64,000 nucleotides of DNA from the NCBI GenBank assembly GCA_017469885.1, contig JAFUFO010000010.1, forward strand, positions 62,001-126,000, written 5' to 3'. The translations under genes and the position numbers were made by a program. A model generated the notes under the pieces. The model did no database searches, was not told the DNA's origin, and saw only the letters and a program-made list of their open reading frames with translations. Source of the DNA: Solobacterium sp. Lineage in GTDB: Bacteria; Bacillota_I; Bacilli_A; Erysipelotrichales; Erysipelotrichaceae. Below are positions 1 to 64,000 of the stretch, in pieces (the stretch's first letter is position 1; every line of letters begins with the position of its first letter).

Positions 1-1
1 C

Positions 2-325
2 TATATCCTGACCCCGCACAGTGACTGTTATGATGCTTCTGACAGTATCAGCCGGCTGGACGTCTCCATCCTGCAGGAAAACCTGCTTGCACCGGTACTT
101 GGAATCGATGATCCGCGCCGCAACAAACGTATCTCCTTTATCGGCGGAATGGATGCCGCAGAACAGATCTGTGCACTCACTGCTGAAGGAGGCGTTGGAT
201 TTGTCCTTTATCCCACCAGTATTCAGGATCTGATTGCGGTTGCGGATGACCGGAGAATCATGCCGCCGAAGTCCACCTGGTTTGAACCGAAACTGCTCAG
301 CGGTCTGTTCATTCATAAGCTGTAA
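2..325 (+). CDS. DUF1015 family protein, C-terminal part (5' end outside window)
   Basis: The reading frame is open from base 2 to the TAA at 323-325 and gives the last 107 residues of a protein whose start lies upstream. The segment ENLLAPVLGIDDPR, a FIGGMDAA stretch and the closing IMPPKSTWFEPKLLSGLF pattern are typical of the C-terminus of DUF1015 proteins, which are usually about 400 residues long. The family is common in Firmicutes and often lies beside serine biosynthesis genes (serA/serC), but its biochemical role is not established. I cannot see its neighbours to the left. Nothing in the visible part suggests damage. No U-run terminator on the plus strand follows it directly. Confidence 0.8.
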   Translation, partial: YILTPHSDCYDASDSISRLDVSILQENLLAPVLGIDDPRRNKRISFIGGMDAAEQICALTAEGGVGFVLYPTSIQDLIAVADDRRIMPPKSTWFEPKLLSGLFIHKL

Positions 326-332
326 ATAAAAA

Positions 333-355
333 CTGTCCGCAAGAGTTACGGACAG
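333..355 (-). terminator. Minus-strand terminator-like hairpin
   Basis: CTGTCCG (333-339) and CGGACAG (349-355) form a 7 bp stem. The U-run (AAAAA on plus, 328-332) lies on the left, so the structure works as an intrinsic terminator only for leftward transcription. No leftward gene is visible to its right. It could stop antisense or small-RNA transcription from 356-603. Confidence 0.45.
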
Positions 356-603
356 CAGAGGGGCAGGCCATTTTCCGATACAGAATCTGCGTCTTCTGCA
401 CAGGATTCTGACCTGATATTATTTAACACCAGCAAAAGCCATAAAAAAGACATAGTATACCCCCGATAAACTGCGCATTCGTGCAGGTATTCATGCCAAC
501 AGGAATCATTTGGTGTGTTAAGACCTCATTGTTAGCGGATATTATTCTATTTTTTCGCCGGACTGATAAAATAAGAGTTGTATCTTGCAGGAGAATAAAC
601 GGC
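356..603. other. Intergenic region without a convincing gene
   Basis: This 250-base stretch holds the promoter of the next gene near its right end. A 60-codon minus-strand frame here has no ribosome binding site and overlaps the next gene's start, so I do not call it. A TATACT-like -10 can be read leftward near 458-463 (minus strand), which would fit the minus-strand terminator at 333-355, but its -35 is poor. Confidence 0.3.
564..572 (+). promoter_or_regulatory. Extended -10 promoter for the 604 gene
   Basis: TG-A-TAAAAT at 564-572 is an extended -10 element. Transcription would begin near 579, leaving a leader of about 25 nt with the Shine-Dalgarno AGGAGAA. No good -35 is visible, as expected for extended -10 promoters. 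Confidence 0.5.
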
Positions 604-2643
604 ATGGGAGATCTTTATAAATGTAAAAAATGCGGTCAGCTCTGCTATGGGGCATCGGTATCTGAAGTAGACGGAAACCTCGCATCAGAGATTTTGACCA
701 CCATCGCAAACGATGGGTTTATTGAAGCGCCGGATTCGATCCCATTTCTGGATTCGGATTTTTCACAGTTCCTGCAGAAGCATGTCGGCATCGCAGCCAT
801 ACGTTACGAGGCGACTCCTTCATTTCCGAATGTGATCTCCAATATGCGCCGTGACAAGGTTGTCATCGGAACGAAGAAGATTGAGGACGGGTATGTATGT
901 CTGAGCTGTCCGATCTGTCAGTCTCAGGAGTTTTTCTCCCGGATCGGTTCACTGCCGACCACATTTGCGGACGGCAAATGGGATAATTATGTAGACAGCG
1001 ATCATACCTGGTATCTGCTCAGTGACGGCAACCGCGGGCTGGGGTCCTTTACGGAACTCGAACGCAGGGAACTGACAACCTATATTCTTCAGGAAGACCG
1101 GGAAGATGCGCAGCAGATCTATGATGACATCATCAAGGAAGGGTATGACTCTGTGATCAAATCCAAAGGCGGGTTTGCCCAGACCAAGGATGTTGATCTG
1201 ACACAGTACTTCCGGACATTGATGAACGTAAAGACGGACATTCAGATCATGGAAACCCGCCTGTTTGATCTTGTGCTCAATCAGCTTCCGGCAGAACGTG
1301 AGTATATCAACTCAACGTGCCGTTCGGAAGAGACCATTGTCAGTGAAATCGATAAGGAAAAACATCAGATTTCTGAACAATCCGAGCGGCTCCGCAAAGA
1401 ACTGGAATTCCATATCCGGGAAGACTGGCGGGAGGCAAACGGTATATCTGTTCCGCAGGAACCGATCAAACCTGTGATTGAAGCACCCGTTGAACCGGAG
1501 TACCGGCAGGCAGGACTGTTCAACCGGAAAGAAGTCACCCAGCAGAATGATGCGCTGCGTGCCGAATATGCGGCCAAAGTGCAGGAATATAACGGAATCC
1601 TGCGCAGTTATGAAGAATCCATGGACGCATACAAAACGGCCAGGGAAGAATACGAGCGCAGACAGAAAGAAATCTTTGAACAGGAGAAGACAGCCTGGGA
1701 GACAGATTCGGAAAATGTAGAAAAACAGAAGAAGCTGGATGAACTGACTGCGCGTGACGGTGAACTTGATGAAATGCTGAAGAACCCGATGGAGTATGCG
1801 CAGAAAATGCTGGAGAACTCCGGACCGGCAAAAGTGAAGCGGCTGTATGAAGCGGAAATTCAGCGTAATGCAAAGATGCTGCGGAAGGGATATCAGACAG
1901 AGTCTGACCTCCAGAATGTGCTCTTTGTTTTCCCGAAATACCTCGATATCCTTGCGGTTTCAAAGATTTATGAATACCTGGTAACCGGCCGTGTCACCTC
2001 ACTGACCGGCGCAAACGGCGCATATACACTCTATGAAAGTGAGATGCGCAGTTCCCGTGCGCCTGGTATGAGTGCGATGATGCGCAAAACTGAGAATGCC
2101 GCCAGAGAGTTTACCATTTATAATGCACTGTCTTCTGTATCCAAGATCATGAACGAAATCGGAGATAAGACAGCGGCTGCTGCTGAGGAACTGAAAACGA
2201 CGAACAATACGGAAGCTCTGGAAGATTACAACCGTTCTGCGGATGCGTTCTATTCTCTGATTGATGAAGATCTGAAGATCTGCCGTGAATACAACAACCG
2301 CTATAACCGCGATCAGGGAGAAACGGTTGTCGCAGATTCGTTCCTGAAACCGGGCGAAACATCGGAGGAAGCTGCCGCAAGAGTGCAGCCGGTTTCCGAA
2401 GAGCCGTCAAAACCTGCAGAAACCGTGGAGACTGCGGCAGAACCGGAAGAGACTGCTCCTGTTTCCGAGACACTTGAAACGGAGGCGGAAGAAACGAGCG
2501 AACCGGCATCGGTTATCGAAGAGGAGAAACCTGTGGAAGAGGAACCTGTGGAGGAAAAACCGACAGGAACTGAGCTTCCTGCAGCAGAACCGGAGACAGT
2601 CATTCCTGTTTCCGAAGAAACTCCAACGGAGCAGGCAGAATAA
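604..2643 (+). CDS. Unknown protein: zinc-ribbon N-terminus, coiled coil, Glu/Pro-rich tail
   Basis: I choose ATG 604 (679 residues) because AGGAGAATAAACGGC gives a well-placed ribosome binding site; the frame is open upstream to 481 without one. The protein starts with a CKKCGQLC knuckle and has a second Cys pair, CLSCPICQ, near residue 100, together suggesting a zinc ribbon. Roughly residues 240-500 are rich in Glu, Lys, Arg and Gln in a coiled-coil pattern with a proline-containing stretch in the middle. The last 100 residues are low-complexity Glu/Pro/Thr repeats of the EEPVEEKP kind. I see no signal peptide or membrane segment, so it is probably cytoplasmic. I do not recognise the family. 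It stands alone with its own promoter and a terminator after it. Confidence 0.75.
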   Translation: MGDLYKCKKCGQLCYGASVSEVDGNLASEILTTIANDGFIEAPDSIPFLDSDFSQFLQKHVGIAAIRYEATPSFPNVISNMRRDKVVIGTKKIEDGYVCLSCPICQSQEFFSRIGSLPTTFADGKWDNYVDSDHTWYLLSDGNRGLGSFTELERRELTTYILQEDREDAQQIYDDIIKEGYDSVIKSKGGFAQTKDVDLTQYFRTLMNVKTDIQIMETRLFDLVLNQLPAEREYINSTCRSEETIVSEIDKEKHQISEQSERLRKELEFHIREDWREANGISVPQEPIKPVIEAPVEPEYRQAGLFNRKEVTQQNDALRAEYAAKVQEYNGILRSYEESMDAYKTAREEYERRQKEIFEQEKTAWETDSENVEKQKKLDELTARDGELDEMLKNPMEYAQKMLENSGPAKVKRLYEAEIQRNAKMLRKGYQTESDLQNVLFVFPKYLDILAVSKIYEYLVTGRVTSLTGANGAYTLYESEMRSSRAPGMSAMMRKTENAAREFTIYNALSSVSKIMNEIGDKTAAAAEELKTTNNTEALEDYNRSADAFYSLIDEDLKICREYNNRYNRDQGETVVADSFLKPGETSEEAAARVQPVSEEPSKPAETVETAAEPEETAPVSETLETEAEETSEPASVIEEEKPVEEEPVEEKPTGTELPAAEPETVIPVSEETPTEQAE

Positions 2644-2659
2644 GAAATAACGAAAACAA

Positions 2660-2689
2660 AAAGAAGCCGCACAATGTGCGGTTTCTTTA
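2660..2689. terminator. Bidirectional intrinsic terminator
   Basis: AAAGAAGCCGCAC and GTGCGGTTTCTTT pair around a short AAT loop. A U-run is present in both directions, so it can end the 604 gene and also leftward transcription through tRNA-Thr. Confidence 0.75.
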
Positions 2690-2694
2690 CTATA

Positions 2695-2768
2695 TGGTGC
2701 CGCTTGGCAGAATTGAACTGCCCGCTCATCCTTACCATGGATGTGTATTACCACTATACTAAAGCGGC
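2695..2768 (-). tRNA. tRNA-Thr (anticodon GGT)
   Basis: On the minus strand GCCGCTT and AAGCGGC form a perfect acceptor stem. The D arm is GTAT/ATAC, the anticodon stem CATCC/GGATG encloses the loop ATGGTAA (anticodon GGT, reading ACC/ACU), and GGCAG-TTCAATT-CTGCC is the T arm. The 3' CCA is encoded. Total length is 74 nt. Confidence 0.95.
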
Positions 2769-2804
2769 GACTGCTTTTCTATTTTATCAGAACCTTCGCA
2801 TTAA

Positions 2805-3368
2805 TCAATAGGAATCGAGATTTTTAAGTTCCTGATAAACCATGGACAGGGGAAGACCCATGATCGCGTAGAAATCACCGTCGATATTCGTGATAAACCT
2901 GCCCGCAAGGCCCTGGATGCCATAGGCACCGGCTTTGTCATCCGCTTCGCCGGAGGAAAGATATTCAAAGATCTCCGTTTCGCTGAGCTGCGCAAAGGAA
3001 ACATGCGATACCGAAACATCCGTATATGTTTTTTTACTGCTCACAAGCGCAAGTCCGGTGATGACCTGGTGGGTACGGCCGGACAGTTCTTCCAGCATGC
3101 GCCGTGCTTCTTCCCGGTCGTGCGGTTTTCCGAGCACCCGGTTATCAATCACCACAATGGTGTCACTGCCGAGAATTACCGCATCCGGATGCCGTTTCAG
3201 AACTGCCGCAGCCTTGCGCACGGAAAGATCCATGATCGCATCTGTCAGAGAACAATCAGACTTAAGCGTTTCATCAATTTCTGCCGCATCAATTTCAAAG
3301 GGAACACCGCATTTTTCCAGCAGTTCCTTTCGTCTCGGGGATTTGCTCGCAAGGATCAGTTGTTTCAT
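2805..3368 (-). CDS. maf: Maf family nucleoside triphosphate pyrophosphatase
   Basis: Maf proteins hydrolyse modified or canonical nucleoside triphosphates (dTTP, UTP, methylated bases) to monophosphates and are linked to cell division arrest. The 187-residue product has the N-terminal LILASKSPRRKELL signature, the ILGSDTIVV motif with its catalytic Asp near residue 70, and KAGAYGIQG towards the end, all characteristic. Length is normal. I use ATG 3368, which has AAGGCGG about six bases upstream; the GTG directly before it would sit too close to that site. The gene reads toward tRNA-Thr and is divergent from the nucleotidyltransferase at 3481. Confidence 0.92.
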   Translation of the reverse strand: MKQLILASKSPRRKELLEKCGVPFEIDAAEIDETLKSDCSLTDAIMDLSVRKAAAVLKRHPDAVILGSDTIVVIDNRVLGKPHDREEARRMLEELSGRTHQVITGLALVSSKKTYTDVSVSHVSFAQLSETEIFEYLSSGEADDKAGAYGIQGLAGRFITNIDGDFYAIMGLPLSMVYQELKNLDSY

Positions 3369-3426
3369 CACATCCGCCTTTCCGCCATGGATTATACCAA
3401 ATTTGGGTAGCAGGAAAACAGGGCAA

Positions 3427-3435
3427 TGTTATAAT
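3427..3435 (+). promoter_or_regulatory. Extended -10 promoter of the nucleotidyltransferase
   Basis: TG-T-TATAAT at 3427-3435 is a perfect extended -10. The start codon at 3481 follows after a leader of about 40 nt containing AAAAAGGAG. Confidence 0.6.
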
Positions 3436-3480
3436 GAGGGCAGTAATCATACAGAAAACAAAAAGGAGAAACAGATCATT

Positions 3481-4395
3481 ATGAACAAGGCACCCACATT
3501 AGTCATTCTTGCGGCAGGAATGGGAAGCCGTTACGGTGGAATGAAGCAGATTGACGGCGTTGGAAGTCACGGAGAACCGATTATTGAATTTTCCATTTAT
3601 GATGCATACCAGGCAGGATTCCGTAAGGTCGTTCTGATTATCAAGCGTGAACACGAAGAACTGTTCCGCAAGGCTCTGACGGATCGGATCGCCGCAGGCG
3701 GAATGGAAGTGGAATTTGCATATCAGGAGATGACGAATCTTCCGGCTGGCTTCACGGTACCGGAAGGAAGAGAAAAGCCGTGGGGAACCACTCATGCGCT
3801 CCTTTCCTGCAAGGGCGTCGTCGACGGACCGTTCGCAATCATCAACGCGGATGACTTCTACGGACGCAATGCATACAAGGTCATCTATGACTATCTGACC
3901 AATGAGATTTCCGATGACAACTATGCAATGGTCGGATTCAAGTGTCTCAATACACTTACGGAAAACGGTACGGTTACCCGCGGCCTCTGTGAGGAAAAGG
4001 ACGGATGCCTCAGCCATATCGTTGAGATTCAGAAGATTGCGATCCAGGACAACAAGGCTGTCTATGAAACCGAGAAGGGTGAATGGGCACCGATTGCGGA
4101 TGATGCGCTCGTATCCATGAACTTCTGGGGCTTCACACCGAAGATCTTTGAAGAGTTTGAACCGGTATTTGAGAAGTTCCTCTCTGAAAACATCGACAAG
4201 AATCCGATGAAATGCGAGCATGTTATCCCGACTGCTGTCGGAACACTCGTACAGGAAGGAAAGATTTCTGTCCGGATGCTGTCAAGCACGGACAAATGGT
4301 TTGGTGTCACTTATAAGGAAGACAAACCGGATGTCGTTGCCCGCATTCAGGAACTCAAGGATAACGGCACCTATCCGGATGTCCTCTGGAAATAA
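3481..4395 (+). CDS. Sugar-phosphate nucleotidyltransferase (NTP_transferase fold)
   Basis: The 304-residue product begins with LVILAAGMGSRYGGMKQ, the nucleotide-binding loop of sugar-1-phosphate nucleotidyltransferases, followed by a GTTHALL motif near residue 100 and FAIINADDFYG, whose acidic residues would hold the metal. These enzymes couple an NTP with a sugar-1-phosphate to give an NDP-sugar for envelope polysaccharides. The sequence does not resemble GalU, RmlA or GlmU closely enough for me to name the sugar. ATG 3481 is preceded by AAAAAGGAG at good spacing; upstream in-frame sequence runs antisense to maf and is not coding. It is monocistronic, with a strong terminator behind it. Confidence 0.85.
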   Translation: MNKAPTLVILAAGMGSRYGGMKQIDGVGSHGEPIIEFSIYDAYQAGFRKVVLIIKREHEELFRKALTDRIAAGGMEVEFAYQEMTNLPAGFTVPEGREKPWGTTHALLSCKGVVDGPFAIINADDFYGRNAYKVIYDYLTNEISDDNYAMVGFKCLNTLTENGTVTRGLCEEKDGCLSHIVEIQKIAIQDNKAVYETEKGEWAPIADDALVSMNFWGFTPKIFEEFEPVFEKFLSENIDKNPMKCEHVIPTAVGTLVQEGKISVRMLSSTDKWFGVTYKEDKPDVVARIQELKDNGTYPDVLWK

Positions 4396-4407
4396 CGATT
4401 TCTCAGA

Positions 4408-4432
4408 ACACGGTCCCCGGACCGTGTTTTTA
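4408..4432 (+). terminator. Intrinsic terminator
   Basis: ACACGGTCC-CC-GGACCGTGT followed by a run of T ends the nucleotidyltransferase gene. Confidence 0.85.
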
Positions 4433-4462
4433 AATTTGTGGGTATCTGAATCTTCGGCTATG

Positions 4463-4471
4463 TGCTACAAT
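4463..4471 (+). promoter_or_regulatory. Extended -10 promoter of tRNA-Arg
   Basis: TG-C-TACAAT at 4463-4471 sits 13 bases before the tRNA 5' end. The surrounding TGTGCTACAAT matches the TGTGCTAnAAT form seen at other promoters in this window. Confidence 0.55.
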
Positions 4472-4484
4472 ACTTCATGCGTAT

Positions 4485-4558
4485 GCGCCCGTAGCTCAGC
4501 TGGATAGAGTATCAGATTCCGAATCTGAGGGTCGCAGGTTCGACTCCTGTCGGGCGCG
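4485..4558 (+). tRNA. tRNA-Arg (anticodon CCG)
   Basis: GCGCCCG and CGGGCGC form the acceptor stem; TCAGA-TTCCGAA-TCTGA is the anticodon arm with anticodon CCG, decoding CGG. The T arm (CAGG-TTCGACT-CCTG core) is standard. CCA is not encoded, unlike the tRNA-Thr upstream. Confidence 0.95.
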
Positions 4559-4567
4559 CGTCAGATC

Positions 4568-4595
4568 AAAAGCGGCAATGGAATGCCGCTTTTTT
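4568..4595 (+). terminator. Intrinsic terminator of tRNA-Arg
   Basis: AAAGCGGCA and TGCCGCTTTTTT form a stem with a short loop and a T run, 10 bases after the tRNA. Confidence 0.8.
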
Positions 4596-4640
4596 ACGTT
4601 ATGTAAAGAAACAGGACTTACGGGAAGTCCTGTATAGGAT

Positions 4641-5171
4641 TTATTCGATGTTCAGACAGTGCCGGATCAGACGGTTCAGCAGACGGCGGACCTGTTCTTC
4701 CGAATACAGACCGCGTGCTTTGTTTTCGCTGATGACCTGTGTAACACCGGCGATCACATAGGTGAGAATCAGGTCTTCTTCCGCATTCTCATCATTTTTC
4801 TTTGCGAGGTTGACCAGCCAGCGGTTCAGCTTTGCATACTGCTGTGTTTCGCGGTCCTTCGCAAGATATATGAGATCCTCCCGGTGCGGCTCGAGCGCTT
4901 TGGAAAACTCCGTCAGATAACGATCCGGATCGGTGTAGATCAGACCGCGGAAGGGAAAGTTCTCAAAACACTCCTCAAGGATACGGTTTTCAACTGCTTC
5001 GTTAAGATCATATACATCTTCGAAATAATGATAAAACGTAGTGCGGTTGGAATTTGCGAGCCGACACAGCTCGGTGATACGGATGCGTTCAATTGGAAAG
5101 CGGCGCCGCAGTTCGAGATAGGCATCTCCGATCTTCCGTTTTGTAAGTTTTGTGCGTTGGCTGTTTTTCAT
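4641..5171 (-). CDS. TetR-type transcriptional regulator
   Basis: The 176-residue product has a TetR-like DNA-binding helix-turn-helix in its first 55 residues: the segment around ITELCRLANSNRTTFYHYF matches the helix-turn-helix and the following Tyr/Phe signature of the family. The remaining two-thirds is helical and would form the ligand and dimer domain. I chose ATG 5171 since the family usually starts just before such a KR-rich helix; neither this nor the upstream ATG at 5198 has a strong ribosome binding site, so the start is uncertain. It is divergent from the leader ORF and GTPase-nuclease gene, so the intergenic region may hold its operator, though I could not define a clear palindrome there. 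Confidence 0.75.
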   Translation of the reverse strand: MKNSQRTKLTKRKIGDAYLELRRRFPIERIRITELCRLANSNRTTFYHYFEDVYDLNEAVENRILEECFENFPFRGLIYTDPDRYLTEFSKALEPHREDLIYLAKDRETQQYAKLNRWLVNLAKKNDENAEEDLILTYVIAGVTQVISENKARGLYSEEQVRRLLNRLIRHCLNIE

Positions 5172-5211
5172 GTGTCTTATATTAACATCTGTAAACATTT
5201 TTGTGTGGGAT

Positions 5212-5240
5212 TTGCGTAAAAAAATCAAACAATTTATAAT
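5212..5240 (+). promoter_or_regulatory. Sigma-A promoter upstream of a short leader ORF
   Basis: TTGCGT (5212-5217), a 17 bp spacer and TATAAT (5235-5240) form a good promoter. Its transcript would start near 5247 and read through the 5252-5311 ORF into the hairpin at 5331-5367 before reaching the GTPase gene. Confidence 0.6.
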
Positions 5241-5251
5241 ATGGACGAGGC

Positions 5252-5311
5252 ATGAGTATGTCTGATGTAAGCGGTTCCGTTTCATTTGCGGATGTCCGTC
5301 TGTCAGGATGA
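5252..5311 (+). CDS. Putative leader peptide (19 or 17 residues)
   Basis: ATG 5252 opens a 19-codon frame (MSMSDVSGSVSFADVRLSG) ending at TGA 5309-5311. ATG 5258 would give 17 residues and has GAGG seven bases upstream, the better spacing. The frame lies between a good promoter and a terminator-like hairpin, with the ribosome-acting GTPase gene behind it. This layout resembles the attenuators in front of tet(M)-type and other ribosome-targeting resistance genes. Expression of the peptide is inference. Confidence 0.4.
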   Translation: MSMSDVSGSVSFADVRLSG

Positions 5312-5330
5312 ATCGTGCATACGAGAAGGA

Positions 5331-5367
5331 GGCAGAAGATCGGACCCGTTCCGGGATCTGCCTTTTA
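5331..5367 (+). terminator. Terminator-like hairpin ahead of the GTPase-nuclease gene
   Basis: GGCAGA and TCTGCC (with an imperfect inner stem around GGACCCGTTCC) are followed by TTTTATT. No complete gene other than the 5252 leader ORF lies upstream, so it is best read as a conditional terminator (attenuator). Confidence 0.5.
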
Positions 5368-5397
5368 TTCTGCTTTCTGCAGGAAATGAACGGATAA

Positions 5398-5406
5398 TGC
5401 TATAAT
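5398..5406 (+). promoter_or_regulatory. Extended -10 promoter abutting the GTPase-nuclease start
   Basis: TG-C-TATAAT at 5398-5406 is followed by only nine bases before ATG 5416, so transcription would start about three bases before the codon. No Shine-Dalgarno fits in this space. Confidence 0.6.
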
Positions 5407-5415
5407 TTTCGGGTT

Positions 5416-7893
5416 ATGAGAGAAATCTGTACCGGAATCCTGGCGCACGCGGACGCGGGAAAAACAACCTGTATTGAATCCTTTTTCGCCCATACCGGTG
5501 TGATCCGCACTCGCGGCAGGGTCGATCACGGGGATTCCGTATTTGATAATGATCCAAAAGAACGGGAACACGGAATTACGATTTACTCCAAGGAAGCAGG
5601 AATCACCTGGAAGGATACCCGGATCAATGTAATTGATACACCGGGCCATGTTGATTTTTCCGGTGAAATGGAACGGGTTCTTTCGGTTCTTGATCTTGCG
5701 GTTGTGCTGATCAGCGGACTGGACGGTGTCCAGCCGCACACCGTGACCATCATGAACTGTCTTGCCCATTATCATGTTCCGCTGCTGTTTTTTGTGAACA
5801 AGATGGATATTGCCCGCCGTTCGAAGGAAGATCTGCTTTCCGAACTGCAGGACCGGTTCGGAGAGTGCATCGACTGGAATGCGCCGGATGGGGAAGAAAC
5901 AATCGCAATGGTAAATGACCCGATGATGAATGCATTCCTCGAGACCGGCTCTGTTCCGGATGACCTCAAACGTCTTGCGGTAAGCAGACGGGAATGCTTT
6001 CCGGTATTCTTCGGATCTGCGCTGAAGGATGAAGGAATTGACGAACTTCTGGATGCGATTGCGCAGCTGAGCGAGCCGCTGCCGCTGCGGAATGAATTCG
6101 GCGCAAGGGTATTTAAAATCACAAACTCTCCGGAAGGACGTCTTGCGCATCTGCGGGTTACCGGCGGAACCCTGTATGCAAAACAGGCACTGAATGAGAC
6201 GGAAAAAGCGGACCGTATCCGGATCCTGAACGGGGCATCCTATGAAATCGTGACGGAAGCGCATGCCGGTGCGATCGCGGTTGTCTCCGGCACAAAGACG
6301 CTGGAAGCCGGCATGGGTCTTGGCTTTGAAGAAGATCTTGAACCGCCGATGATAGAACCGTGCCTTTCCTACACACTGGAAGTTTCCAGCTCAGTAGATC
6401 AGCGAGCATTATTTGAAGTGTGCCGCCGGCTTGCGGAAGAAGATCCGACACTTGCGGTTTCCTCGGATGAGACAACCGGAGCCGTGCATATTTCCATTAT
6501 GGGAGAGATGCAGAAGGAGATCCTGCGGTACCGGATCAAAGAAGAGACTGGTATCGATGTGGAATTCGGAAACGGCAGAATCGTCTATCGCGAAACCATC
6601 CATGAAACAACATACGGCGCCGGACACTTTGAACCGCTTCGTCATTTTGCGGAAGTTCATGTCCGTTTGGAACCCGGAGAGCGTGACAGCGGGATTACGG
6701 TGAGCAGTGAATGTTCGACGGATGATCTTCCGATGCACTGGCAGACGGCAATTCTTACGGCACTGCGTACGATTTCGCACCGCGGTGTTCTGACCGGCGC
6801 ATTACTCAGTGATGTGAAGATTATTCTGACTGCCGGCAAGGGACATCTCAAGCATACGGAAGGCGGAGATCTTCGTAACGCATCCAGGCGTGCAGTGCGG
6901 CAGGCACTGATGAAAACGGAAAGCATTCTGCTGGAACCATACTGCCGGTTCGAAGTGACAATGGCGCCGGAGTATCTCAGCCGCGCGCTCTATGACTTTG
7001 AACGCAAGGAGGCATCCGTTACGGTCAATGAAACCACTGCCGGAGTTCTGCTCAGCGGAGAAGGACCGATGCGCACACTGATGAACAGTCAGGCGGATGT
7101 GATTGCCTATACAAGGGGAACCGCACGCTGTGTGATTTCACCGATCGGATATCGGGAATGCAGAAATCCCGATCCGATCATTGCGGAAAGCGGCTATGAT
7201 GCGGAAAGCGATCTGCGCAATCCGGCCGGTTCCGTATTCTGTTCGCATGGTTCTTCGTTTACGGTGTCCTGGGACCAGGCGGATTCCTTTATGAGTATTC
7301 CTGTAAAGGACCGGGCACCGGAGGCAAGTTATTCTCACCGGACCTATCATGTCGGGGAAGATGAACTCAAGGCGATCATAGCGTCTGAGTCCGGTCATAA
7401 CCGCAACCCGAACAAGCAGATGCGGCAGACCCCGGAACCGGAAAAACAGCGGCCTGGAAAACCGAAACCGGTGCTTCCGGAATGTCTGATCGTGGATGGG
7501 TATAATCTTCTGCATCTTTCGGACATTGATACGACCGATATGTCCTATGCCCGCGAGCGTCTGATCGATGATCTTGCGGCATATCAGGCCTATGCGGACA
7601 AGAAGGTCATCGCCGTATTTGACGGTTACCGCAGACAGGACAATGAGGGTTCTTCCTATCAGACCGGAGGGCTGGAGGTTGTCTATACCCGTACCGGTCA
7701 GACTGCGGATGCCTATATCGAAAAACTTGTGCATGATCTGAAACAGAGCTTTGCGATTACCGTTGCGACAAGCGATGCACTGATTCAGAATTCCATTTTT
7801 GCCCAGGGAGCCATGCGGATCAGTTCCCGCATTCTGAGGCAGGAAATCGATCAGGCAAAAAAACTGTTTCTTCCGGAGAACAGTCGGTTATAA
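5416..7893 (+). CDS. TetM-like translational GTPase fused to a Rae1/YacP-type NYN endoribonuclease
   Basis: The 825-residue protein joins two ribosome-acting modules. Residues 1-640 are an EF-G/TetM-type GTPase: G1 AHADAGKTT (10-18), G2 region KEREHGITI, G3 DTPGH (74-78, with the catalytic His) and G4 NKMD (128-131), then domains II-V ending in a TetM-like LLEPYCRFEV and EYLSRALYDF stretch. After a Pro/Lys-rich linker, residues 690-820 match Rae1/YacP NYN nucleases: VDGYNLL (Asp 694), VFDGYR, GQTADAYIEKL, VATSD and GAMRISSR. Rae1 of Bacillus subtilis cuts mRNA in the ribosomal A site. The TetM loop that displaces tetracycline is replaced by a KHTEGGDLR-type sequence, so drug resistance is not implied. 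Best guess: a ribosome-rescue or stalled-ribosome factor. Confidence 0.85.
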   Translation: MREICTGILAHADAGKTTCIESFFAHTGVIRTRGRVDHGDSVFDNDPKEREHGITIYSKEAGITWKDTRINVIDTPGHVDFSGEMERVLSVLDLAVVLISGLDGVQPHTVTIMNCLAHYHVPLLFFVNKMDIARRSKEDLLSELQDRFGECIDWNAPDGEETIAMVNDPMMNAFLETGSVPDDLKRLAVSRRECFPVFFGSALKDEGIDELLDAIAQLSEPLPLRNEFGARVFKITNSPEGRLAHLRVTGGTLYAKQALNETEKADRIRILNGASYEIVTEAHAGAIAVVSGTKTLEAGMGLGFEEDLEPPMIEPCLSYTLEVSSSVDQRALFEVCRRLAEEDPTLAVSSDETTGAVHISIMGEMQKEILRYRIKEETGIDVEFGNGRIVYRETIHETTYGAGHFEPLRHFAEVHVRLEPGERDSGITVSSECSTDDLPMHWQTAILTALRTISHRGVLTGALLSDVKIILTAGKGHLKHTEGGDLRNASRRAVRQALMKTESILLEPYCRFEVTMAPEYLSRALYDFERKEASVTVNETTAGVLLSGEGPMRTLMNSQADVIAYTRGTARCVISPIGYRECRNPDPIIAESGYDAESDLRNPAGSVFCSHGSSFTVSWDQADSFMSIPVKDRAPEASYSHRTYHVGEDELKAIIASESGHNRNPNKQMRQTPEPEKQRPGKPKPVLPECLIVDGYNLLHLSDIDTTDMSYARERLIDDLAAYQAYADKKVIAVFDGYRRQDNEGSSYQTGGLEVVYTRTGQTADAYIEKLVHDLKQSFAITVATSDALIQNSIFAQGAMRISSRILRQEIDQAKKLFLPENSRL

Positions 7894-7965
7894 TGATTCT
7901 GTTTTTTGCGCTTTGCAATGCAGCGCACAGTTTATTCCATACACGCGATATTATTCAGGAGACCT

Positions 7966-8607
7966 ATGGTAAAAGATTATTTTTCATTTGAGACGATCCG
8001 TGACAAAAACGGAGAAGTCGTCTGTTATCATGTGACGGCGATCGGCACGATTGATAAGGACGGAGAGACGCGGATCCGCAGTGATCTCGGGGATTCCGGA
8101 ACGAAAAAAATGGCGTTCGGAAAGCTGACCGTAAGGGGTCGGGATCACATGATCGGGCTGCTGTTAAGAGAAACCGGCAGCCGGGTATACTGGCGTTCCA
8201 CGGATGATCAGGGAAGCTATGCGATCATCAGCTTCGCCGCAAGAGAAAAACATGCGGAAGAAATCTACAATCTGAATGAAGGAGACCGCGTGCTGATCGA
8301 AGGAAGGGCATATATCCGTCAGAACAGCGCAGGACATGAGGATCGTCTGCCGGAACTCAGCATCACCGTATCCAGTTCGTTCCTGCTCGGACGGCGCCGT
8401 CGTCCGCAGACGATGACGAGTTCCATTATTCCGCAGAAAATTCATTCCTATGACAGTGAACCGGAAGAGAAGGCGGAGGAAACATTCGAAGCACTTCCTT
8501 CGTTTGCGCCGATGCAGAGCATTGATGACGATGATGCGCCGATGATGTCGCTGACACCGATGGATAACGGTGTTTCCTCTTCTGAGGAGAAAGGAGACCT
8601 CGAATGA
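7966..8607 (+). CDS. Probable OB-fold (SSB-like) protein
   Basis: I place the start at ATG 7966, preceded by CAGGAGACCT; the frame is open upstream but lacks a site there. The 213-residue product has a middle part (about residues 50-125) with the pattern of a single-stranded-DNA-binding OB fold: a VRGRD strand, an isolated Trp, and EGDRVLIEGRAYIR, which matches the conserved GD-V-VEGRL strand of SSB. The N-terminus lacks the usual GRLT-DPE motif, so it is divergent. The C-terminal 80 residues are acidic and disordered-looking, as in SSB tails, but end in GDLE rather than DIPF. It is followed by malQ with a 4 bp overlap. Assignment is tentative. Confidence 0.5.
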   Translation: MVKDYFSFETIRDKNGEVVCYHVTAIGTIDKDGETRIRSDLGDSGTKKMAFGKLTVRGRDHMIGLLLRETGSRVYWRSTDDQGSYAIISFAAREKHAEEIYNLNEGDRVLIEGRAYIRQNSAGHEDRLPELSITVSSSFLLGRRRRPQTMTSSIIPQKIHSYDSEPEEKAEETFEALPSFAPMQSIDDDDAPMMSLTPMDNGVSSSEEKGDLE

Positions 8608-10091
8608 GACGTGCAGGTATTCTGATGCCGGTATTTTCACTGGCTTCGCCGTTTGGAATCGGAACGTTTTCCAAAGAGGCATATGAGTTTATTGATTTTC
8701 TGAAGGAAGCCGGACAGTCCTGCTGGCAGATTCTGCCGATCGGTCCGACCGGGTTCGGTGATTCCCCGTATCAGTCCGTATCGACGTTTGCGGGCAATCC
8801 GTATTTCATTGATCCGATAACCCTGAAGGAAAACGGACTGCTTTCCGAAGAGGAACTCTGGTCCTATGACTTCGGCAGTGATCCGGAGAAGATCGATTAC
8901 GGGAAACTGTACAACTTCCGCTATCTGCTCCTAAAGCATGCCTTTGACCGCTTTACAGAACAGGGCGGACTCGCGGATAAAGATTATCTTTCCTTTAAGA
9001 AACAGGAAGCCGGATGGCTGGATGATTATTCCCTGTTCATGGCATTGAAGCGGAAACAGGACGGCAAGAGCTGGCTCGACTGGCCAAAGGAACTGCGGGA
9101 GCGGCAGGCTGCCGCACTGAACAGTGCCCGCAAGGACCTGGAAGAGCTGATTGAATTCTTCTGTTTCCAGCAGTATGAGTTTTTCCTTCAGTGGAACAAG
9201 CTCCATGCCTATGCCACGAAACAGGGAATTGAAATCATTGGTGATGTTCCGTTCTTTGTGTCACTCGACAGCTGTGATGTATGGAGCCATCCGGATGCGT
9301 TTGAAATGAGCGCATCCCATACACCGCGTGCAGTTGCCGGTACGGCAGACGGACAGATCTGGGGCAACCCGGTGTATGACTGGAAAACAATGAAAAAAGA
9401 TCATTATGCATGGTGGATCAACCGGATGCGTCATGCACTGCGCTTCTATGATGTGCTGCGTATTGATCACTTCCATGGCTTTCTTTCCTGCTTTGCGGTT
9501 CCGTACGGTGATAAGGATACCAAGGGAGGGAAACTGGAGAAGGGACCGGGCACGGAATTTTTTGATGAAGTGCGCCGGCAGCTCGGTGATATCCGCATGA
9601 TCGCGGAAGACCTTGGCGCAGTGACAGAGGAAAATCAGAAACTGCTTGCGGATACCGGAATTCCGGGTATGAAGATCCTGCAGTATGCATTTACCAGCTG
9701 GGACAGCATCTATATGCCGCATAAGATTGAAAAGCGTTCTGTGGTATATACCGGCAATCATGACAACCCGACCACGGTCAGCTGGGCAATGGGGCTGAAT
9801 GAAGGGGAGATGCGGTTTACCCGGGCGTATATCCGCTCATGGAATACTGACTATAACGGCTTTACCTGGGATATGATCCGGGAAGCGTACCACACACCGG
9901 CGGATCTGTGCATTATTCCGATCGGTGATTATCTGTGCCTGAAGGAAGAAGGGCGCATCAACACACCGGGCACTGCCCAGGGCAACTGGAAGTGGCGTCT
10001 GCGGCCGAATTTCCTTTCCAAGGATCTGGCCCGTGACATTCGCGCTCTGGCTGAAGTGTACTCCCGTATTCCGCCGAAGAAGGAAGCCTGA
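8604..10091 (+). CDS. malQ: 4-alpha-glucanotransferase (amylomaltase)
   Basis: MalQ transfers alpha-1,4-glucan segments between maltodextrins, releasing glucose, in maltodextrin and glycogen metabolism. The 495-residue product has the family N-terminus RRAGILMPVFSLASPFGIG, the SPYQSVSTFAGNPYFIDP block, the IEIIGDVPFFV block, the nucleophile region VLRIDHFHGF, the acid/base Glu in MIAEDLGAV and the late GNHDNPTT motif, all typical of glycoside hydrolase family 77. Length is normal. The ATG overlaps the stop of the OB-fold gene (ATGA) and has AAAGGAG upstream, so the two genes are cotranscribed. No maltose transporter or glycogen phosphorylase gene is in the window. Confidence 0.95.
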   Translation: MRRAGILMPVFSLASPFGIGTFSKEAYEFIDFLKEAGQSCWQILPIGPTGFGDSPYQSVSTFAGNPYFIDPITLKENGLLSEEELWSYDFGSDPEKIDYGKLYNFRYLLLKHAFDRFTEQGGLADKDYLSFKKQEAGWLDDYSLFMALKRKQDGKSWLDWPKELRERQAAALNSARKDLEELIEFFCFQQYEFFLQWNKLHAYATKQGIEIIGDVPFFVSLDSCDVWSHPDAFEMSASHTPRAVAGTADGQIWGNPVYDWKTMKKDHYAWWINRMRHALRFYDVLRIDHFHGFLSCFAVPYGDKDTKGGKLEKGPGTEFFDEVRRQLGDIRMIAEDLGAVTEENQKLLADTGIPGMKILQYAFTSWDSIYMPHKIEKRSVVYTGNHDNPTTVSWAMGLNEGEMRFTRAYIRSWNTDYNGFTWDMIREAYHTPADLCIIPIGDYLCLKEEGRINTPGTAQGNWKWRLRPNFLSKDLARDIRALAEVYSRIPPKKEA

Positions 10092-10094
10092 GTT

Positions 10095-10736
10095 ATGGCA
10101 AAGCATATGATCCGTTTCCGCTGTGAACAGTGCGGAAAATATCACGATGCCGCGGTGTATGACGGGGTGGATGTCTCAAAAGAGCCGCAGTTCCGCGCAA
10201 AGGTCATGGACGCGTCCATCTTTGATTTTGTATGCCCTGACTGCGGAGCGGTATCCGGAATTATTTATCCGTTCCTTTACCATGATCCGGTGAACCGATT
10301 CATGGTTCAGCTGGTGGACAGCACCGTCACGGAAGATCCGTTTACCGGAATCTTTGATACGGAGGATGAGACGGACCAGACAATCAAAGGTGTTGTGGAA
10401 GATATGAAAGAACGCTATTTCCTGCGTACCGTCCGCACACCGAATGAACTGATGGAAAAGATTGCCATCTTTGAAGCCGGCTATGATGACCGTGTTATTG
10501 AACTGATGAAACAGGGAATCATCGCCGCAGATTCTGCCGGAACGATTCTGCATCTGTATTTTGCGCCGACCAATCAGGGACCGGTTCTGCTCTGTGAGGA
10601 GGAAGCAGGATTTACACGCTCTTTCCCGCTGGATGAGACGGTTTATAAGACGATCCAATCTGCCATGCAGTTTGACGCATCGGAAACGCGTATTGACGAA
10701 CACTGGGCTCATGACGTTCTGAAACAGGGTTCCTGA
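10095..10736 (+). CDS. CpXC domain protein
   Basis: The 213-residue product starts with FRCEQCGKYHD and has a second pair, CPDCGAV, about 30 residues later, which together form the CpXC zinc-binding domain found in many Firmicutes proteins of unknown role. The rest of the protein contains a long middle section with alternating hydrophobic pattern and no membrane segment. The gene begins three bases after the malQ stop, so it belongs to the same transcript as the OB-fold gene and malQ. The start codon overlaps no strong site, but GAAGGAAGC inside the end of malQ can serve. Function cannot be inferred beyond zinc binding. Confidence 0.75.
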   Translation: MAKHMIRFRCEQCGKYHDAAVYDGVDVSKEPQFRAKVMDASIFDFVCPDCGAVSGIIYPFLYHDPVNRFMVQLVDSTVTEDPFTGIFDTEDETDQTIKGVVEDMKERYFLRTVRTPNELMEKIAIFEAGYDDRVIELMKQGIIAADSAGTILHLYFAPTNQGPVLLCEEEAGFTRSFPLDETVYKTIQSAMQFDASETRIDEHWAHDVLKQGS

Positions 10737-10816
10737 TAAGTTCTCAGAATCTTCTGTTTCTGTTCAGATATCATTCACATAACGCCGATAACATGATCCT
10801 GTCAGGAGGTACTTGT

Positions 10817-12535
10817 ATGAAAACGAAACTGACGAATCAGCTGATCGGCGTTTTCTTTGCCGCAGCGCTTATGGTTACAGGAACAGAATCACTTGTCATG
10901 AAAGTGAATGCGGAAGGAACGCAGGAACCGCCGCAGGGAGAGCCGGGACAAATGCCTGACGGAATGCCCGGTGAAAAACCGGACGGTGCACCCGGGGAAC
11001 CGCCTGAAGGCGGAATGCCCGCCGGAGGTATGCCGGGCGGAAGCCAGTCAGCGGTTACCGAATGGGACAGTGTAATTGAATATACCGGTGATACGGAAAC
11101 AACCGAAGAACATTACGAATCAACTGGTACCGAGGAAAATGCAGTACTTGTCTCAGGCGGCACAGCCGTTTTGACTCAGCCGGTGATCACCCGTACAAGC
11201 GCCGAAAGCCAGGGCGGGGATAATGCGAGTTTCTACGGTGTCGGCGCTGCGGTCCTTGCGGCAGGCGGAAGCGCCGTCATCAACGGCGGAACCATTACCA
11301 CAGATGCTAATGGGGCGGCAGGCGTATTTGCCTACAGTGACGGCACAGCTTATGTTTCGGATTCAGTCATCCGTACCTCTGGAAATACAGCCGGCGGCAT
11401 TCATGCGGCAGGAGGCGGAACCCTGTATGCATGGAATCTCGATGTGGAAACACAGGGTGAAAGTTCGGCTGCGATCCGCAGTGACCGCGGCGGCGGAACG
11501 ATGGTTGTGGACGGCGGAAGTTATGTGACAAACGGAGAGGGATCTCCGGCGGTTTATGTCACCGCAGATATCTCCGTGAAGGATGCGGAACTGACCGCAA
11601 ATAGTTCGGAAGGCATATGCATTGAAGGACGCAATACACTCCGGCTGTTTAATACGGATCTGACTTCCGATATGAGGGATCTGTCACAGAATGACCACAC
11701 CTGGTCGGTCATTCTCTACCAGTCGATGTCCGGTGATTCGGAAGAAGGAAATTCCGCGTTTTATATGATTGACGGAACCCTTGTCTCAAAGAATGGCGGC
11801 CTGTTCTATTCCACCAATACCGAATCGGAATTCTATCTCGAAAATGTAACGATTTCTGCGGCAGAAGACTGTGAATACTTCCTGCGTGTCAGCGGAAATG
11901 CCAATCAGCGCGGCTGGGGCACAACAGGACAGAATGGTGCCGATACGGACTTTACGGCAGTCAATCAGATCATGAATGGTGATGTGATCTGGGACTCCAT
12001 TTCAAATCTGGACTTCTACATGGCGGAAGGCTCTGTGCTTACCGGCGCCGTACTGGACGATGAAAGCTATGCGGGAGAAGGCGGAAACGGGTATGCGAAT
12101 ATTTACATCGATGCCGCATCAAAATGGGTCGTGACCGGGGATTCCCGTGTTACGAATCTGTACAGTGAGGGAACGATTGTCGATGAAGCAGGCAATACCG
12201 TTACGATTGCCGGTACCGACGGCACAGTCTATGTACAGGGAGAAAGCACATATACCGTCACGGTGGATTCCTACAGCGCAGAAGCGGATCTTTCCGGTAT
12301 GACATCTTCCGTCAGCTGGGAGGATTATGAAGCTGACGTACCGGACAGTGGGATGATCTTTGCCGCAGATACGGCTGCGGAAGAAACGAAGAGCACTGAA
12401 TCCGCAGCGGAAGAATCCGCAGAACAGACAGAGCTCATAACAGAACAGAAAGCGGTCAATATGATTGCGCTGATCGCTGCCGCTGTCGCAATTCTGCTGC
12501 TGGCCGGATTTCTGGTCAGTGTTCTGAAAAAGTGA
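10817..12535 (+). CDS. Cell-surface right-handed beta-helix protein with Gly/Pro/Met-rich segment
   Basis: ATG 10817 has a perfect AGGAGGT seven bases upstream; 572 residues result. A signal peptide (basic start, then LIGVFFAAALMV) is followed by a low-complexity segment rich in Pro, Gly, Met and Glu (about residues 38-78, repeats such as GQMPDGMPGEKPDG). The central 350 residues repeat short Gly/Ala/Thr-rich turns with regular spacing, the pattern of pectate-lyase-like parallel beta-helices. A Glu/Thr/Ser stretch precedes a C-terminal membrane segment (MIALIAAAVAILLLAGFLV) and KK, so it is anchored with the helix outside. No LPXTG is present. It may be an adhesin or glycan-binding protein; no enzymatic residues can be named. 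Confidence 0.7.
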   Translation: MKTKLTNQLIGVFFAAALMVTGTESLVMKVNAEGTQEPPQGEPGQMPDGMPGEKPDGAPGEPPEGGMPAGGMPGGSQSAVTEWDSVIEYTGDTETTEEHYESTGTEENAVLVSGGTAVLTQPVITRTSAESQGGDNASFYGVGAAVLAAGGSAVINGGTITTDANGAAGVFAYSDGTAYVSDSVIRTSGNTAGGIHAAGGGTLYAWNLDVETQGESSAAIRSDRGGGTMVVDGGSYVTNGEGSPAVYVTADISVKDAELTANSSEGICIEGRNTLRLFNTDLTSDMRDLSQNDHTWSVILYQSMSGDSEEGNSAFYMIDGTLVSKNGGLFYSTNTESEFYLENVTISAAEDCEYFLRVSGNANQRGWGTTGQNGADTDFTAVNQIMNGDVIWDSISNLDFYMAEGSVLTGAVLDDESYAGEGGNGYANIYIDAASKWVVTGDSRVTNLYSEGTIVDEAGNTVTIAGTDGTVYVQGESTYTVTVDSYSAEADLSGMTSSVSWEDYEADVPDSGMIFAADTAAEETKSTESAAEESAEQTELITEQKAVNMIALIAAAVAILLLAGFLVSVLKK

Positions 12536-12595
12536 CCAAAAAATGAAAATAATTACATTATATGAAAATTGTATGTAAATATTATCTGAAAACGT

Positions 12596-12625
12596 TTGCA
12601 TTTCTCTGCATGCATGCGATATCAT
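12596..12625 (+). promoter_or_regulatory. Promoter of the trp T-box leader
   Basis: TTGCAT (12596-12601), an 18 bp spacer and TATCAT (12620-12625) place the transcript start near 12632, just before the structured leader. Confidence 0.5.
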
Positions 12626-12631
12626 CAGAGT

Positions 12632-12900
12632 ATACAAAACCGATGAGGTGAAGATAACGGCAGATATGATCTCCAAGAGAGTCCGGGCAGGTGCGAGCCG
12701 GGCAGAACTACAGTCTGTCAAATGGATCACTGAGGGCAGGGTCAAAGGGTAACCGAGTATTCTCTGACGCAGACGGCAGCGTTACAGGCCAAAGGATATG
12801 TCTGTATCCGAGATGAGTGCGCATGTATAAATGCGAAAAAGGGTGGCACCGCGATTGAATATCGTCCCTGATGGAAGAGGATTCCGTCAGGGATTTTCTT
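12632..12900 (+). promoter_or_regulatory. T-box riboswitch (tRNA-Trp sensing) of the trp operon
   Basis: The leader contains the nearly invariant T-box AGGGTGGCACCGCG at 12840-12853, the AGAGAG element of stem I near 12676, and a terminator (TCCCTGA 12865-12871 with TCAGGGA 12887-12893, then TTTTCTTT). The T-box GGG and the CCCT of the terminator stem can instead pair to make the antiterminator. TGG at 12723-12725 on the 3' side of stem I is the probable specifier codon, which matches the downstream genes: uncharged tRNA-Trp would allow transcription of trpC-D-F-B-A. Confidence 0.9.
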
Positions 12901-12918
12901 TATCCGGAGGATTCAGAA

Positions 12919-13707
12919 ATGGACATACTTGAACAGCTCGCTGCTCACGCAGTAGAACGCGTGGAAGAGAAGAAACGAATCATACCGCCCGTTGAGATGA
13001 AGCGGCTTGCGGAAGAGGTAAAACCCGGGAACCGGATTTCCTTTGCGGAAGCGCTGGCAAAACCGGAGATGAGCTTCATCTGTGAATGCAAGAAGGCTTC
13101 TCCTTCAAAAGGACTGATCGATCCGGAGTTTCCGTATCTGCGCATTGCCAGAGACTATGAAACTGCAGGTGCGGATGCGATTTCCTGCCTGACGGAACCG
13201 AAATGGTTTCTCGGAAAAGATGAGTACCTTCGGGAAATCGCTGAAGCAGTTCGCATTCCCGTTCTGCGGAAAGACTTTACGGTAGATCCGTACATGATCT
13301 ATGAAGCGAAGGTTCTCGGAGCTTCGGCGATTCTGCTTATTTGTGCGATTCTTTCTCCGGAAGAACTGAAAGATGATATTCAGCTGGCAGAAAGCCTAGG
13401 ACTTGATGTGCTGACCGAAACGCATGACGAAGCGGAAATCGAAATGGCGGTCAATGCCGGCGCAGCGATTCTCGGCGTCAATAACCGGAACCTCAGAGAT
13501 TTCACGGTCGATATTCACAACAGCATACGTCTTCGGGCATTGGTTCCATCACACATCCGAATGGTAGCGGAAAGCGGCATCCGGACACGGAACGACATCC
13601 TCACCCTCGAACAGGCAGGCATCAGCGGAGTACTCATCGGTGAGGCTCTCATGAACGCAACGGACAAAAGAACAATGCTCAGAAAGCTGAAAGGAGAACC
13701 GTTATGA
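12919..13707 (+). CDS. trpC: Indole-3-glycerol phosphate synthase
   Basis: TrpC closes the ring of carboxyphenylaminodeoxyribulose phosphate to indole-3-glycerol phosphate, the fourth step from chorismate. The 262-residue product shows the signature [13 protein letters not shown], the IPVLRKDF strand with its catalytic Lys, VLTETHDE, the LGVNNRNL motif, VAESGI and GVLIGEALM, all in the (beta/alpha)8 order expected. I use ATG 12919, nine bases after GGAGG, rather than the upstream in-frame ATG that lies within the T-box terminator. It is the first gene after the T-box and overlaps trpD by 4 bp. No trpE or trpG precedes it. Confidence 0.96.
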
Positions 13708-14729
13708 TCCGCGAAGCAATTGAAAAGATTTCCAACAAAGGAGACCTCACTTACACAGAGGCCTACACGGTCATGAATGAAATCATGTCAGGGGAAACCA
13801 CGCCGACACAGAACGCCGCATTCCTTGCGTCATTGTCGACAAAGAGCACGAAAGCCGAAACCATTGACGAGATTTCCGGCTGTGCTGCCGCGATGCGTGA
13901 GCACGCGACACCTGTAAAGCATGAAGGCATGGAAGTACTGGAAATTGTCGGCACCGGCGGAGACGGCGCACATTCCTTCAATATCTCCACGACCGCCGCG
14001 TTTGTCATTGCGGCTTCCGGAATCAAGGTAGCCAAGCACGGAAACCGGGCTGCTTCATCTCTCAGCGGAACGGCAGACTGCCAGGAGGCACTCGGCGCAA
14101 ATATCAACCAGGACCCTGCGCAGGCAGAGGATCTTCTGAAACGGGTCGGAATGTGCTTCTTCTTTGCGCAGAAATATCACAGTGCCATGAAATACGTCGG
14201 TGCGATTCGGAGAGAACTTGGCTTCCGCACGGTATTCAATATTCTCGGACCGCTCACGAATCCTGCAAAACCGGAATACTTTGTGCTTGGTGTATATGAT
14301 GAATATCTGGTCGAGCCGCTGGCAAAAGTACTCGATAAACTCGGTGTAAAACGGGCATTTGTCGTATACGGACAGGAGAAACTGGATGAAATTTCTGCGG
14401 TTGGACCTACCACTGTGTGTGAACTGAAAGAAGGCTATTACCGCACGACGGTAATCCGTCCGGAGGACTTTGGATTAAGCAACGGAAAAAAGGAAGAACT
14501 GGTCGGCGGAACACCGCAGGAAAATGCCGAAATCACCAAAGGCATCCTCAGCGGAACGATCCGTGACACAAAGCGGAATGCGGTTGTTCTGAACGCCGGT
14601 GCGGGTATCTTTATCGGCGGGAAAGCAGAATCCTTTGAAGAAGGAGTCCGGATGGCAGAGGAACTGATCGATAACGGTGCGGCGTATCGGAAGATGGAAC
14701 AGTATATTGCGGAGACGGCAGCCTTATGA
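13704..14729 (+). CDS. trpD: Anthranilate phosphoribosyltransferase
   Basis: TrpD attaches phosphoribose from PRPP to anthranilate. The 341-residue product carries the [19 protein letters not shown] glycine-rich PRPP loop, KHGNRAASS just after it, the [16 protein letters not shown] block and a late [11 protein letters not shown] segment, all family hallmarks, and the length is typical. There is no glutamine amidotransferase domain fused to it, so it is a stand-alone TrpD. ATG 13704 overlaps the trpC stop as ATGA and the end overlaps trpF the same way, indicating translational coupling along the operon. Its substrate anthranilate is not made by any gene in the window. Confidence 0.96.
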
Positions 14730-15340
14730 CATTTGTAAAACTATGCGGCCTTCGAAGCTGGCGCGATGCGCAGGCATTCAACGAGTCCGGTGCTGACCTT
14801 GCGGGCATGATCCTGTCACCGGGATACCGCCGGTCGATCACCAGTGGGAGTGCAAGAGGAATCCGTCAGGCGCTGCGGGATGATATTCCCTTATGCGGTG
14901 TCTTTGTGAATGCAGAACTTGGGCGGATCGTTTCCTACACCGAACAGGGACTCATTGACGTGATTCAGCTTCATGGTCAGGAAAGCAACGAATACATCGA
15001 TACGGTACGCGTTCATTGTCCGCTTCAGAAAATCATCAAGGCATTTGTGGTGAAGAATGCCTCCGATATTGAACTGGCAAATAACTCCCATGCGGATCTT
15101 GTTCTGCTCGATGGCGGAACCGGGCAGGGAAATGGATTTGATTACAGCCTGATTGAAGGTATGCGGCGTCCATATGTGCTTGCGGGCGGGCTTGACAGCA
15201 AAAATGTCGCTGCGGTGATCCGCCGTCTTCATCCCTATGGGGTGGATACCAGTTCGGGCATTGAGACCGACGGAAAAAAGGATCCGAAGAAAATGATCGC
15301 CTTTGTAGAAGCGGTAAGGAAAGAGGACAATCAACAATGA
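14726..15340 (+). CDS. trpF: Phosphoribosylanthranilate isomerase
   Basis: TrpF performs the Amadori rearrangement of phosphoribosyl anthranilate. The 204-residue product starts with the KLCGL motif whose Cys is the general base, has a [12 protein letters not shown] stretch, VIQLHGQE, a general-acid Asp region [10 protein letters not shown], and the closing [11 protein letters not shown] and GVDTSSGIE phosphate-binding segments. All are family-specific. Length is normal. The start overlaps the trpD stop (ATGA) and the end overlaps trpB. The position between D and B with C first gives the order C-D-F-B-A, common in Gram-positive operons. Confidence 0.95.
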
Positions 15341-16524
15341 CAGAAAACGGAAGATTCGGCATTCATGGAGGACAGTATATTCCGGAAACCCTGATGAATG
15401 CGGTGATTGAACTGGAAGAAGCATATAACCGGTATAAGGATGATCCCGAATTTAACCGCGAGCTTACTGATCTCTTCAATCAGTACGCAGGACGTCCCAG
15501 CCGTCTTTATTACGCAGAACGGATGAGTGAAGATCTCGGCGGCGCAAAGATCTATCTGAAACGGGAAGATTTGAATCATACCGGTGCGCATAAGATCAAT
15601 AACGTGCTCGGACAGGCTCTGCTCGCAAAGAAGATGGGAAAGACGCGGCTCATTGCGGAGACCGGAGCCGGCCAGCATGGTGTCGCAACCGCAACCGCAG
15701 CGGCGCTGTTCGGCATGAAATGTGTCGTATTCATGGGTGAGGAAGATACCAGACGACAGGCACTGAATGTCTATAAGATGAAGCTGCTCGGTGCGGAAGT
15801 AATCCCTGTCACGACCGGTACGGCAACGCTGAAGGACGCGGTGTCTCAGGCCATGCGGGAATGGACATCCCGGATCAGCGACACGCATTACTGCCTCGGC
15901 TCGGTGATGGGCCCGCATCCGTTTCCGACCATTGTCCGGGACTTTCAGGCGGTAATCTCAAAGGAAATCAGAGAACAGATTCTCGAAGCTGAGGGAAAAC
16001 TTCCCGCTGCGGTAATTGCCTGTGTCGGAGGCGGCTCCAATGCGATCGGTTCGTTCTATCACTTTATCGATGACTCTGAAGTGAAGCTGATCGGATGTGA
16101 AGCGGCAGGACGAGGAATCGATACGTTTGAGACAGCCGCTACAATCAATACCGGACGGCTTGGAATCTTCCATGGCATGAAGTCGTATTTCTGCCAGGAT
16201 GCCTATGGACAGATCGCACCGGTCTATTCCATATCGGCTGGTCTGGACTATCCCGGTATCGGCCCGGAACATGCTTACCTTCATGATATCGGCAGAGCAG
16301 AGTATGTCCCGGTAACCGATGAAGAAGCCGTTGATGCATTTGAATATGTTTCGCGGACAGAGGGAATCATTCCAGCAATCGAATCGGCTCATGCGCTTGC
16401 CTATGCGATGAAGTATGCGCCGACGCTGGCCAAAGACCAGAGTATTGTCGTTACCGTAAGCGGACGAGGTGACAAAGACTGCGTGAGTGTTGCCCGTTAC
16501 CGCGGAGAGGAGATCAGTGAATGA
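15337..16524 (+). CDS. trpB: Tryptophan synthase beta chain
   Basis: TrpB condenses indole with serine using pyridoxal phosphate. The 395-residue product has the PLP lysine in [11 protein letters not shown], the [14 protein letters not shown] loop, the phosphate-binding [10 protein letters not shown], and a [11 protein letters not shown] segment, which identify the major TrpB1 class that pairs with TrpA. The N-terminal [16 protein letters not shown] is also canonical. Length matches the family. It overlaps trpF and trpA by 4 bp each, so alpha and beta chains should be made in step. Confidence 0.97.
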
Positions 16525-17297
16525 GCCGGATCAGAGAAGCATTTGCCGGAAAGAAGGCATTTATTCCATTCATCACGTGCGGAGACCCGAATCTTGCGGT
16601 CACCGAACAGATCGTCCTGCGTGCGGTGGACGCAGGCGCAGATCTCATCGAACTTGGCATTCCGTTTTCCGATCCGACGGCAGAGGGGCCGGTTATCATG
16701 GAAGCGGATGAGCGTGCGCTGAAGGGCGGTGTAACGACAGATCAGATCTTTGAACTGGTACGGTCACTGCGCAGGACCGTTGCCATTCCGCTCGTCTTCA
16801 TGACCTATGCCAATGTGGTGTATTCCTATGGGAGCGAGCGATTCATGAAACAGGCATCCGAAGCCGGCATTGATGGACTGATCCTGCCGGATGTGCCGTT
16901 TGAGGAGAAAAATGAATTTCAATCTGTCTGTCACAGCTATGGAATCGATCTGATTTCCATGATTGCGCCGACGTCCGAGGGACGGATTGCCAGAATTGCC
17001 AGGGAGGCAGAAGGCTTTCTGTATATTGTCTCATCACTCGGTGTTACCGGTGTCCGCTCCAGTATCACATCGGATATCGGCGGAATGGTGAAGATCGTAC
17101 GTGAGAATACCGATCTTCCATGTGCGGTCGGATTTGGAATCTCCACCCCAGAACAGGCCGCAGCGATGGCAGCGCTGAGTGACGGCGCAATCGTCGGATC
17201 TGCGATTGTAAAACAGATCGGACAGTATGGGAAAGCTGCGGCTGAACCGGTCGCGGAATATATCCGCGCTATGGCGGATGCCGTGCACAGTCTTTGA
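16521..17297 (+). CDS. trpA: Tryptophan synthase alpha chain
   Basis: TrpA cleaves indole-3-glycerol phosphate and channels indole to TrpB. The 258-residue product shows [29 protein letters not shown] with the catalytic Glu and Asp region, [28 protein letters not shown] and a [10 protein letters not shown] phosphate-binding loop. These are the family blocks in order. The ATG overlaps the trpB stop and a strong terminator follows the stop by about 14 bases, closing the operon. Confidence 0.97.
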
Positions 17298-17310
17298 CTG
17301 TCATTATATG

Positions 17311-17344
17311 AACCGGCCGTTTACAGTCAGCGGCCGGTTTTTTT
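17311..17344 (+). terminator. Intrinsic terminator of the trp operon
   Basis: AACCGGCCG and CGGCCGGTT form a GC-rich stem with an 11-base loop and a T run. Confidence 0.9.
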
Positions 17345-17404
17345 GCGGAACTGCGGCTTTGTTTTGGACAAGTGGAGTATACTGAAGACAGAAGGAAGCG
17401 TCTT

Positions 17405-17896
17405 ATGATTACGGAAAGTAATACCTGGCGGGACTACATCACAATTCCGATACTGATCGCCCTTGTTGGAAGCGCACTTTTTTTCGCGGCGACATTTTTT
17501 GAAATCGGCCGGCTGTCGGTATTCGGATATGTACTGCCGTTCCGGCTGGATGAACTCGGTCTTTCCAAAGAAGTCGTGCTCTCACGCATTCTGAGTGCCG
17601 CAGGGGCAGGGCTGCTTCTGATACCGAAGATCGGCAGAGTGTCCTATGCCGTATGCGGTCTTGGACAGTTTATCCTGTTCGGTCCGAAGGTGATCCGTGT
17701 TCTGCGTCATATTTCCTCCGCGCTGAACATTGCGCAGGCAATCGGGATTTCCAATCTGATCAATCTGGAAGACTACATTTCCCATTCTGCAGGATATTAT
17801 CTGATGCTGGCGGGGGCTGTGATTGTATTTGGCTGTTCTGTATATTTCTTCATTACGATGTTCCAGAAACGGGAAGAGGCTGAGCCGCATGACTGA
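17405..17896 (+). CDS. Small membrane protein of unknown function
   Basis: The 163-residue product has four hydrophobic stretches long enough to span the membrane: about residues 12-32, 60-75, 78-97 and 130-150 (ending VIVFGCSVYFFITMF). The C-terminus KREEAEPHD is charged and probably cytoplasmic. ATG 17405 follows AGAAGGAAG; an in-frame start at 17372 has no site. I do not recognise the family. It overlaps the next gene by 8 bp, so the two are almost certainly cotranscribed and perhaps act together. Confidence 0.65.
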   Translation: MITESNTWRDYITIPILIALVGSALFFAATFFEIGRLSVFGYVLPFRLDELGLSKEVVLSRILSAAGAGLLLIPKIGRVSYAVCGLGQFILFGPKVIRVLRHISSALNIAQAIGISNLINLEDYISHSAGYYLMLAGAVIVFGCSVYFFITMFQKREEAEPHD

Positions 17897-18896
17897 GCTT
17901 CGCTTCGGCAGTGCGGCAAGGCTCTACAGCAGCACCATTAACGAATCCATGCCGAATCAGCTGGATCTTCTGGACCGGTGGTTTCCGTGCCTCATCGTTC
18001 AGGAAACAGAACATGACGGGGCGTTCCGTAAGGAAGCGGAGTACAACGACCGGGGATTCTGTATTGAAGCCGTGAAATACAACGGCTCGTTTTATGCCGG
18101 CGGAAGCCGTCGGGTCGCACAGATCACCGGCCGGCTGGTCGGCAGCGCAAAGGGGAATCAGGAGAAGGAACGGAAAACAGCCTCCATTCTCCAGAAACAT
18201 CTTGCGGAAGTGATGGTGACCGACCTGTCGGTGCTTCCGTCGCTTCAGAGGTCCGTTCTGGAACGGATTGAGAAGTTTAATGAGGAACAGCGGGAATCGT
18301 TTTACGTGGCCATACTGGAATATGTCGAGGCAGTGCTTGTCAACTGGGAAACCAAAGCGGAATATGAGCGCCTGGAAGAACTCTTTCCGCTTGATTCCGA
18401 AGTATTCGAAGGTATTCTGTACAACGCAGTCTATCAGATGGTGATTCAGACCGATCAGTCGATTGCCAATGGATATCTCTGGCTTCTGCTGGGTGGTCTG
18501 CTCAGAAATGAAGCGGGCAGGGTATTGCGTCTGTATGACAGTTCCTTCATTCCGATCCGCAGGCAGAGTTCCGAAGACGGCTCGATCCGCGATAAACTCC
18601 GGTATCTGATTGCGGCGGAACAGTATGAATCGTTTTATGAAGGGGATGATCTTGATCAGCGTTATCCGGGCATCGAGTGGTATTGCGATCGATGTGAGGC
18701 ACATCTCAACGAACAGGAGGGCTTTACAGACCGTAATCCCATCTGGGTGTGCACGGCATGCGGATACGAAAACCGGATCGGCGCGGATGTCATATTCAAT
18801 AACCGGGAAGATTATCATCACCAGATCCGCCCGATGACGGAAGAAGAAGTGCGTCATGCGGTTGATGAACGCGCAGACGCTGCGAAGCATAAATGA
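17889..18896 (+). CDS. Unknown cytoplasmic protein with C-terminal zinc ribbon
   Basis: ATG 17889 lies inside the end of the previous gene, where GAAGAGG gives a weak ribosome site. The 335-residue product has no signal or membrane segment. Near residues 258-290 it carries WYCDRCEAHLN and VCTACGYENR, two CxxC pairs spaced about 28 apart, typical of a zinc ribbon. The N-terminal 250 residues are mixed helical with a conserved-looking early YNDRGFCIEAVKYNGSFYAG segment that I cannot place. A 353-codon frame runs fully antisense to it but has no site and is a shadow. Function unknown; coupling to the membrane protein suggests a joint role. Confidence 0.65.
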   Translation: MTELRFGSAARLYSSTINESMPNQLDLLDRWFPCLIVQETEHDGAFRKEAEYNDRGFCIEAVKYNGSFYAGGSRRVAQITGRLVGSAKGNQEKERKTASILQKHLAEVMVTDLSVLPSLQRSVLERIEKFNEEQRESFYVAILEYVEAVLVNWETKAEYERLEELFPLDSEVFEGILYNAVYQMVIQTDQSIANGYLWLLLGGLLRNEAGRVLRLYDSSFIPIRRQSSEDGSIRDKLRYLIAAEQYESFYEGDDLDQRYPGIEWYCDRCEAHLNEQEGFTDRNPIWVCTACGYENRIGADVIFNNREDYHHQIRPMTEEEVRHAVDERADAAKHK

Positions 18897-18938
18897 CCGG
18901 ATTTCCTGATCCACAGTAAAAAAATCATCTCATCAGTC

Positions 18939-18957
18939 GGAACATTTTTAATGTTCC
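18939..18957. repeat. Perfect inverted repeat upstream of the prepilin peptidase
   Basis: GGAACATT (18939-18946), a TTT centre and AATGTTCC (18950-18957) form a perfect 8 bp inverted repeat 15 bases before the start at 18973. It could be an operator or a leader hairpin close to the ribosome site GAGGAACGA. Confidence 0.5.
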
Positions 18958-18972
18958 CGAGGAACGAACAAC

Positions 18973-19758
18973 ATGAGTGTACCAGCAGCTGAAATCACAA
19001 ACAGTGCCGCACTCTCTGCGGCTGCGTTTATCTGCGGCACGGTAAGTGCCAGTTTTTTTACCTGTATCGGAAGCCGGATTGCGGCGGGGAAAGACTGGAT
19101 TAGAGGACGAAGCACCTGTGATGCATGCGGACATGTACTTTCCGTTCGGGACCTGATTCCGGTACTTTCCTATATCTTCAACCGGGGGAAATGCCGCTGG
19201 TGCGGCGCAAGGATCCCCGTAATATGCATTGTTTCGGAACTGTGTCTTGGGTTCTATTTTGTGCTGGCAGTAGTGCGGTTTGGATTGGGTATTGAGGCTT
19301 TCCGCTGTATGGGGCTTTCCGGTATTCTTCTCGGACTTTCCGTGGTGGATCTTGCATGTTATGTGATACCGGACGGATTTATTGCGGCGGGCATCATTTT
19401 CTGGGCCCTGACGATTCCGTTTTATGGTTCTTTCTGGATGGAAGAGGGAGTGCAGGGGCTCTGTGGCGGTGTTCTGGTATCCGGAATAATGCTTGGCGTA
19501 TCACTGCTGTTTGACCGGCTCACCGGGAAGGAGAGTCTTGGCGGCGGGGATATCAAGCTCTTCTTTATGACGGGATTGTTTCTGAAGCCGGTAAGGGCAG
19601 CCGCAGCGTTGCTGTTATCCTGTCTGATCGGACTTTGTTCTGCGGTAATCCTGAAGAAACGGAAAATTCCGTTCGGACCGTCAATCAGTATTGCGGCATG
19701 TCTTTCCATGCTTTACGGATCCCTTATGGCGCAATGGTATCTGAACCTGTTTTTCTGA
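18973..19758 (+). CDS. Type IV prepilin leader peptidase (A24 family)
   Basis: These integral membrane aspartyl proteases cut leader peptides of type IV pilins and competence pseudopilins and often methylate the new N-terminus. The 261-residue product has an early membrane segment, the paired-cysteine loop STCDACGH and KCRWCGARIP, then the catalytic aspartates in VVDLACYVIPD and GGGDIKLFF, followed by several more hydrophobic segments. Length matches a bifunctional PilD/ComC. ATG 18973 has GAGGAACG before it. No pilin, comG or secretion ATPase genes are in the window, so its substrates lie elsewhere on the chromosome. Confidence 0.9.
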   Translation: MSVPAAEITNSAALSAAAFICGTVSASFFTCIGSRIAAGKDWIRGRSTCDACGHVLSVRDLIPVLSYIFNRGKCRWCGARIPVICIVSELCLGFYFVLAVVRFGLGIEAFRCMGLSGILLGLSVVDLACYVIPDGFIAAGIIFWALTIPFYGSFWMEEGVQGLCGGVLVSGIMLGVSLLFDRLTGKESLGGGDIKLFFMTGLFLKPVRAAAALLLSCLIGLCSAVILKKRKIPFGPSISIAACLSMLYGSLMAQWYLNLFF

Positions 19759-19826
19759 TTGCGGGTTATCGGGGGAAAAGAACCGTCCATCCGGCAGCGG
19801 AACGTCAAAAACACGCTGTTTTGATA

Positions 19827-19832
19827 TACAAT
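19827..19832 (+). promoter_or_regulatory. -10 element abutting the glycosyltransferase start
   Basis: TACAAT at 19827-19832 has ATG 19840 seven bases downstream, about where transcription should begin. The nearer ATG 19834 would lie upstream of the transcript start. No Shine-Dalgarno is present and the -35 (GTCAAA) is weak. Confidence 0.4.
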
Positions 19833-19839
19833 AATGTCT

Positions 19840-20811
19840 ATGAAAGAAAAACCTAGTCTTTATATTGTCATTCCCTGTTACAACGAGCAGGAAGTTCTGC
19901 CGATCACGGCACCGCAGTTTCTCGCGGAACTGACGCATCTGATTGAAAGCGGAAAAGTATCGGATGACAGCCGCATTCTGTTTGTGAATGACGGCAGTAA
20001 GGATCGTACCTGGGAACTGATCTGTGAATATGCAGAACAGGATCCGCACTACACCGGAATCAGTCAGTCACGCAATCGCGGTCATCAGAGCACGGTGCTT
20101 GCCGGACTGATGGATGCCAAGGACCGCTGTGATATCACGATTTCCATCGACTGTGACGGACAGGACGATATTACTGCAATGGATCAGATGGTCGATGCCT
20201 ACCAGGATGGATGTGAAATTGTCTACGGCGTTCGTTCCAGCCGCGAAAGCGATACCTGGTTCAAGCGGACGACCGCACAGGGATTCTATAAACTGCTTTC
20301 TTCGATGGGTGTGGAAACGGTATATAACCATGCGGATTACCGCCTTGTCTCTTCCCGTGTCCTGAATCATTTTGCGGACTATCAGGAAGTGAACATTTTC
20401 CTGCGCGGTATGTTTCCGCTGGTTGGATTCAAGAGCACCAGTGTTTACTACGAACGCCATGAGCGTCTGGCAGGGGAAAGCCATTATCCGTTAAAGAAAA
20501 TGATCGGTCTTGCGATCGATGGGATCACGAGTCTTTCTGTAGAACCGATTCATCTCATTGCGAAGATCGGGATCGTCATTTCCCTGATCGGAGTCATTGG
20601 AATCATCTGGGTATTCATCCGGGCATTCAGCGGACATACTGTAATCGGATGGGCTTCCATGATGTGTGTGATCTTCTTCCTTGGCGGAATGATCATGCTG
20701 AGTTTGGGTGTTATCGGAGAATATGTCGGAAAGACATACCTCGAGTCCAAACACCGCCCGCGCTATATCATCAGTGAACGGACGGACGATCACAAAACAG
20801 ATGCAGAATAA
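19840..20811 (+). CDS. Family 2 glycosyltransferase, polyprenyl-phosphate sugar type
   Basis: The 323-residue product is a DPM1/GtrB-like enzyme that moves a sugar from an NDP donor to undecaprenyl phosphate. Visible motifs: IVIPCYNEQEVL, FVNDGSKDRT, the SRNRGHQS segment, and the acidic ISIDCDGQDD that binds metal and donor. Two C-terminal membrane helices (about 233-257 and 268-292) follow, as in GtrB. I start at ATG 19840 because the -10 element ends at 19832; an annotation from 19834 (adding Met-Ser) is possible. It is convergent with manC, separated by a shared terminator. Confidence 0.88.
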   Translation: MKEKPSLYIVIPCYNEQEVLPITAPQFLAELTHLIESGKVSDDSRILFVNDGSKDRTWELICEYAEQDPHYTGISQSRNRGHQSTVLAGLMDAKDRCDITISIDCDGQDDITAMDQMVDAYQDGCEIVYGVRSSRESDTWFKRTTAQGFYKLLSSMGVETVYNHADYRLVSSRVLNHFADYQEVNIFLRGMFPLVGFKSTSVYYERHERLAGESHYPLKKMIGLAIDGITSLSVEPIHLIAKIGIVISLIGVIGIIWVFIRAFSGHTVIGWASMMCVIFFLGGMIMLSLGVIGEYVGKTYLESKHRPRYIISERTDDHKTDAE

Positions 20812-20837
20812 AAAGCAGAGCCGCCGCTCTGCTTTTT
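20811..20837. terminator. Bidirectional terminator between convergent genes
   Basis: AAAAGCAGAGC-CGCC-GCTCTGCTTTTT begins at the last base of the glycosyltransferase stop codon and serves both it and manC. Confidence 0.85.
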
Positions 20838-20861
20838 CAATGAAAGAGAATTTCAGATAAC

Positions 20862-22136
20862 TCAGTAATTTTCCGGTTCGATTTCGAATTCAATCATCGT
20901 TTCAATCAGTTCGATGTCTGTATCGGCATTGATCTGCCATTTTTCACCGTCCTGAATGGTAAAGATCGTTCCCGGCTTCATTTTTTCGCCGGCGCCATGG
21001 AGAACCGTGAGTGTCTTGCGGACACCGATATCGGTTTTGATCGTAACGGAAGATCCGGCGCGGATGGTAAGCAGAGAGGTTTCGCTGCTTTCACTGCGGT
21101 GAAGCACTTCCTTTCCGCCATAGCGCTTGCCGATCACACGCGGCTCCAGCCAGACCTCGTCCACGACTGTTTTCAGATCCGGGATGCGGTCTTTCTCCGC
21201 CACAAGAATTCCATCCCGGCTTGCCGCAACGACAAGGTTCTTCACACCCATCGCAAGAATCGGAAAATCCAGATGATTGACGATCAGTGTGTTTTCACAC
21301 TGATCATCACGAACGACCTGCCCGATATCCTTATCGTTTAACAGATCGGACATGCCGGTCCATGTGCCGGCGTCAGTCCATGTACCGTTATATCGTTTTA
21401 CGGCAATGTTAGGTTCCTTTTCAACTACTGCGTAGTCAAAGCTGATCTTCTTGAGTTCCGGATAACGCTGAATAAGGTTGGCATAACTGGAACTTCCGAA
21501 GACAATATCCGCGCGCCGCAGCAGGTATTCCAGCCGGCAGGCAAAGACACCTGCATTCCAGAGGGCATGATGTTCTTCAATGTATTTTTTTGCGGTTTCC
21601 GTGTCCGGTTTTTCCCGGAACGCACGGACTTCGCTGACTTCATCAGAGGAAGCCGGAATGATATAACCGTATTTATCACTCGGAGAGGTAGGCTCGATTC
21701 CCATGAGCACTAGATTGGTCTTGCCGTCATCAAGTATTTCTCCAAGGCTGAACAGGCTTTCGTAGAAGGAGCGGTCCGCATAACTGTCAACGGAAAAAAT
21801 GACAATCGGCTCCTGCGGATCGACATGGTCGTGATCTTTCAGGTACGAAGCCGCAAGCGAAATGGCAGGGAACGTGTTTCTGCGGCTTGGTTCTTCCGTC
21901 AATGAGACATCAAACCCAAGCTGGCTGCGTACTTCCTCCGTCTGAACCCGTCCGGCCGCAATCGTGACCTGTACGTTGGGATCAATCTCCCTGATTTCGG
22001 AAATCGCATGTTCCAGCATGGAGCGGTAATTGCCGTTTCCGTCATCAAACAGCTGCGCAAACTGCTTGGAATGAACATTATTGGAAATGGGCCAAAGGCG
22101 TTTTCCGCCGCCTCCGCATAACAGAATCATTTTCAT
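20862..22136 (-). CDS. manC: Mannose-1-phosphate guanylyltransferase
   Basis: ManC makes GDP-mannose from mannose-1-phosphate and GTP. The 424-residue product has the loop ILLCGGGGKRLWPISN with the SKQF motif, a RRNTFPAISLAA segment, IVIFSVDSYAD in place of the usual P-DH, the FREKPD motif and LWNAGVFA; a C-terminal beta-helical or cupin-like domain follows from about residue 330. No phosphomannose isomerase activity domain can be argued from the C-terminus. A TATAAT element on the minus strand at 22167-22172 and AGAGGACAG before the ATG support the start. GDP-mannose presumably feeds the nearby glycosyltransferases. Confidence 0.88.
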   Translation of the reverse strand: MKMILLCGGGGKRLWPISNNVHSKQFAQLFDDGNGNYRSMLEHAISEIREIDPNVQVTIAAGRVQTEEVRSQLGFDVSLTEEPSRRNTFPAISLAASYLKDHDHVDPQEPIVIFSVDSYADRSFYESLFSLGEILDDGKTNLVLMGIEPTSPSDKYGYIIPASSDEVSEVRAFREKPDTETAKKYIEEHHALWNAGVFACRLEYLLRRADIVFGSSSYANLIQRYPELKKISFDYAVVEKEPNIAVKRYNGTWTDAGTWTGMSDLLNDKDIGQVVRDDQCENTLIVNHLDFPILAMGVKNLVVAASRDGILVAEKDRIPDLKTVVDEVWLEPRVIGKRYGGKEVLHRSESSETSLLTIRAGSSVTIKTDIGVRKTLTVLHGAGEKMKPGTIFTIQDGEKWQINADTDIELIETMIEFEIEPENY

Positions 22137-22232
22137 AAATTATCTGTCCTCTACCTTCTTATCAGTATTATAAAGAAATAACTGCCGGAAGGGAAACGCT
22201 CCGTTTGAATCAATCTGTTTGAAACAGCAATC

Positions 22233-23099
22233 TTATTTCTCCGTCAGATGTGTCAGAAGATATCCTTCACGGACGCAGCCTTCCGAGATACGCACCGTAT
22301 CCGCATGATAAGCATCCATAATCTCGCCAAGCATGTTGAGGCCCGGCGCAAGGACCGTCCATCGGCCCGGTGTGATGACTTTTTTCATTGCGCCGACAAT
22401 AACCGCATCCTCTTCCAGAAGCCCGGTTAACAGTGTCCGTACAACAGATCTTGTGACCGGCATTCCGGGATACAGTTCGTCCGCAAGCAGTGCACATGCC
22501 CGGGCAGTGCCGCCGATGCCGATCAGGTTTTCGGACGGCGTATCGAGAAGGGAAGGACATGCGTCAAATGCGGCACGCAGATAAGACTGTGCAGTTTCCG
22601 GTGTAACCGGCAGTTCTTTGAGCCGGACACATCCGGCCGGCAGGGAGTGGCACGCATGGATCCTGCCGTCACGGAACGAGATCAGTTCAGTCGATCCGCC
22701 CCCGATATCAAATGCGTTTCCGTCTTTAATATCAGCACAGTCGATGCGGGATCCGTAAAAGTCATATTCTGCTTCTTCCTGTCCGCTCAGTGCGTCAATG
22801 ACAAAGCCGCTCTCCGCGAGCCGGGAAAGGAATTCCCCGGTATTTGTCAGACGGCGCCATGGTTCGGTGATAAATGCGAAATACGTATCCACCTGCTGTT
22901 CTTCCAGAATGGATCTGTACCGCCGAAGAACGGCAAGTGTCTTTTCAATGCCCTCCGGCTTCATATAGCCGTTGTCGTTATAGCTGACAAGATGAACCGG
23001 TTCGGACCAGTATGCCTTTACATGGACCGGATCGACAGAATCATAGATGATCAGAACGATCGTATTGGATCCGATATCGACAATGCCGTACTGCTTCAT
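22233..23099 (-). CDS. Ppx/GppA family phosphatase
   Basis: Members hydrolyse inorganic polyphosphate or pppGpp and share the actin-like ATPase fold. The 288-residue product has the first phosphate loop IVDIGSNTIVL, a FITEPWRRLTN segment with the conserved Glu, the second loop FDIGGGSTEL, and IGIGGTARACALL. It lacks the C-terminal HD domain present in longer Ppx proteins, so it is the short Firmicutes form. The start at 23099 has GGAGG on the minus strand. Whether it prefers polyphosphate or guanosine pentaphosphate cannot be told from sequence. Confidence 0.87.
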   Translation of the reverse strand: MKQYGIVDIGSNTIVLIIYDSVDPVHVKAYWSEPVHLVSYNDNGYMKPEGIEKTLAVLRRYRSILEEQQVDTYFAFITEPWRRLTNTGEFLSRLAESGFVIDALSGQEEAEYDFYGSRIDCADIKDGNAFDIGGGSTELISFRDGRIHACHSLPAGCVRLKELPVTPETAQSYLRAAFDACPSLLDTPSENLIGIGGTARACALLADELYPGMPVTRSVVRTLLTGLLEEDAVIVGAMKKVITPGRWTVLAPGLNMLGEIMDAYHADTVRISEGCVREGYLLTHLTEK

Positions 23100-23210
23100 A
23101 AAACCTCCGTGTCTCTCTGCAGAGCTCCTTGAATCATAAGCCTGCGGAAGACTATCATATTTTCTGATGTATAAATCATTATTGCACAGCAGAGGAGTTT
23201 ACAGACAGTT

Positions 23211-24368
23211 ATGAAAATCGGAGAATTCAGTGATTCGTTCCTGCCGGTCGTAGACGGCGTCGGAAGGGTGGCCTACAGTTACTGCGATCATATCGCACGC
23301 AGGGGGCATGAGTGCTCTGCCATTGTACCGCTCACAAAAATGGGTTACCGGGGACAGTATCCCTTTGAAATCATCGATTATTACAGCAAATCCATGCCCG
23401 GCATGCCGCAGTACAAGTTCGGCGCACCGGTCATTGACGAGCATTACCAGCAGCTTCTTTCCATGACAGAATTTGATATCGTGCATATTCATACGCCGTT
23501 TATCGCCGGTCAGGAAGGCATTCGTTATGCAAGAAAACACAATATTCCGCTGGTCGGTACATTTCATTCCAAATACTACGATGACTTCTATCAGATCAGC
23601 GGTTCACGCCTGCTTGCCGGGCTTTCAACGGATGTCATGATGGCGGAGTTTTTCAATAAATGCGATGAGGTCTGGACCCTGACGGAAAACAGCGCACGGA
23701 CACTGAAGGCATATGGCTGCACGAAAAACATCTTCATTCTTCCCAACGGAATGGACGTGCATCCGGTCAGTGAGGAAAGTAGAGATAAGGCTGCAGAGAA
23801 ATTCGGCCTTCGGCGTGATGTGCCGGTATTTCTGTATGTCGGCCAGCAGAACTGGAAGAAGGGGATCGGACAGATCCTGGAGGCATGTGAAGAACTGAAG
23901 ACGACCGGAACCGGATTTCAGCTGGTACTGGCCGGACAGGGACCGCACGAAGCGGAAATCCGCGAGCGGACCCGTGAACTTGGTCTCTCAGAAGATACGG
24001 TATTTACCGGCCATATTCTTGATACAGAACTGCTGGACGGACTATACGGCGCAGCTTCGCTCTTTGTATTCCCGTCGGACTATGACACCTATGCGATGGT
24101 GGTTCGGGAAGCCGCCAATGCCGGAACGGCTTCGGTGTGCCTGAAGAACAGCGCCGCCTCCGAAGATATCATTGACGGCGAAAACGGCTGGCTCTGCGGA
24201 AGTGAAGCGCATGATCTGTGTGAGGTGATGAAGCGTGCTGTAGAAAATCCGTCGCGGCTGAAGGAAGTCGGAATCAATGCCATGCATACACTGCCGCAGT
24301 CATGGGACTCGATCATTGACCGGGCACTGGACCGGTATCAGATCCTGATCGATATGAAGCGAATGTGA
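23211..24368 (+). CDS. Family 4 glycosyltransferase, diacylglycerol glucosyltransferase-like
   Basis: The 385-residue GT-B enzyme opens with MKIGEFSDSFLPVVDGVG, the form seen in 1,2-diacylglycerol 3-alpha-glucosyltransferases and related GT4 enzymes. It has FDIVHIHTPF, GTFHSKYYDDF, the donor-side segment FLYVGQQNWKKG, and an E-x7-E-like catalytic stretch around VVREAANAGTASV. A lipid glycosyltransferase role in the membrane (glycolipid anchor synthesis) is the likely function, but other acceptors are possible. ATG 23211 follows AGAGGAG at a rather long spacing. It is divergent from the Ppx/GppA gene and followed by the pyrH promoter. Confidence 0.82.
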   Translation: MKIGEFSDSFLPVVDGVGRVAYSYCDHIARRGHECSAIVPLTKMGYRGQYPFEIIDYYSKSMPGMPQYKFGAPVIDEHYQQLLSMTEFDIVHIHTPFIAGQEGIRYARKHNIPLVGTFHSKYYDDFYQISGSRLLAGLSTDVMMAEFFNKCDEVWTLTENSARTLKAYGCTKNIFILPNGMDVHPVSEESRDKAAEKFGLRRDVPVFLYVGQQNWKKGIGQILEACEELKTTGTGFQLVLAGQGPHEAEIRERTRELGLSEDTVFTGHILDTELLDGLYGAASLFVFPSDYDTYAMVVREAANAGTASVCLKNSAASEDIIDGENGWLCGSEAHDLCEVMKRAVENPSRLKEVGINAMHTLPQSWDSIIDRALDRYQILIDMKRM

Positions 24369-24400
24369 ATTTCCTTTTCCATGCAGGGACCAAACGGCGA

Positions 24401-24409
24401 TGCTATAAT
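24401..24409 (+). promoter_or_regulatory. Extended -10 promoter of pyrH
   Basis: TG-C-TATAAT at 24401-24409; transcription from near 24416 leaves a 23-base leader with GCAGAGGA before ATG 24439. Confidence 0.6.
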
Positions 24410-24438
24410 TGAGTTCAGGAAAGCAGAGGATTTCAAAC

Positions 24439-25140
24439 ATGTATAAACGTATCCTTTTAAAGCTGAGCGGAGAAGCGCTCGCAGGAGACGGCAATAACTT
24501 TGATCCGAAAGTACTGGATCGTCTTGCGGAAGATATGAAGGAGATTCAGGCACTTGGTGTTGAGACCGCCATTGTTGTGGGCGGCGGAAACTTCATCCGC
24601 GGAAAGAATCTGACCGATATCGGCATCGAGCGGGTTCAGGGCGATTATATGGGCATGCTGGCGACGATCATCAATGCGCTGGCACTGCAGTCCAGTTTTG
24701 AACGGCACGGTCTTGATACCCGTGTTCAGACAAGTATCGATATTACCAAGGTCGCAGAACCGTTCATCGTACGGCGCGCAACCCGTCATCTTGAAAAGGG
24801 AAGAATTGTCATATTCGGCGGCGGAACCGGTTCTCCGTACTTCTCCACCGATACTACCGCAGCGCTCCGTGCTTCGGAAATCAAGGCGGATGTCATTCTC
24901 ATGGCGAAGAACGGCGTTGACGGCGTATACAGCGCAGATCCGAAGAAGGATCCGAATGCGGTCCGCTTCGATCAGCTGAGCTATATGGATGTTCTTAACA
25001 AGGGACTTCAGGTCATGGACAGCACAGCCATCAGTATGTGCATGGACAACAAGATGGAACTGAGCGTCTTCAACATGAATGAACCTGGCAACCTTGTAAA
25101 AGCAGTCAAAGGGACTGCAGTTTGTACCATCATTCGATAA
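24439..25140 (+). CDS. pyrH: UMP kinase
   Basis: PyrH phosphorylates UMP to UDP and belongs to the amino-acid-kinase fold. The 233-residue product shows [14 protein letters not shown], the [10 protein letters not shown] loop, [31 protein letters not shown], and the [11 protein letters not shown] segment, all diagnostic. Length is usual. ATG 24439 follows AGAGGA in a short leader. It is followed after 23 bases by frr, the standard pairing; tsf and rpsB, which often precede it, are not here because the gene has its own promoter. Confidence 0.97.
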
Positions 25141-25163
25141 TAAGCAGGCAGGAGGAAAAAAGT

Positions 25164-25712
25164 ATGGCTTATCCAATCGTAGATTCCAGTGAAAAGAAGA
25201 TGAACGGGGCGATTGAGCACCTGAAGGAAGATCTTCTTACGATCCGCACCGGCATGGCGAACGCCGGTATGCTGAACAATGTCAATGTTGACTATTACGG
25301 CAGCCCGACACCGCTGAATCAGATTGCCGGAATCAAGGTCGAAGAAGGCAGAACACTTGTCATCAAACCGTATGATCCGTCCAGCCTGAAGGATATTGAA
25401 AAAGCAATCAATACCGCCAACCTCGGCATTGCACCGCAGAATGACGGAAGCGTGATCCGTCTTGCAGTTCCGCAGATGACTGAAGAAACCCGTAAGGAAA
25501 TGGTCAAGAAGGTCAATAAGATGGCGGAAGAGGCAAAAGTTGCGATCCGAAATATCCGCCGTGATGCAAACACCGCAGTCAAGAATGACAAGACCATGGA
25601 TGAGGATATTCAGAAGGACGCACAGGAAGAAATCCAGAAACTGACAGACAAGTTCACAAAACTGGTTGAAGAAATCGCCGGAAAGAAATCCAAGGAAGTA
25701 CTCGGCAAATAA
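25164..25712 (+). CDS. frr: Ribosome recycling factor
   Basis: Frr splits post-termination ribosomes together with EF-G. The 182-residue product has the conserved LRTGMANAGML-like segment (here TIRTGMANAGMLNNV), the YYGSPTPLNQIA core, KPYDPSSLKDIEKAI, NDGSVIRLAVPQMTEE and the RRDANTAVK helix. Length is right. ATG 25164 follows GGAGGAAAAAAGT. It is cotranscribed with pyrH and ends in a good terminator, so the pyrH-frr unit is closed before the ABC ATPase gene. Confidence 0.97.
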   Translation: MAYPIVDSSEKKMNGAIEHLKEDLLTIRTGMANAGMLNNVNVDYYGSPTPLNQIAGIKVEEGRTLVIKPYDPSSLKDIEKAINTANLGIAPQNDGSVIRLAVPQMTEETRKEMVKKVNKMAEEAKVAIRNIRRDANTAVKNDKTMDEDIQKDAQEEIQKLTDKFTKLVEEIAGKKSKEVLGK

Positions 25713-25717
25713 TGTGC

Positions 25718-25754
25718 ATACTGCGGACTCCAGACCGAATCCGCAGTATTTTTT
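25718..25754 (+). terminator. Intrinsic terminator after frr
   Basis: ATACTGCGGA and TCCGCAGTAT pair around a 12-base loop, followed by TTTTT. Confidence 0.85.
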
Positions 25755-25781
25755 GATGAATAAGGCAGTAAGAAACAGGTC

Positions 25782-26438
25782 ATGACGTATCTTTCGGCAG
25801 AACACATCACATACGGATATCAGAACACCCCGGTATTGAAGGATGTTTCTTTCAGTGCGGAGAAGGGCACCTGCGTCTGCGTCTGCGGTCCGAGCGGTGT
25901 TGGAAAAACAACACTGTTAAAAGTGGTGGCCGGTCTTCTGAAACCGGAATCCGGAAAGGTGCTGCTGGAAGGAAAAGACATCACCGGCACTCTTCCGTCC
26001 GAGCGGCGGATGGCGATGATTTTTCAGAATGCGGCGCTGTTTCCGCATACACGGGTCCGGCACAACATTTCCTATGGTCTCCATAAGCTTGGTTATACGG
26101 AAGACGAAATTGAACGCATGGTAACGGAAACCGCAGAGCTTCTGCATATCGAAACACAGCTGAACAAGTATCCCGGCGCACTGTCGGGCGGTCAGCTTCA
26201 GCGGGCAGGCATTGCCCGTGCAATCGTGCGCATGCCGGAAATTCTTCTGCTGGATGAACCTTTCAGCAGCCTGGATAAACCGCTGCGCGCGGAACTGATT
26301 CAGGAACTGGACCGGATCCGCAGGGACCGCGGTATGACAATGGTCTATGTTACACATGATGTGGATGAGATCCGGGAGTATGCGGACTCCATCGTTGAGC
26401 TTCGACCGGCAGTCGAGCATCTTGTATCGGATCGGTGA
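25782..26438 (+). CDS. ABC transporter ATP-binding protein, importer type
   Basis: The 218-residue ATPase has Walker [10 protein letters not shown], a Q-loop [11 protein letters not shown], signature [10 protein letters not shown], Walker [13 protein letters not shown] and the H-loop VYVTHD. The arrangement and the [10 protein letters not shown] segment resemble the PotA/CysA/ThiQ class of importer ATPases. No permease or binding-protein gene is nearby, so the transported substrate is unknown and it must pair with partners elsewhere or be a remnant of a cluster. The ribosome site before ATG 25782 is weak (ACAGG). It lies between pyrH-frr and rubredoxin. Confidence 0.85.
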
Positions 26439-26470
26439 ATCCATTATGCTTCAATCAGGAGGAATGTTTT

Positions 26471-26629
26471 ATGGATCAGTATGAATGCCCGTGCGGATAT
26501 ATTTATAATCCGGAAGAAGGTGACCCGGATAACAATATTCCTGCAGGAACTCCATTTGAAGATCTGCCGGATGACTGGATGTGTCCGGTGTGCGCACTCG
26601 GCAAAGATCAGTTTACAAAGTGCGAGTGA
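26471..26629 (+). CDS. Rubredoxin with a shortened first metal knuckle
   Basis: Rubredoxins are small one-iron electron carriers, in anaerobes often serving peroxide and oxygen detoxification. The 52-residue product has the family core [16 protein letters not shown] and [13 protein letters not shown]. The first knuckle reads ECPCGY, so only one residue separates the two cysteines where the canonical form is CxxCG; the second, CPVCA, has Ala where Gly is usual. Reading the codons (TGC CCG TGC GGA) confirms this. ATG 26471 follows AGGAGGAATGTTTT. Iron binding is probably kept but geometry may differ. A terminator follows. Confidence 0.88.
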
Positions 26630-26640
26630 TCATTTGTTTG

Positions 26641-26664
26641 AAAACCGGCTCTGCCGGTTTTTTT
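26641..26664 (+). terminator. Intrinsic terminator after rubredoxin
   Basis: AAAACCGGC-TCT-GCCGGTTTT with a T run closes the ABC ATPase-rubredoxin unit. Confidence 0.85.
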
Positions 26665-26720
26665 GTCAGAAACAGAAGTCGGATTTTGAAGGTGACATAT
26701 ATGTCTGCCTTCCGGAACAA

Positions 26721-26729
26721 TGCTATAAT
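26721..26729 (+). promoter_or_regulatory. Extended -10 promoter abutting uppS
   Basis: TG-C-TATAAT at 26721-26729 is followed by seven bases and ATG 26737, so the transcript should start at or one base before the codon. There is no Shine-Dalgarno. Confidence 0.6.
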
Positions 26730-26736
26730 TCTGCAT

Positions 26737-27453
26737 ATGAGTGAAAATGAGAAAAAATGCCGTCATGTGGCAATTATCATGGATGGGAACGGACGCTGGG
26801 CAAAGGCGCAGGGCAAACCGCGCACTGCCGGGCATCTTGTCGGTGCCGATAATGTCCGCACTATCGCAATCGCGGCAAGCGAGCTGGGAATCGAATATCT
26901 GACACTGTATGCCTTTTCTACGGAAAACTGGAAGCGCAGCCAGGATGAGGTGAACTATATCATGAAGCTTCCTTCCTATTTCTTCGGAAAGTATATGAAG
27001 GAGTTTATTGACCGCGGTTATCGGATGCGGATGCTGGGAGAACTGGACCGTCTTCCTGCGGAGACAAAGCGTGTTCTGGACGATGCGGTCGAGCAGTCAA
27101 AGACCAATACCGGTCTGAATCTTTCCATTGCGATCAATTACGGATCCCAGAGGGAAATCGTACTGGCTGCGGAACGCTATGCGAAGGATGTTCAGGACGG
27201 GAAGATCGGACTGGATATTACCAATGAACAGTTTGCGTCCTATCTGATGACATCGGATATGCCCGACGTGGATCTGCTTATCCGGACGAGCGGGGAATTG
27301 CGCATTTCAAACTATCTGTTATGGCAGATCGCCTATGCGGAACTGGAATTTGTGCCGGAGGCATGGCCGGACTTCACACCGGACGTGCTGAAGCGCTGTG
27401 TGGAACAGTTCGGCAAGCGTGACCGCCGCTACGGGGGAATCAAATATGAGTAA
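26737..27453 (+). CDS. uppS: Undecaprenyl diphosphate synthase
   Basis: UppS extends farnesyl diphosphate with eight isoprenes to give the C55 carrier used by all wall polymers. The 238-residue product has VAIIMDGNGRWAK with the catalytic Asp, LTLYAFSTENWKR, DLLIRTSGELRISNYLLWQ and YAELEFVPEAWPDF, the complete signature set. The frame extends upstream to 26581 through the terminator, but the promoter at 26721 rules this out. ATG 26737 has no ribosome site and appears leaderless. It overlaps cdsA by 8 bp and heads the uppS-cdsA-dxr-rseP operon. Confidence 0.95.
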   Translation: MSENEKKCRHVAIIMDGNGRWAKAQGKPRTAGHLVGADNVRTIAIAASELGIEYLTLYAFSTENWKRSQDEVNYIMKLPSYFFGKYMKEFIDRGYRMRMLGELDRLPAETKRVLDDAVEQSKTNTGLNLSIAINYGSQREIVLAAERYAKDVQDGKIGLDITNEQFASYLMTSDMPDVDLLIRTSGELRISNYLLWQIAYAELEFVPEAWPDFTPDVLKRCVEQFGKRDRRYGGIKYE

Positions 27454-28237
27454 GAAGATGCTGACGAAGATCCTGATGGGGGTCACATTCATCGCCATCT
27501 TCCTGCCGACGTTTCTGATCGGCGGAAAACTCCTGGAAGCCGTTGTGGCAGTGGTTGTCATTGCTGCTTCCTATGAGATCGCCGGCCTGCGGGATGAATC
27601 GAAGGCAAACTGGCCGATGACGATTCTGATCTCTGCGGCAGTGCTTGTTATGGGACATGTTCCTTCCGCAAGTCTTCCGCTGTATGCAGGAGTATGGCTG
27701 ATCATTCTGTTCATCGTTCTTCTGTTTGATGCGACGATTTCGTCGGACCAGGTGGTTTATACCTTTACGCTGAGCCTGATTATTACGTTCGCAAGCCGGG
27801 GCATTCTCGGTATTTATCAGTGCGGCATGAACTGGGCAGGTTCTCTGTTTGTTGCGCTTGCATGTTATGTCTGTGATACTGCCGCCTATTTCTTCGGCAG
27901 CTTCATGGGAAAACACAAGATGATTCCGCGTATCTCTCCCAACAAGACATGGGAAGGCGCAATCGGCGGTTATGTCACTGCGGCGGTTGTGTCTATCGCA
28001 TTTGGTCTGATGACCGAGAAGATTCCGAATGATCTGGTGATCGTGGCAGGACTTCTGCTTCCTGCAGTTGCGGAAATCGGTGACCTTGCATTCTCCTCGG
28101 TGAAGCGCAGATGGGGTATGAAGGATTTCGGCAGTATTTTCCCGGAACACGGCGGTATCCTTGACCGGATCGACAGTCTTCTGTTCTGCCTGATGGTATT
28201 CAGCTTTCTGATGATTCACTGGGGGATCGTATTATGA
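27446..28237 (+). CDS. cdsA: Phosphatidate cytidylyltransferase
   Basis: CdsA activates phosphatidic acid with CTP to CDP-diacylglycerol for phospholipid synthesis in the membrane. The 263-residue product has multiple hydrophobic helices and the signature block at the C-terminal third: CDTAAYFFGSFMGKHK, SPNKTWEGAIGG, and GDLAFSSVKRRWGMKDFG followed by GGILDRIDSLLF with the metal-binding Asp. ATG 27446 lies within the end of uppS with GGGGGAA upstream. It overlaps dxr by 4 bp, giving a tightly coupled operon. Confidence 0.95.
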   Translation: MSKKMLTKILMGVTFIAIFLPTFLIGGKLLEAVVAVVVIAASYEIAGLRDESKANWPMTILISAAVLVMGHVPSASLPLYAGVWLIILFIVLLFDATISSDQVVYTFTLSLIITFASRGILGIYQCGMNWAGSLFVALACYVCDTAAYFFGSFMGKHKMIPRISPNKTWEGAIGGYVTAAVVSIAFGLMTEKIPNDLVIVAGLLLPAVAEIGDLAFSSVKRRWGMKDFGSIFPEHGGILDRIDSLLFCLMVFSFLMIHWGIVL

Positions 28238-29385
28238 AACGTATTGCATTGTTAGGCGCAAGCGGCAGTATCGGCACCCAGACTGTTGACGTGATTCTCC
28301 AGCATCCCGATCTGTTTGAACTGGTCAGTTTCGGCGTCGGCAGCCGGGTTGAAACCGCCCGGACACTTCTGAAACAGTTTCCGGATATTTCCCTCTGTTC
28401 GGTCATGAAGGAAGAAGATGCCCTGGAGCTCAGTAAAGAATTTCCCGGTAAAACGATTCTCTTCGGGGATGAAGGACTGAAAACCATTGCGGAAAGTGAT
28501 TATGACGTGCTTGTAAATGCACTTGTCGGATTTGCCGGTTTTGCGCCGACGCTGGCTGCGATTGAGTCCGACCATGACGTGGCGCTCGCAAATAAGGAAT
28601 CGCTGGTATGCGGCGGGGAACTGATCACACGGGCGCTTGCACTCCATGGAAAATCACTGATTCCGATTGACAGTGAGCACAGTGCCATCTTCCAGTGCCT
28701 GCAGGGCAACCGGATGCGGCAGGTCAAACGCCTGATCGTTACCGCAAGCGGCGGAAGCTTCCGCAATCGGACACGCGAAGAACTGGCTTCGGTTACTGTT
28801 GAAGAAGCGCTTGCCCATCCCAACTGGTCCATGGGCGCAAAGATTACCATTGACTCCGCAACCATGATGAACAAGGGTTTTGAAGTTACGGAAGCCCATT
28901 GGCTGTTTGGAGTTCCCTATGAAAAGATCGATGTTCTGATGCATCCGGAATCCATTGTGCATTCGATGGTCGAATTTGTAGATCAGAGCGTCATGGCGCA
29001 GCTTGGTTCCCCGGATATGCGTCTGCCGATCCAGTATGCATTGTCCTGGCCGGATCGTCTGCCGCTGAATGAGCCGCCGCTGGATCTTGCAAAAGCAGGC
29101 ACACTGCATTTTTCCAATCCGGATACCGAACGGTTCCCGTTGCTTGCGCTTGCGTATGAAGCCGGCACAAAGGGCGGAAATCTCGGTGCGGTCATGAATG
29201 CCGCAAATGAAGTGGCCAATGCCGCATTCCGCAATCATCAGATTCCGTTTACGATGATTGAGGATATTGTGATCGGAGCTGTTCACGAAGCGCCGTTTAC
29301 ACCGCTGAAGAGTGTGGATGATCTGCTTGCGGCGAATGCGTGGGGCGATGAATATGCCCGCGGAAAGATAAGGAAGCTCAGTTGA
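28234..29385 (+). CDS. dxr: 1-deoxy-D-xylulose 5-phosphate reductoisomerase
   Basis: Dxr converts DXP to MEP with NADPH, the committed step of the non-mevalonate isoprenoid route that feeds UppS. The 383-residue product shows the N-terminal LLGASGSIGTQT nucleotide-binding loop, LANKESLVCGG, SEHSAIFQCL with metal-binding residues, TASGGSFRN, NWSMGAKITIDSATMMNKG and the MNAANEVA segment. All active-site blocks are present and the length is normal. Its position after cdsA with an ATGA overlap is standard for Firmicutes. Confidence 0.97.
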   Translation: MKRIALLGASGSIGTQTVDVILQHPDLFELVSFGVGSRVETARTLLKQFPDISLCSVMKEEDALELSKEFPGKTILFGDEGLKTIAESDYDVLVNALVGFAGFAPTLAAIESDHDVALANKESLVCGGELITRALALHGKSLIPIDSEHSAIFQCLQGNRMRQVKRLIVTASGGSFRNRTREELASVTVEEALAHPNWSMGAKITIDSATMMNKGFEVTEAHWLFGVPYEKIDVLMHPESIVHSMVEFVDQSVMAQLGSPDMRLPIQYALSWPDRLPLNEPPLDLAKAGTLHFSNPDTERFPLLALAYEAGTKGGNLGAVMNAANEVANAAFRNHQIPFTMIEDIVIGAVHEAPFTPLKSVDDLLAANAWGDEYARGKIRKLS

Positions 29386-30446
29386 TGACGATCATATATT
29401 TTCTGATCCTGCTTACGGTGATCATCTGTCTTCATGAAGCCGGACATCTGATCGCCGCGAAGATCTTCGGGGTCTATTGTTATGAATACAGCTTCGGCAT
29501 GGGTCCGCTTCTGCTGAAATACAAGCCGAAGGAGACACAGTACAGCCTGCGGCTGATTCCGATTGGCGGCTATGTTGCCATGGCAGGAGAGTCCGATACG
29601 GAAGAAAGCTATGAAGATATCGAAGTACCGAAAGGAAGATATCTTACCGACAAGCCGACCTGGCAGCGTCTGATCATTCTTCTTGCCGGTGTAACGATGA
29701 ACTTTCTGTTGTGTTACTTCATTCTGACCGGTATCGTGCTTCATAACGGTGCGTTTGCGGTGGCTCCGTCTTCCCGGATTGTGGAAGTGGTGAGCGAGTC
29801 GCCGGCGGAAAAAGCCGGTCTTCAGGCAGGGGATGTGATCACCGCATTCACAGCCAACGGAGAGACCGAGAAAATCAGGAATTTTCAGGAGATTGAAACC
29901 TATCTCTTACTTCTTGATACGCCGGACGTTGACATCACGGTTGACAGAAACGGGAAAACGGTCACACTTCATGCAAATCTCGAGTATATTAAAGAAGAAC
30001 AGCGCTATCGCATCGGCATCCAGGGAGAAGGCTACCAGTATGTCAAAGTGAATTTTTGGAACTGCTGGTACTACGGCGCAAAAGAAATGGCATATTTTGC
30101 GGGCATGCTGATGGCAGGGCTGCGCTCGATCCTTTCCGGACACAATCTGGACCAGGTGAGCGGACCGGTCGGTATCTATTCCGCAACGGAACAGTCCGTC
30201 TCGTACGGAATCCGAGGCTTCCTGATCCTTATGGCGGAACTCTCACTGAATATCGGAATCATGAATCTGCTTCCGCTGCCGGTGCTTGACGGCGGGCAGG
30301 TTGTGATCACGCTCGGTGAGGCAATCGTCGGGAAGAAACTGAATGATAAAGTGAAGATTGCCTTAATGGCAGCATGCTGGGCATTGCTGATATCACTGAT
30401 GCTGTTTGTAACATGGAATGATATTTCCAGACTGATAGGAAGGTAA
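29385..30446 (+). CDS. rseP: RIP zinc metalloprotease, site-2 protease (RseP/RasP)
   Basis: Site-2 proteases cut membrane-embedded anti-sigma factors and signal peptide remnants. The 353-residue product has HEAGH in its first membrane helix with zinc-binding histidines, a FGMGPLLL-like region, a GGYVAMAGE segment, a PDZ domain (about residues 125-200, with PAEKAGLQAGD), and the second active-site block NLLPLPVLDGGQ with its Asp. Four membrane segments are visible. I use ATG 29385, which overlaps the dxr stop by one base; TTG 29382 is an alternative. It ends the uppS operon and galE follows after 18 bases. Confidence 0.94.
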   Translation: MTIIYFLILLTVIICLHEAGHLIAAKIFGVYCYEYSFGMGPLLLKYKPKETQYSLRLIPIGGYVAMAGESDTEESYEDIEVPKGRYLTDKPTWQRLIILLAGVTMNFLLCYFILTGIVLHNGAFAVAPSSRIVEVVSESPAEKAGLQAGDVITAFTANGETEKIRNFQEIETYLLLLDTPDVDITVDRNGKTVTLHANLEYIKEEQRYRIGIQGEGYQYVKVNFWNCWYYGAKEMAYFAGMLMAGLRSILSGHNLDQVSGPVGIYSATEQSVSYGIRGFLILMAELSLNIGIMNLLPLPVLDGGQVVITLGEAIVGKKLNDKVKIALMAACWALLISLMLFVTWNDISRLIGR

Positions 30447-30464
30447 AAAAGGAGAAAAGCTCAT

Positions 30465-31478
30465 ATGAAAACGATTCTTGTGACCGGCGGAACCGGTTAT
30501 ATCGGAAGCCACACTGTTACAGCTCTGATTCAGGCAGGTTATGACGTTGTTGTACTTGACAATCTGTACAACTCCAATGAGGCTGTCCTTGACCGGATTG
30601 AAACGATCACCGGCAAAAAGCCGAAGTTTTACAAAACCGATATTCTGGATAAAGAAGGCCTGAAGAAAATCTTTGCGGAAAATAAGATCGATGCGGTCAT
30701 CCATTTTGCCGGATACAAAGCAGTCGGTGAATCCACACAGATTCCGCTGACGTACTACGAAAACAATATCAGCGGCTCCATCAATCTGTATCAGGCAATG
30801 AATGAAGCAGGGGTAAAGACACTGGTATTCTCCAGCAGTGCCACCGTGTACGGCGCACCGAAATCAGTTCCGATCAAGGAGGATTTCCCGACTCATACAA
30901 CCAATCCGTATGGCAGCACCAAGCTGATGAATGAAATGATCCTTGCGGATGTCTGCGCATCCGATCCGGATTGGTCGGTACTGCTGCTTCGCTACTTCAA
31001 TCCGATCGGCGCGCATCAGAGCGGACTGCTTGGTGAGGTCCCGAACGGCATTCCGAACAACCTGGTTCCGTATATTGCACGCGTCGCAAACGGCACGCTG
31101 GAATACCTCCGTGTCTGGGGCAATGACTATCCGACACCGGACGGAACCGGCGTACGCGATTATATTCATGTCGTTGACCTTGCGGATGGACATATTGCGG
31201 CAGTCAAGTATGCCATGGAACACAAGGGTGCGGATTATATCAATCTCGGCACAGGCAACGGATACTCAGTGCTCGAAGTGCTTCATGCATATGAAAAAGC
31301 CTGCGGAAAAGAGCTTCCGTATAAGATTATGGAACGCCGCCCGGGTGATATCGCAGAATGCTATGCGGATACCGAAAAGGCTTCAAAACTCCTTCACTGG
31401 AAGGCAAAATACAACATTGATGAGATGTGCCGCGATTCCTGGAACTTCACACTGAAGAATCCGGACGGCATTCAGTAA
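30465..31478 (+). CDS. galE: UDP-glucose 4-epimerase
   Basis: GalE interconverts UDP-glucose and UDP-galactose (some forms also the N-acetyl sugars) with bound NAD. The 337-residue short-chain dehydrogenase-type protein has the TGGTGYIGSHT Rossmann loop, FAGYKAVGES, SSSATVYG, the catalytic Tyr and Lys in NPYGSTKLM, RYFNPIGAH, and RDYIHVVDLADGH. ATG 30465 follows AAAAAGGAG. It lies 18 bases after rseP and may be read from the same transcript. The gene supplies sugar nucleotides to the envelope; no leloir kinase or transferase gene is nearby. Confidence 0.95.
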   Translation: MKTILVTGGTGYIGSHTVTALIQAGYDVVVLDNLYNSNEAVLDRIETITGKKPKFYKTDILDKEGLKKIFAENKIDAVIHFAGYKAVGESTQIPLTYYENNISGSINLYQAMNEAGVKTLVFSSSATVYGAPKSVPIKEDFPTHTTNPYGSTKLMNEMILADVCASDPDWSVLLLRYFNPIGAHQSGLLGEVPNGIPNNLVPYIARVANGTLEYLRVWGNDYPTPDGTGVRDYIHVVDLADGHIAAVKYAMEHKGADYINLGTGNGYSVLEVLHAYEKACGKELPYKIMERRPGDIAECYADTEKASKLLHWKAKYNIDEMCRDSWNFTLKNPDGIQ

Positions 31479-31491
31479 GTACGATTCAGAC

Positions 31492-31525
31492 AAAGGATTC
31501 TGCATATGTCAGAATCCTTTTTTTT
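31492..31525 (+). terminator. Intrinsic terminator after galE
   Basis: AAAGGATTCTG and CAGAATCCTTT with a long T run, just downstream of the galE stop. Confidence 0.85.
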
Positions 31526-31531
31526 ATGAAT

Positions 31532-31563
31532 AAAGAAAAGGACCTGAACGTTCGTTCAGATCC
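31532..31563 (-). terminator. Intrinsic terminator after the PBP gene
   Basis: Read leftward, GGATCTGAACG and CGTTCAGGTCC form the stem and TTTTCTTTA is the T run. It faces the galE terminator between convergent genes. Confidence 0.75.
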
Positions 31564-31577
31564 TGATGTTAATGAAA

Positions 31578-34538
31578 TCAGTACGGATGGAAGTTGCCCA
31601 TCTCATCCCACCAGCCTTTTTCCCACCAGTTGGGATCGTCATAGTTGATGAATCCGCCTTCGCTCCAGTTTTCTTCGGTCCACTCCGGTTCTGCGTAGGT
31701 ATGTCCTTCGCAGACAACTGTCGGAGCGTTGTTAGGAGCGGCATATTCATAATGGCCTTCACACCAGCTCTGGGCAAGCTGACCGCTGTTGGTGCAGACC
31801 CAGTACTGCTGGATGCCGACATCTTCTGCGGTGTAATCCAGAATCTCGCGGTCTTCCAGACCTTCATGGATCGGCTCCATGTAGGCACGCCAGAGCGGAG
31901 CGGACTGATAATACGAAGAACTGTTGGTCATACGTACATAGTCATCCGCGGAGATCCGCAGGAAACTGGTGTAGTAGGGGGTATATCCTCCGAAGGAGAT
32001 AACCTGGTGTTCATGCGTACCGGTCTTACCGCACGATTTTACGTTGGAGAGCCGGGCGTTGACACCATATCCGTCTACCATGTTTGTTTCCATCATATTG
32101 GTAACCAGCCATGCGGTAGATTCGGAGAATACACGATGCTTTTCGACATTGTTTCCGTCAAGGATCAGATTTCCGAAACGATCGGTGACCTTGCGGTAGG
32201 CATGCGGTTCAATATACTCACCGCCGTTGGCGAGGCAGGCATAAGCGGCAGTCATCTCAAGCGTGGTGACATCGGTTGCGCCAAGCGCAAGACCTGCGGC
32301 TGTTTTAGAGAGGTTCTCCGGAGAGAAGCCTTCCTGAACCATGAAGTTATAGGCTTTATCAATTCCGACATGTTCAAGCAGGAATCGTGCGGCTGGAATG
32401 TTATGCGAGAGTTCCAGCGCGCGGCGCATCGTTATAGCTCCGCCGGTATGATCACCGTTCGGATAACTGTTGTCTTCGCCATACCCCTGAATGCTCTCCT
32501 GCGTATCCATGACAGTAGTGCCGGGATAATCGCCGGTTTCACATGCGGGTGCGTATACAGACAGCGGTTTGATGGAAGATCCGACGGCCTGGGTACTGTC
32601 GGTCGCACGGTTGAATCCTTCCGGAGCGGTCGGTTCTTCGCGTCCGCCGACCATTGCGACGACTTCGCCGGTCCGCTGGTCCATAATGACCGTGCTGGCC
32701 TGTACTTCCGTGCCGGTGATCAGAGTGGGGTAGCGGTCAAAGCTGGTGATCGCTTCCTGTGCAGTATCCTGAATGCCGGTGTTGAAGCCGGTATAGATCT
32801 GATAACCTGCGGTACGCAGCCACTGTTTCTTTTCGGTCAGTGCTTCGTCCGTGATTTCAGTTTCTTCTGCTTCAAGCAGTTTTGTCGCAACATTTTCAAC
32901 CGCGTATTCAACGTAGATCGGATAGTTATACAGTTCGTAGCGGCGGGACTGTTCCAGCACGTTCAGGTGCTCGTTCAGCGCTGCTTCATACTGCGTATCA
33001 TTGATCTTCCCGGTCTTGTGCATCGCAAAGAGCACATTGTTCGCACGCCGGTTAGTCGGGGTCATATCGCCTTTGAGACTGTTGAGACGCGGGTTATATG
33101 CATTCGGTGACTGCGCAAGTCCGGCAAGAATCGCACATTCCCGCAGGGACAGCTGACTCAGTTTCTTGCCGAAGTAGTCTTCCGCCGCAACTTTGACGCC
33201 ATAGTTGGAATCGCCGAGATACAGCGTATTCATATACCAGACGAGAATGTCATCCTTCGACATCACTTTTTCCAGCTCAAGCGCGAGGTGAATCTCACTT
33301 GCCTTACGCTCATAGGAAACTTCCTGCGTAAGGTGCGTATTCTTGATCAGCTGCTGGGTAATCGTCGAAGCACCATAACTTGCGTTTCCGGTAATCTGAC
33401 CGATAACCGCACCGACAAGACGCTTCAGGTCAATGCCGTTATGTTCATAGAATCGCTGGTCTTCGATTGCGATGAATGCATCTTTCAGCTGCTGGGGAAT
33501 CTCATTTGACTCTGCCCACTCAACGTTTTCGTTGGTTCCGTATTCTGCGACAAAGTTTCCGTCATGGTCGTAGATTACTGACGCCTGCGAATATTCTTCC
33601 CGTTTTCCGACATCGAGCGGCGGTGCGTTTTCTATCAGGTTTTCAAACCACATCGTGCCGGCAAATCCGGCAACGACACCCAGGATCATAAATCCCGCAA
33701 AGATGCCGAGCAGTATTTTTCCTGAACGATACCTGAGCAGAGGCTCACCGTTTCCGCTCTTCGTTCCGGATTCCTTTTTCGGCTTCCGTGCTGTCAGTCG
33801 CGGCTTCAGCACTGTTTCCGCAAACGATTTCTTATTGTTCTTCACAGCGGAAGGCTGATCGGAGGGATCGGACTGCTTTACCTTCGGTTCTGGGGAACCT
33901 TTCTGCTGGACATGTGTTTTCTTCCTGCGAGGTTTCGGTGCCGGCTGAATGTCCTTGTGTTCCTCGGACAGGTTATCCGAAGCGGAATGCTCTTCCTGTT
34001 TTACTGCCGGTACAATCACCGCTTCCTGTTCGGCTGTTTCATCCGGTTCTTCCGCTGCGGCTTTCGTCACAGTTTCAGTTTCCCGGACCGGCTCAGTCAC
34101 AGTCTCTGATTCGGGCTGCGGCTCTGCCGGTGCTTTATCTTCCGGAAGTCTTTCCTTCCTGGATTCCTGTGCTGTTGCCTCCAGTTTTGCAAGTTCAGGG
34201 AAGAACAGGGAAATATCATCGGATTCTTCCGATTCTACGGCAGGCTCAGGAAGATGCGGAGGGGTCACTTCCGTCTGCGCCGGTTCTTCTGTCAGGATCA
34301 GATCCTTTGGAAGATCCGGAGGTGTTACCGAAGTTCCCGCTTTTCCTGCTTTCTGTTCATGAACTGATTCTGAAAAGAGCTCCAGCTTCTGTTCATCGCG
34401 TACAGCAGGGGCATCCGCTGTTCTGACCGCATCACCGGGAACAGCGGGAAGCTCAGGCATCTTCCTCGGCTTTCCGCCTTTTCGGGGGGCGAGGTTAATA
34501 TCAGAACGATTCAGTTTTTTGCCATCATGTTTAGACAT
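31578..34538 (-). CDS. Class A penicillin-binding protein (PBP1-type) with long cytoplasmic tail
   Basis: The enzyme polymerises and cross-links peptidoglycan outside the membrane. Of 986 residues, the first 270 or so are a low-complexity Glu/Pro/Thr/Lys-rich cytoplasmic region, followed by one membrane helix (about 273-298, GIFAGFMILGVVAGFAG). The GT51 glycosyltransferase has its catalytic Glu in AIEDQRFYEHNG near residue 360 and the GASTITQQLIKN motif. The transpeptidase has SxxK as GSSIKP near 654, SHN, and KTG near 837. A tail after the transpeptidase holds paired cysteines and a Trp/Asn-rich end. ATG 34538 follows AGAAAGAAA, a weak site. A terminator-like hairpin lies in its 5' leader. 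Confidence 0.93.
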   Translation of the reverse strand: MSKHDGKKLNRSDINLAPRKGGKPRKMPELPAVPGDAVRTADAPAVRDEQKLELFSESVHEQKAGKAGTSVTPPDLPKDLILTEEPAQTEVTPPHLPEPAVESEESDDISLFFPELAKLEATAQESRKERLPEDKAPAEPQPESETVTEPVRETETVTKAAAEEPDETAEQEAVIVPAVKQEEHSASDNLSEEHKDIQPAPKPRRKKTHVQQKGSPEPKVKQSDPSDQPSAVKNNKKSFAETVLKPRLTARKPKKESGTKSGNGEPLLRYRSGKILLGIFAGFMILGVVAGFAGTMWFENLIENAPPLDVGKREEYSQASVIYDHDGNFVAEYGTNENVEWAESNEIPQQLKDAFIAIEDQRFYEHNGIDLKRLVGAVIGQITGNASYGASTITQQLIKNTHLTQEVSYERKASEIHLALELEKVMSKDDILVWYMNTLYLGDSNYGVKVAAEDYFGKKLSQLSLRECAILAGLAQSPNAYNPRLNSLKGDMTPTNRRANNVLFAMHKTGKINDTQYEAALNEHLNVLEQSRRYELYNYPIYVEYAVENVATKLLEAEETEITDEALTEKKQWLRTAGYQIYTGFNTGIQDTAQEAITSFDRYPTLITGTEVQASTVIMDQRTGEVVAMVGGREEPTAPEGFNRATDSTQAVGSSIKPLSVYAPACETGDYPGTTVMDTQESIQGYGEDNSYPNGDHTGGAITMRRALELSHNIPAARFLLEHVGIDKAYNFMVQEGFSPENLSKTAAGLALGATDVTTLEMTAAYACLANGGEYIEPHAYRKVTDRFGNLILDGNNVEKHRVFSESTAWLVTNMMETNMVDGYGVNARLSNVKSCGKTGTHEHQVISFGGYTPYYTSFLRISADDYVRMTNSSSYYQSAPLWRAYMEPIHEGLEDREILDYTAEDVGIQQYWVCTNSGQLAQSWCEGHYEYAAPNNAPTVVCEGHTYAEPEWTEENWSEGGFINYDDPNWWEKGWWDEMGNFHPY

Positions 34539-34565
34539 CGTTGTATTTCTTTCTCATAACACACC

Positions 34566-34595
34566 CAAAAAGGAAAACCGTTACCGGATTTCCTT
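34566..34595 (-). terminator. Terminator-like hairpin in the PBP 5' leader
   Basis: Leftward, AAGGAAAtcCCG-GTAA-CGGtTTTCCTT-like pairing is followed by a short T run. It lies between the probable PBP promoter (34611-34616) and the start codon at 34538, so it may act as an attenuator. Confidence 0.45.
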
Positions 34596-34610
34596 GAGGT
34601 ATGCCTGTCT

Positions 34611-34616
34611 ATTATA
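34611..34616 (-). promoter_or_regulatory. Probable -10 element of the PBP gene
   Basis: TATAAT on the minus strand, with a weak -35 about 17 bases upstream. It lies after the nagA terminator in the direction of transcription, so the PBP gene has its own start. Confidence 0.4.
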
Positions 34617-34701
34617 AAACAAAAGTAAGGAAAACATCTTATAAAAGAATCAAAAACTTCTCTGAAACGGGATATTCATCTGGTTTTGAAATCCCGGAAA
34701 C

Positions 34702-34729
34702 AAAAAAATTGCCGGGCACAGCCGGCAAT
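34702..34729 (-). terminator. Intrinsic terminator after nagA
   Basis: Leftward, ATTGCCGG-CTGTG-CCGGCAAT-type stem followed by TTTTTTTG, just after the nagA stop codon. Confidence 0.85.
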
Positions 34730-34737
34730 CAGATTGA

Positions 34738-35895
34738 TTAATGAAGCTGCGGAACGCCTTTACAGAAGGTTTCTTCCACGGAATAATCGTCGTTCAGCAC
34801 AACGATATCCGCATCATATCCTGCGCACAGTTTTCCAAGATGGTCATCGAGTCCAAGCAGCGCGGCGGGATTCAGCGTGCAGGAGTTGATGGCGGCATCG
34901 AACGGGACACCGGCACGCTCGACAAGATTGCGGAGTCCGTCATTGGTGTGCATCGTTGAGCCTGCAATGCTGTGTTCGGGTATATCGGTAAGATGTGCAC
35001 ATCCGTCTTCCCAGATCTCCACTTCGTGTCCGCCGAAAATGAATTTGTCTCCCGGCTTGAAGCCCTTGCACATAAGAGCGTCAGAGATCATGACTGCCTT
35101 AGCTGCGCCTTTGCAGGTAAAGAAGATATTCAGCGCTTCCGGCGTGCTGTGTGCGCAGTCACAGATGACTTCACTGTACAGGTTCCTGAGACGCAGGGCA
35201 GCGCCGACAACACCGTTGTCCCGGTGCTTGAACGGTGTCTGTGCATTATAGGTATGCGTGATGGAAACCGCTCCGTTGGCTGCCGCCAGCATGGCGCCTT
35301 CATAGTCCGCATCGGTATGACCGATGGATACCCGGACACCGGTGGATGCGCAGTAACGGGTCAGCGCAAAGTCCGGATCGTTTTCCGTCGCAACGGTGAT
35401 CAGACGGATATTTCCGCCGGCAGCTTCCTGATATTCCCTGAATTCTTCCACGGAAGGAGGAACGATCGCCTCGGGCGGCTGTGCGCCCTTGTGCTTGATA
35501 TTCAGATAGGGACCTTCAAAATGAATACCCAGGATGGCAGCGCCGTCAGGACCTGCGTGATGGGACTTCATGACATCCGCGACATTCGATACAGCCTTCA
35601 TCAGAACCGGTTTCATCTGTGTGACGGTTGTCGCAAGGAATCCGGTAATGCCTTCCGCCGGAATGCCTTTTGCCCATTGTTTCAGTCCGTCCGGCGTTGC
35701 ATCGTTGGTATCCCAGCCATAAGCGCCGTGGCAGTGCACATCAATGAAGCCCGGAACGATGCGGCGGTTTCCGTAATCAATATCGGGTTCTGCGCTTCCA
35801 TAGGGGAGAATGCGGCGGATAATTCCGTCTTCTGTTTCTATGGCGGCCCTCATGAAACTTCCGGCAACATAGACACGTGTACTTTGAATAATCAT
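34738..35895 (-). CDS. nagA: N-acetylglucosamine-6-phosphate deacetylase
   Basis: NagA removes the acetyl group from GlcNAc-6-phosphate during amino-sugar use and wall recycling. The 385-residue amidohydrolase has the metal motif VPGFIDVHCHGAYGWD near residue 55, HFEGPYLN with the conserved Glu, SIGHTDADYE, SITHTYNAQTPFKHRD, and a late AGSTMHTND with the catalytic Asp. Length is standard. ATG 35895 follows GGAGGATC on the minus strand. It is divergent from a two-gene PTS, which suggests that the PTS brings in GlcNAc or a related amino sugar. nagB is not in the window. Confidence 0.95.
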   Translation of the reverse strand: MIIQSTRVYVAGSFMRAAIETEDGIIRRILPYGSAEPDIDYGNRRIVPGFIDVHCHGAYGWDTNDATPDGLKQWAKGIPAEGITGFLATTVTQMKPVLMKAVSNVADVMKSHHAGPDGAAILGIHFEGPYLNIKHKGAQPPEAIVPPSVEEFREYQEAAGGNIRLITVATENDPDFALTRYCASTGVRVSIGHTDADYEGAMLAAANGAVSITHTYNAQTPFKHRDNGVVGAALRLRNLYSEVICDCAHSTPEALNIFFTCKGAAKAVMISDALMCKGFKPGDKFIFGGHEVEIWEDGCAHLTDIPEHSIAGSTMHTNDGLRNLVERAGVPFDAAINSCTLNPAALLGLDDHLGKLCAGYDADIVVLNDDYSVEETFCKGVPQLH

Positions 35896-35933
35896 AATCA
35901 GATGATCCTCCGTGTTTTCTTTCTGTCCGAAAA

Positions 35934-35943
35934 CATAATATCA
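35934..35943. promoter_or_regulatory. Overlapping divergent -10 elements between nagA and the PTS genes
   Basis: On the minus strand TG-A-TATTAT (35943 to 35935) is an extended -10 for nagA. On the plus strand CATAAT (35934-35939) is the only -10-like sequence before EIIC ATG 35954. The two share the same bases, so the promoters should compete. Confidence 0.45.
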
Positions 35944-35953
35944 TGAGTTCAGG

Positions 35954-37117
35954 ATGAAAGATGCAATTCAAATGGTCCGGAAGGCTGTTCTTCCGGCAGT
36001 CTGTATTCTTCCGGTATTCGGAATTCTTGCGGGAATCGGGTACGCGCTCTGTCCTGCCGCGATGCAGGGCGGGGCGGTAACGACCCCGGCAAACCGGATC
36101 GGCTGGTTTCTCTCAAGGATCGCGAGTGCGGTATATGACAACCGGGGCTTTCTGACGGCTGTCTCCGCCGGATATGTTCTGAGCAGAAAACGGATTTACG
36201 GTGTTTTCGGCGCGCTGATTGGAATTCTGCTTTACAATTCCTTTTCCGCATCATCCGTGTTTGTTCTGTTTGCGCCGGAAGTGCTGGACCAGCCGTTAAA
36301 CACGCTGGCACTTTACGGTCCTTCCGCAGCGACCGGTCTTATTCTGGGATGCACTGCCGCATGGATCGTTAACCGGATGATTCACGAGACGCATCCTGTG
36401 AAAACGATTGTGCTGCTGGGAATATCGCTGGCGGTCGTTTCCGTTGTTCTGATCGCGGTCCGGCTGGTTCTGTTTCATGTGATTGCCGCGCTTGGAACGT
36501 GGATTATTTCTCTCGGCAAGCCGGGAACAGGGCTTTTTGCCCTGCTGAACCGTCTGCTTGCGCCGTTTGATCTGCACAGGCCGCTGAACTATATGATTCT
36601 GGGCGAGGGCGGTGCGCATGACATGAATTATTTCTGGGGTCAGGTTACAGACGAAGACCCGGGTAAATATATGTCCGGCTTCTTTGCGCCGATGATGTTC
36701 GGAATTCCTGCCGCATGCATGGTTCTCCGCAAGCGCACAGGCAGTTCCGGAAACCGGCACTGCCGCATGTTTCTTCTGCTGTGCGGTCTCAGCGCATTTT
36801 CCTGCGGACTCTGTGAACCGTTTGAGTACTGGCTTCTGCTTTCTTCGCCGCCCGTATATGTCTGCTATGCGCTCTTATTCGGTTTGTCCGGATGGCTGAG
36901 TGCGTACAGCGGATTCCGTGCCGGATTTGCCTGTTCGGGCGGACTGATTGATCTGATTTTCTCCGCCGCAATGCCGGCTGCGCGAAATGCATGGATGGTC
37001 CTTGTGCTCGGCGCATTCATCGGGCTGCTGTTTTTTCTGCTCTTTCGCCGGTTTCCTGCCGATAACGGAGCGGAATTCGATATAATTGAACCGGACTACA
37101 GGGAGGTAGTGAAATGA
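35954..37117 (+). CDS. PTS EIIC component, glucose/N-acetylglucosamine family, stand-alone
   Basis: EIIC is the membrane channel that moves a sugar while it is phosphorylated. The 387-residue product has about ten hydrophobic segments; the N-terminal AVLPAVCILPVFGILAGIG matches the MP-LPVA-LL-GIG start of glucose-family EIIC, FDLHRPLNYMI matches the H-PLN motif, and GLCEPFEYWLLLSSP matches the GITEPIEF active-site loop with Cys for Thr-type variation. It lacks EIIB and EIIA domains that are normally fused. ATG 35954 has only TCAGG directly before it and a very short leader. It overlaps the EIIA gene by 4 bp and is divergent from nagA. Confidence 0.78.
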   Translation: MKDAIQMVRKAVLPAVCILPVFGILAGIGYALCPAAMQGGAVTTPANRIGWFLSRIASAVYDNRGFLTAVSAGYVLSRKRIYGVFGALIGILLYNSFSASSVFVLFAPEVLDQPLNTLALYGPSAATGLILGCTAAWIVNRMIHETHPVKTIVLLGISLAVVSVVLIAVRLVLFHVIAALGTWIISLGKPGTGLFALLNRLLAPFDLHRPLNYMILGEGGAHDMNYFWGQVTDEDPGKYMSGFFAPMMFGIPAACMVLRKRTGSSGNRHCRMFLLLCGLSAFSCGLCEPFEYWLLLSSPPVYVCYALLFGLSGWLSAYSGFRAGFACSGGLIDLIFSAAMPAARNAWMVLVLGAFIGLLFFLLFRRFPADNGAEFDIIEPDYREVVK

Positions 37118-37533
37118 TTGGTATCATGATTCTCGGACATGCGCAGTTTGCGCATGAAATGGTAAGGGTGATTGAACAGGTGGAGAGCGCGCAGCGCAAT
37201 CTTATCTGCGCCGATTATCAGAAAGGCGATACCAAAGAAGGATTCGCGGAGTCTGTAAACCGCGCCGCGGAATCATTTGAACCGGACACCTCCGGTGTGC
37301 TGATCTTTACAGACAGTGCGCGCGGAACACCGTATCATACCGCACTCAATTTCGCCGAAGCATGCAGTAAGTATCCGGTGATTGTGGTCACCGGCGCAAA
37401 TCTTCCGGCGATTGTGGAGAGTGCGCTTTCCCGCGCCTATATCAATGATGTGGAAATGCTGGCGGATCTTGCGGTAGAACACGGCAAAAAACAGGTGATG
37501 CGTTTCGGTGGAGCACAGCCGATTCCGCGCTGA
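37114..37533 (+). CDS. PTS EIIA component, mannose family
   Basis: EIIA-Man receives phosphate from HPr on a histidine and passes it to an EIIB. The 139-residue product begins IGIMILGHAQFAHEM, where the His in GHA is the phosphorylation site near residue 9, and has the family loop FTDSARGTPYHTAL near residue 66 (canonical D-GGTP). Length matches a single EIIA domain. ATG 37114 overlaps the EIIC stop as ATGA, with GGGAGG upstream. Pairing a mannose-family EIIA with a glucose-family EIIC is unusual, and no EIIB is present in the window, so a partner EIIB must be encoded elsewhere or the pair has another role. Confidence 0.8.
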   Translation: MIGIMILGHAQFAHEMVRVIEQVESAQRNLICADYQKGDTKEGFAESVNRAAESFEPDTSGVLIFTDSARGTPYHTALNFAEACSKYPVIVVTGANLPAIVESALSRAYINDVEMLADLAVEHGKKQVMRFGGAQPIPR

Positions 37534-37566
37534 AGCCGCCGGTTTTACTCAAATCCCCTGAGGGAG

Positions 37567-37575
37567 TGATAAAAT
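37567..37575 (+). promoter_or_regulatory. Extended -10 promoter abutting the AI-2E family gene
   Basis: TG-A-TAAAAT at 37567-37575 is followed by nine bases before ATG 37585, predicting a leader of two or three bases. The nearest purine-rich site lies upstream of the transcript start. Confidence 0.5.
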
Positions 37576-37584
37576 TAACTGGTT

Positions 37585-38664
37585 ATGAAGTTCATCGATC
37601 AGATCTCAGAGAAAATCAATGAAGACATTCGTATTCAGGCACTGATCAAGGTGATTCTTGTTCTGCTTGTGATTTTTCTGGTGCGGTCGATTGATGTGGT
37701 CTGGATGGGCCTGTTCCGAAAAGCATGGAATATCCTGCGCCCGTTTGTTCTGGGATTTATCATCGCATACGTGATTCATCCGCTGATTGAGAAACTGGAA
37801 GCGAAGTATAAGATCAGCCGGAAGATCACAATCCCGGTATTCTATCTGATCCTGCTGGTGGTACTGTTCTGGCTGGCATTCACCATCGTGCCGCTGATTT
37901 ATTCCCGGCTTTCATCGTTTATTACTTCGATGATTTCGGGTGTCAATTCCATTTACAACTCCTATGCGGCCTTTTCGGAAAGCGGGGCGCCGATATGGGT
38001 GCGCAGACTGCTTCAGGAGATCGTGGAGAGCCTGCAGTCGACCCGGAATTTCCTGCCGCAGCTGTCGACACGATTCTCATCGATGCTGTCGGACGCAGTG
38101 CAGGTATTTACGATTTTCGTGATCACGATCATCGTTTCCATATACATGTGCTTTTCCTGGAAGAATATTGAGGCTTCCATTTATAACTTTGCAAAACGGC
38201 TCGGCAACCGGGCAATCCGCAATATTAAGGCGGTAGATATTGAAATCGGAACATATATCCGGTCACTGCTTGTTCTGATTGTCATCAAGTTTCTGGAATA
38301 TGCGCTGATGTATTATCTGGTAGGGCATAAGGACTGGCTGCTGGTATCACTTCTTACCGCAATCGGCCTGATTGTTCCGTATATCGGCCCGATGATCGGC
38401 AATACCGTAGGTATTCTGACAGCTCTGACTATGCCGCGGCGGAATGTGATCATTCTGCTGATCTGTATTGTGGTATTATCTCAGCTGGACGCCTATATTA
38501 TTGAACCGCTCGTCCATTCACGTAATGTGAAGATTTCTCCGCTCTGGGCACTGTTCTCCATCTACGCCGGCGGCATTCTTGCCGGCGGACTCGGTGTCAT
38601 GGTGGCAATTCCTGCCTATCTTGCGGTACGTACGATTATCCGTACCAATACCACGCAGGTCTGA
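37585..38664 (+). CDS. AI-2E family transporter (YtvI/PerM type)
   Basis: The 359-residue protein has the family arrangement: two or three N-terminal membrane helices (FVLGFIIAYVIHPLIEKLE with the conserved His-Pro), an extracellular or cytoplasmic middle segment rich in Ser and Gln, and a C-terminal bundle containing GLIVPYIGPMIGNTVGIL and LDAYIIEPLVHSRNVKISPLWALFS split across two motifs. Some members export autoinducer-2, others act as sodium/proton antiporters, so the substrate is open. Its ATG follows a -10 element closely and has no ribosome site. It is followed after 20 bases by the ZnuA-like lipoprotein gene, probably in one transcript. Confidence 0.88.
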   Translation: MKFIDQISEKINEDIRIQALIKVILVLLVIFLVRSIDVVWMGLFRKAWNILRPFVLGFIIAYVIHPLIEKLEAKYKISRKITIPVFYLILLVVLFWLAFTIVPLIYSRLSSFITSMISGVNSIYNSYAAFSESGAPIWVRRLLQEIVESLQSTRNFLPQLSTRFSSMLSDAVQVFTIFVITIIVSIYMCFSWKNIEASIYNFAKRLGNRAIRNIKAVDIEIGTYIRSLLVLIVIKFLEYALMYYLVGHKDWLLVSLLTAIGLIVPYIGPMIGNTVGILTALTMPRRNVIILLICIVVLSQLDAYIIEPLVHSRNVKISPLWALFSIYAGGILAGGLGVMVAIPAYLAVRTIIRTNTTQV

Positions 38665-38684
38665 ATGTATGTAAAGGAGACCGA

Positions 38685-39797
38685 ATGAAAAAGTTTCTGA
38701 TCAAATATCTTTCTCTGATGATGCTTGTCATTACGCTTTCCGGCTGTAATGCGGAGCGTACGACGATTGCATATACCGTGTACCCAATCGGATTTCTGGT
38801 GAACCGCCTGACCGGCGGATCGGTCACAGCGGAGTCTGTTCAGGATGATGTGATCGTGCAGCGGGCAACCGTAAAAAGCGACTGGCAGAATATTCTGAAC
38901 CGTGCACAGGTCTTTCTGCACATCGGTCAGCTGGAACCGTATTATTCCATGTACAGCGCAGATTTCAACAGCATGGTGCCGAACCAGATCGACCTTTCGG
39001 TGCTTAATGCCGTTTATGACTTCCGCCGCTATACGGAAGTGATCACGGATGGTGAAATCACATATCTTGAAAGCCCGTATTACCGCGGCGATGCATTTAA
39101 TCTGATCGATACCGATTCGAAGGATCTCTATCTCTGGATGGATCCGATCGCGATGCTTTCGATGGCAAAAGACATCCGTTCCTGGCTGATCAGCACCTAT
39201 CCGGATGAGCGCAACAACATTGAAGAGAATTTTGAAACACTGGAAAACGATCTGATCAATCTCGATGCACAGTATCAGGCACTGGCTACCTCGAATATCG
39301 TGAATAACCGTGAGATCCGTTTTGTCTCCATGACCGCAAGCTTCGGCAACTGGCAGAAGACCTACGGATTTCAGGTCTATCCGATTATTCTCTCCAAATA
39401 CGGTGCGCTGCCGAATGAGGAACAGCTTGCACTGATTGAGAAACGGATTCAGGAAGATAATGTACGCTACATTGTTTATGAAGAGAATATGACCGAGGAT
39501 ATGGTGGAACTGTTCAACCGCGTACAGGAAGATCTCTCCCTGACTCGTGTCGAACTCAGCAATCTTTCGAGTCTTACCGGCGGAGAGGAAAGCTCCGGCA
39601 AGGATTACCTCTCGATCATGTATGAGAACCTCGCGGTACTTGAAACTATGGCGGTTGCCCGCACTGCGAATGAACCTGCGGAGACTGTTACGGAAGAAGA
39701 AACGCCTCCTGAACAGGCATTGACCTACGAAGAAGCACAGGCAACGCCGGATCCGGAAAAAACAGAAGAAGCCGATACGGAATCAGGCGCCGGCTGA
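38685..39797 (+). CDS. ZnuA-like (TroA family) lipoprotein lacking metal-ligand histidines
   Basis: A lipobox TLSGC with Cys 21 marks a surface lipoprotein. The 370-residue product follows the fold of zinc/manganese ABC binding proteins: VYPIGFLVNRLTGG, then ADlivy-like AQVFLHIGQLEPYY, WMDPIAMLSMAKDIRSWL, VSMTASFGNWQKTYGF and YIVYEENM. At the positions where ZnuA has metal-binding His (spHtyE, DPHvWLsP, tHdAFGY) this protein has Arg/Gln, Leu/Tyr and Thr, so the usual site is absent. The C-terminal 40 residues are Glu/Thr/Pro-rich. No permease or ATPase gene is adjacent. Its ligand and partners are unknown. ATG 38685 follows AAAGGAGA. Confidence 0.78.
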   Translation: MKKFLIKYLSLMMLVITLSGCNAERTTIAYTVYPIGFLVNRLTGGSVTAESVQDDVIVQRATVKSDWQNILNRAQVFLHIGQLEPYYSMYSADFNSMVPNQIDLSVLNAVYDFRRYTEVITDGEITYLESPYYRGDAFNLIDTDSKDLYLWMDPIAMLSMAKDIRSWLISTYPDERNNIEENFETLENDLINLDAQYQALATSNIVNNREIRFVSMTASFGNWQKTYGFQVYPIILSKYGALPNEEQLALIEKRIQEDNVRYIVYEENMTEDMVELFNRVQEDLSLTRVELSNLSSLTGGEESSGKDYLSIMYENLAVLETMAVARTANEPAETVTEEETPPEQALTYEEAQATPDPEKTEEADTESGAG

Positions 39798-39799
39798 CA

Positions 39800-39830
39800 G
39801 GCTCGGGAGCGTCACGCTCCGGGCCTTTTT
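39800..39830 (+). terminator. Intrinsic terminator before polA
   Basis: GGCTCGGGAGCG and CGCTCCGGGCC pair almost fully, followed by TTTTT. Confidence 0.85.
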
Positions 39831-39859
39831 GATACAGTTATAGAAATGGACACAAGATT

Positions 39860-42469
39860 ATGAAGACACTGTTGTTAGTTGATGGAAATGCAATGCTGTT
39901 CCGGGCATATTATGCGACGGCCTACGGACAGCGTATGACAAGCAGAGATGGAATTCCGACCAATGCGATTTTCGGATTTGCCAATATGCTGCAGAAAGCG
40001 ATGGATCTTGTGCAGCCGGACAGTATTCTGGTTGCGTTTGATGCGGGAAAGCACACGTTCCGTCATGAACTCTATGCGGATTATAAAGGCGGACGCAAAC
40101 CGGCACCCGATGATCTGGTTCCGCAGTTCCAGCTCGTGCGTGATTATCTGGACGCATTTCATATCCGCTGGGTTGAAATGCCGGATATCGAGGCCGATGA
40201 TCTGATCGGCTCATTCAGCGCATCCGCAGAAGGCTACCGGACGGTAATCTTCTCCAGTGACCGTGATCTGCTTCAGCTGATCGGTCCCTCTACGACGGTC
40301 ATGCTGATGAAAAAGGGCATTACGGAAATGGCGGAAATGACAGAGGATTCTCTGAAAGAAGAAATGGGGATCGTTCCGACACAGATTATCGATCTCAAAG
40401 GTCTGATGGGGGATCATTCCGATAATATTCCCGGTATTCCCGGAATCGGAGAGAAAACTGCTTTGAAGCTGCTGGATCAGTACCATGATGTGGAGAATGT
40501 TCTTGCACATGCGGACGAGCTCAAAGGTGCGCTGGGCAAAAAGGTGCGGGAAGGGAAAGAATCCGCAATGCTTTCCAAGACTCTGGCAACGATCCGCCGC
40601 GATGTGCAGCTCCCGTTTAATGCGGAAGACTGCAAATTCGTTCCGGATTACCCGGCGCTTATCCGCTATTTTGAAAGCCTGAACATGAATTCTCTGATCC
40701 GCCGCTACCAGGATATGTCTTCCGCAGAACCGGAAGAAACTAAACCTGCCGAAACCACAGTGTGGTTTACGGAAACGGAAAACTGTCCGGAAGACATTTT
40801 CAATTCCGATGTTGCGGTCTGGTATGACGGAGACAAGGCGCCGTTCTACCTTTCCGAACTGCGCGGCATTGCGTTATACAACGGCTCGAAGGGCGTATAT
40901 CTGACGCTGGAAAATGCCCTGAAGGACAATGCACTGCGTGCGGCATTGAACGATACAGCACACCGACGCATCGGATATGACATCAAGCGCAACATGCATT
41001 ATGCCGACCGCTTCGGACTTTCCTGCAGTTTTACGGATGATGTTATGATTATGGCAAATCTTACGGATTCAGAGCTGACTTCTGAGGATGCAATCATTGC
41101 GAAAACCGGTGTCATGACTACTGAAACCTATGAACAGATCTACGGTACAGCTGCCCGGCCGAAACTTCCGGATATGGAAAGCGTCGTACGATTTGCGTGT
41201 GAGAAGGCAAGGAATACCTTTGAACTGTATGCACAGTTTGCGCCGAAACTGGAAGAAGAAAAGCTTACGTCATTATATGAGGAGATGGAACTTCCGCTGA
41301 CGTCGATTCTGTATGAGATGGAGAAAACAGGGGTGATCTGTGATGTTCATGTTCTGCAGAATATTGCCTCAGAGATGAAAGGACAGATCGATGAGCTTCA
41401 GGCGGAGATCTTTGACCTTGCGGATGCGCAGTTCAATATCAACAGTCCCAAACAGCTTGCGGAAATCCTGTATGACAAACTCGGTCTGCCGAGCGGAAAG
41501 AAACGAAGCACCGGTGCGGATGTTCTGGAAAAGCTCATCGGCGCCCATCCGATCATTCCGGCACTGCTTTCGTACCGCAAGCTTTCCAAGATTTACAGCA
41601 CCTATGCGGAAGGCCTGCAGAAATATATCTGCAGCGACGGCCGGATCCATACCCTGTACAACCAGTGTGCTACACAGACCGGACGGCTTTCTTCCAGCGA
41701 GCCGAACCTTCAGAACATCAGTGTGCGGGATGAGCAGGGCCGCATTATCCGCAAGGCATTCCTTCCGGAACCGGGTCATGTACTGATTTCCTCAGACTAT
41801 CACCAGATCGAGCTGCGGATGCTGGCGGACATGGCGGATGAAAGCTCCATGATCGATGCCTTCAACAATGACATCGATATTCATACAAAAACTGCCATGG
41901 ATGTCTTCGGCGTAGAACAGGAAGATGTCACAAAAGAAATGCGCCGCCGGGCAAAGACGGTCAACTTCGGCATTGTATACGGCATCTCCGATTTCGGCCT
42001 TGCAGAACAGCTTGGCATCAGCCGCAGGGAGGCTGCGGAATTTATTGATACCTATTTTGAGAAGTTCCCGAAGATCCGCACCTATATGAACTCGCTTGTG
42101 GAATTCTGTGAGAAGAACGGATATGTTCTGACCGTCAGCGGCCGCCGCCGCAATATTCCGCAGATCCATGATAAGAACCGCATGATCCGGGAATTTGGAA
42201 AACGCGCGGCGATGAACGCCCCGATTCAGGGCAGTGCAGCGGATCTGATCAAAATTGCGATGATTCACATTGACCGGATGATGAAGGAAGCCGGCGTTGC
42301 TTCAAAGATGATTCTTCAGGTTCATGATGAACTGATCTTTGACGTGCCGGAATCGGAAATTGATACGATGAAGCAGCTGATTGAAACCGGCATGGTGAAT
42401 GCCATGAAACTGAAGGTTCCGCTTACCGTGGAATGTTCCGTCGGTTCGGACTGGTATGAGGCCAAATAA
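39860..42469 (+). CDS. polA: DNA polymerase I, proofreading domain degenerate
   Basis: The 869-residue enzyme removes RNA primers and fills gaps. Residues 1-290 are the 5'-3' nuclease (LLLVDGNAMLFRAYYA, the PDIEADDLIGS metal site and a GIPGIGEKTALKLL helix-hairpin-helix). The middle domain keeps the length of the 3'-5' exonuclease, but its first motif reads VAVWYDGDKA and lacks the DxE pair, so proofreading is probably lost, as in Bacillus-type enzymes. The polymerase domain has ISSDYHQIELRML, RRRAKTVNFGIVYGIS and LQVHDELIFDV with catalytic Asp. No clear ribosome site precedes ATG 39860. It overlaps mutM by one base, heading polA-mutM-coaE-dnaB-dnaI. Confidence 0.96.
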   Translation: MKTLLLVDGNAMLFRAYYATAYGQRMTSRDGIPTNAIFGFANMLQKAMDLVQPDSILVAFDAGKHTFRHELYADYKGGRKPAPDDLVPQFQLVRDYLDAFHIRWVEMPDIEADDLIGSFSASAEGYRTVIFSSDRDLLQLIGPSTTVMLMKKGITEMAEMTEDSLKEEMGIVPTQIIDLKGLMGDHSDNIPGIPGIGEKTALKLLDQYHDVENVLAHADELKGALGKKVREGKESAMLSKTLATIRRDVQLPFNAEDCKFVPDYPALIRYFESLNMNSLIRRYQDMSSAEPEETKPAETTVWFTETENCPEDIFNSDVAVWYDGDKAPFYLSELRGIALYNGSKGVYLTLENALKDNALRAALNDTAHRRIGYDIKRNMHYADRFGLSCSFTDDVMIMANLTDSELTSEDAIIAKTGVMTTETYEQIYGTAARPKLPDMESVVRFACEKARNTFELYAQFAPKLEEEKLTSLYEEMELPLTSILYEMEKTGVICDVHVLQNIASEMKGQIDELQAEIFDLADAQFNINSPKQLAEILYDKLGLPSGKKRSTGADVLEKLIGAHPIIPALLSYRKLSKIYSTYAEGLQKYICSDGRIHTLYNQCATQTGRLSSSEPNLQNISVRDEQGRIIRKAFLPEPGHVLISSDYHQIELRMLADMADESSMIDAFNNDIDIHTKTAMDVFGVEQEDVTKEMRRRAKTVNFGIVYGISDFGLAEQLGISRREAAEFIDTYFEKFPKIRTYMNSLVEFCEKNGYVLTVSGRRRNIPQIHDKNRMIREFGKRAAMNAPIQGSAADLIKIAMIHIDRMMKEAGVASKMILQVHDELIFDVPESEIDTMKQLIETGMVNAMKLKVPLTVECSVGSDWYEAK

Positions 42470-43278
42470 TGCCGGAACTGCCTGAAGTGGAGACGGTTCT
42501 CCGGACTCTGGAAACACAGATCAAAGGAGCGGAAATCACCGATGTCAGGGTGTTTCTGCCGAAGATGATAGACCGCAGTGAAGCCTCCTTCCGCAAGGCG
42601 CTGACCGGCCGGCATTTTCTGACGTTTGAACGGCGCGGAAAATACCTGCTGTTCGGCATGGAAGATGTGATTCTGGTATCCCATCTGCGGATGGAAGGAA
42701 AGTACTGGCTGAAACAGAAAGGGGATCCGCTGGACCGCCATACGCATGCGGTGTTCTCTCTTTCAGACGGTCGGGAGCTTCGTTACAATGACACCCGCAA
42801 ATTCGGCACCATGGAACTCTGTGCACCGGATACCGACCGTGCATTGTTTCACGGACTTGGACCGGAACCGTTTGATGATTCGTTTACGGCGGACTATCTG
42901 TACCGGATCATGAAAGAACGGAATACCCCGGTAAAGACAATCCTGCTGGATCAGACAGTCGTGGCCGGAATCGGAAATATCTATGCGGATGAAATCTGCT
43001 TTGCCTGCAGGATCCGTCCGCGAATGAACTGCCGCAGGGTAACAAAACCACTGTGTGAATCGATCGTCCGGGAAACCAGGCGGATACTTGAGGCGGCGAT
43101 TCAGGCAGGCGGCACCACGATCCGTTCTTATACGTCCTCACTGGGAGTGACCGGACTCTTTCAGCTTTCCTGTATGGTTCATGCGCAAAAGAACTGTCAG
43201 GAATGCGGGAGTGCGATTAAAATAGTAAGAGTCGGCGGACGCTCTTCCTACTACTGTCCGCATTGTCAGAAATCATGA
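42469..43278 (+). CDS. mutM: Formamidopyrimidine-DNA glycosylase
   Basis: MutM (Fpg) excises 8-oxoguanine and opens the strand by beta/delta elimination. The 269-residue product starts PELPEVETV with the catalytic N-terminal Pro and Glu, has SHLRMEGKYW with the conserved Lys region, RYNDTRKFGTM, DQTVVAGIGNIYADE with the helix-two-turn-helix, and a C-terminal zinc finger CQECG with YYCPHC. The ATG overlaps the polA stop (TAATG), so repair synthesis and base excision are translated together. It overlaps coaE by 4 bp. Confidence 0.97.
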   Translation: MPELPEVETVLRTLETQIKGAEITDVRVFLPKMIDRSEASFRKALTGRHFLTFERRGKYLLFGMEDVILVSHLRMEGKYWLKQKGDPLDRHTHAVFSLSDGRELRYNDTRKFGTMELCAPDTDRALFHGLGPEPFDDSFTADYLYRIMKERNTPVKTILLDQTVVAGIGNIYADEICFACRIRPRMNCRRVTKPLCESIVRETRRILEAAIQAGGTTIRSYTSSLGVTGLFQLSCMVHAQKNCQECGSAIKIVRVGGRSSYYCPHCQKS

Positions 43279-43877
43279 TGAAAAAGATTGCAGTTACAGG
43301 TACGATCGCATCCGGAAAAACCACGGTTTCCATTCTGCTTCGGAGAATGGGATACCGTGTCTTTGACTGTGACGGATATTCCCGGATGGTATACCGGAAG
43401 AATGATCCGTGCTTTGAACAGATCGTCAGTGCATTCGGAAGTGATATTCTGGATGAATTCGGAGAGATCGACCGGAAAAAACTTGCGGCAGTGATCTTCA
43501 GCGATGAGATGAAGCGGCAGGCACTGAACGATATCACCCATCCGGCAATCGTTGCAGGAATGGAGCGCTTTTTTGAGAATCATACCGATGAATCGCTTGT
43601 ATTTGCGGAAGTACCGTTGCTGTTTGAGGCGCATCTGGAATCCCATTTTGATGCGATTCTGGTAGTTGCCTGTGAAAAGGAAAAAGCGGTCACAAGAATG
43701 ATGGAAGACCGCGGTTATTCAAGAGACGAGGCTGAAGCGAGATATGAATCGCAGATGCATCCAGACCGGCAGATTGAGCAGGCGACGATCGTTATCATGA
43801 ATGACGGCACGATTCGTGAACTGTATGAGCGTGTCGTCGAGGTTGTAACAGCACTGGAGGAACAGTATGCCTCTTAA
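43275..43877 (+). CDS. coaE: Dephospho-CoA kinase
   Basis: CoaE phosphorylates dephospho-CoA in the last step of coenzyme A synthesis. The 200-residue product has the P-loop VTGTIASGKTTVS, the DCDGYSR segment with the conserved Asp, a THPAIVAGM stretch, EVPLLFEAHLE and a late RYESQM region typical of the lid and C-terminal part. I use ATG 43275, which overlaps the mutM stop as ATGA; the adjacent ATG 43278 is equally possible. The polA-mutM-coaE-dnaB order is a conserved Firmicutes arrangement. It overlaps dnaB by 11 bp. Confidence 0.95.
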   Translation: MMKKIAVTGTIASGKTTVSILLRRMGYRVFDCDGYSRMVYRKNDPCFEQIVSAFGSDILDEFGEIDRKKLAAVIFSDEMKRQALNDITHPAIVAGMERFFENHTDESLVFAEVPLLFEAHLESHFDAILVVACEKEKAVTRMMEDRGYSRDEAEARYESQMHPDRQIEQATIVIMNDGTIRELYERVVEVVTALEEQYAS

Positions 43878-45066
43878 GGGGAAAGATGTTTATCGCGTGG
43901 AGATGAGTGAAAATCTCAGTGAGGATATCATATCTTCGCTGGTTTCACTGTATCTTCCGATCATCGGCAATGATGCGGTGCTGCTGTATCTTCTTCTGCA
44001 CAGTGAAGGACGCCTGCAGAAAACACAGGAAGCGCACAGCCGTCTGTTTGAACTGCTCGGCAGGACGCCTGATGAAGTGGAACAGGCAAGGATTCATCTG
44101 GAAGAATACCTCCTGTTACGGACATTTGTGCAGGAGGGAGAATCCCGGAATTCCTATATTTATCGTCTGAATTCACCGCTTCCTTCCGCAAGTTTTCTTT
44201 CAAGCCGCGAATTCTATGCGACTTATGTTCATGCGGTCGGCAAAAAACAGGCGGAGAATTCTGCCGCAAAATTCCTGTCCGGCGCAATCGCGGCGCAGGG
44301 ATACAAAGACATTACCTCCTCTGTCCGGCGTCAGCCGAGTGAACAGGATTATGAAGCTGCCGTTGATTTTCAGAGAGTGTCACCGAAGTATCAGTTTTCT
44401 GAAAATGATATCAGTATCAACTTTGATTATGAACATTTCTTTAATACGACATCGGATGTCGTATTCCCGAATATCCTGCGGACCCGGGCAAACCTTGAAG
44501 AAATCGGCAAGCTCGCGACGCTTTACGGACTCTCTGCGGACCGCATGCGTATTCTCGTCGGTCATTGCGTCCGGCTCGATCCGGTAAGCCTGGATCTTGA
44601 ACGTCTGAAGCGGTCTGCCGCATCCGCAAGGCCGGATATCACAACCGCCAAGGATCCTTACACGCTGCCTCCGGTATCGTTCCTGATGGCAAAGCAGAAC
44701 GGCGCAATGGTATCACAGGCGGACAAACGGATTCTGGAACGGCTTGCGATGGACATGCATTTTCCAAATGAAGTGATCAACGTCATGATCGAATATATTC
44801 TCGGCATCTCCGACAACCGGCTGAACAGCCGCTTTGTGGATATGGTTGCGGGAGAATGGGCGCGAGACGGCGTTCATACGCGAGAAGAAGCCTTTGCGGA
44901 AACAAAGAAGAAAGCCCGCTCCGGTACGAAGAAGCAGGAGGAGCTGCCTGCCTTCTATAATGCGGAGCCGATTCGAAACAAGAATGCAGTCCCGGCGTCG
45001 AAGGAAGAAATTGAAGCGATGAAGCGGCTGCTGAACAAACCGAAAGGAGATGACCGAAATGTCTGA
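43867..45066 (+). CDS. dnaB: Replication initiation and membrane attachment protein DnaB
   Basis: In low-GC Gram-positives this DnaB (not the helicase) helps load the replicative helicase at the origin together with DnaD and DnaI and contacts the membrane. The 399-residue product has a winged-helix-like N-terminus (YRVEMSENLSEDIISSLVSLYLPI split over two motifs) and a DnaB/DnaD C-terminal domain near residues 270-340, with the IEYILGISDNRLNSRFVD segment. The C-terminal 60 residues are charged. ATG 43867 is within the end of coaE with GGAGGAAC upstream. Its place directly before dnaI confirms the assignment. Confidence 0.9.
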   Translation: MPLKGKDVYRVEMSENLSEDIISSLVSLYLPIIGNDAVLLYLLLHSEGRLQKTQEAHSRLFELLGRTPDEVEQARIHLEEYLLLRTFVQEGESRNSYIYRLNSPLPSASFLSSREFYATYVHAVGKKQAENSAAKFLSGAIAAQGYKDITSSVRRQPSEQDYEAAVDFQRVSPKYQFSENDISINFDYEHFFNTTSDVVFPNILRTRANLEEIGKLATLYGLSADRMRILVGHCVRLDPVSLDLERLKRSAASARPDITTAKDPYTLPPVSFLMAKQNGAMVSQADKRILERLAMDMHFPNEVINVMIEYILGISDNRLNSRFVDMVAGEWARDGVHTREEAFAETKKKARSGTKKQEELPAFYNAEPIRNKNAVPASKEEIEAMKRLLNKPKGDDRNV

Positions 45067-45976
45067 TCTGAAACCTCTCAGCTTTCCGCATAGTCCCAAT
45101 CGGGATGATACCGGAAAACAGAAGCTTGTGGAGCGGCTGCGGAACGATGTGTATCTGCACAGGGTCATGAAGACTCAGGGTATTCCGGAAGAAGAACTGT
45201 ATCGTCATGCCTTTCTGTTTGAGCGTTATCTCAATGCACTGGAACCCTGCCGCGGCTGCAAATCTCTGAAAGACTGCCGTCAGAAACAGAAAGGGTATCA
45301 TATGGGCGTCCGTTATGACGTGATCCTGCAGGAAACCGTGGAAGCGTGCCCGTATGAGACGGAACGTCTGAAAGGGGAATCACAGATGGAGCGGTATCTG
45401 GTCTGTGATTTCGGTGCCGCATTACGGCAGGTACGGTTTGAGAAAATCAATCTGGAAGGAGAAACCTCCGATTATCTGAATACTGTCGGGAAACTTGCGT
45501 CCTGCTGTGACGAACATAAAGGGGTGTTCCTCTACGGGAATATGGGGACCGGCAAAACGTATCTTGCGGCATGCGCCGCTAACCGGATTGCGGAAAACGG
45601 CGGATCGGCGGCATTTATCCATTATCCGTCGTTCTGTGATCGGATCGCCGCAACCGCCTACAGCGGGGAATACCGCAGGGAAGCGGATCAGTGCCGGGCT
45701 GCGGATATTCTGGTGATTGATGACATCGGTGCTGAGGAAGTGACTGACCGCAACCGCATGGTTCTGCTTTCCATCCTTGATTCACGGATGCAGAAAGAGA
45801 AGATGACCTGGTTTACGGGAAACGGAGATCTCCGCACCCTGCAGGCACATCTGCGGACAACACACTCAGGAGATTCCGTATCCGCCGCAGACCGCATCAT
45901 TGAACGGATCAAAACATTGGCAGAGCCGGTATATCTTGACGGAAATGACCGCAGGAAGTTACATGGCAGTGAATAA
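45059..45976 (+). CDS. dnaI: Primosomal protein DnaI, helicase loader
   Basis: DnaI is the AAA+ loader that places the replicative helicase on DNA. The 305-residue product has an N-terminal domain with a Cys cluster (EPCRGCKSLKDC, near residue 60) matching the zinc-binding helicase-interaction domain, then Walker A GNMGTGKTYLA, Walker B ILVIDDIGAEE and a sensor-like TWFTGNGDL. I use ATG 45059, eight bases after AGGAG; the in-frame ATG 45050 would abut that site. It overlaps dnaB by 8 bp and ends the polA-dnaI operon. Confidence 0.93.
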   Translation: MSDLKPLSFPHSPNRDDTGKQKLVERLRNDVYLHRVMKTQGIPEEELYRHAFLFERYLNALEPCRGCKSLKDCRQKQKGYHMGVRYDVILQETVEACPYETERLKGESQMERYLVCDFGAALRQVRFEKINLEGETSDYLNTVGKLASCCDEHKGVFLYGNMGTGKTYLAACAANRIAENGGSAAFIHYPSFCDRIAATAYSGEYRREADQCRAADILVIDDIGAEEVTDRNRMVLLSILDSRMQKEKMTWFTGNGDLRTLQAHLRTTHSGDSVSAADRIIERIKTLAEPVYLDGNDRRKLHGSE

Positions 45977-45987
45977 TACCCGCATTG

Positions 45988-45996
45988 TGCTAGAAT
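45988..45996 (+). promoter_or_regulatory. Extended -10 promoter of pfkA
   Basis: TG-C-TAGAAT at 45988-45996 within TGTGCTAGAAT. The 16-base leader contains GAGGTAA before ATG 46019. Confidence 0.55.
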
Positions 45997-46018
45997 TAGG
46001 AAGATTTGAGGTAACGAT

Positions 46019-46981
46019 ATGGTGAGAAAAATTGGTGTGCTTACTTCGGGCGGCGATGCGCCGGGAATGAATGCGGCAATCCGCAGTGTTACCCGTGTTG
46101 CGCTGAACAACGGGCTGGAAGTCTATGGCATTTACGATGGATATAAAGGACTGCTGGAAGGAAGAATGATGAAGATGGAACGGTCATCCGTTTCGGATAT
46201 TCTTTCCCGCGGCGGAACAATTCTCGGAAGTGCGCGTCTTCCGGAATTCAAGGAAGATGAGATCCAGGATAAATGTATTGAGCATCTTAAGGAAAACGGG
46301 ATTGACGCACTGGTTGTTATCGGCGGCGACGGCAGTTACCGCGGTGCGCTTGCGCTGACAAAAAAGGGAATCAACTGCATCGGTCTTCCCGGCACGATTG
46401 ACAATGACATTTCCGGTTCCGATCTTACCATCGGATTTGATACCGCGCTGAATACCTGTGTGGAATGTGTCGATAAACTGCGCGATACCAGTTCCTCACA
46501 TCATCGGTGTTCTATCGTTGAGGTAATGGGAAACCATTGCGGTGACCTTGCGCTTTATACAGCGATTTCCTGCGGTGCGGAAATGGTGATCACACCGGAA
46601 ACGGGATATGATGAACTTGAAGTTCTCGAAAAACTGCGCTATCTGGATAATGCGGTTCATAAGAGTCATGCGATCGTCATTGTCTCTGAAAAGACCACCG
46701 ATGTTCAGGCACTGGCATCCAAGATCAGTCAGAACACCGGCTTCAGCGGCCGTGCAACCGTTCTTGGTCATATCCAGCGCGGCGGTTCACCGACACCGGC
46801 TGACCGTATGCTCGCAAGCCGTATGGGAGAAAAGGCGGTTGATCTTCTGATGGACGGCATTGGCGGACACTGCGTAGGCATTATGGAGAATGAAATCATT
46901 TCTCTGCCGATCGCAGAAGCACTGGAGCGTCCGCGCAAGAGCCGTAAAAAGCTTTATCGTCTGTTTGACCGTCTTTATTGA
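46019..46981 (+). CDS. pfkA: ATP-dependent 6-phosphofructokinase
   Basis: PfkA commits glucose to glycolysis by making fructose-1,6-bisphosphate. The 320-residue product has ATP-binding GVLTSGGDAPGMNAAIR, VVIGGDGSYRGA with the GGDG motif of ATP-dependent enzymes, the catalytic LPGTIDNDI (Asp pair), IVEVMGNHCGDLAL and LGHIQRGGSPTPADR. Length matches bacterial PfkA. ATG 46019 follows GAGGTAACGAT. It stands alone; pyruvate kinase, often next to it, is not here. Confidence 0.97.
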   Translation: MVRKIGVLTSGGDAPGMNAAIRSVTRVALNNGLEVYGIYDGYKGLLEGRMMKMERSSVSDILSRGGTILGSARLPEFKEDEIQDKCIEHLKENGIDALVVIGGDGSYRGALALTKKGINCIGLPGTIDNDISGSDLTIGFDTALNTCVECVDKLRDTSSSHHRCSIVEVMGNHCGDLALYTAISCGAEMVITPETGYDELEVLEKLRYLDNAVHKSHAIVIVSEKTTDVQALASKISQNTGFSGRATVLGHIQRGGSPTPADRMLASRMGEKAVDLLMDGIGGHCVGIMENEIISLPIAEALERPRKSRKKLYRLFDRLY

Positions 46982-47085
46982 TAACATCGTTATCGAGCAG
47001 AATTCCTCAGTGAAGACTGACCGGAACGAATGCCCGCCGGCAGAATTCAATGATTCAAAGTCGATAATTCATGCATTGGAAACAC

Positions 47086-47110
47086 AAAGGGCACTTCGGT
47101 GTCCTTTTCT
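47086..47110 (+). terminator. Terminator-like hairpin before the MBL-fold gene
   Basis: AAAGGGCAC-TTCG-GTGTCCTTTTCT has a stable TTCG tetraloop and a short T run. It lies 105 bases after pfkA and 19 bases before ATG 47129, so it either ends pfkA transcription or sits in the next gene's leader. Confidence 0.55.
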
Positions 47111-47128
47111 GGAAGGAGAAAAGCGGAT

Positions 47129-47767
47129 ATGATGAACAGATTAACCTACTGCGGTCACAGCTGTTTCCGTCTGGAGGCAGATAACGGATGGACCGCAATG
47201 ATCGATCCTTACGCACCGGGATCTGTACCCGGACTGCGGCTTCCGAAACTGAGTGCGGATGCGGTCTTCTGCAGCCACGAACATGGCGATCATAATGCGG
47301 CGGATGAAGTCGTGCTCCGGATATCCGGGCCGGAAAATCCGTATAACGTTGAGACGATCCTTACCGATCATGATGATCAGGGCGGTGCGCTGCGAGGGAA
47401 GAACCGTGTTCTGATTCTGAAGTCAGGCGAAGAAACGATAATTCATCTCGGAGACCTCGGCTGTATTCCGGAAGCGGATGTTCTGTCCCGTCTCAAACAG
47501 GCGGATATCCTTATGATTCCATGCGGCGGTTACTATACGATCGATGCGGAACAGGCGGAACAGCTGATCCGTACGCTGGAGCCTAAACTTGCGGTGCTCA
47601 TGCATTACCGGCGCGGAAGACAGGGGTTTGATGTGCTTGCGTCCGCTGATGATATCTGCCGTATGATTCCGGAGGCGAGAATGATCGGAACATCATCTGT
47701 TTCACCGAACCGGGAAAGCGGCGTGATTCTGCTTGATCCGATCCTCGAAGCGCTGCTGGATGACTGA
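47129..47767 (+). CDS. Metallo-beta-lactamase-fold hydrolase (UlaG-like)
   Basis: The 212-residue product follows the pattern of small MBL-fold metal-dependent hydrolases: YCGHSCFRLE at the N-terminus, an early Asp in MIDPYAPGS, the zinc motif CSHEHGDHN (HxHxDH), IIHLGDLGC with a metal-binding Asp, and LMHYRRG near the end with a His. This matches the UlaG-like group whose substrates are varied. ATG 47129 follows GGAAGGAGAAAAGC. It lies alone between pfkA and the heat-shock gene pair, with a terminator at 47857-47886. Confidence 0.85.
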   Translation: MMNRLTYCGHSCFRLEADNGWTAMIDPYAPGSVPGLRLPKLSADAVFCSHEHGDHNAADEVVLRISGPENPYNVETILTDHDDQGGALRGKNRVLILKSGEETIIHLGDLGCIPEADVLSRLKQADILMIPCGGYYTIDAEQAEQLIRTLEPKLAVLMHYRRGRQGFDVLASADDICRMIPEARMIGTSSVSPNRESGVILLDPILEALLDD

Positions 47768-47856
47768 ACTGTTTTTAGCATCCAAAGACGCAAAGTGATT
47801 GCGTCAGTGCAGAAATATTTTTGAATTATTTTCTGTGATCCGTTTGATTGTTTGTG

Positions 47857-47886
47857 AAAATGGCTTTGTTAAGCCATTTTTCTTTT
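47857..47886 (+). terminator. Intrinsic terminator after the MBL-fold gene
   Basis: AAAATGGCTT-TGTT-AAGCCATTTT followed by TCTTTT. A smaller hairpin (GACGCA/TGCGTC) precedes it near 47788-47807. Confidence 0.8.
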
Positions 47887-47896
47887 AACTTTGAGA

Positions 47897-47923
47897 TTAG
47901 CACTCAAGACTTGACAGTGCTAA
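47897..47923 (+). promoter_or_regulatory. CIRCE operator (HrcA site) of the small heat-shock genes
   Basis: TTAGCACTC (47897-47905), nine bases, then CAGTGCTAA (47915-47923). This is the CIRCE inverted repeat with one change from GAGTGCTAA on the right. It overlaps the -35 of the promoter at 47911-47938. Confidence 0.9.
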
Positions 47924-47938
47924 TATTTTGAATATGAT
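47911..47938 (+). promoter_or_regulatory. Sigma-A promoter of the hsp20 pair
   Basis: TTGACA (47911-47916), a 16 bp spacer and TATGAT (47933-47938). The -35 lies within the CIRCE element. Confidence 0.75.
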
Positions 47939-47986
47939 AGAAGGTGTAAGCTGTAAAGGCACAGTGAAATACGGAGGTAATGAACT

Positions 47987-48409
47987 ATGGTATACATTCC
48001 AGTAAAAAGAAACAATGTATTTGATGATCTGATTGATGATGTGTTTGGAACACCGGAATATAATGCCGGCAATTCCCTGATGAAGACAGATATTCGTGAA
48101 AAGGACGGCATGTACTATCTGGATATCGATCTGCCGGGATTCCGCAAGGAAGACATCAAGATTTCCCTCTATAACGGAACACTTACGGTTACCGCAGAAC
48201 ATCGTAAGAGTGAGGAAGAGAAGAATGCGGAAGGCCGTATTATCCGTCAGGAACGTTACATGGGTTCCTGTTCAAGAAGCTGGTATGTCGGCGATGCGAT
48301 TCGGGATACAGATATCAAAGCAGGCTTCCGCGACGGAATTCTGACACTTGAAGTTCCGACAGAAAAGAAAAAGGAAGAAACGGAAAAGAAATTTATCGAG
48401 ATTCTGTAA
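47987..48409 (+). CDS. Small heat-shock protein (Hsp20/alpha-crystallin), first copy
   Basis: Small heat-shock proteins hold unfolding proteins until DnaK and ClpB act. The 140-residue product has an alpha-crystallin domain at about residues 33-130: MYYLDIDLPGFRKEDIKI, the LYNGTLTVTAEH strand pair, RSWYVGDAI, and the closing DGILTLEVPTEKK. The N-terminus VYIPVKRNNVFDDLIDD is typical of the Firmicutes Hsp20 branch. ATG 47987 follows ACGGAGGTAATGAACT. The CIRCE operator upstream puts it under HrcA. A second copy follows 26 bases later. Confidence 0.95.
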   Translation: MVYIPVKRNNVFDDLIDDVFGTPEYNAGNSLMKTDIREKDGMYYLDIDLPGFRKEDIKISLYNGTLTVTAEHRKSEEEKNAEGRIIRQERYMGSCSRSWYVGDAIRDTDIKAGFRDGILTLEVPTEKKKEETEKKFIEIL

Positions 48410-48435
48410 GGAATCCGAAGGAGGAACAGAACAAT

Positions 48436-48846
48436 ATGATGAGATTTGCGCCGGATACCAGAAATGACTGGTTCACATCCATGCTGGAACCGTTTGGTTC
48501 CATGTCCAACGGATTGATGAAGACGGATATCCGTGAGAAGGATGGAAGATATTTCCTGGATATCAATCTTCCGGGATATGCAAAGAGTGATATCAAGGTA
48601 AGTCTGTATAACGGAACACTTACGGTTGCGGCAGACCACACAGAGCACAGCGAAGAGAAGTCGGATGCCGGAAAGGTAGTTCGCAAGGAGCGCTTCACCG
48701 GATCCTGCAAGCGGAGCTGGTATGTCGGAGACGGAATCAAGGATTCTGATATCACCGCAGCGTTTGAAAACGGTGTTCTGACGATCAGTGTTCCTTCTGA
48801 AACAAAGAAGGAAGAACCGCAGGAAAAACAGATTTCCATTCTCTGA
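48436..48846 (+). CDS. Small heat-shock protein (Hsp20/alpha-crystallin), second copy
   Basis: The 136-residue product is a tandem paralogue of the preceding gene. It shares LMKTDIREKDG, LYNGTLTV, CKRSWYVGDGIKD and the end DGVLTISVP-like ENGVLTISVPSETKK, while the N-terminal arm (MRFAPDTRNDWFTSML) differs, as usual for this family where the arm sets oligomer type. ATG 48436 follows GAAGGAGGAACAG. It is cotranscribed with the first copy under the same CIRCE promoter and ends in a terminator. The two may form mixed oligomers. Confidence 0.95.
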   Translation: MMRFAPDTRNDWFTSMLEPFGSMSNGLMKTDIREKDGRYFLDINLPGYAKSDIKVSLYNGTLTVAADHTEHSEEKSDAGKVVRKERFTGSCKRSWYVGDGIKDSDITAAFENGVLTISVPSETKKEEPQEKQISIL

Positions 48847-48860
48847 AAATTAACCATACA

Positions 48861-48889
48861 GCACCGGCAGAGTTATGCCGGTGTTTTTT
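48861..48889 (+). terminator. Intrinsic terminator after the hsp20 pair
   Basis: GCACCGGCA and TGCCGGTGT with a six-base loop and a T run. Confidence 0.85.
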
Positions 48890-48899
48890 AATGCAAAAG

Positions 48900-48953
48900 A
48901 ACAGAGTAAATGCCCTGCATCAGGCAAGAAGCATTCGCTCTGTTTTTCTTTTT
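48900..48953 (+). terminator. Second terminator-like hairpin
   Basis: AACAGAG (48900-48906) and CTCTGTT (48938-48944) enclose a 30-base loop that can itself fold (ATGC/GCAT, CTG/CAG), followed by TTTCTTTTT. It may back up the previous terminator or end an unseen short transcript. Confidence 0.4.
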
Positions 48954-49045
48954 GCGATTATAAAAAATCTTTGGCTCAGCTGTGTTCGTCAGGGCGTAAT
49001 AAAAATTCAAGCCGACTGCGAATGGAACTGCGCTTCTGTCCCTAG

Positions 49046-49237
49046 TCAGTTGACAGCTTCTTCGAGTTTGGATTTGAACCAGGCGGTACGGTTGTCCATC
49101 TGTTCGAGAATCTCGATCAGTTCGCGGTCATGCCGGGTATTCAGTTTGAACACATAACGCTTCACGTACTTCTTCTGGTAATCGAGATTGTAATCCGCAC
49201 GCTTTTTTCTTGCGCGTTTCGATAATTTCTGAGCCAT
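49046..49237 (-). CDS. Small ribbon-helix-helix-like DNA-binding protein
   Basis: ATG 49237 follows AGGAGGAAATGTTGTT on the minus strand and gives 63 residues. The first third is strongly basic (KLSKRARKKR). The stretch YVKRYVFKLNT would be the DNA-contacting beta strand, followed by two helices, RHDRELIEILEQM and RTAWFKSKLEEAV, the length and pattern of an Arc/MetJ-type RHH protein. These act as dimers and usually repress their own promoters. Here a perfect 9-2-9 palindrome lies between promoter and start codon, which supports autoregulation. No partner gene such as a toxin lies adjacent. Assignment by pattern only. Confidence 0.6.
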   Translation of the reverse strand: MAQKLSKRARKKRADYNLDYQKKYVKRYVFKLNTRHDRELIEILEQMDNRTAWFKSKLEEAVN

Positions 49238-49253
49238 AACAACATTTCCTCCT

Positions 49254-49273
49254 ATGATTGGTACACCAATCAT
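49254..49273. promoter_or_regulatory. Palindromic operator of the RHH gene
   Basis: ATGATTGGT, two bases, ACCAATCAT form a perfect inverted repeat at 49254-49273. It overlaps the last bases of the -10 and the transcript start on the minus strand, a typical repressor position. Confidence 0.6.
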
Positions 49274-49300
49274 TATAAAGGGTTTGTTCGAATGTTGCAA
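49272..49300 (-). promoter_or_regulatory. Promoter of the RHH gene
   Basis: On the minus strand TTGCAA (49300-49295), a 17 bp spacer and TATAAT (49277-49272) make a near-consensus sigma-A promoter. Confidence 0.75.
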
Positions 49301-49341
49301 TAAAAAAAGATGATTTTTAAAAATTTTTTTCGTGACGAAAT

Positions 49342-49370
49342 AAAAAAACCGCCGTGGCTTGACGGCGGTC
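49342..49370 (-). terminator. Intrinsic terminator after RNase J
   Basis: Leftward, GACCGCCGTC-AAGCC-ACGGCGGT followed by TTTTTTT. Confidence 0.85.
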
Positions 49371-49392
49371 AGAATTAAACGGTTTTACGGAG

Positions 49393-51192
49393 TTAATTAT
49401 GCGTTCTTGCGGATTTTGCCTGAATCTCTGCGATTGCGGCTTTCTGATTCAGGATGACCGGAATGACGATCGGGTTACGGTTTGTCTTCTGGAAGAGGAA
49501 TGGCTCCAGCGAAGAACGGATACAGTTCTTCAGGTCACCGAAGGTTGTACGCTGCTGCATCTTTTTCTTTAATGCGTTATAAACGACAAGCTCTGCTTCC
49601 TTCAGCAGTGTCTGGGAATCCTTGATATAAACAAATCCGCGGGAGAGGATGCTTGGACGGCAAAGGATCTTGTTGTAGCGGCTGTCGATTGTGACGATGA
49701 CTGCGACAAGACCGGACTCCGCAAGGATCTGACGGTCCTTGATGACAGACGTCGCAAGGCCGCTCGTGTCATTTCCGTCTACGTAGATTGCGTCAGTCTG
49801 GATACGTTCGTTTGCGATAAAGCATTCTTCATTCCGCATGACAACGATGTCACCGTTGGAACAGATCAGACAGTGATCTTTCGGCACGCCGGTTTCCTGT
49901 GCAGTTGCGGCGTGCTGAACAAGCATCTTGTATTCGCCGTGATTCGGCATGAAGTATTTTGGCTTGATCAGATTCAGCATCAGCTTCTGTTCTTCTTTCG
50001 GCGCATGTCCGGTGGTGTGGAAACTTGTCAGCGGAGAGTTCGTGACGACATTGGCGCCGACTCTGGTCAGCTGGTTGATGACCGCGCTGACGCTGACGCC
50101 GTTTCCGGGGATCGGGTTTGAGGAGAACAGGACAGTGTCACCCGGAATGATGTGCAGGAACTTATGGGTTCCGTTGGCGATTCTTGAGAGAGCAGCCATC
50201 GGCTCGCCCTGCGAACCGGTACAGACGATGCAGATACGGTTGGCAGGAAGGGTGTTGAGGTCGTTTCCTGAGATGAAACTGTCGTTGTCGATCTTGATAA
50301 AACCGGTCTTACGGCCGATTTCAAGGACGTTCTCCATGGACCGTCCGAATACAGCAACCTTTCTGTTGCAGGCGACGGCAGCCATCAGGATCTGATTCAG
50401 ACGGTTGACGTTGGACGCAAAGGTCGACACGAGAAGTCGTCCCGGTGTTTTGCGGATCTGATCCATAATCGCGTTGGCGACCTGTTTTTCCGAAATGGAG
50501 AAACCCGGTACGCTGGAATTGGTGGAATCGGATAACAGAAGGGTAACACCGACCTGGCCGATATAAGCCATTTTCTGGTAGTCGCTGTTTGTGCCGACCG
50601 GCGTAAGGTCAAATTTGAAGTCACCAGTCTCCACGAGGCGGCCGTTGGGGGTATTGACGAGAATGCCGAGCGAATCCGGAATGGAATGCACGGTGTCAAA
50701 GAAGCCGACACTGAAGTGCTCGGTCTTGATCCGGCTGTCACCGTTGATCTCAATTACCTTGCAGGCACGGGAAAGATGATGCTCTTCCAGCTTCTTTTCA
50801 ATCAGCGCCTTCGCAAAGCGCGGGGCATAGATCTGCCGCAGATGAACGGACCGCAGGAAGAACGGAATACCGCCGATATGATCTTCGTGACCGTGTGTAA
50901 TGATCAGTGCTTTGATTTTGGACTGGTTGCGGACAAGATAGGAGTAATCGGGAATGACATAGTCAATGCCGAGCAGCTCGTCCTCCGGGAAGAGCACGCC
51001 GCAGTCAATGATTATGATCTCGTCATCATGTTCGACACAGTACATGTTCTTGCCGATCTCGCCGAGACCGCCGATCGCATATACAAGCGTGTCAGTCTTA
51101 TGATTGATTTCACGCTCGCTGTAATCAGGTTCCTTGACCTGAGAATAACGTACAGGACGTCCGGCAGTTCTGTCGGATGCTTGATTTCTCAT
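49393..51192 (-). CDS. rnj: Ribonuclease J
   Basis: RNase J has both 5'-3' exonuclease and endonuclease activity and leads mRNA decay and rRNA maturation in Firmicutes. The 599-residue product has an MBL core with ITHGHEDHIGG near residue 100, a second metal site in FFDTVHSIPDSLG, VETGDFKFD, and the beta-CASP motifs: LLLSDSTNS, the STFASNVNRL segment, CTGSQGEPMAALSR and the HTTGHAPKEEQ block, followed by MPNHGEYKML. The C-terminal oligomer domain is complete. ATG 51192 follows CGAGGT. I cannot tell J1 from J2. It has an extended -10 promoter and a terminator of its own. Confidence 0.93.
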   Translation of the reverse strand: MRNQASDRTAGRPVRYSQVKEPDYSEREINHKTDTLVYAIGGLGEIGKNMYCVEHDDEIIIIDCGVLFPEDELLGIDYVIPDYSYLVRNQSKIKALIITHGHEDHIGGIPFFLRSVHLRQIYAPRFAKALIEKKLEEHHLSRACKVIEINGDSRIKTEHFSVGFFDTVHSIPDSLGILVNTPNGRLVETGDFKFDLTPVGTNSDYQKMAYIGQVGVTLLLSDSTNSSVPGFSISEKQVANAIMDQIRKTPGRLLVSTFASNVNRLNQILMAAVACNRKVAVFGRSMENVLEIGRKTGFIKIDNDSFISGNDLNTLPANRICIVCTGSQGEPMAALSRIANGTHKFLHIIPGDTVLFSSNPIPGNGVSVSAVINQLTRVGANVVTNSPLTSFHTTGHAPKEEQKLMLNLIKPKYFMPNHGEYKMLVQHAATAQETGVPKDHCLICSNGDIVVMRNEECFIANERIQTDAIYVDGNDTSGLATSVIKDRQILAESGLVAVIVTIDSRYNKILCRPSILSRGFVYIKDSQTLLKEAELVVYNALKKKMQQRTTFGDLKNCIRSSLEPFLFQKTNRNPIVIPVILNQKAAIAEIQAKSARTHN

Positions 51193-51238
51193 ATTATATT
51201 TACCTCGTTTCTAGGTTGAAGATACTTAGTTCAACGGA

Positions 51239-51247
51239 ATTATATCA
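51239..51247 (-). promoter_or_regulatory. Extended -10 promoter of the RNase J gene
   Basis: On the minus strand TG-A-TATAAT (51247 to 51239). The 40-base leader contains a GTTGAA/TTCAAC hairpin and the GAGGT ribosome site. Confidence 0.6.
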
Positions 51248-51261
51248 TTATTTTATAAAAA

Positions 51262-51290
51262 GAAAAGGGAGATCACGGATCTCCCTTTGA
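51262..51290 (-). terminator. Intrinsic terminator after def
   Basis: Leftward, AAAGGGAGATC-CGT-GATCTCCCTTT followed by TCTTTTT. Confidence 0.85.
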
Positions 51291-51296
51291 CGGGCA

Positions 51297-51863
51297 TCAG
51301 ATTACAAGTGCGCCGGGTACTTCCGGATGCGGATTGTCACTGTTGATATGATCGTAGAACAGCACGCCGCTGAAGTGATCAATTTCGTGCTGAAGAACGA
51401 TTGCCAGGTATCCGCGTGCCCGGATCGTGACGTTCTGATCCGTGAGAAGGTCATAACCCGTGACCTTGACGCGGGCACTGCGCACCACGAATCCATCATG
51501 CGCTTCCTGTACGGAAAGGCAGCCTTCACCGTTTTCCAGATAGGCTTTCTGTACGGAGCGGGAAACGATCTTCGGATTTGCGAGCATGTACTGATATGTC
51601 ACCAGTTCATCGTTCTTGTCATAGTCATGCACGATGACTGCGGTCAGCTGACGGGGAATACCGATCTGAATGGCGGAAATGCCGACGGCAGGGCGGAGAT
51701 TAAGTTCTTTTGCCTTTTCCTCATCGGTGCTGTCCTGTACATACTGAAACATTTCGCGGAGGATCTGTTTGTTTTCTTCACTCAGCGGAAGCTCTACCGG
51801 CTCGCTTTTGCGGCGGATGGTAGGATCGCTGTCTTTAATAATCGTATCGTTGTTAATAAGCAT
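51297..51863 (-). CDS. def: Peptide deformylase
   Basis: Def removes the formyl group from new proteins using a bound metal. The three motifs are present: VGISAIQIG (canonical GxGLAAxQ, here with Ile-Ser), EGCLSVQE with the metal Cys, and QHEIDHFSG with the two metal His and the catalytic Glu. Of 188 residues, the insertions before motif one match the longer type 2 class of Gram-positives. I use ATG 51863, six bases after AGGTGA; a GTG nine bases upstream is the alternative. Promoter TTTACA-17-TAGAAT lies upstream, facing the ftsW promoter. Confidence 0.95.
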   Translation of the reverse strand: MLINNDTIIKDSDPTIRRKSEPVELPLSEENKQILREMFQYVQDSTDEEKAKELNLRPAVGISAIQIGIPRQLTAVIVHDYDKNDELVTYQYMLANPKIVSRSVQKAYLENGEGCLSVQEAHDGFVVRSARVKVTGYDLLTDQNVTIRARGYLAIVLQHEIDHFSGVLFYDHINSDNPHPEVPGALVI

Positions 51864-51885
51864 TCTGTTCACCTGTTACAGGCAT

Positions 51886-51914
51886 ATTCTAAAGAGCCGC
51901 GGCTTCTTTGTAAA
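51886..51914 (-). promoter_or_regulatory. Promoter of def
   Basis: On the minus strand TTTACA (51914-51909), a 17 bp spacer and TAGAAT (51891-51886). Confidence 0.6.
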
Positions 51915-51926
51915 GAAGTTGACCTG

Positions 51927-51935
51927 TGCTAGAAT
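51927..51935 (+). promoter_or_regulatory. Extended -10 promoter close to ftsW
   Basis: TG-C-TAGAAT at 51927-51935 within TGTGCTAGAAT. ATG 51947 follows after 11 bases, giving a leader of about four bases and no Shine-Dalgarno. Confidence 0.5.
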
Positions 51936-51946
51936 CTAAAGCGTAT

Positions 51947-53188
51947 ATGACTGTAAAGACGGCAGATATGAGTATGGTGAACAACGAAACTGCGGCACCG
52001 GTAAAGCGCCGGTTTTTTCTGGCGATGCCCAAACGTGCCGACCGAAGTATTTTTATCAGTATTCTTGTTCTTGCGCTGTTCGGCCTTCTGATGATCGCCA
52101 GTTCTTCGATGGGGCTTACCGTAGGAAGACCGGGACGGCTTGCGCTTATTCTGATCAAGCAGATCGTATTCCTTGGCGCTGGTTATTACTTTATGGCGCG
52201 GCTTGCGAATAATTTCAAACTGTCATTCCTGAAGACCGGAAGCTTCCCGGTCTGGGCAATCGGCATCGGTGCCGCACTGCTGTTCTGTCTTGCATTCCCG
52301 GCAGCGGGCGGTGCGCGTGCCTGGATCCGTGTTCCGATTTCCGGTATGGATATTTCCATTCAGCCTTCGGAATTTGCCAAGGTCATGGTCATTCTGATCG
52401 TTGCGGCATATTGCGGAGATGTAAAGAAAATTTTTGATAATCCAGGGGATATTATCCGGCGGCCTCTGGTCTTCATCGTTGCCTATGTCGGTATCGTACT
52501 GATTCTGCAGTCAGATATGGGAAGCGCTGTTGTTATTTTTATGATTGCGCTCATCTGCCTGATGATTCCCCAGCATCCGCAGCTTCGCCTTGCACAGCGG
52601 TTCCTCCGCTTCATGATTATTGCCGGGGCTCTCGTGGTGCTTTATATTCTGTCTCCGTTTGGAGAAGCGGTAATTCGCCGTCTGCCGCTCAAGGCTTATC
52701 AGATCAACCGGTTCCTCTCTGCGCTGAATCCGTTTGTGGATATGTATGATACGGGATTTCAGCTGGTCAACGGACTTGTCAGTTTTGCGACGGGCGGATG
52801 GTTTGGCCTTGGATATGGAAATTCTGTCCGTAAATATACACAGTTTCCGGCTGCCAACACCGACTTCATTCTGGCGATTGTCGTTGAGGAACTCGGGCTT
52901 GTTGGATTTCTTGTCATTTTTATTCCATACATGATCATCATTGTGCAGTTGTTCCGCTATGCGATGAAAATCCAGAGTGAGCAGGCAAGAGTCATTCTCA
53001 TCGGTACAGCAATGTATCTTGTGATTCACTGTCTCTTTAATATCGGCGGTGTTACCGGAATGATTCCGCTCACCGGTGTTCCGCTGCTTATGATTTCTTC
53101 CGGCGGTTCTTCCACACTGGCGTTTATGATTGCGGTCGGTATCTCCCAGGCGGTCATTGATCAGTACCGCAAAGGAGCCATCCAGTGA
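51947..53188 (+). CDS. ftsW: FtsW/RodA family peptidoglycan polymerase
   Basis: SEDS proteins polymerise lipid II, with a partner class B PBP, at the septum (FtsW) or side wall (RodA). The 413-residue product has about ten membrane helices, the GGARAWIRV loop, the IQPSEFAKV motif, LILQSDMGSA with the catalytic Asp, a periplasmic loop with GYQ-LVNGL-like TGFQLVNGLVSF, and the end block GVTGMIPLTGVPLLMISSGGSS. I place the start at ATG 51947 because the -10 element occupies the upstream GTG. RodA is a possible alternative. The rsmD start overlaps its stop codon. Confidence 0.9.
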   Translation: MTVKTADMSMVNNETAAPVKRRFFLAMPKRADRSIFISILVLALFGLLMIASSSMGLTVGRPGRLALILIKQIVFLGAGYYFMARLANNFKLSFLKTGSFPVWAIGIGAALLFCLAFPAAGGARAWIRVPISGMDISIQPSEFAKVMVILIVAAYCGDVKKIFDNPGDIIRRPLVFIVAYVGIVLILQSDMGSAVVIFMIALICLMIPQHPQLRLAQRFLRFMIIAGALVVLYILSPFGEAVIRRLPLKAYQINRFLSALNPFVDMYDTGFQLVNGLVSFATGGWFGLGYGNSVRKYTQFPAANTDFILAIVVEELGLVGFLVIFIPYMIIIVQLFRYAMKIQSEQARVILIGTAMYLVIHCLFNIGGVTGMIPLTGVPLLMISSGGSSTLAFMIAVGISQAVIDQYRKGAIQ

Positions 53189-53742
53189 GAATCATTGCTG
53201 GGACCCATGGAAGCCGGCGGTTTGAAACACCGGAAGGAAGAGAAACCAGGCCGACACTGGATAAAGTGCGGGAGGCGGTATTTTCCTCTCTTGGAGGATT
53301 CTTTGACGGCGGTGATGTTCTGGATCTCTATGCGGGAAGCGGTGCGATTGGCTTCGAAGCACTCAGCCGCGGAAAGGAACGGGCGGTATTCGTAGACTGC
53401 GCAAAGGATGCGGTCCGTGTGATCCGCAAAAATATCGAACAGCTCGGATTTGCGGATCGTTCTCTGGTTCTGCCGGTCCGTGCGGAAAAGGCAATCCGTC
53501 TTCTGGCGGAACAGCAGCGGGTCTTTGACCTTGTCTATCTGGATCCGCCGTATCGTCTCCAGGAGAATATCCGGATTATGACGCTGCTTTCGGAAGCCGG
53601 GCTTCTTGCGGATGATGCGGTTGTGGTCATTGAATCCCTGAAGGAAGAGCAGTTTCCGGAACGAATCGGATCGCTGGAACGGTACAAAGAAGCCTGTTAC
53701 GGAATTTCACGGATCAGCTATTATCGCGCTTCTGCGGAGTGA
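53185..53742 (+). CDS. rsmD: 16S rRNA (guanine966-N2)-methyltransferase
   Basis: RsmD methylates G966 of 16S rRNA in the small subunit. The 185-residue product has the N-terminal MRIIAGTHGSRRF, the RPTLDKVREAVFSSL segment, the SAM-binding DLYAGSGAIGFEALSRG and the catalytic LDPPY. These are complete and the length is usual. It begins with GTG 53185, overlapping the ftsW stop as GTGA, with AAAGGAGCC upstream, so it is read from the ftsW transcript. coaD, its common neighbour, is absent. A terminator follows before the heat-shock operon. Confidence 0.95.
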   Translation: MRIIAGTHGSRRFETPEGRETRPTLDKVREAVFSSLGGFFDGGDVLDLYAGSGAIGFEALSRGKERAVFVDCAKDAVRVIRKNIEQLGFADRSLVLPVRAEKAIRLLAEQQRVFDLVYLDPPYRLQENIRIMTLLSEAGLLADDAVVVIESLKEEQFPERIGSLERYKEACYGISRISYYRASAE

Positions 53743-53783
53743 TAAAAATCAATTGCGAATTTCGCTGAACAAAACATGGTAAT

Positions 53784-53817
53784 AAGCCGCAAAAACCGCG
53801 TCGTTATGCGGCTTTTT
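53784..53817 (+). terminator. Intrinsic terminator after rsmD
   Basis: AAGCCGCA and TGCGGCTT with an 18-base loop and TTTTT, ending just before the CIRCE element at 53823. Confidence 0.75.
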
Positions 53818-53822
53818 AACTT

Positions 53823-53849
53823 TTAGCAGACTGATGTTGACAGTGCTAA
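53823..53849 (+). promoter_or_regulatory. CIRCE operator of the hrcA operon
   Basis: TTAGCAGAC (53823-53831), nine bases, CAGTGCTAA (53841-53849). The left arm differs from consensus TTAGCACTC at two positions; the right arm is identical to that of the hsp20 site. Confidence 0.85.
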
Positions 53850-53865
53850 AAATCAGGGTTATACT
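53837..53865 (+). promoter_or_regulatory. Sigma-A promoter of the hrcA operon
   Basis: TTGACA (53837-53842), a 17 bp spacer and TATACT (53860-53865), with the -35 inside CIRCE. Confidence 0.85.
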
Positions 53866-53909
53866 GTTGGCAGTCACAGGGTGTGATTGCTAAAAGGAGG
53901 TGAGCGGAG

Positions 53910-54931
53910 ATGCTTACACCGAGACGGATCGAGATATTCAAGGCGATAGTCGATGAATATATCAAGACCGCTGAACCCGTTGGTTCAAAAATGCTGCAGA
54001 CGAAATACAAACTGCCGTATTCATCCGCGACGATCCGTAATGATATGCAGGTACTGGAAGAAATGGGGTACCTCGAAAAAACGCATACGTCATCCGGAAG
54101 AATTCCATCGACACTCGGCTATAAGTTCTACTGCGAAAACCTGCTGAAGAACTCTGCCATCGATAAAAAGATGGAAGTCGCAATCCGTGACGCATTCGAA
54201 GCGTCAAACATGAACATCTCGGAGGCAGTGGAACACAGCTGCCGGATTCTGTCCGAGATGACCAACATGACAACCGGCGCAATCGGACCCGACAGTTCCG
54301 CGCAGCGTCTGGAACACCTGAAACTGTTCCAGATCGATACACGGAATGCGGTCGTCGTCATGATTACCAATACCGGTCATACCGAGACAAAGAACTTCCG
54401 GTTTGATGAAGATATTCCGTTCAAGGATCTTGAAACCTGTACGGATATTCTGAATCAGCATCTCAGAGGAGTTCCGATCACGGAACTTCCGGATGAGATG
54501 GAAAAACTGAAACCGGAACTTGCGGCGGTAGTACAGCGGCATGATCTGCTGTTCACCGCATTTGTCCAGGCATTTGTCCGGTTCGCGTCGGAGAATGTTT
54601 ACTTCAGCGGAAAAGACCGGATGCTGTATCAGCCGGAGTTTGAAGACATCTCCAAACTCAAGCAGCTGATGAGCATGCTGGATGATTCCACCGTCTGGCG
54701 GCGGATCGGTAATGATGAGCATGCGCTCGTCACAACCGCAAGGGGTGCCGAACTCACCTGGTACAACGATGTCGCAATTGTACGGAGTACCTTCCGGGTG
54801 AATGATTCGGAAACCGGTCAGCTGATGGTCGTCGGTCCCAGCAGGATGAATTACGATCAGGTCGTCGGAATGCTGGATTATGTGGCACAGATGATTGAAA
54901 AGATGTATATGAAAACAGGCGGAGGACGAAC

Positions 54932-54935
<4 letters not shown>
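53910..54935 (+). CDS. hrcA: Heat-inducible transcription repressor HrcA
   Basis: HrcA binds CIRCE and represses chaperone genes until heat draws away GroEL. The 341-residue product has a winged helix at the N-terminus (LTPRRIEIFKAIVDEYI, GSKMLQ and YSSATIRNDM), then the SSGRIPSTLGYKFYC segment that links it to the GAF-like domain, and the conserved late VVGPSRMNYDQVV. Length is typical. ATG 53910 has a perfect AAAGGAGGTGA. It is first in the operon and so controls itself; both CIRCE sites in the window are its likely targets. It overlaps grpE by 4 bp. Confidence 0.96.
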
Positions 54936-58693
<3,758 letters not shown>

Positions 58694-58704
58694 GAGGTAA
58701 AACG

Positions 58705-59832
58705 ATGGCAGATAAACGGGATTATTATGAGGTGCTCGGAATTGCGAAGGGCGCTTCGGAAGATGAAATAAAAAAAGCATACCGGAAACTTGCAAAAAAG
58801 TATCATCCGGATGTGAATAAAGCTCCCGATGCGGAAGAAAAATTCAAGGAGATCAATGAGGCATATGAAGTACTCAGCGATCCGCAGAAACGGGCAACCT
58901 ATGATCAGTTCGGCTTTGCCGGAATGGATGGCGCTGCCGGATTCAACGGATTCTCTGCCGGCGGCTTTGATGATCTCGGTGATATCTTCTCTTCGTTTTT
59001 CGGCGGAGATATGGGATTCGGCGGGCGCTCGTCCCGGGCGAATACCGGACCGGTGCGCGGCGACGATCTTCTGAAACGGCTTGAAATTGATTTCATGGAG
59101 GCATGTTTCGGAACGACAAAGACCATTCGGCTTAACGTTGATGAAACCTGTTCTGCATGCGGCGGAACCGGTGCGGCATCGCCGTCGGATATCGAGACCT
59201 GCTCGACCTGCCGCGGCCGCGGTTCCATCCTGACGCAGCAGCGCTCCATTCTTGGCGTTGTACAGAGTCAGCGGGTCTGCCCGGACTGCGGCGGAACCGG
59301 AAAACATATCCGGAAGGTGTGTCCGAAGTGTGCAGGCAAGGGATATGAGACAAAGGCACAGACCGTTGAAGTGAAGATCCCGCAGGGAATCAACAGCGGG
59401 CAGCGTCTGCGTGTCGCAGGAAAAGGCGGCCGCGGTGCGAACGGCGGACCGAACGGTGATCTCTATCTTGAGATTCTGGTACGGCCGCATGAGAAGTTCA
59501 TCCGTGACGGAAAGAACATCATGCTCGAGATTCCGGTGACCGCAGTTGACGCAACACTCGGCACGACACTGGATGTACCGACCATCAATGGTGAAGTCAC
59601 CATGAAGATTCCAGCCGGCACACAGGAAGGAACACAGCTTCGTCTGAAAGGCGAAGGCGTACCGGATTCCAGGGGAGGAAAACCGGGCGACCAGTTATGT
59701 ACAGTACGAATCAAAATTGATAAGAAACTTACTTCCAAGGAGAAACAGCTGTATGAACAGCTGCGTGAACTGGAAGGCAAACCGGGGAAAGAAAACATCT
59801 GGGATCGGTTCATGAAATCGTTCGGGATGTAA
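58705..59832 (+). CDS. dnaJ: Chaperone DnaJ (Hsp40)
   Basis: DnaJ delivers substrates to DnaK and stimulates its ATPase. The 375-residue product has a J domain (residues 1-70, HPD motif in KYHPDVN), a Gly/Phe-rich linker ([15 protein letters not shown]), four zinc repeats ([32 protein letters not shown]) and two C-terminal beta domains with the [10 protein letters not shown] and [10 protein letters not shown] stretches. It is a full type I DnaJ. ATG 58705 follows AGGAGGTAAAACG, ten bases after the deacetylase gene. clpB follows 48 bases later. Confidence 0.97.
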
Positions 59833-59880
59833 AAAAGGGAATCTGTTTCCGCATTCTGCGGAGAAGGGAGGAACCTGACT

Positions 59881-62457
59881 ATGAACATTGAAAAAATGAC
59901 GGAAGCGCTCCAGCAGATCATTCTTGAGGCAATGACGAAAGCGCAGGAGAACCACCATGTGGAACTTGCGGCAGAACATATTCTGCTTGCCATGCTGGAT
60001 GACAGCGGAATGGACGGAATCTGGACAAGACTCCATGCGGACAAACAGGCGCTGATCCGTTTTGTGGAAGAGTATCTCAAACGCCTTGCGGTCGTGCCGG
60101 ATTCGGACGGCCAGCCGATATTCAACCGTTATGTGATTGAAGGCTATACCAAGGCACTGGATGTCATGAAGGCCCAGGGAGATACGTATATGAGCACGGC
60201 AGTGCTTCTGATCGGACTTCTGAAGACGAACAGTGAAGTATGCCGGCAGCTGAAAAAGCAGTTCCGCTTCAATGAAAATGATGTAGCCAAAGCGGATGAA
60301 GAACGCAGAGGAGGTATCAAAATGGACGAAAAGACAAATGAAAGCCAGCTTGATGCCCTGCAGAAATTTGGACGTGATCTCGTACAGGACGTCAGAGACG
60401 GCAAAGTGGATCCGGTAATCGGACGGGATGATGAAATCCGTCGGGTCATTGAGATCCTTTCCCGTAAAACCAAGAATAATCCGGTTCTGATCGGTGAACC
60501 GGGTGTCGGTAAAACAGCCATCGTAGAAGGTCTGGCATGGCGCATTATGGAAAATGATGTACCGCTTGGTCTTTCCAATAAACGGCTGATCGAACTCGAT
60601 ATGGGTTCCCTGATTGCCGGCGCAAAGTACCGCGGTGAATTTGAGGAGCGTCTGAAGGGCGTACTCGATCAGATCAAGAAGGCGGACGGCGAAATCATTC
60701 TGTTTATCGATGAGATCCACAATCTTGTCGGGGCAGGAAAGTCAGAAGGCTCGATGGATGCCGCAAATCTCCTGAAACCGATGCTGGCAAGAGGCGAACT
60801 CAAGTGCATCGGTGCGACAACCTTTGATGAATACCGCAAGTATATTGAAAAGGACCGTGCACTTGAACGACGGTTCCAGAAAGTCATGGTGACGGAACCG
60901 ACCGTTGAAGATACGATTGCGATTCTGCGCGGTCTCAAGGAGCGGTTTGAAAGCCATCATGGTGTTCAGATCAAGGATGATGCGATCGTTGCGGCCGCAA
61001 GTCTTTCCAACCGGTATATTACCGACCGCTTTCTTCCGGATAAGGCAATCGACCTGATTGATGAGGCCTGCGCAGGACTCCGTGTCGAAATTGATTCAAA
61101 ACCGGAAGAACTTGAGGAAATCTCACGGCGTATCATGACGCTCACAATTGAACTGACTTCCCTGAAGAAGGAGACCGGTGATAAAGCACAGGACCGCAGG
61201 GATGATATTGAACGTGAACTTGCGGATCTCAAGGAAAAGGAATCTGCACTGAATGATCAGTGGGTGCGTGAAAAGAAATCCATTGACCAGCTGAAACAGG
61301 ACCGCAATGATCTTGAAGCACTGAAACTCCAGTTAAAGCAGGCGGAAAATGACACGAACTATGAGCTTGCGGCGAAACTGAAGTATGACCGCATTCCGGA
61401 ACTCGAAAAGCGGATCAGTGAAGCAGAGAAGATCGAGTCCTCTGAGATGCTGATACAGCAGGCGGTCGATGAAGAACTCATTGCACGTGTGGTCAGCCGC
61501 TGGACACACATTGAAGTATCCCGTCTGATGAGTACGGAACGGCAGAAGATCCTGCATCTTCCGGAGTTCCTCAAGACCCGTGTCATGGGTCAGGATGAAG
61601 CACTGAAGCTTGTCAGTGATGCGATCATGCGCTCCAAGGCGCAGATCCAGGATGAGAATCGTCCGCTTGGAAGCTTCCTGTTCCTGGGACCGACCGGTGT
61701 CGGTAAGACCGAGGTCGCGAAGGCGCTTGCCCAGCAGCTGTTTGATGATGAGTCGAAGATCGTCCGGATCGATATGTCCGAATATATGGAGAAGTTCAGT
61801 GTATCGCGTCTGATCGGAGCTCCTCCGGGATATGTCGGTTACGATGAAGGCGGTCAGCTTACCGAAGCAATCCGCCGGAATCCGTATTCCATCATCCTGC
61901 TGGATGAAGTGGAGAAGGCGCATCCGGATGTATTCAATGTCCTGCTTCAGATTCTCGATGACGGCCGTGTAACAGACTCCAAGGGTGTTGTGGTTGATTT
62001 CAAGAACACGATCATCATCATGACCTCCAACCTTGGATCACAGTACGCATTTGAAACAGATCCCGACAAGCGGGAAGCCGATTACCGGAATGAAGTGAAT
62101 CACTTCTTCAAGCCGGAATTTGTGAACCGTATTGATGAAGTGATCGTATTCAATGCGCTCGACACGAATATCATGAAGCAGATCGCTGACAAGTTCCTCG
62201 ATCAGCTCCGGGCACGTCTGGAAGACAAGGATATTTCGCTCGAAGTTACAGACGCCGCAAAGGACAACATCATTCTTTACGGCACGGATCCAAGCTTCGG
62301 CGCCCGTCCGATGAAGCGCCATATCCAGCGTGAGATCGAAACGCTGGTCGCAAAGAAGATCCTCGAGGATCCGACGCTTGCGGGCAAGACGCTGATCGTG
62401 GATGCGAAAGACGGCGAATACGAAGTCCGGGTCAAGAGCATTGGTGCAATGGCATAA
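59881..62457 (+). CDS. clpB: ATP-dependent disaggregase ClpB
   Basis: ClpB pulls proteins out of aggregates with DnaK. The 858-residue AAA+ protein has an N-terminal Clp repeat domain (1-140), first ATPase with GEPGVGKT and [12 protein letters not shown], a long coiled-coil middle domain (about residues 400-520), second ATPase with GPTGVGKT, the [11 protein letters not shown] pore region and [13 protein letters not shown], and a C-terminal small domain. The middle domain length separates it from ClpC and ClpE. ATG 59881 follows GAAGGGAGGAACC. It ends the HrcA-controlled operon. A second in-frame Met with GGAGGTATC at about 60322 could give the short ClpB form lacking the N domain. Confidence 0.95.
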
Positions 62458-62463
62458 TAACCA

Positions 62464-62497
62464 GACACAGTTCCTGCCGAAGGGACTGTGTTTTTTC
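62464..62497 (+). terminator. Intrinsic terminator of the hrcA-clpB operon
   Basis: ACACAGTTCC and GGGACTGTGT with a seven-base loop and a T run. Confidence 0.9.
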
Positions 62498-62536
62498 TTG
62501 ATTGAAAATATAATGAAAAAAAAGGAGAGTTCACAG

Positions 62537-63109
62537 ATGAACACAAAAGTACTGAAACAGATTGCGGCGATAATTACGACTGCAGGCCTGCTGCTTGGAA
62601 TGAGCGGATGTAAGAAGACACAGAATGCGGTCCCGGAACAGCCGGCAGAACCTGATTCTGCTGAAGCAGCAGATCGGATCGATGATGAAAGCATAACAAA
62701 ACTGCTGAAAGTCTATGCAGTTGTTCTGGATGATACATTCGGAGCGGAATGCGACTGGGGAAATCCTTCCTTTACCGATGATCTGGCATCTTATTACGAA
62801 GTGAAAAACGCGAATACGATCGATGAACTTGAAGCTGATCTGAAACAATATCTGGCAGACGGTGTGTTTGACCGCAAAGCGCTTGAGAATAATTTTCTTG
62901 AAAAAGACGGGAAGCTGTATGCAGTGCGCGGAGGAAGAGGCTACGGGTATTACGGAATCGATCCGGATAACTGGGAGCGGACCGGTGACCTTTCGGCGTC
63001 CGCACAGTTTACGATTCTCGGAGATGCGGTGGAAGGGGAATCTGCAGAGTTCACATTCGTGTCTTCTGAAGAAGGATGGAAGGTTCAGAGCGTATCACTT
63101 CCGGAATAG
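62537..63109 (+). CDS. Small lipoprotein of unknown function
   Basis: ATG 62537 follows AAAGGAGAG; a TATAAT-like element lies about 30 bases upstream. The 190-residue product has a signal peptide with lipobox MSGC (Cys 25), then a Pro/Glu/Ala spacer and a globular domain of about 150 residues. That domain has a long helix-rich start and a Gly/Tyr-rich motif (RGGRGYGYYG) before two beta strands, ending KVQSVSLPE. I do not recognise the family. It stands alone between the clpB terminator and the next gene, and is presumably anchored on the outer face of the membrane. Confidence 0.7.
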   Translation: MNTKVLKQIAAIITTAGLLLGMSGCKKTQNAVPEQPAEPDSAEAADRIDDESITKLLKVYAVVLDDTFGAECDWGNPSFTDDLASYYEVKNANTIDELEADLKQYLADGVFDRKALENNFLEKDGKLYAVRGGRGYGYYGIDPDNWERTGDLSASAQFTILGDAVEGESAEFTFVSSEEGWKVQSVSLPE

Positions 63110-63183
63110 GAAGAGATGCAAATGCATGATATTTGGTCAAGATGGAATATAATTGTGTAGAACTGAAAGAAAGAGGTTAAGTT

Positions 63184-63843
63184 ATGTATCGTATTGCTGA
63201 ACTGTATGATCTCGACCACACACTCGCAAAAGACTATCTGTCACAGTTTGAATATCCTTGGGAGGCGCTGAAAGGCATCAAGGACTTCATCATTTCGCTT
63301 GGCAAAACCCTGCCGGAAGACTATGAGCAGAGAGAAGAAAATGTCTGGGTTCATAAGACCGCCAAAGTGTTTCCGTCTGCTTATCTTGGCGCACCGTGCA
63401 TCATCGGTCCGAATACCGAAGTGCGCCATTGCGCATTTATCCGCGGCAGTGCGCTTGTCGGTGCGGACTGCGTTGTCGGCAACTCCGTGGAACTGAAGAA
63501 TGTCATTCTCTTCGACCACGTTCAGGTTCCTCACTACAACTATGTCGGTGACTCCATTCTCGGTTACTACAGCCATATGGGTGCCGGCTCCATCACCAGC
63601 AACGTAAAGAGTGACAAGACGCTTGTCAAAGTGCATGCAGGAGATGAGGATATTGAGACCGGTCTCAAGAAATTCGGCGCAATGCTCGGCGACCATGTGG
63701 AAGTCGGCTGTAACTCTGTCCTGAACCCCGGAACGGTAATCGGCCGCAATTCCAACATCTATCCGACCAGCTGTGTCAGAGGTTTTGTGCCGGAAGGTTC
63801 CATCTGGAAGACACATACCGGAGAAATCATTGAAAAGCATTGA
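63184..63843 (+). CDS. Left-handed beta-helix protein, GlmU C-terminal-like
   Basis: The 219-residue product has hexapeptide repeats from about residue 60 to 200, including the block AFIRGSALVGADCVVGNSVE, a HMGAGSITSNVKS segment, and VIGRNSNIYPTSCVRG, the pattern of GlmU-type acetyltransferase domains. The conserved NYVGDS and GAGSITSN region is close to the GlmU acceptor site. It has no nucleotidyltransferase domain, so it is a stand-alone UDP-GlcNAc pyrophosphorylase-like or acyltransferase protein. ATG 63184 follows AGAGGTTAAGTT. Acetyl or other acyl transfer to a sugar nucleotide is likely but unproven. Confidence 0.8.
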   Translation: MYRIAELYDLDHTLAKDYLSQFEYPWEALKGIKDFIISLGKTLPEDYEQREENVWVHKTAKVFPSAYLGAPCIIGPNTEVRHCAFIRGSALVGADCVVGNSVELKNVILFDHVQVPHYNYVGDSILGYYSHMGAGSITSNVKSDKTLVKVHAGDEDIETGLKKFGAMLGDHVEVGCNSVLNPGTVIGRNSNIYPTSCVRGFVPEGSIWKTHTGEIIEKH

Positions 63844-63848
63844 CAGAC

Positions 63849-63882
63849 ATAAGCCTTCCTGAATTCAGGGGGCTTATTTTTT
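63849..63882 (+). terminator. Intrinsic terminator
   Basis: ATAAGCC and GGCTTAT (with an inner CCTGAATTCAGG palindrome) followed by TTTTTT. Confidence 0.8.
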
Positions 63883-63910
63883 GTATAATAGTTGTTAAGG
63901 AGTTTTGTGT

Positions 63911-64000
63911 ATGAAACATGAACCGAAACAAACCATAATGCGCGAAAAGCTGGAGCGTCTTGCTTCCCGGCTTGAAGCGAACAACTTCGGTGTCACGATT
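63911..64000 (+). CDS. Start of a gene cut by the window end
   Basis: ATG 63911 follows AAGGAG with good spacing, and TATAAT at 63884-63889 would be its -10. Only 30 residues are visible: a basic helical start with EKLERLASRLEANNFGVTI. The LEANNF-V pattern is seen at the start of LUD-domain (lactate utilisation) proteins, but this short segment does not allow a firm call. Confidence 0.5.
   Translation, partial: MKHEPKQTIMREKLERLASRLEANNFGVTI

Follow-up and report, generated by a model that had tools for sequence, protein, structure and literature searches.

A Rae1-type endoribonuclease fused to a Tet/EF-G-family GTPase in Erysipelotrichales and Clostridia

Rae1 is an endonuclease that cuts mRNA in the ribosomal A site in a translation-dependent manner (PMC12320835, PMC10100781), while the tip residue Pro509 of TetM overlaps the tetracycline site (PMC7456112, PMC8161019). 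The two families have already been seen joined. Indeed, Tet proteins of ten Clostridiales species were described as having acquired a YacP-like NYN RNase domain (Atkinson 2015, PMC4342817), and the same work, in the two sentences that it devotes to them, suggested an antibiotic-resistance mechanism. Outside the principal publications on Rae1 (Leroy 2017, Condon 2018), the literature searched yielded no later treatment of this Tet-NYN fusion. Here, we analysed a stretch of 64,000 nucleotides (hereafter the window) from the genome of a Solobacterium sp., a 2.66 Mb draft assembly of 49 contigs, in which one protein carries Tet/EF-G domains and, C-terminal to them, a YacP-like NYN domain. Its architecture is not new and belongs to the kind published since Atkinson 2015.

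Architecture of the fusion protein

The fusion gene (Table 1) is a single open reading frame of 825 codons with an ATG start and no internal stops. A preliminary description of this locus had proposed that one frame joins a complete GTPase to a C-terminal NYN domain, which was borne out, as Pfam domains I–V and NYN_YacP all lie within the uninterrupted frame and each of the motifs named in it (AHADAGKTT, DTPGH, NKMD, VDGYNLL, VFDGYR, TADAYIE and ATSD) is present. The GTPase half contains the hallmarks of the EF2-family superfamily (G1, DTPGH, NKxD and domains II–V, with domain II marginally under its cut-off), and the nuclease half scored 126 bits with NYN_YacP at a curated cut-off of 24.6. 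An AlphaFold2 model built with 38 aligned relatives (mean pLDDT 82.7) predicted a confident GTPase and a confident NYN domain, separated by a disordered stretch (residues 633–683) in which a short conserved DEEL helix is found.

Table 1. Features of the fusion gene and of its upstream region (window coordinates).
Feature	Position	Strand	Basis or remark
Upstream promoter, TATAAT -10 box	5235..5240	+	identical in all nine relatives with the RNA
Conserved structured RNA with terminator-like hairpin at its end	5246..5369	+	covariance model
TATAAT -10 box ending 9 nt before the ATG	5401..5406	+	Shine-Dalgarno absent
Fusion gene, EF-G/Tet-type translational GTPase and Rae1-type NYN endoribonuclease	5416..7893	+	ORF, Pfam, alignment
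G domain, residues 6–218	5431..6069	+	Pfam GTP_EFTU 1.2e-47
G-domain motifs: G1 AHADAGKTT, switch II DTPGH, NKMD, GSALK	within 5431..6069	+	motif comparison
Domain II, residues 228–299	6097..6312	+	Pfam EF-G_D2 8.9e-6, 26.2 bits (cut-off 27)
Domain III, residues 314–385	6355..6570	+	Pfam EFG_III
Domain IV, residues 388–501	6577..6918	+	Pfam EFG_IV
Domain IV tip loop GKGHLKHTEGGDLR, residues 474–487	6835..6876	+	Lys479 at the TetM Pro509 position
Domain V, residues 505–584	6928..7167	+	Pfam EFG_C
C-terminal extension, NPxGSVFCxHGxxFxVxW motif, residues 585–632	7168..7311	+	sequence comparison
Flexible linker, residues 633–683	7312..7464	+	pLDDT <50 in the model
Rae1/YacP-type NYN domain, residues 691–816	7486..7863	+	Pfam NYN_YacP 1.6e-36

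Among solved structures, ribosome-bound TetM was the best sequence match of the fusion (E 4e-66), with EF-G a close second. Nevertheless, the protein reached only 361 bits with the NCBIfam model tet_protect, under its curated cut-off of 775, and 256.6 bits with the EF-G equivalog, under the cut-off of 659.4, and is therefore not EF-G proper; two further EFG_IV proteins of EF-G size are encoded in the same genome. The TetM residues Ser508-Pro509-Val510 were aligned with Leu478-Lys479-His480, and both Lys479 and the main G-domain residues were invariant in 38 out of 38 full-length fusions. The NPxGSVFCxHGxxFxVxW extension was common to the fusion and to unfused relatives of about 650 residues, and was not found in the part of TetM that was compared. 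In the GTPase tree, these unfused relatives formed the sister group of the fused proteins (support 97 and 87, the latter for the fused clade), and TetM, on a long branch, and EF-G fell outside the clade that unites the two. The GTPase half thus belongs to a Tet/EF-G subfamily of its own, distinct from TetM, in which the fusion has a single main origin. This single origin rests on the GTPase tree, given that in the NYN tree fused and stand-alone proteins were broadly separated, with three label changes, and deep support was weak.

The nuclease half was likewise correctly assigned to Rae1 in the preliminary description. Searched separately, the NYN profile had Bacillus subtilis Rae1 (PDB 5MQ8/5MQ9) as its sole convincing match among solved structures (E 5.4e-39), and the domain folded alone (pLDDT 86) returned Rae1 as the top three PDB matches (TM 0.78 for 5MQ9). 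The acidic residues correspond as well, contrary to the second outcome that would have refuted the preliminary description, Asp694 (in VDGYNLL), Asp736 (VFDGYR), Asp765 (TADAYIE) and Asp787 (ATSD) being aligned with those of Rae1; together with N697 and S786 they were invariant in all 38 full-length fusions. The domain ends about 30 positions short of the end of the Rae1 profile, so that part of Rae1's contact with the ribosome may be missing. As a side observation, Clostridioides difficile plasmid records (12 records, plasmids of about 97–135 kb; e.g. NZ_CP149721.1, 48827–49234) encode an NYN protein 36% identical to the domain in the window.

Distribution of the fusion and loss of stand-alone Rae1

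The window genome has Solobacterium and other Erysipelotrichaceae as its nearest named relatives. The fusion was present in most sampled genomes of the window's genus and order, and also in Lachnospiraceae, Oscillospiraceae, Clostridium, Desulfosporosinus and others, including named isolates. At least 597 related stretches came out of a scan of public genomes, and in nearly all of the best 80 of these the nuclease lies in the same frame as the GTPase, which speaks against the two halves being separate proteins, the outcome that the preliminary description had named as fatal to its reading. The same architecture thus extends across Erysipelotrichales and Clostridia, with hundreds of relatives, and is common in gut Bacillota. 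Apart from the common ABC-ATPase and response-regulator genes, the 80 loci have no conserved neighbours, nor did the surroundings of the gene show a mobile context. Carriage by viruses was rejected, as a scan of viral_contigs for a fusion-like NYN returned no relative, and so was a role in anti-phage defence, for which a PADLOC match was absent.

Two kinds of exception were observed. In three relatives (L079, L284 and L062) the GTPase and the NYN domain are in different frames, each broken within the linker, which could reflect error, slippage or a programmed shift. Since at least one of the breaks, that of L062, coincides with a run of A, slippage or an error in sequencing is a likely cause. 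The other exception is a protein of 594 residues from a genome of the same family as the window's (G152, about 1.6 Mb and 99% complete; L061, 7846–9627, minus strand), which consists of a G domain, domains II and III, a linker with the DEE motif and the NYN domain. It lacks domains IV–V and keeps the G motifs and the NYN active site. Its join is in frame, with a linker sequence that is diverged rather than truncated, although the deletion could still be an assembly error. Though a single case, it suggests that what is essential is the combination of GTPase core and nuclease.

The main new evidence comes from the comparison with the stand-alone gene. NYN_YacP matched in 254 out of 392 Clostridia genomes, nearly always in a single copy. 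Among the 150 matches listed, 73 were in frames of at most 220 residues, i.e. stand-alone, and 74 in frames of at least 700 residues, i.e. fused. Six of the Clostridia genomes had two or more matches; on re-examination, the fusion and the stand-alone gene were both intact in only one of them (G697). In raw counts that ignore kinship, the two forms are therefore almost mutually exclusive. Where it was stand-alone (G560 and G697), the NYN gene was found 3' of rlmB and 5' of a sigH-like gene in the cysS-mrnC-rlmB operon, of which mrnC and rlmB are rRNA maturation genes; the ancestral slot hence reads mrnC-rlmB-rae1-sigH in these two genomes and rlmB-rae1-sigH in a third (G442). In the window genome, whose sole NYN protein is the fusion, the operon is present and rlmB is followed by sigH after a gap of 277 bp without NYN; the domain is thus not the free protein of about 170 residues in the mrnC-rlmB-sigH operon that is characteristic of Rae1. 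The same adjacency of rlmB and sigH without an intact Rae1 gene was observed in 16 of the 21 other fusion genomes examined, making 17 cases with the window genome, and the gene order differed in the remaining five. Moreover, decayed pieces of Rae1 were detected by tblastn in the slot of G765 (L242; E 2e-7 and 2e-5) and G834 (L256; E 5e-7), and a weak piece in that of G709 (E 0.005). G442 represents the converse case: Rae1 still occupies the slot, and the fused-clade GTPase of this genome (L123) ends before the nuclease. Taken together and leaving kinship aside, the empty slots, the remnants and this converse case form the pattern that functional replacement predicts, and the fusion appears to have replaced the stand-alone Rae1 gene in the bacteria that bear it.

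Unfused GTPases of the family were found in three out of nine genomes without NYN and in seven out of 20 genomes with a stand-alone Rae1. A constant companionship of the unfused GTPase with Rae1 was rejected on these numbers, and the link between the two before the fusion appears weak. The presence of the unfused protein both where NYN is lacking and in a part of the Rae1 genomes also implies that this GTPase has a job of its own, one that may persist in the fusion.

The region upstream of the fusion gene

Given the -10 box directly before the ATG (Table 1), the fusion mRNA is likely leaderless in the window's genus. Indeed, 11 out of 23 fusion genes of the genus had a -10 box 11–17 nt before the ATG and no Shine-Dalgarno sequence, where about one would be expected from shuffles and zero to one was seen in control windows; relatives with a TATAAT-like box and no Shine-Dalgarno are L069, L070, L182, L187, L189, L192–L194, L197 and L198. 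Among Clostridia fusion genes, an excess of -10 boxes before the ATG was not found, and most of them have a Shine-Dalgarno sequence. Two other genes of the window exhibit a weaker form of the pattern, so that the organism may habitually use leaderless starts.

Further upstream lies a conserved structured RNA, which the covariance model recovered in nine out of 70 genomes of the genus, once in each. It adjoins the fusion in eight of them and is located at a contig end in the ninth; in one RNA-bearing genome the gene further upstream is different and the RNA is still found. In ten of its pairs both partners have changed, and its covariation score was 0.367 versus 0.217 in shuffles, although this comparison is tilted in favour of the RNA by an alignment that had been fitted to the model. 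Rfam gave no match at the gathering or at a permissive threshold. An N-terminal extension of the fusion through this segment was rejected, since the frame is open in some relatives and closed in the window, and positions 5246–5369 are therefore read as non-coding. The RNA may attenuate the fusion gene or act as a small RNA in its own right. A divergent gene (window 4641–5285, minus strand), which by eye looks like a TetR-type regulator and whose likely coding part had no Pfam match, is kept beside the RNA and the fusion in most RNA-bearing relatives. Elsewhere in the window, a T-box leader (12634–12872, plus strand) directly precedes a trp-operon-like gene run (12871–17297), and Rfam identified two tRNA genes (4485–4558, plus strand, and 2698–2768, minus strand).

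Proposed mode of action and comparison with known systems

A true Rae1-type domain, a complete GTPase and the genomic place of Rae1 together make delivery to the ribosome the best reading, and the fusion probably cuts mRNA on ribosomes. We lean towards the view, with modest confidence, that it is a GTPase-escorted Rae1 which took over from the free protein and cleaves the mRNA in the A site of stalled ribosomes. According to this proposal, the Tet/EF-G-family half would bind the factor site of paused ribosomes and thereby recruit the NYN domain. Since the A site is the position assigned to both domain IV and Rae1, which would compete for it, they must act in turn and not together: domain IV would leave, with GTP hydrolysis perhaps timing the hand-over, and the NYN domain, on its flexible tether of about 50 residues, would enter the A site and cut the mRNA there. 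The message would then decay and the ribosome be rescued, e.g. by tmRNA, which is present in the window genome. A more specific version, which we offer tentatively and would not bet on, is a one-protein bacterial 'no-go' mRNA cutter in which the GTPase recognises a stalled ribosome and GTP hydrolysis withdraws domain IV and hands the A site to the tethered Rae1, a picture that would take in the G152-type shortening to a GTPase core and the nuclease.

The two halves might, however, be tethered and yet independent, with the GTPase doing a job of its own, be it ribosome protection, recycling or back-translocation, while the NYN half does that of Rae1, without coupling to GTP, such that the fusion merely fixes their ratio and place. 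The long disordered linker, the lack of a model with a fixed interface between GTPase and NYN, and the existence of the unfused GTPase alone, even without any Rae1, are in line with this idea. We nevertheless consider it rather unlikely, because one ancient fusion was retained across deep divergence while the free Rae1 gene was lost, and because the G152 protein dropped domains IV–V, which the GTPase's own function would need, and kept the G domain and NYN. Delivery of an enzyme for rRNA or tRNA processing to ribosomes would echo what Anantharaman and Aravind first proposed for NYN domains (cited in PMC4342817) and fit the position of the stand-alone gene beside mrnC and rlmB. It is very improbable, given that the direct homologue Rae1 is a ribosome-dependent mRNA endonuclease (PMC12320835). 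An assembly or frame artefact joining two adjacent genes, which the draft state of the assembly in 49 contigs and the split frames of three relatives might evoke, has a negligible probability and is ruled out by the recurrence of the fusion in hundreds of genomes as well as in named isolates.

The published suggestion, a protein conferring resistance to tetracycline or another A-site drug with an added RNase (Atkinson 2015), has in its favour that TetM is the closest solved structure by sequence and that RefSeq labels the Agathobacter rectalis member a TetM/TetW/TetO/TetS family tetracycline resistance protein. However, the shortfall at the curated cut-off (361 versus 775 bits) and the altered tip, in which TetM Ser508-Pro509-Val510 has become x-Lys-His with the Lys invariant, make tetracycline protection unlikely as the main function, as far as sequence can tell. 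Domain IV is missing altogether in G152, the gene occurs in a single copy per genome with neither a conserved nor a mobile context found, and the retention of the Rae1 domain along with the loss of the Rae1 gene would be left unexplained. We thus regard resistance as improbable and the present label as probably wrong. The same evidence weakens one part of the preliminary description, namely that the nuclease might be delivered to drug-bound ribosomes, since the tetracycline-displacing tip residues of TetM are not conserved; delivery of the nuclease to ribosomes as such stands as the best reading, with its active site intact and the fusion in the place of Rae1.

If the GTPase-escorted Rae1 reading is true, a large share of anaerobic Bacillota, common gut bacteria among them, would possess a ribosome factor that is driven by GTP and cuts mRNA, which public databases mislabel as a tetracycline-resistance gene, and resistance surveys would have to be corrected. 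The fusion would also offer a simple system in which to study how nucleases are brought to stalled ribosomes by translational GTPases, and since it stands in for Rae1, laboratory strains of B. subtilis lend themselves to a direct test of the idea.

Compared with known systems, TetM and TetO share the five-domain EF-G-like GTPase (about 27% identity) and a tip loop of equal length, which reads YSPVST in them and HxKHTEGGD in the fusion; the SVFC extension, the linker and the nuclease further set the fusion apart. The unfused Tet-like GTPases of Clostridia (about 650 residues, e.g. L206–L215) have the fusion's HxKHTEGGD tip and an SVFC-type extension, but neither linker nor nuclease. Rae1/YacP of B. 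subtilis has the same NYN fold (about 37% identity in the structural alignment) with all four acidic residues and the Asn, yet Rae1 is a free protein (stand-alone frames of about 170–190 residues) encoded in the mrnC-rlmB operon, whereas the NYN domain of the fusion, which stops earlier, forms the C-terminus of a GTPase encoded elsewhere in the genome. The Tet-NYN fusions of Atkinson 2015 (PMC4342817) have the same order as the window protein, a Tet-type GTPase and then a YacP-like NYN domain. Beyond that work, the fusion now appears as a widespread protein that replaces stand-alone Rae1 and is devoid of the tetracycline-displacing tip; what is new here is its near-exclusivity with Rae1, the loss of Rae1 from its slot with clear remnants in two genomes, the altered tip and the relative without domains IV–V.
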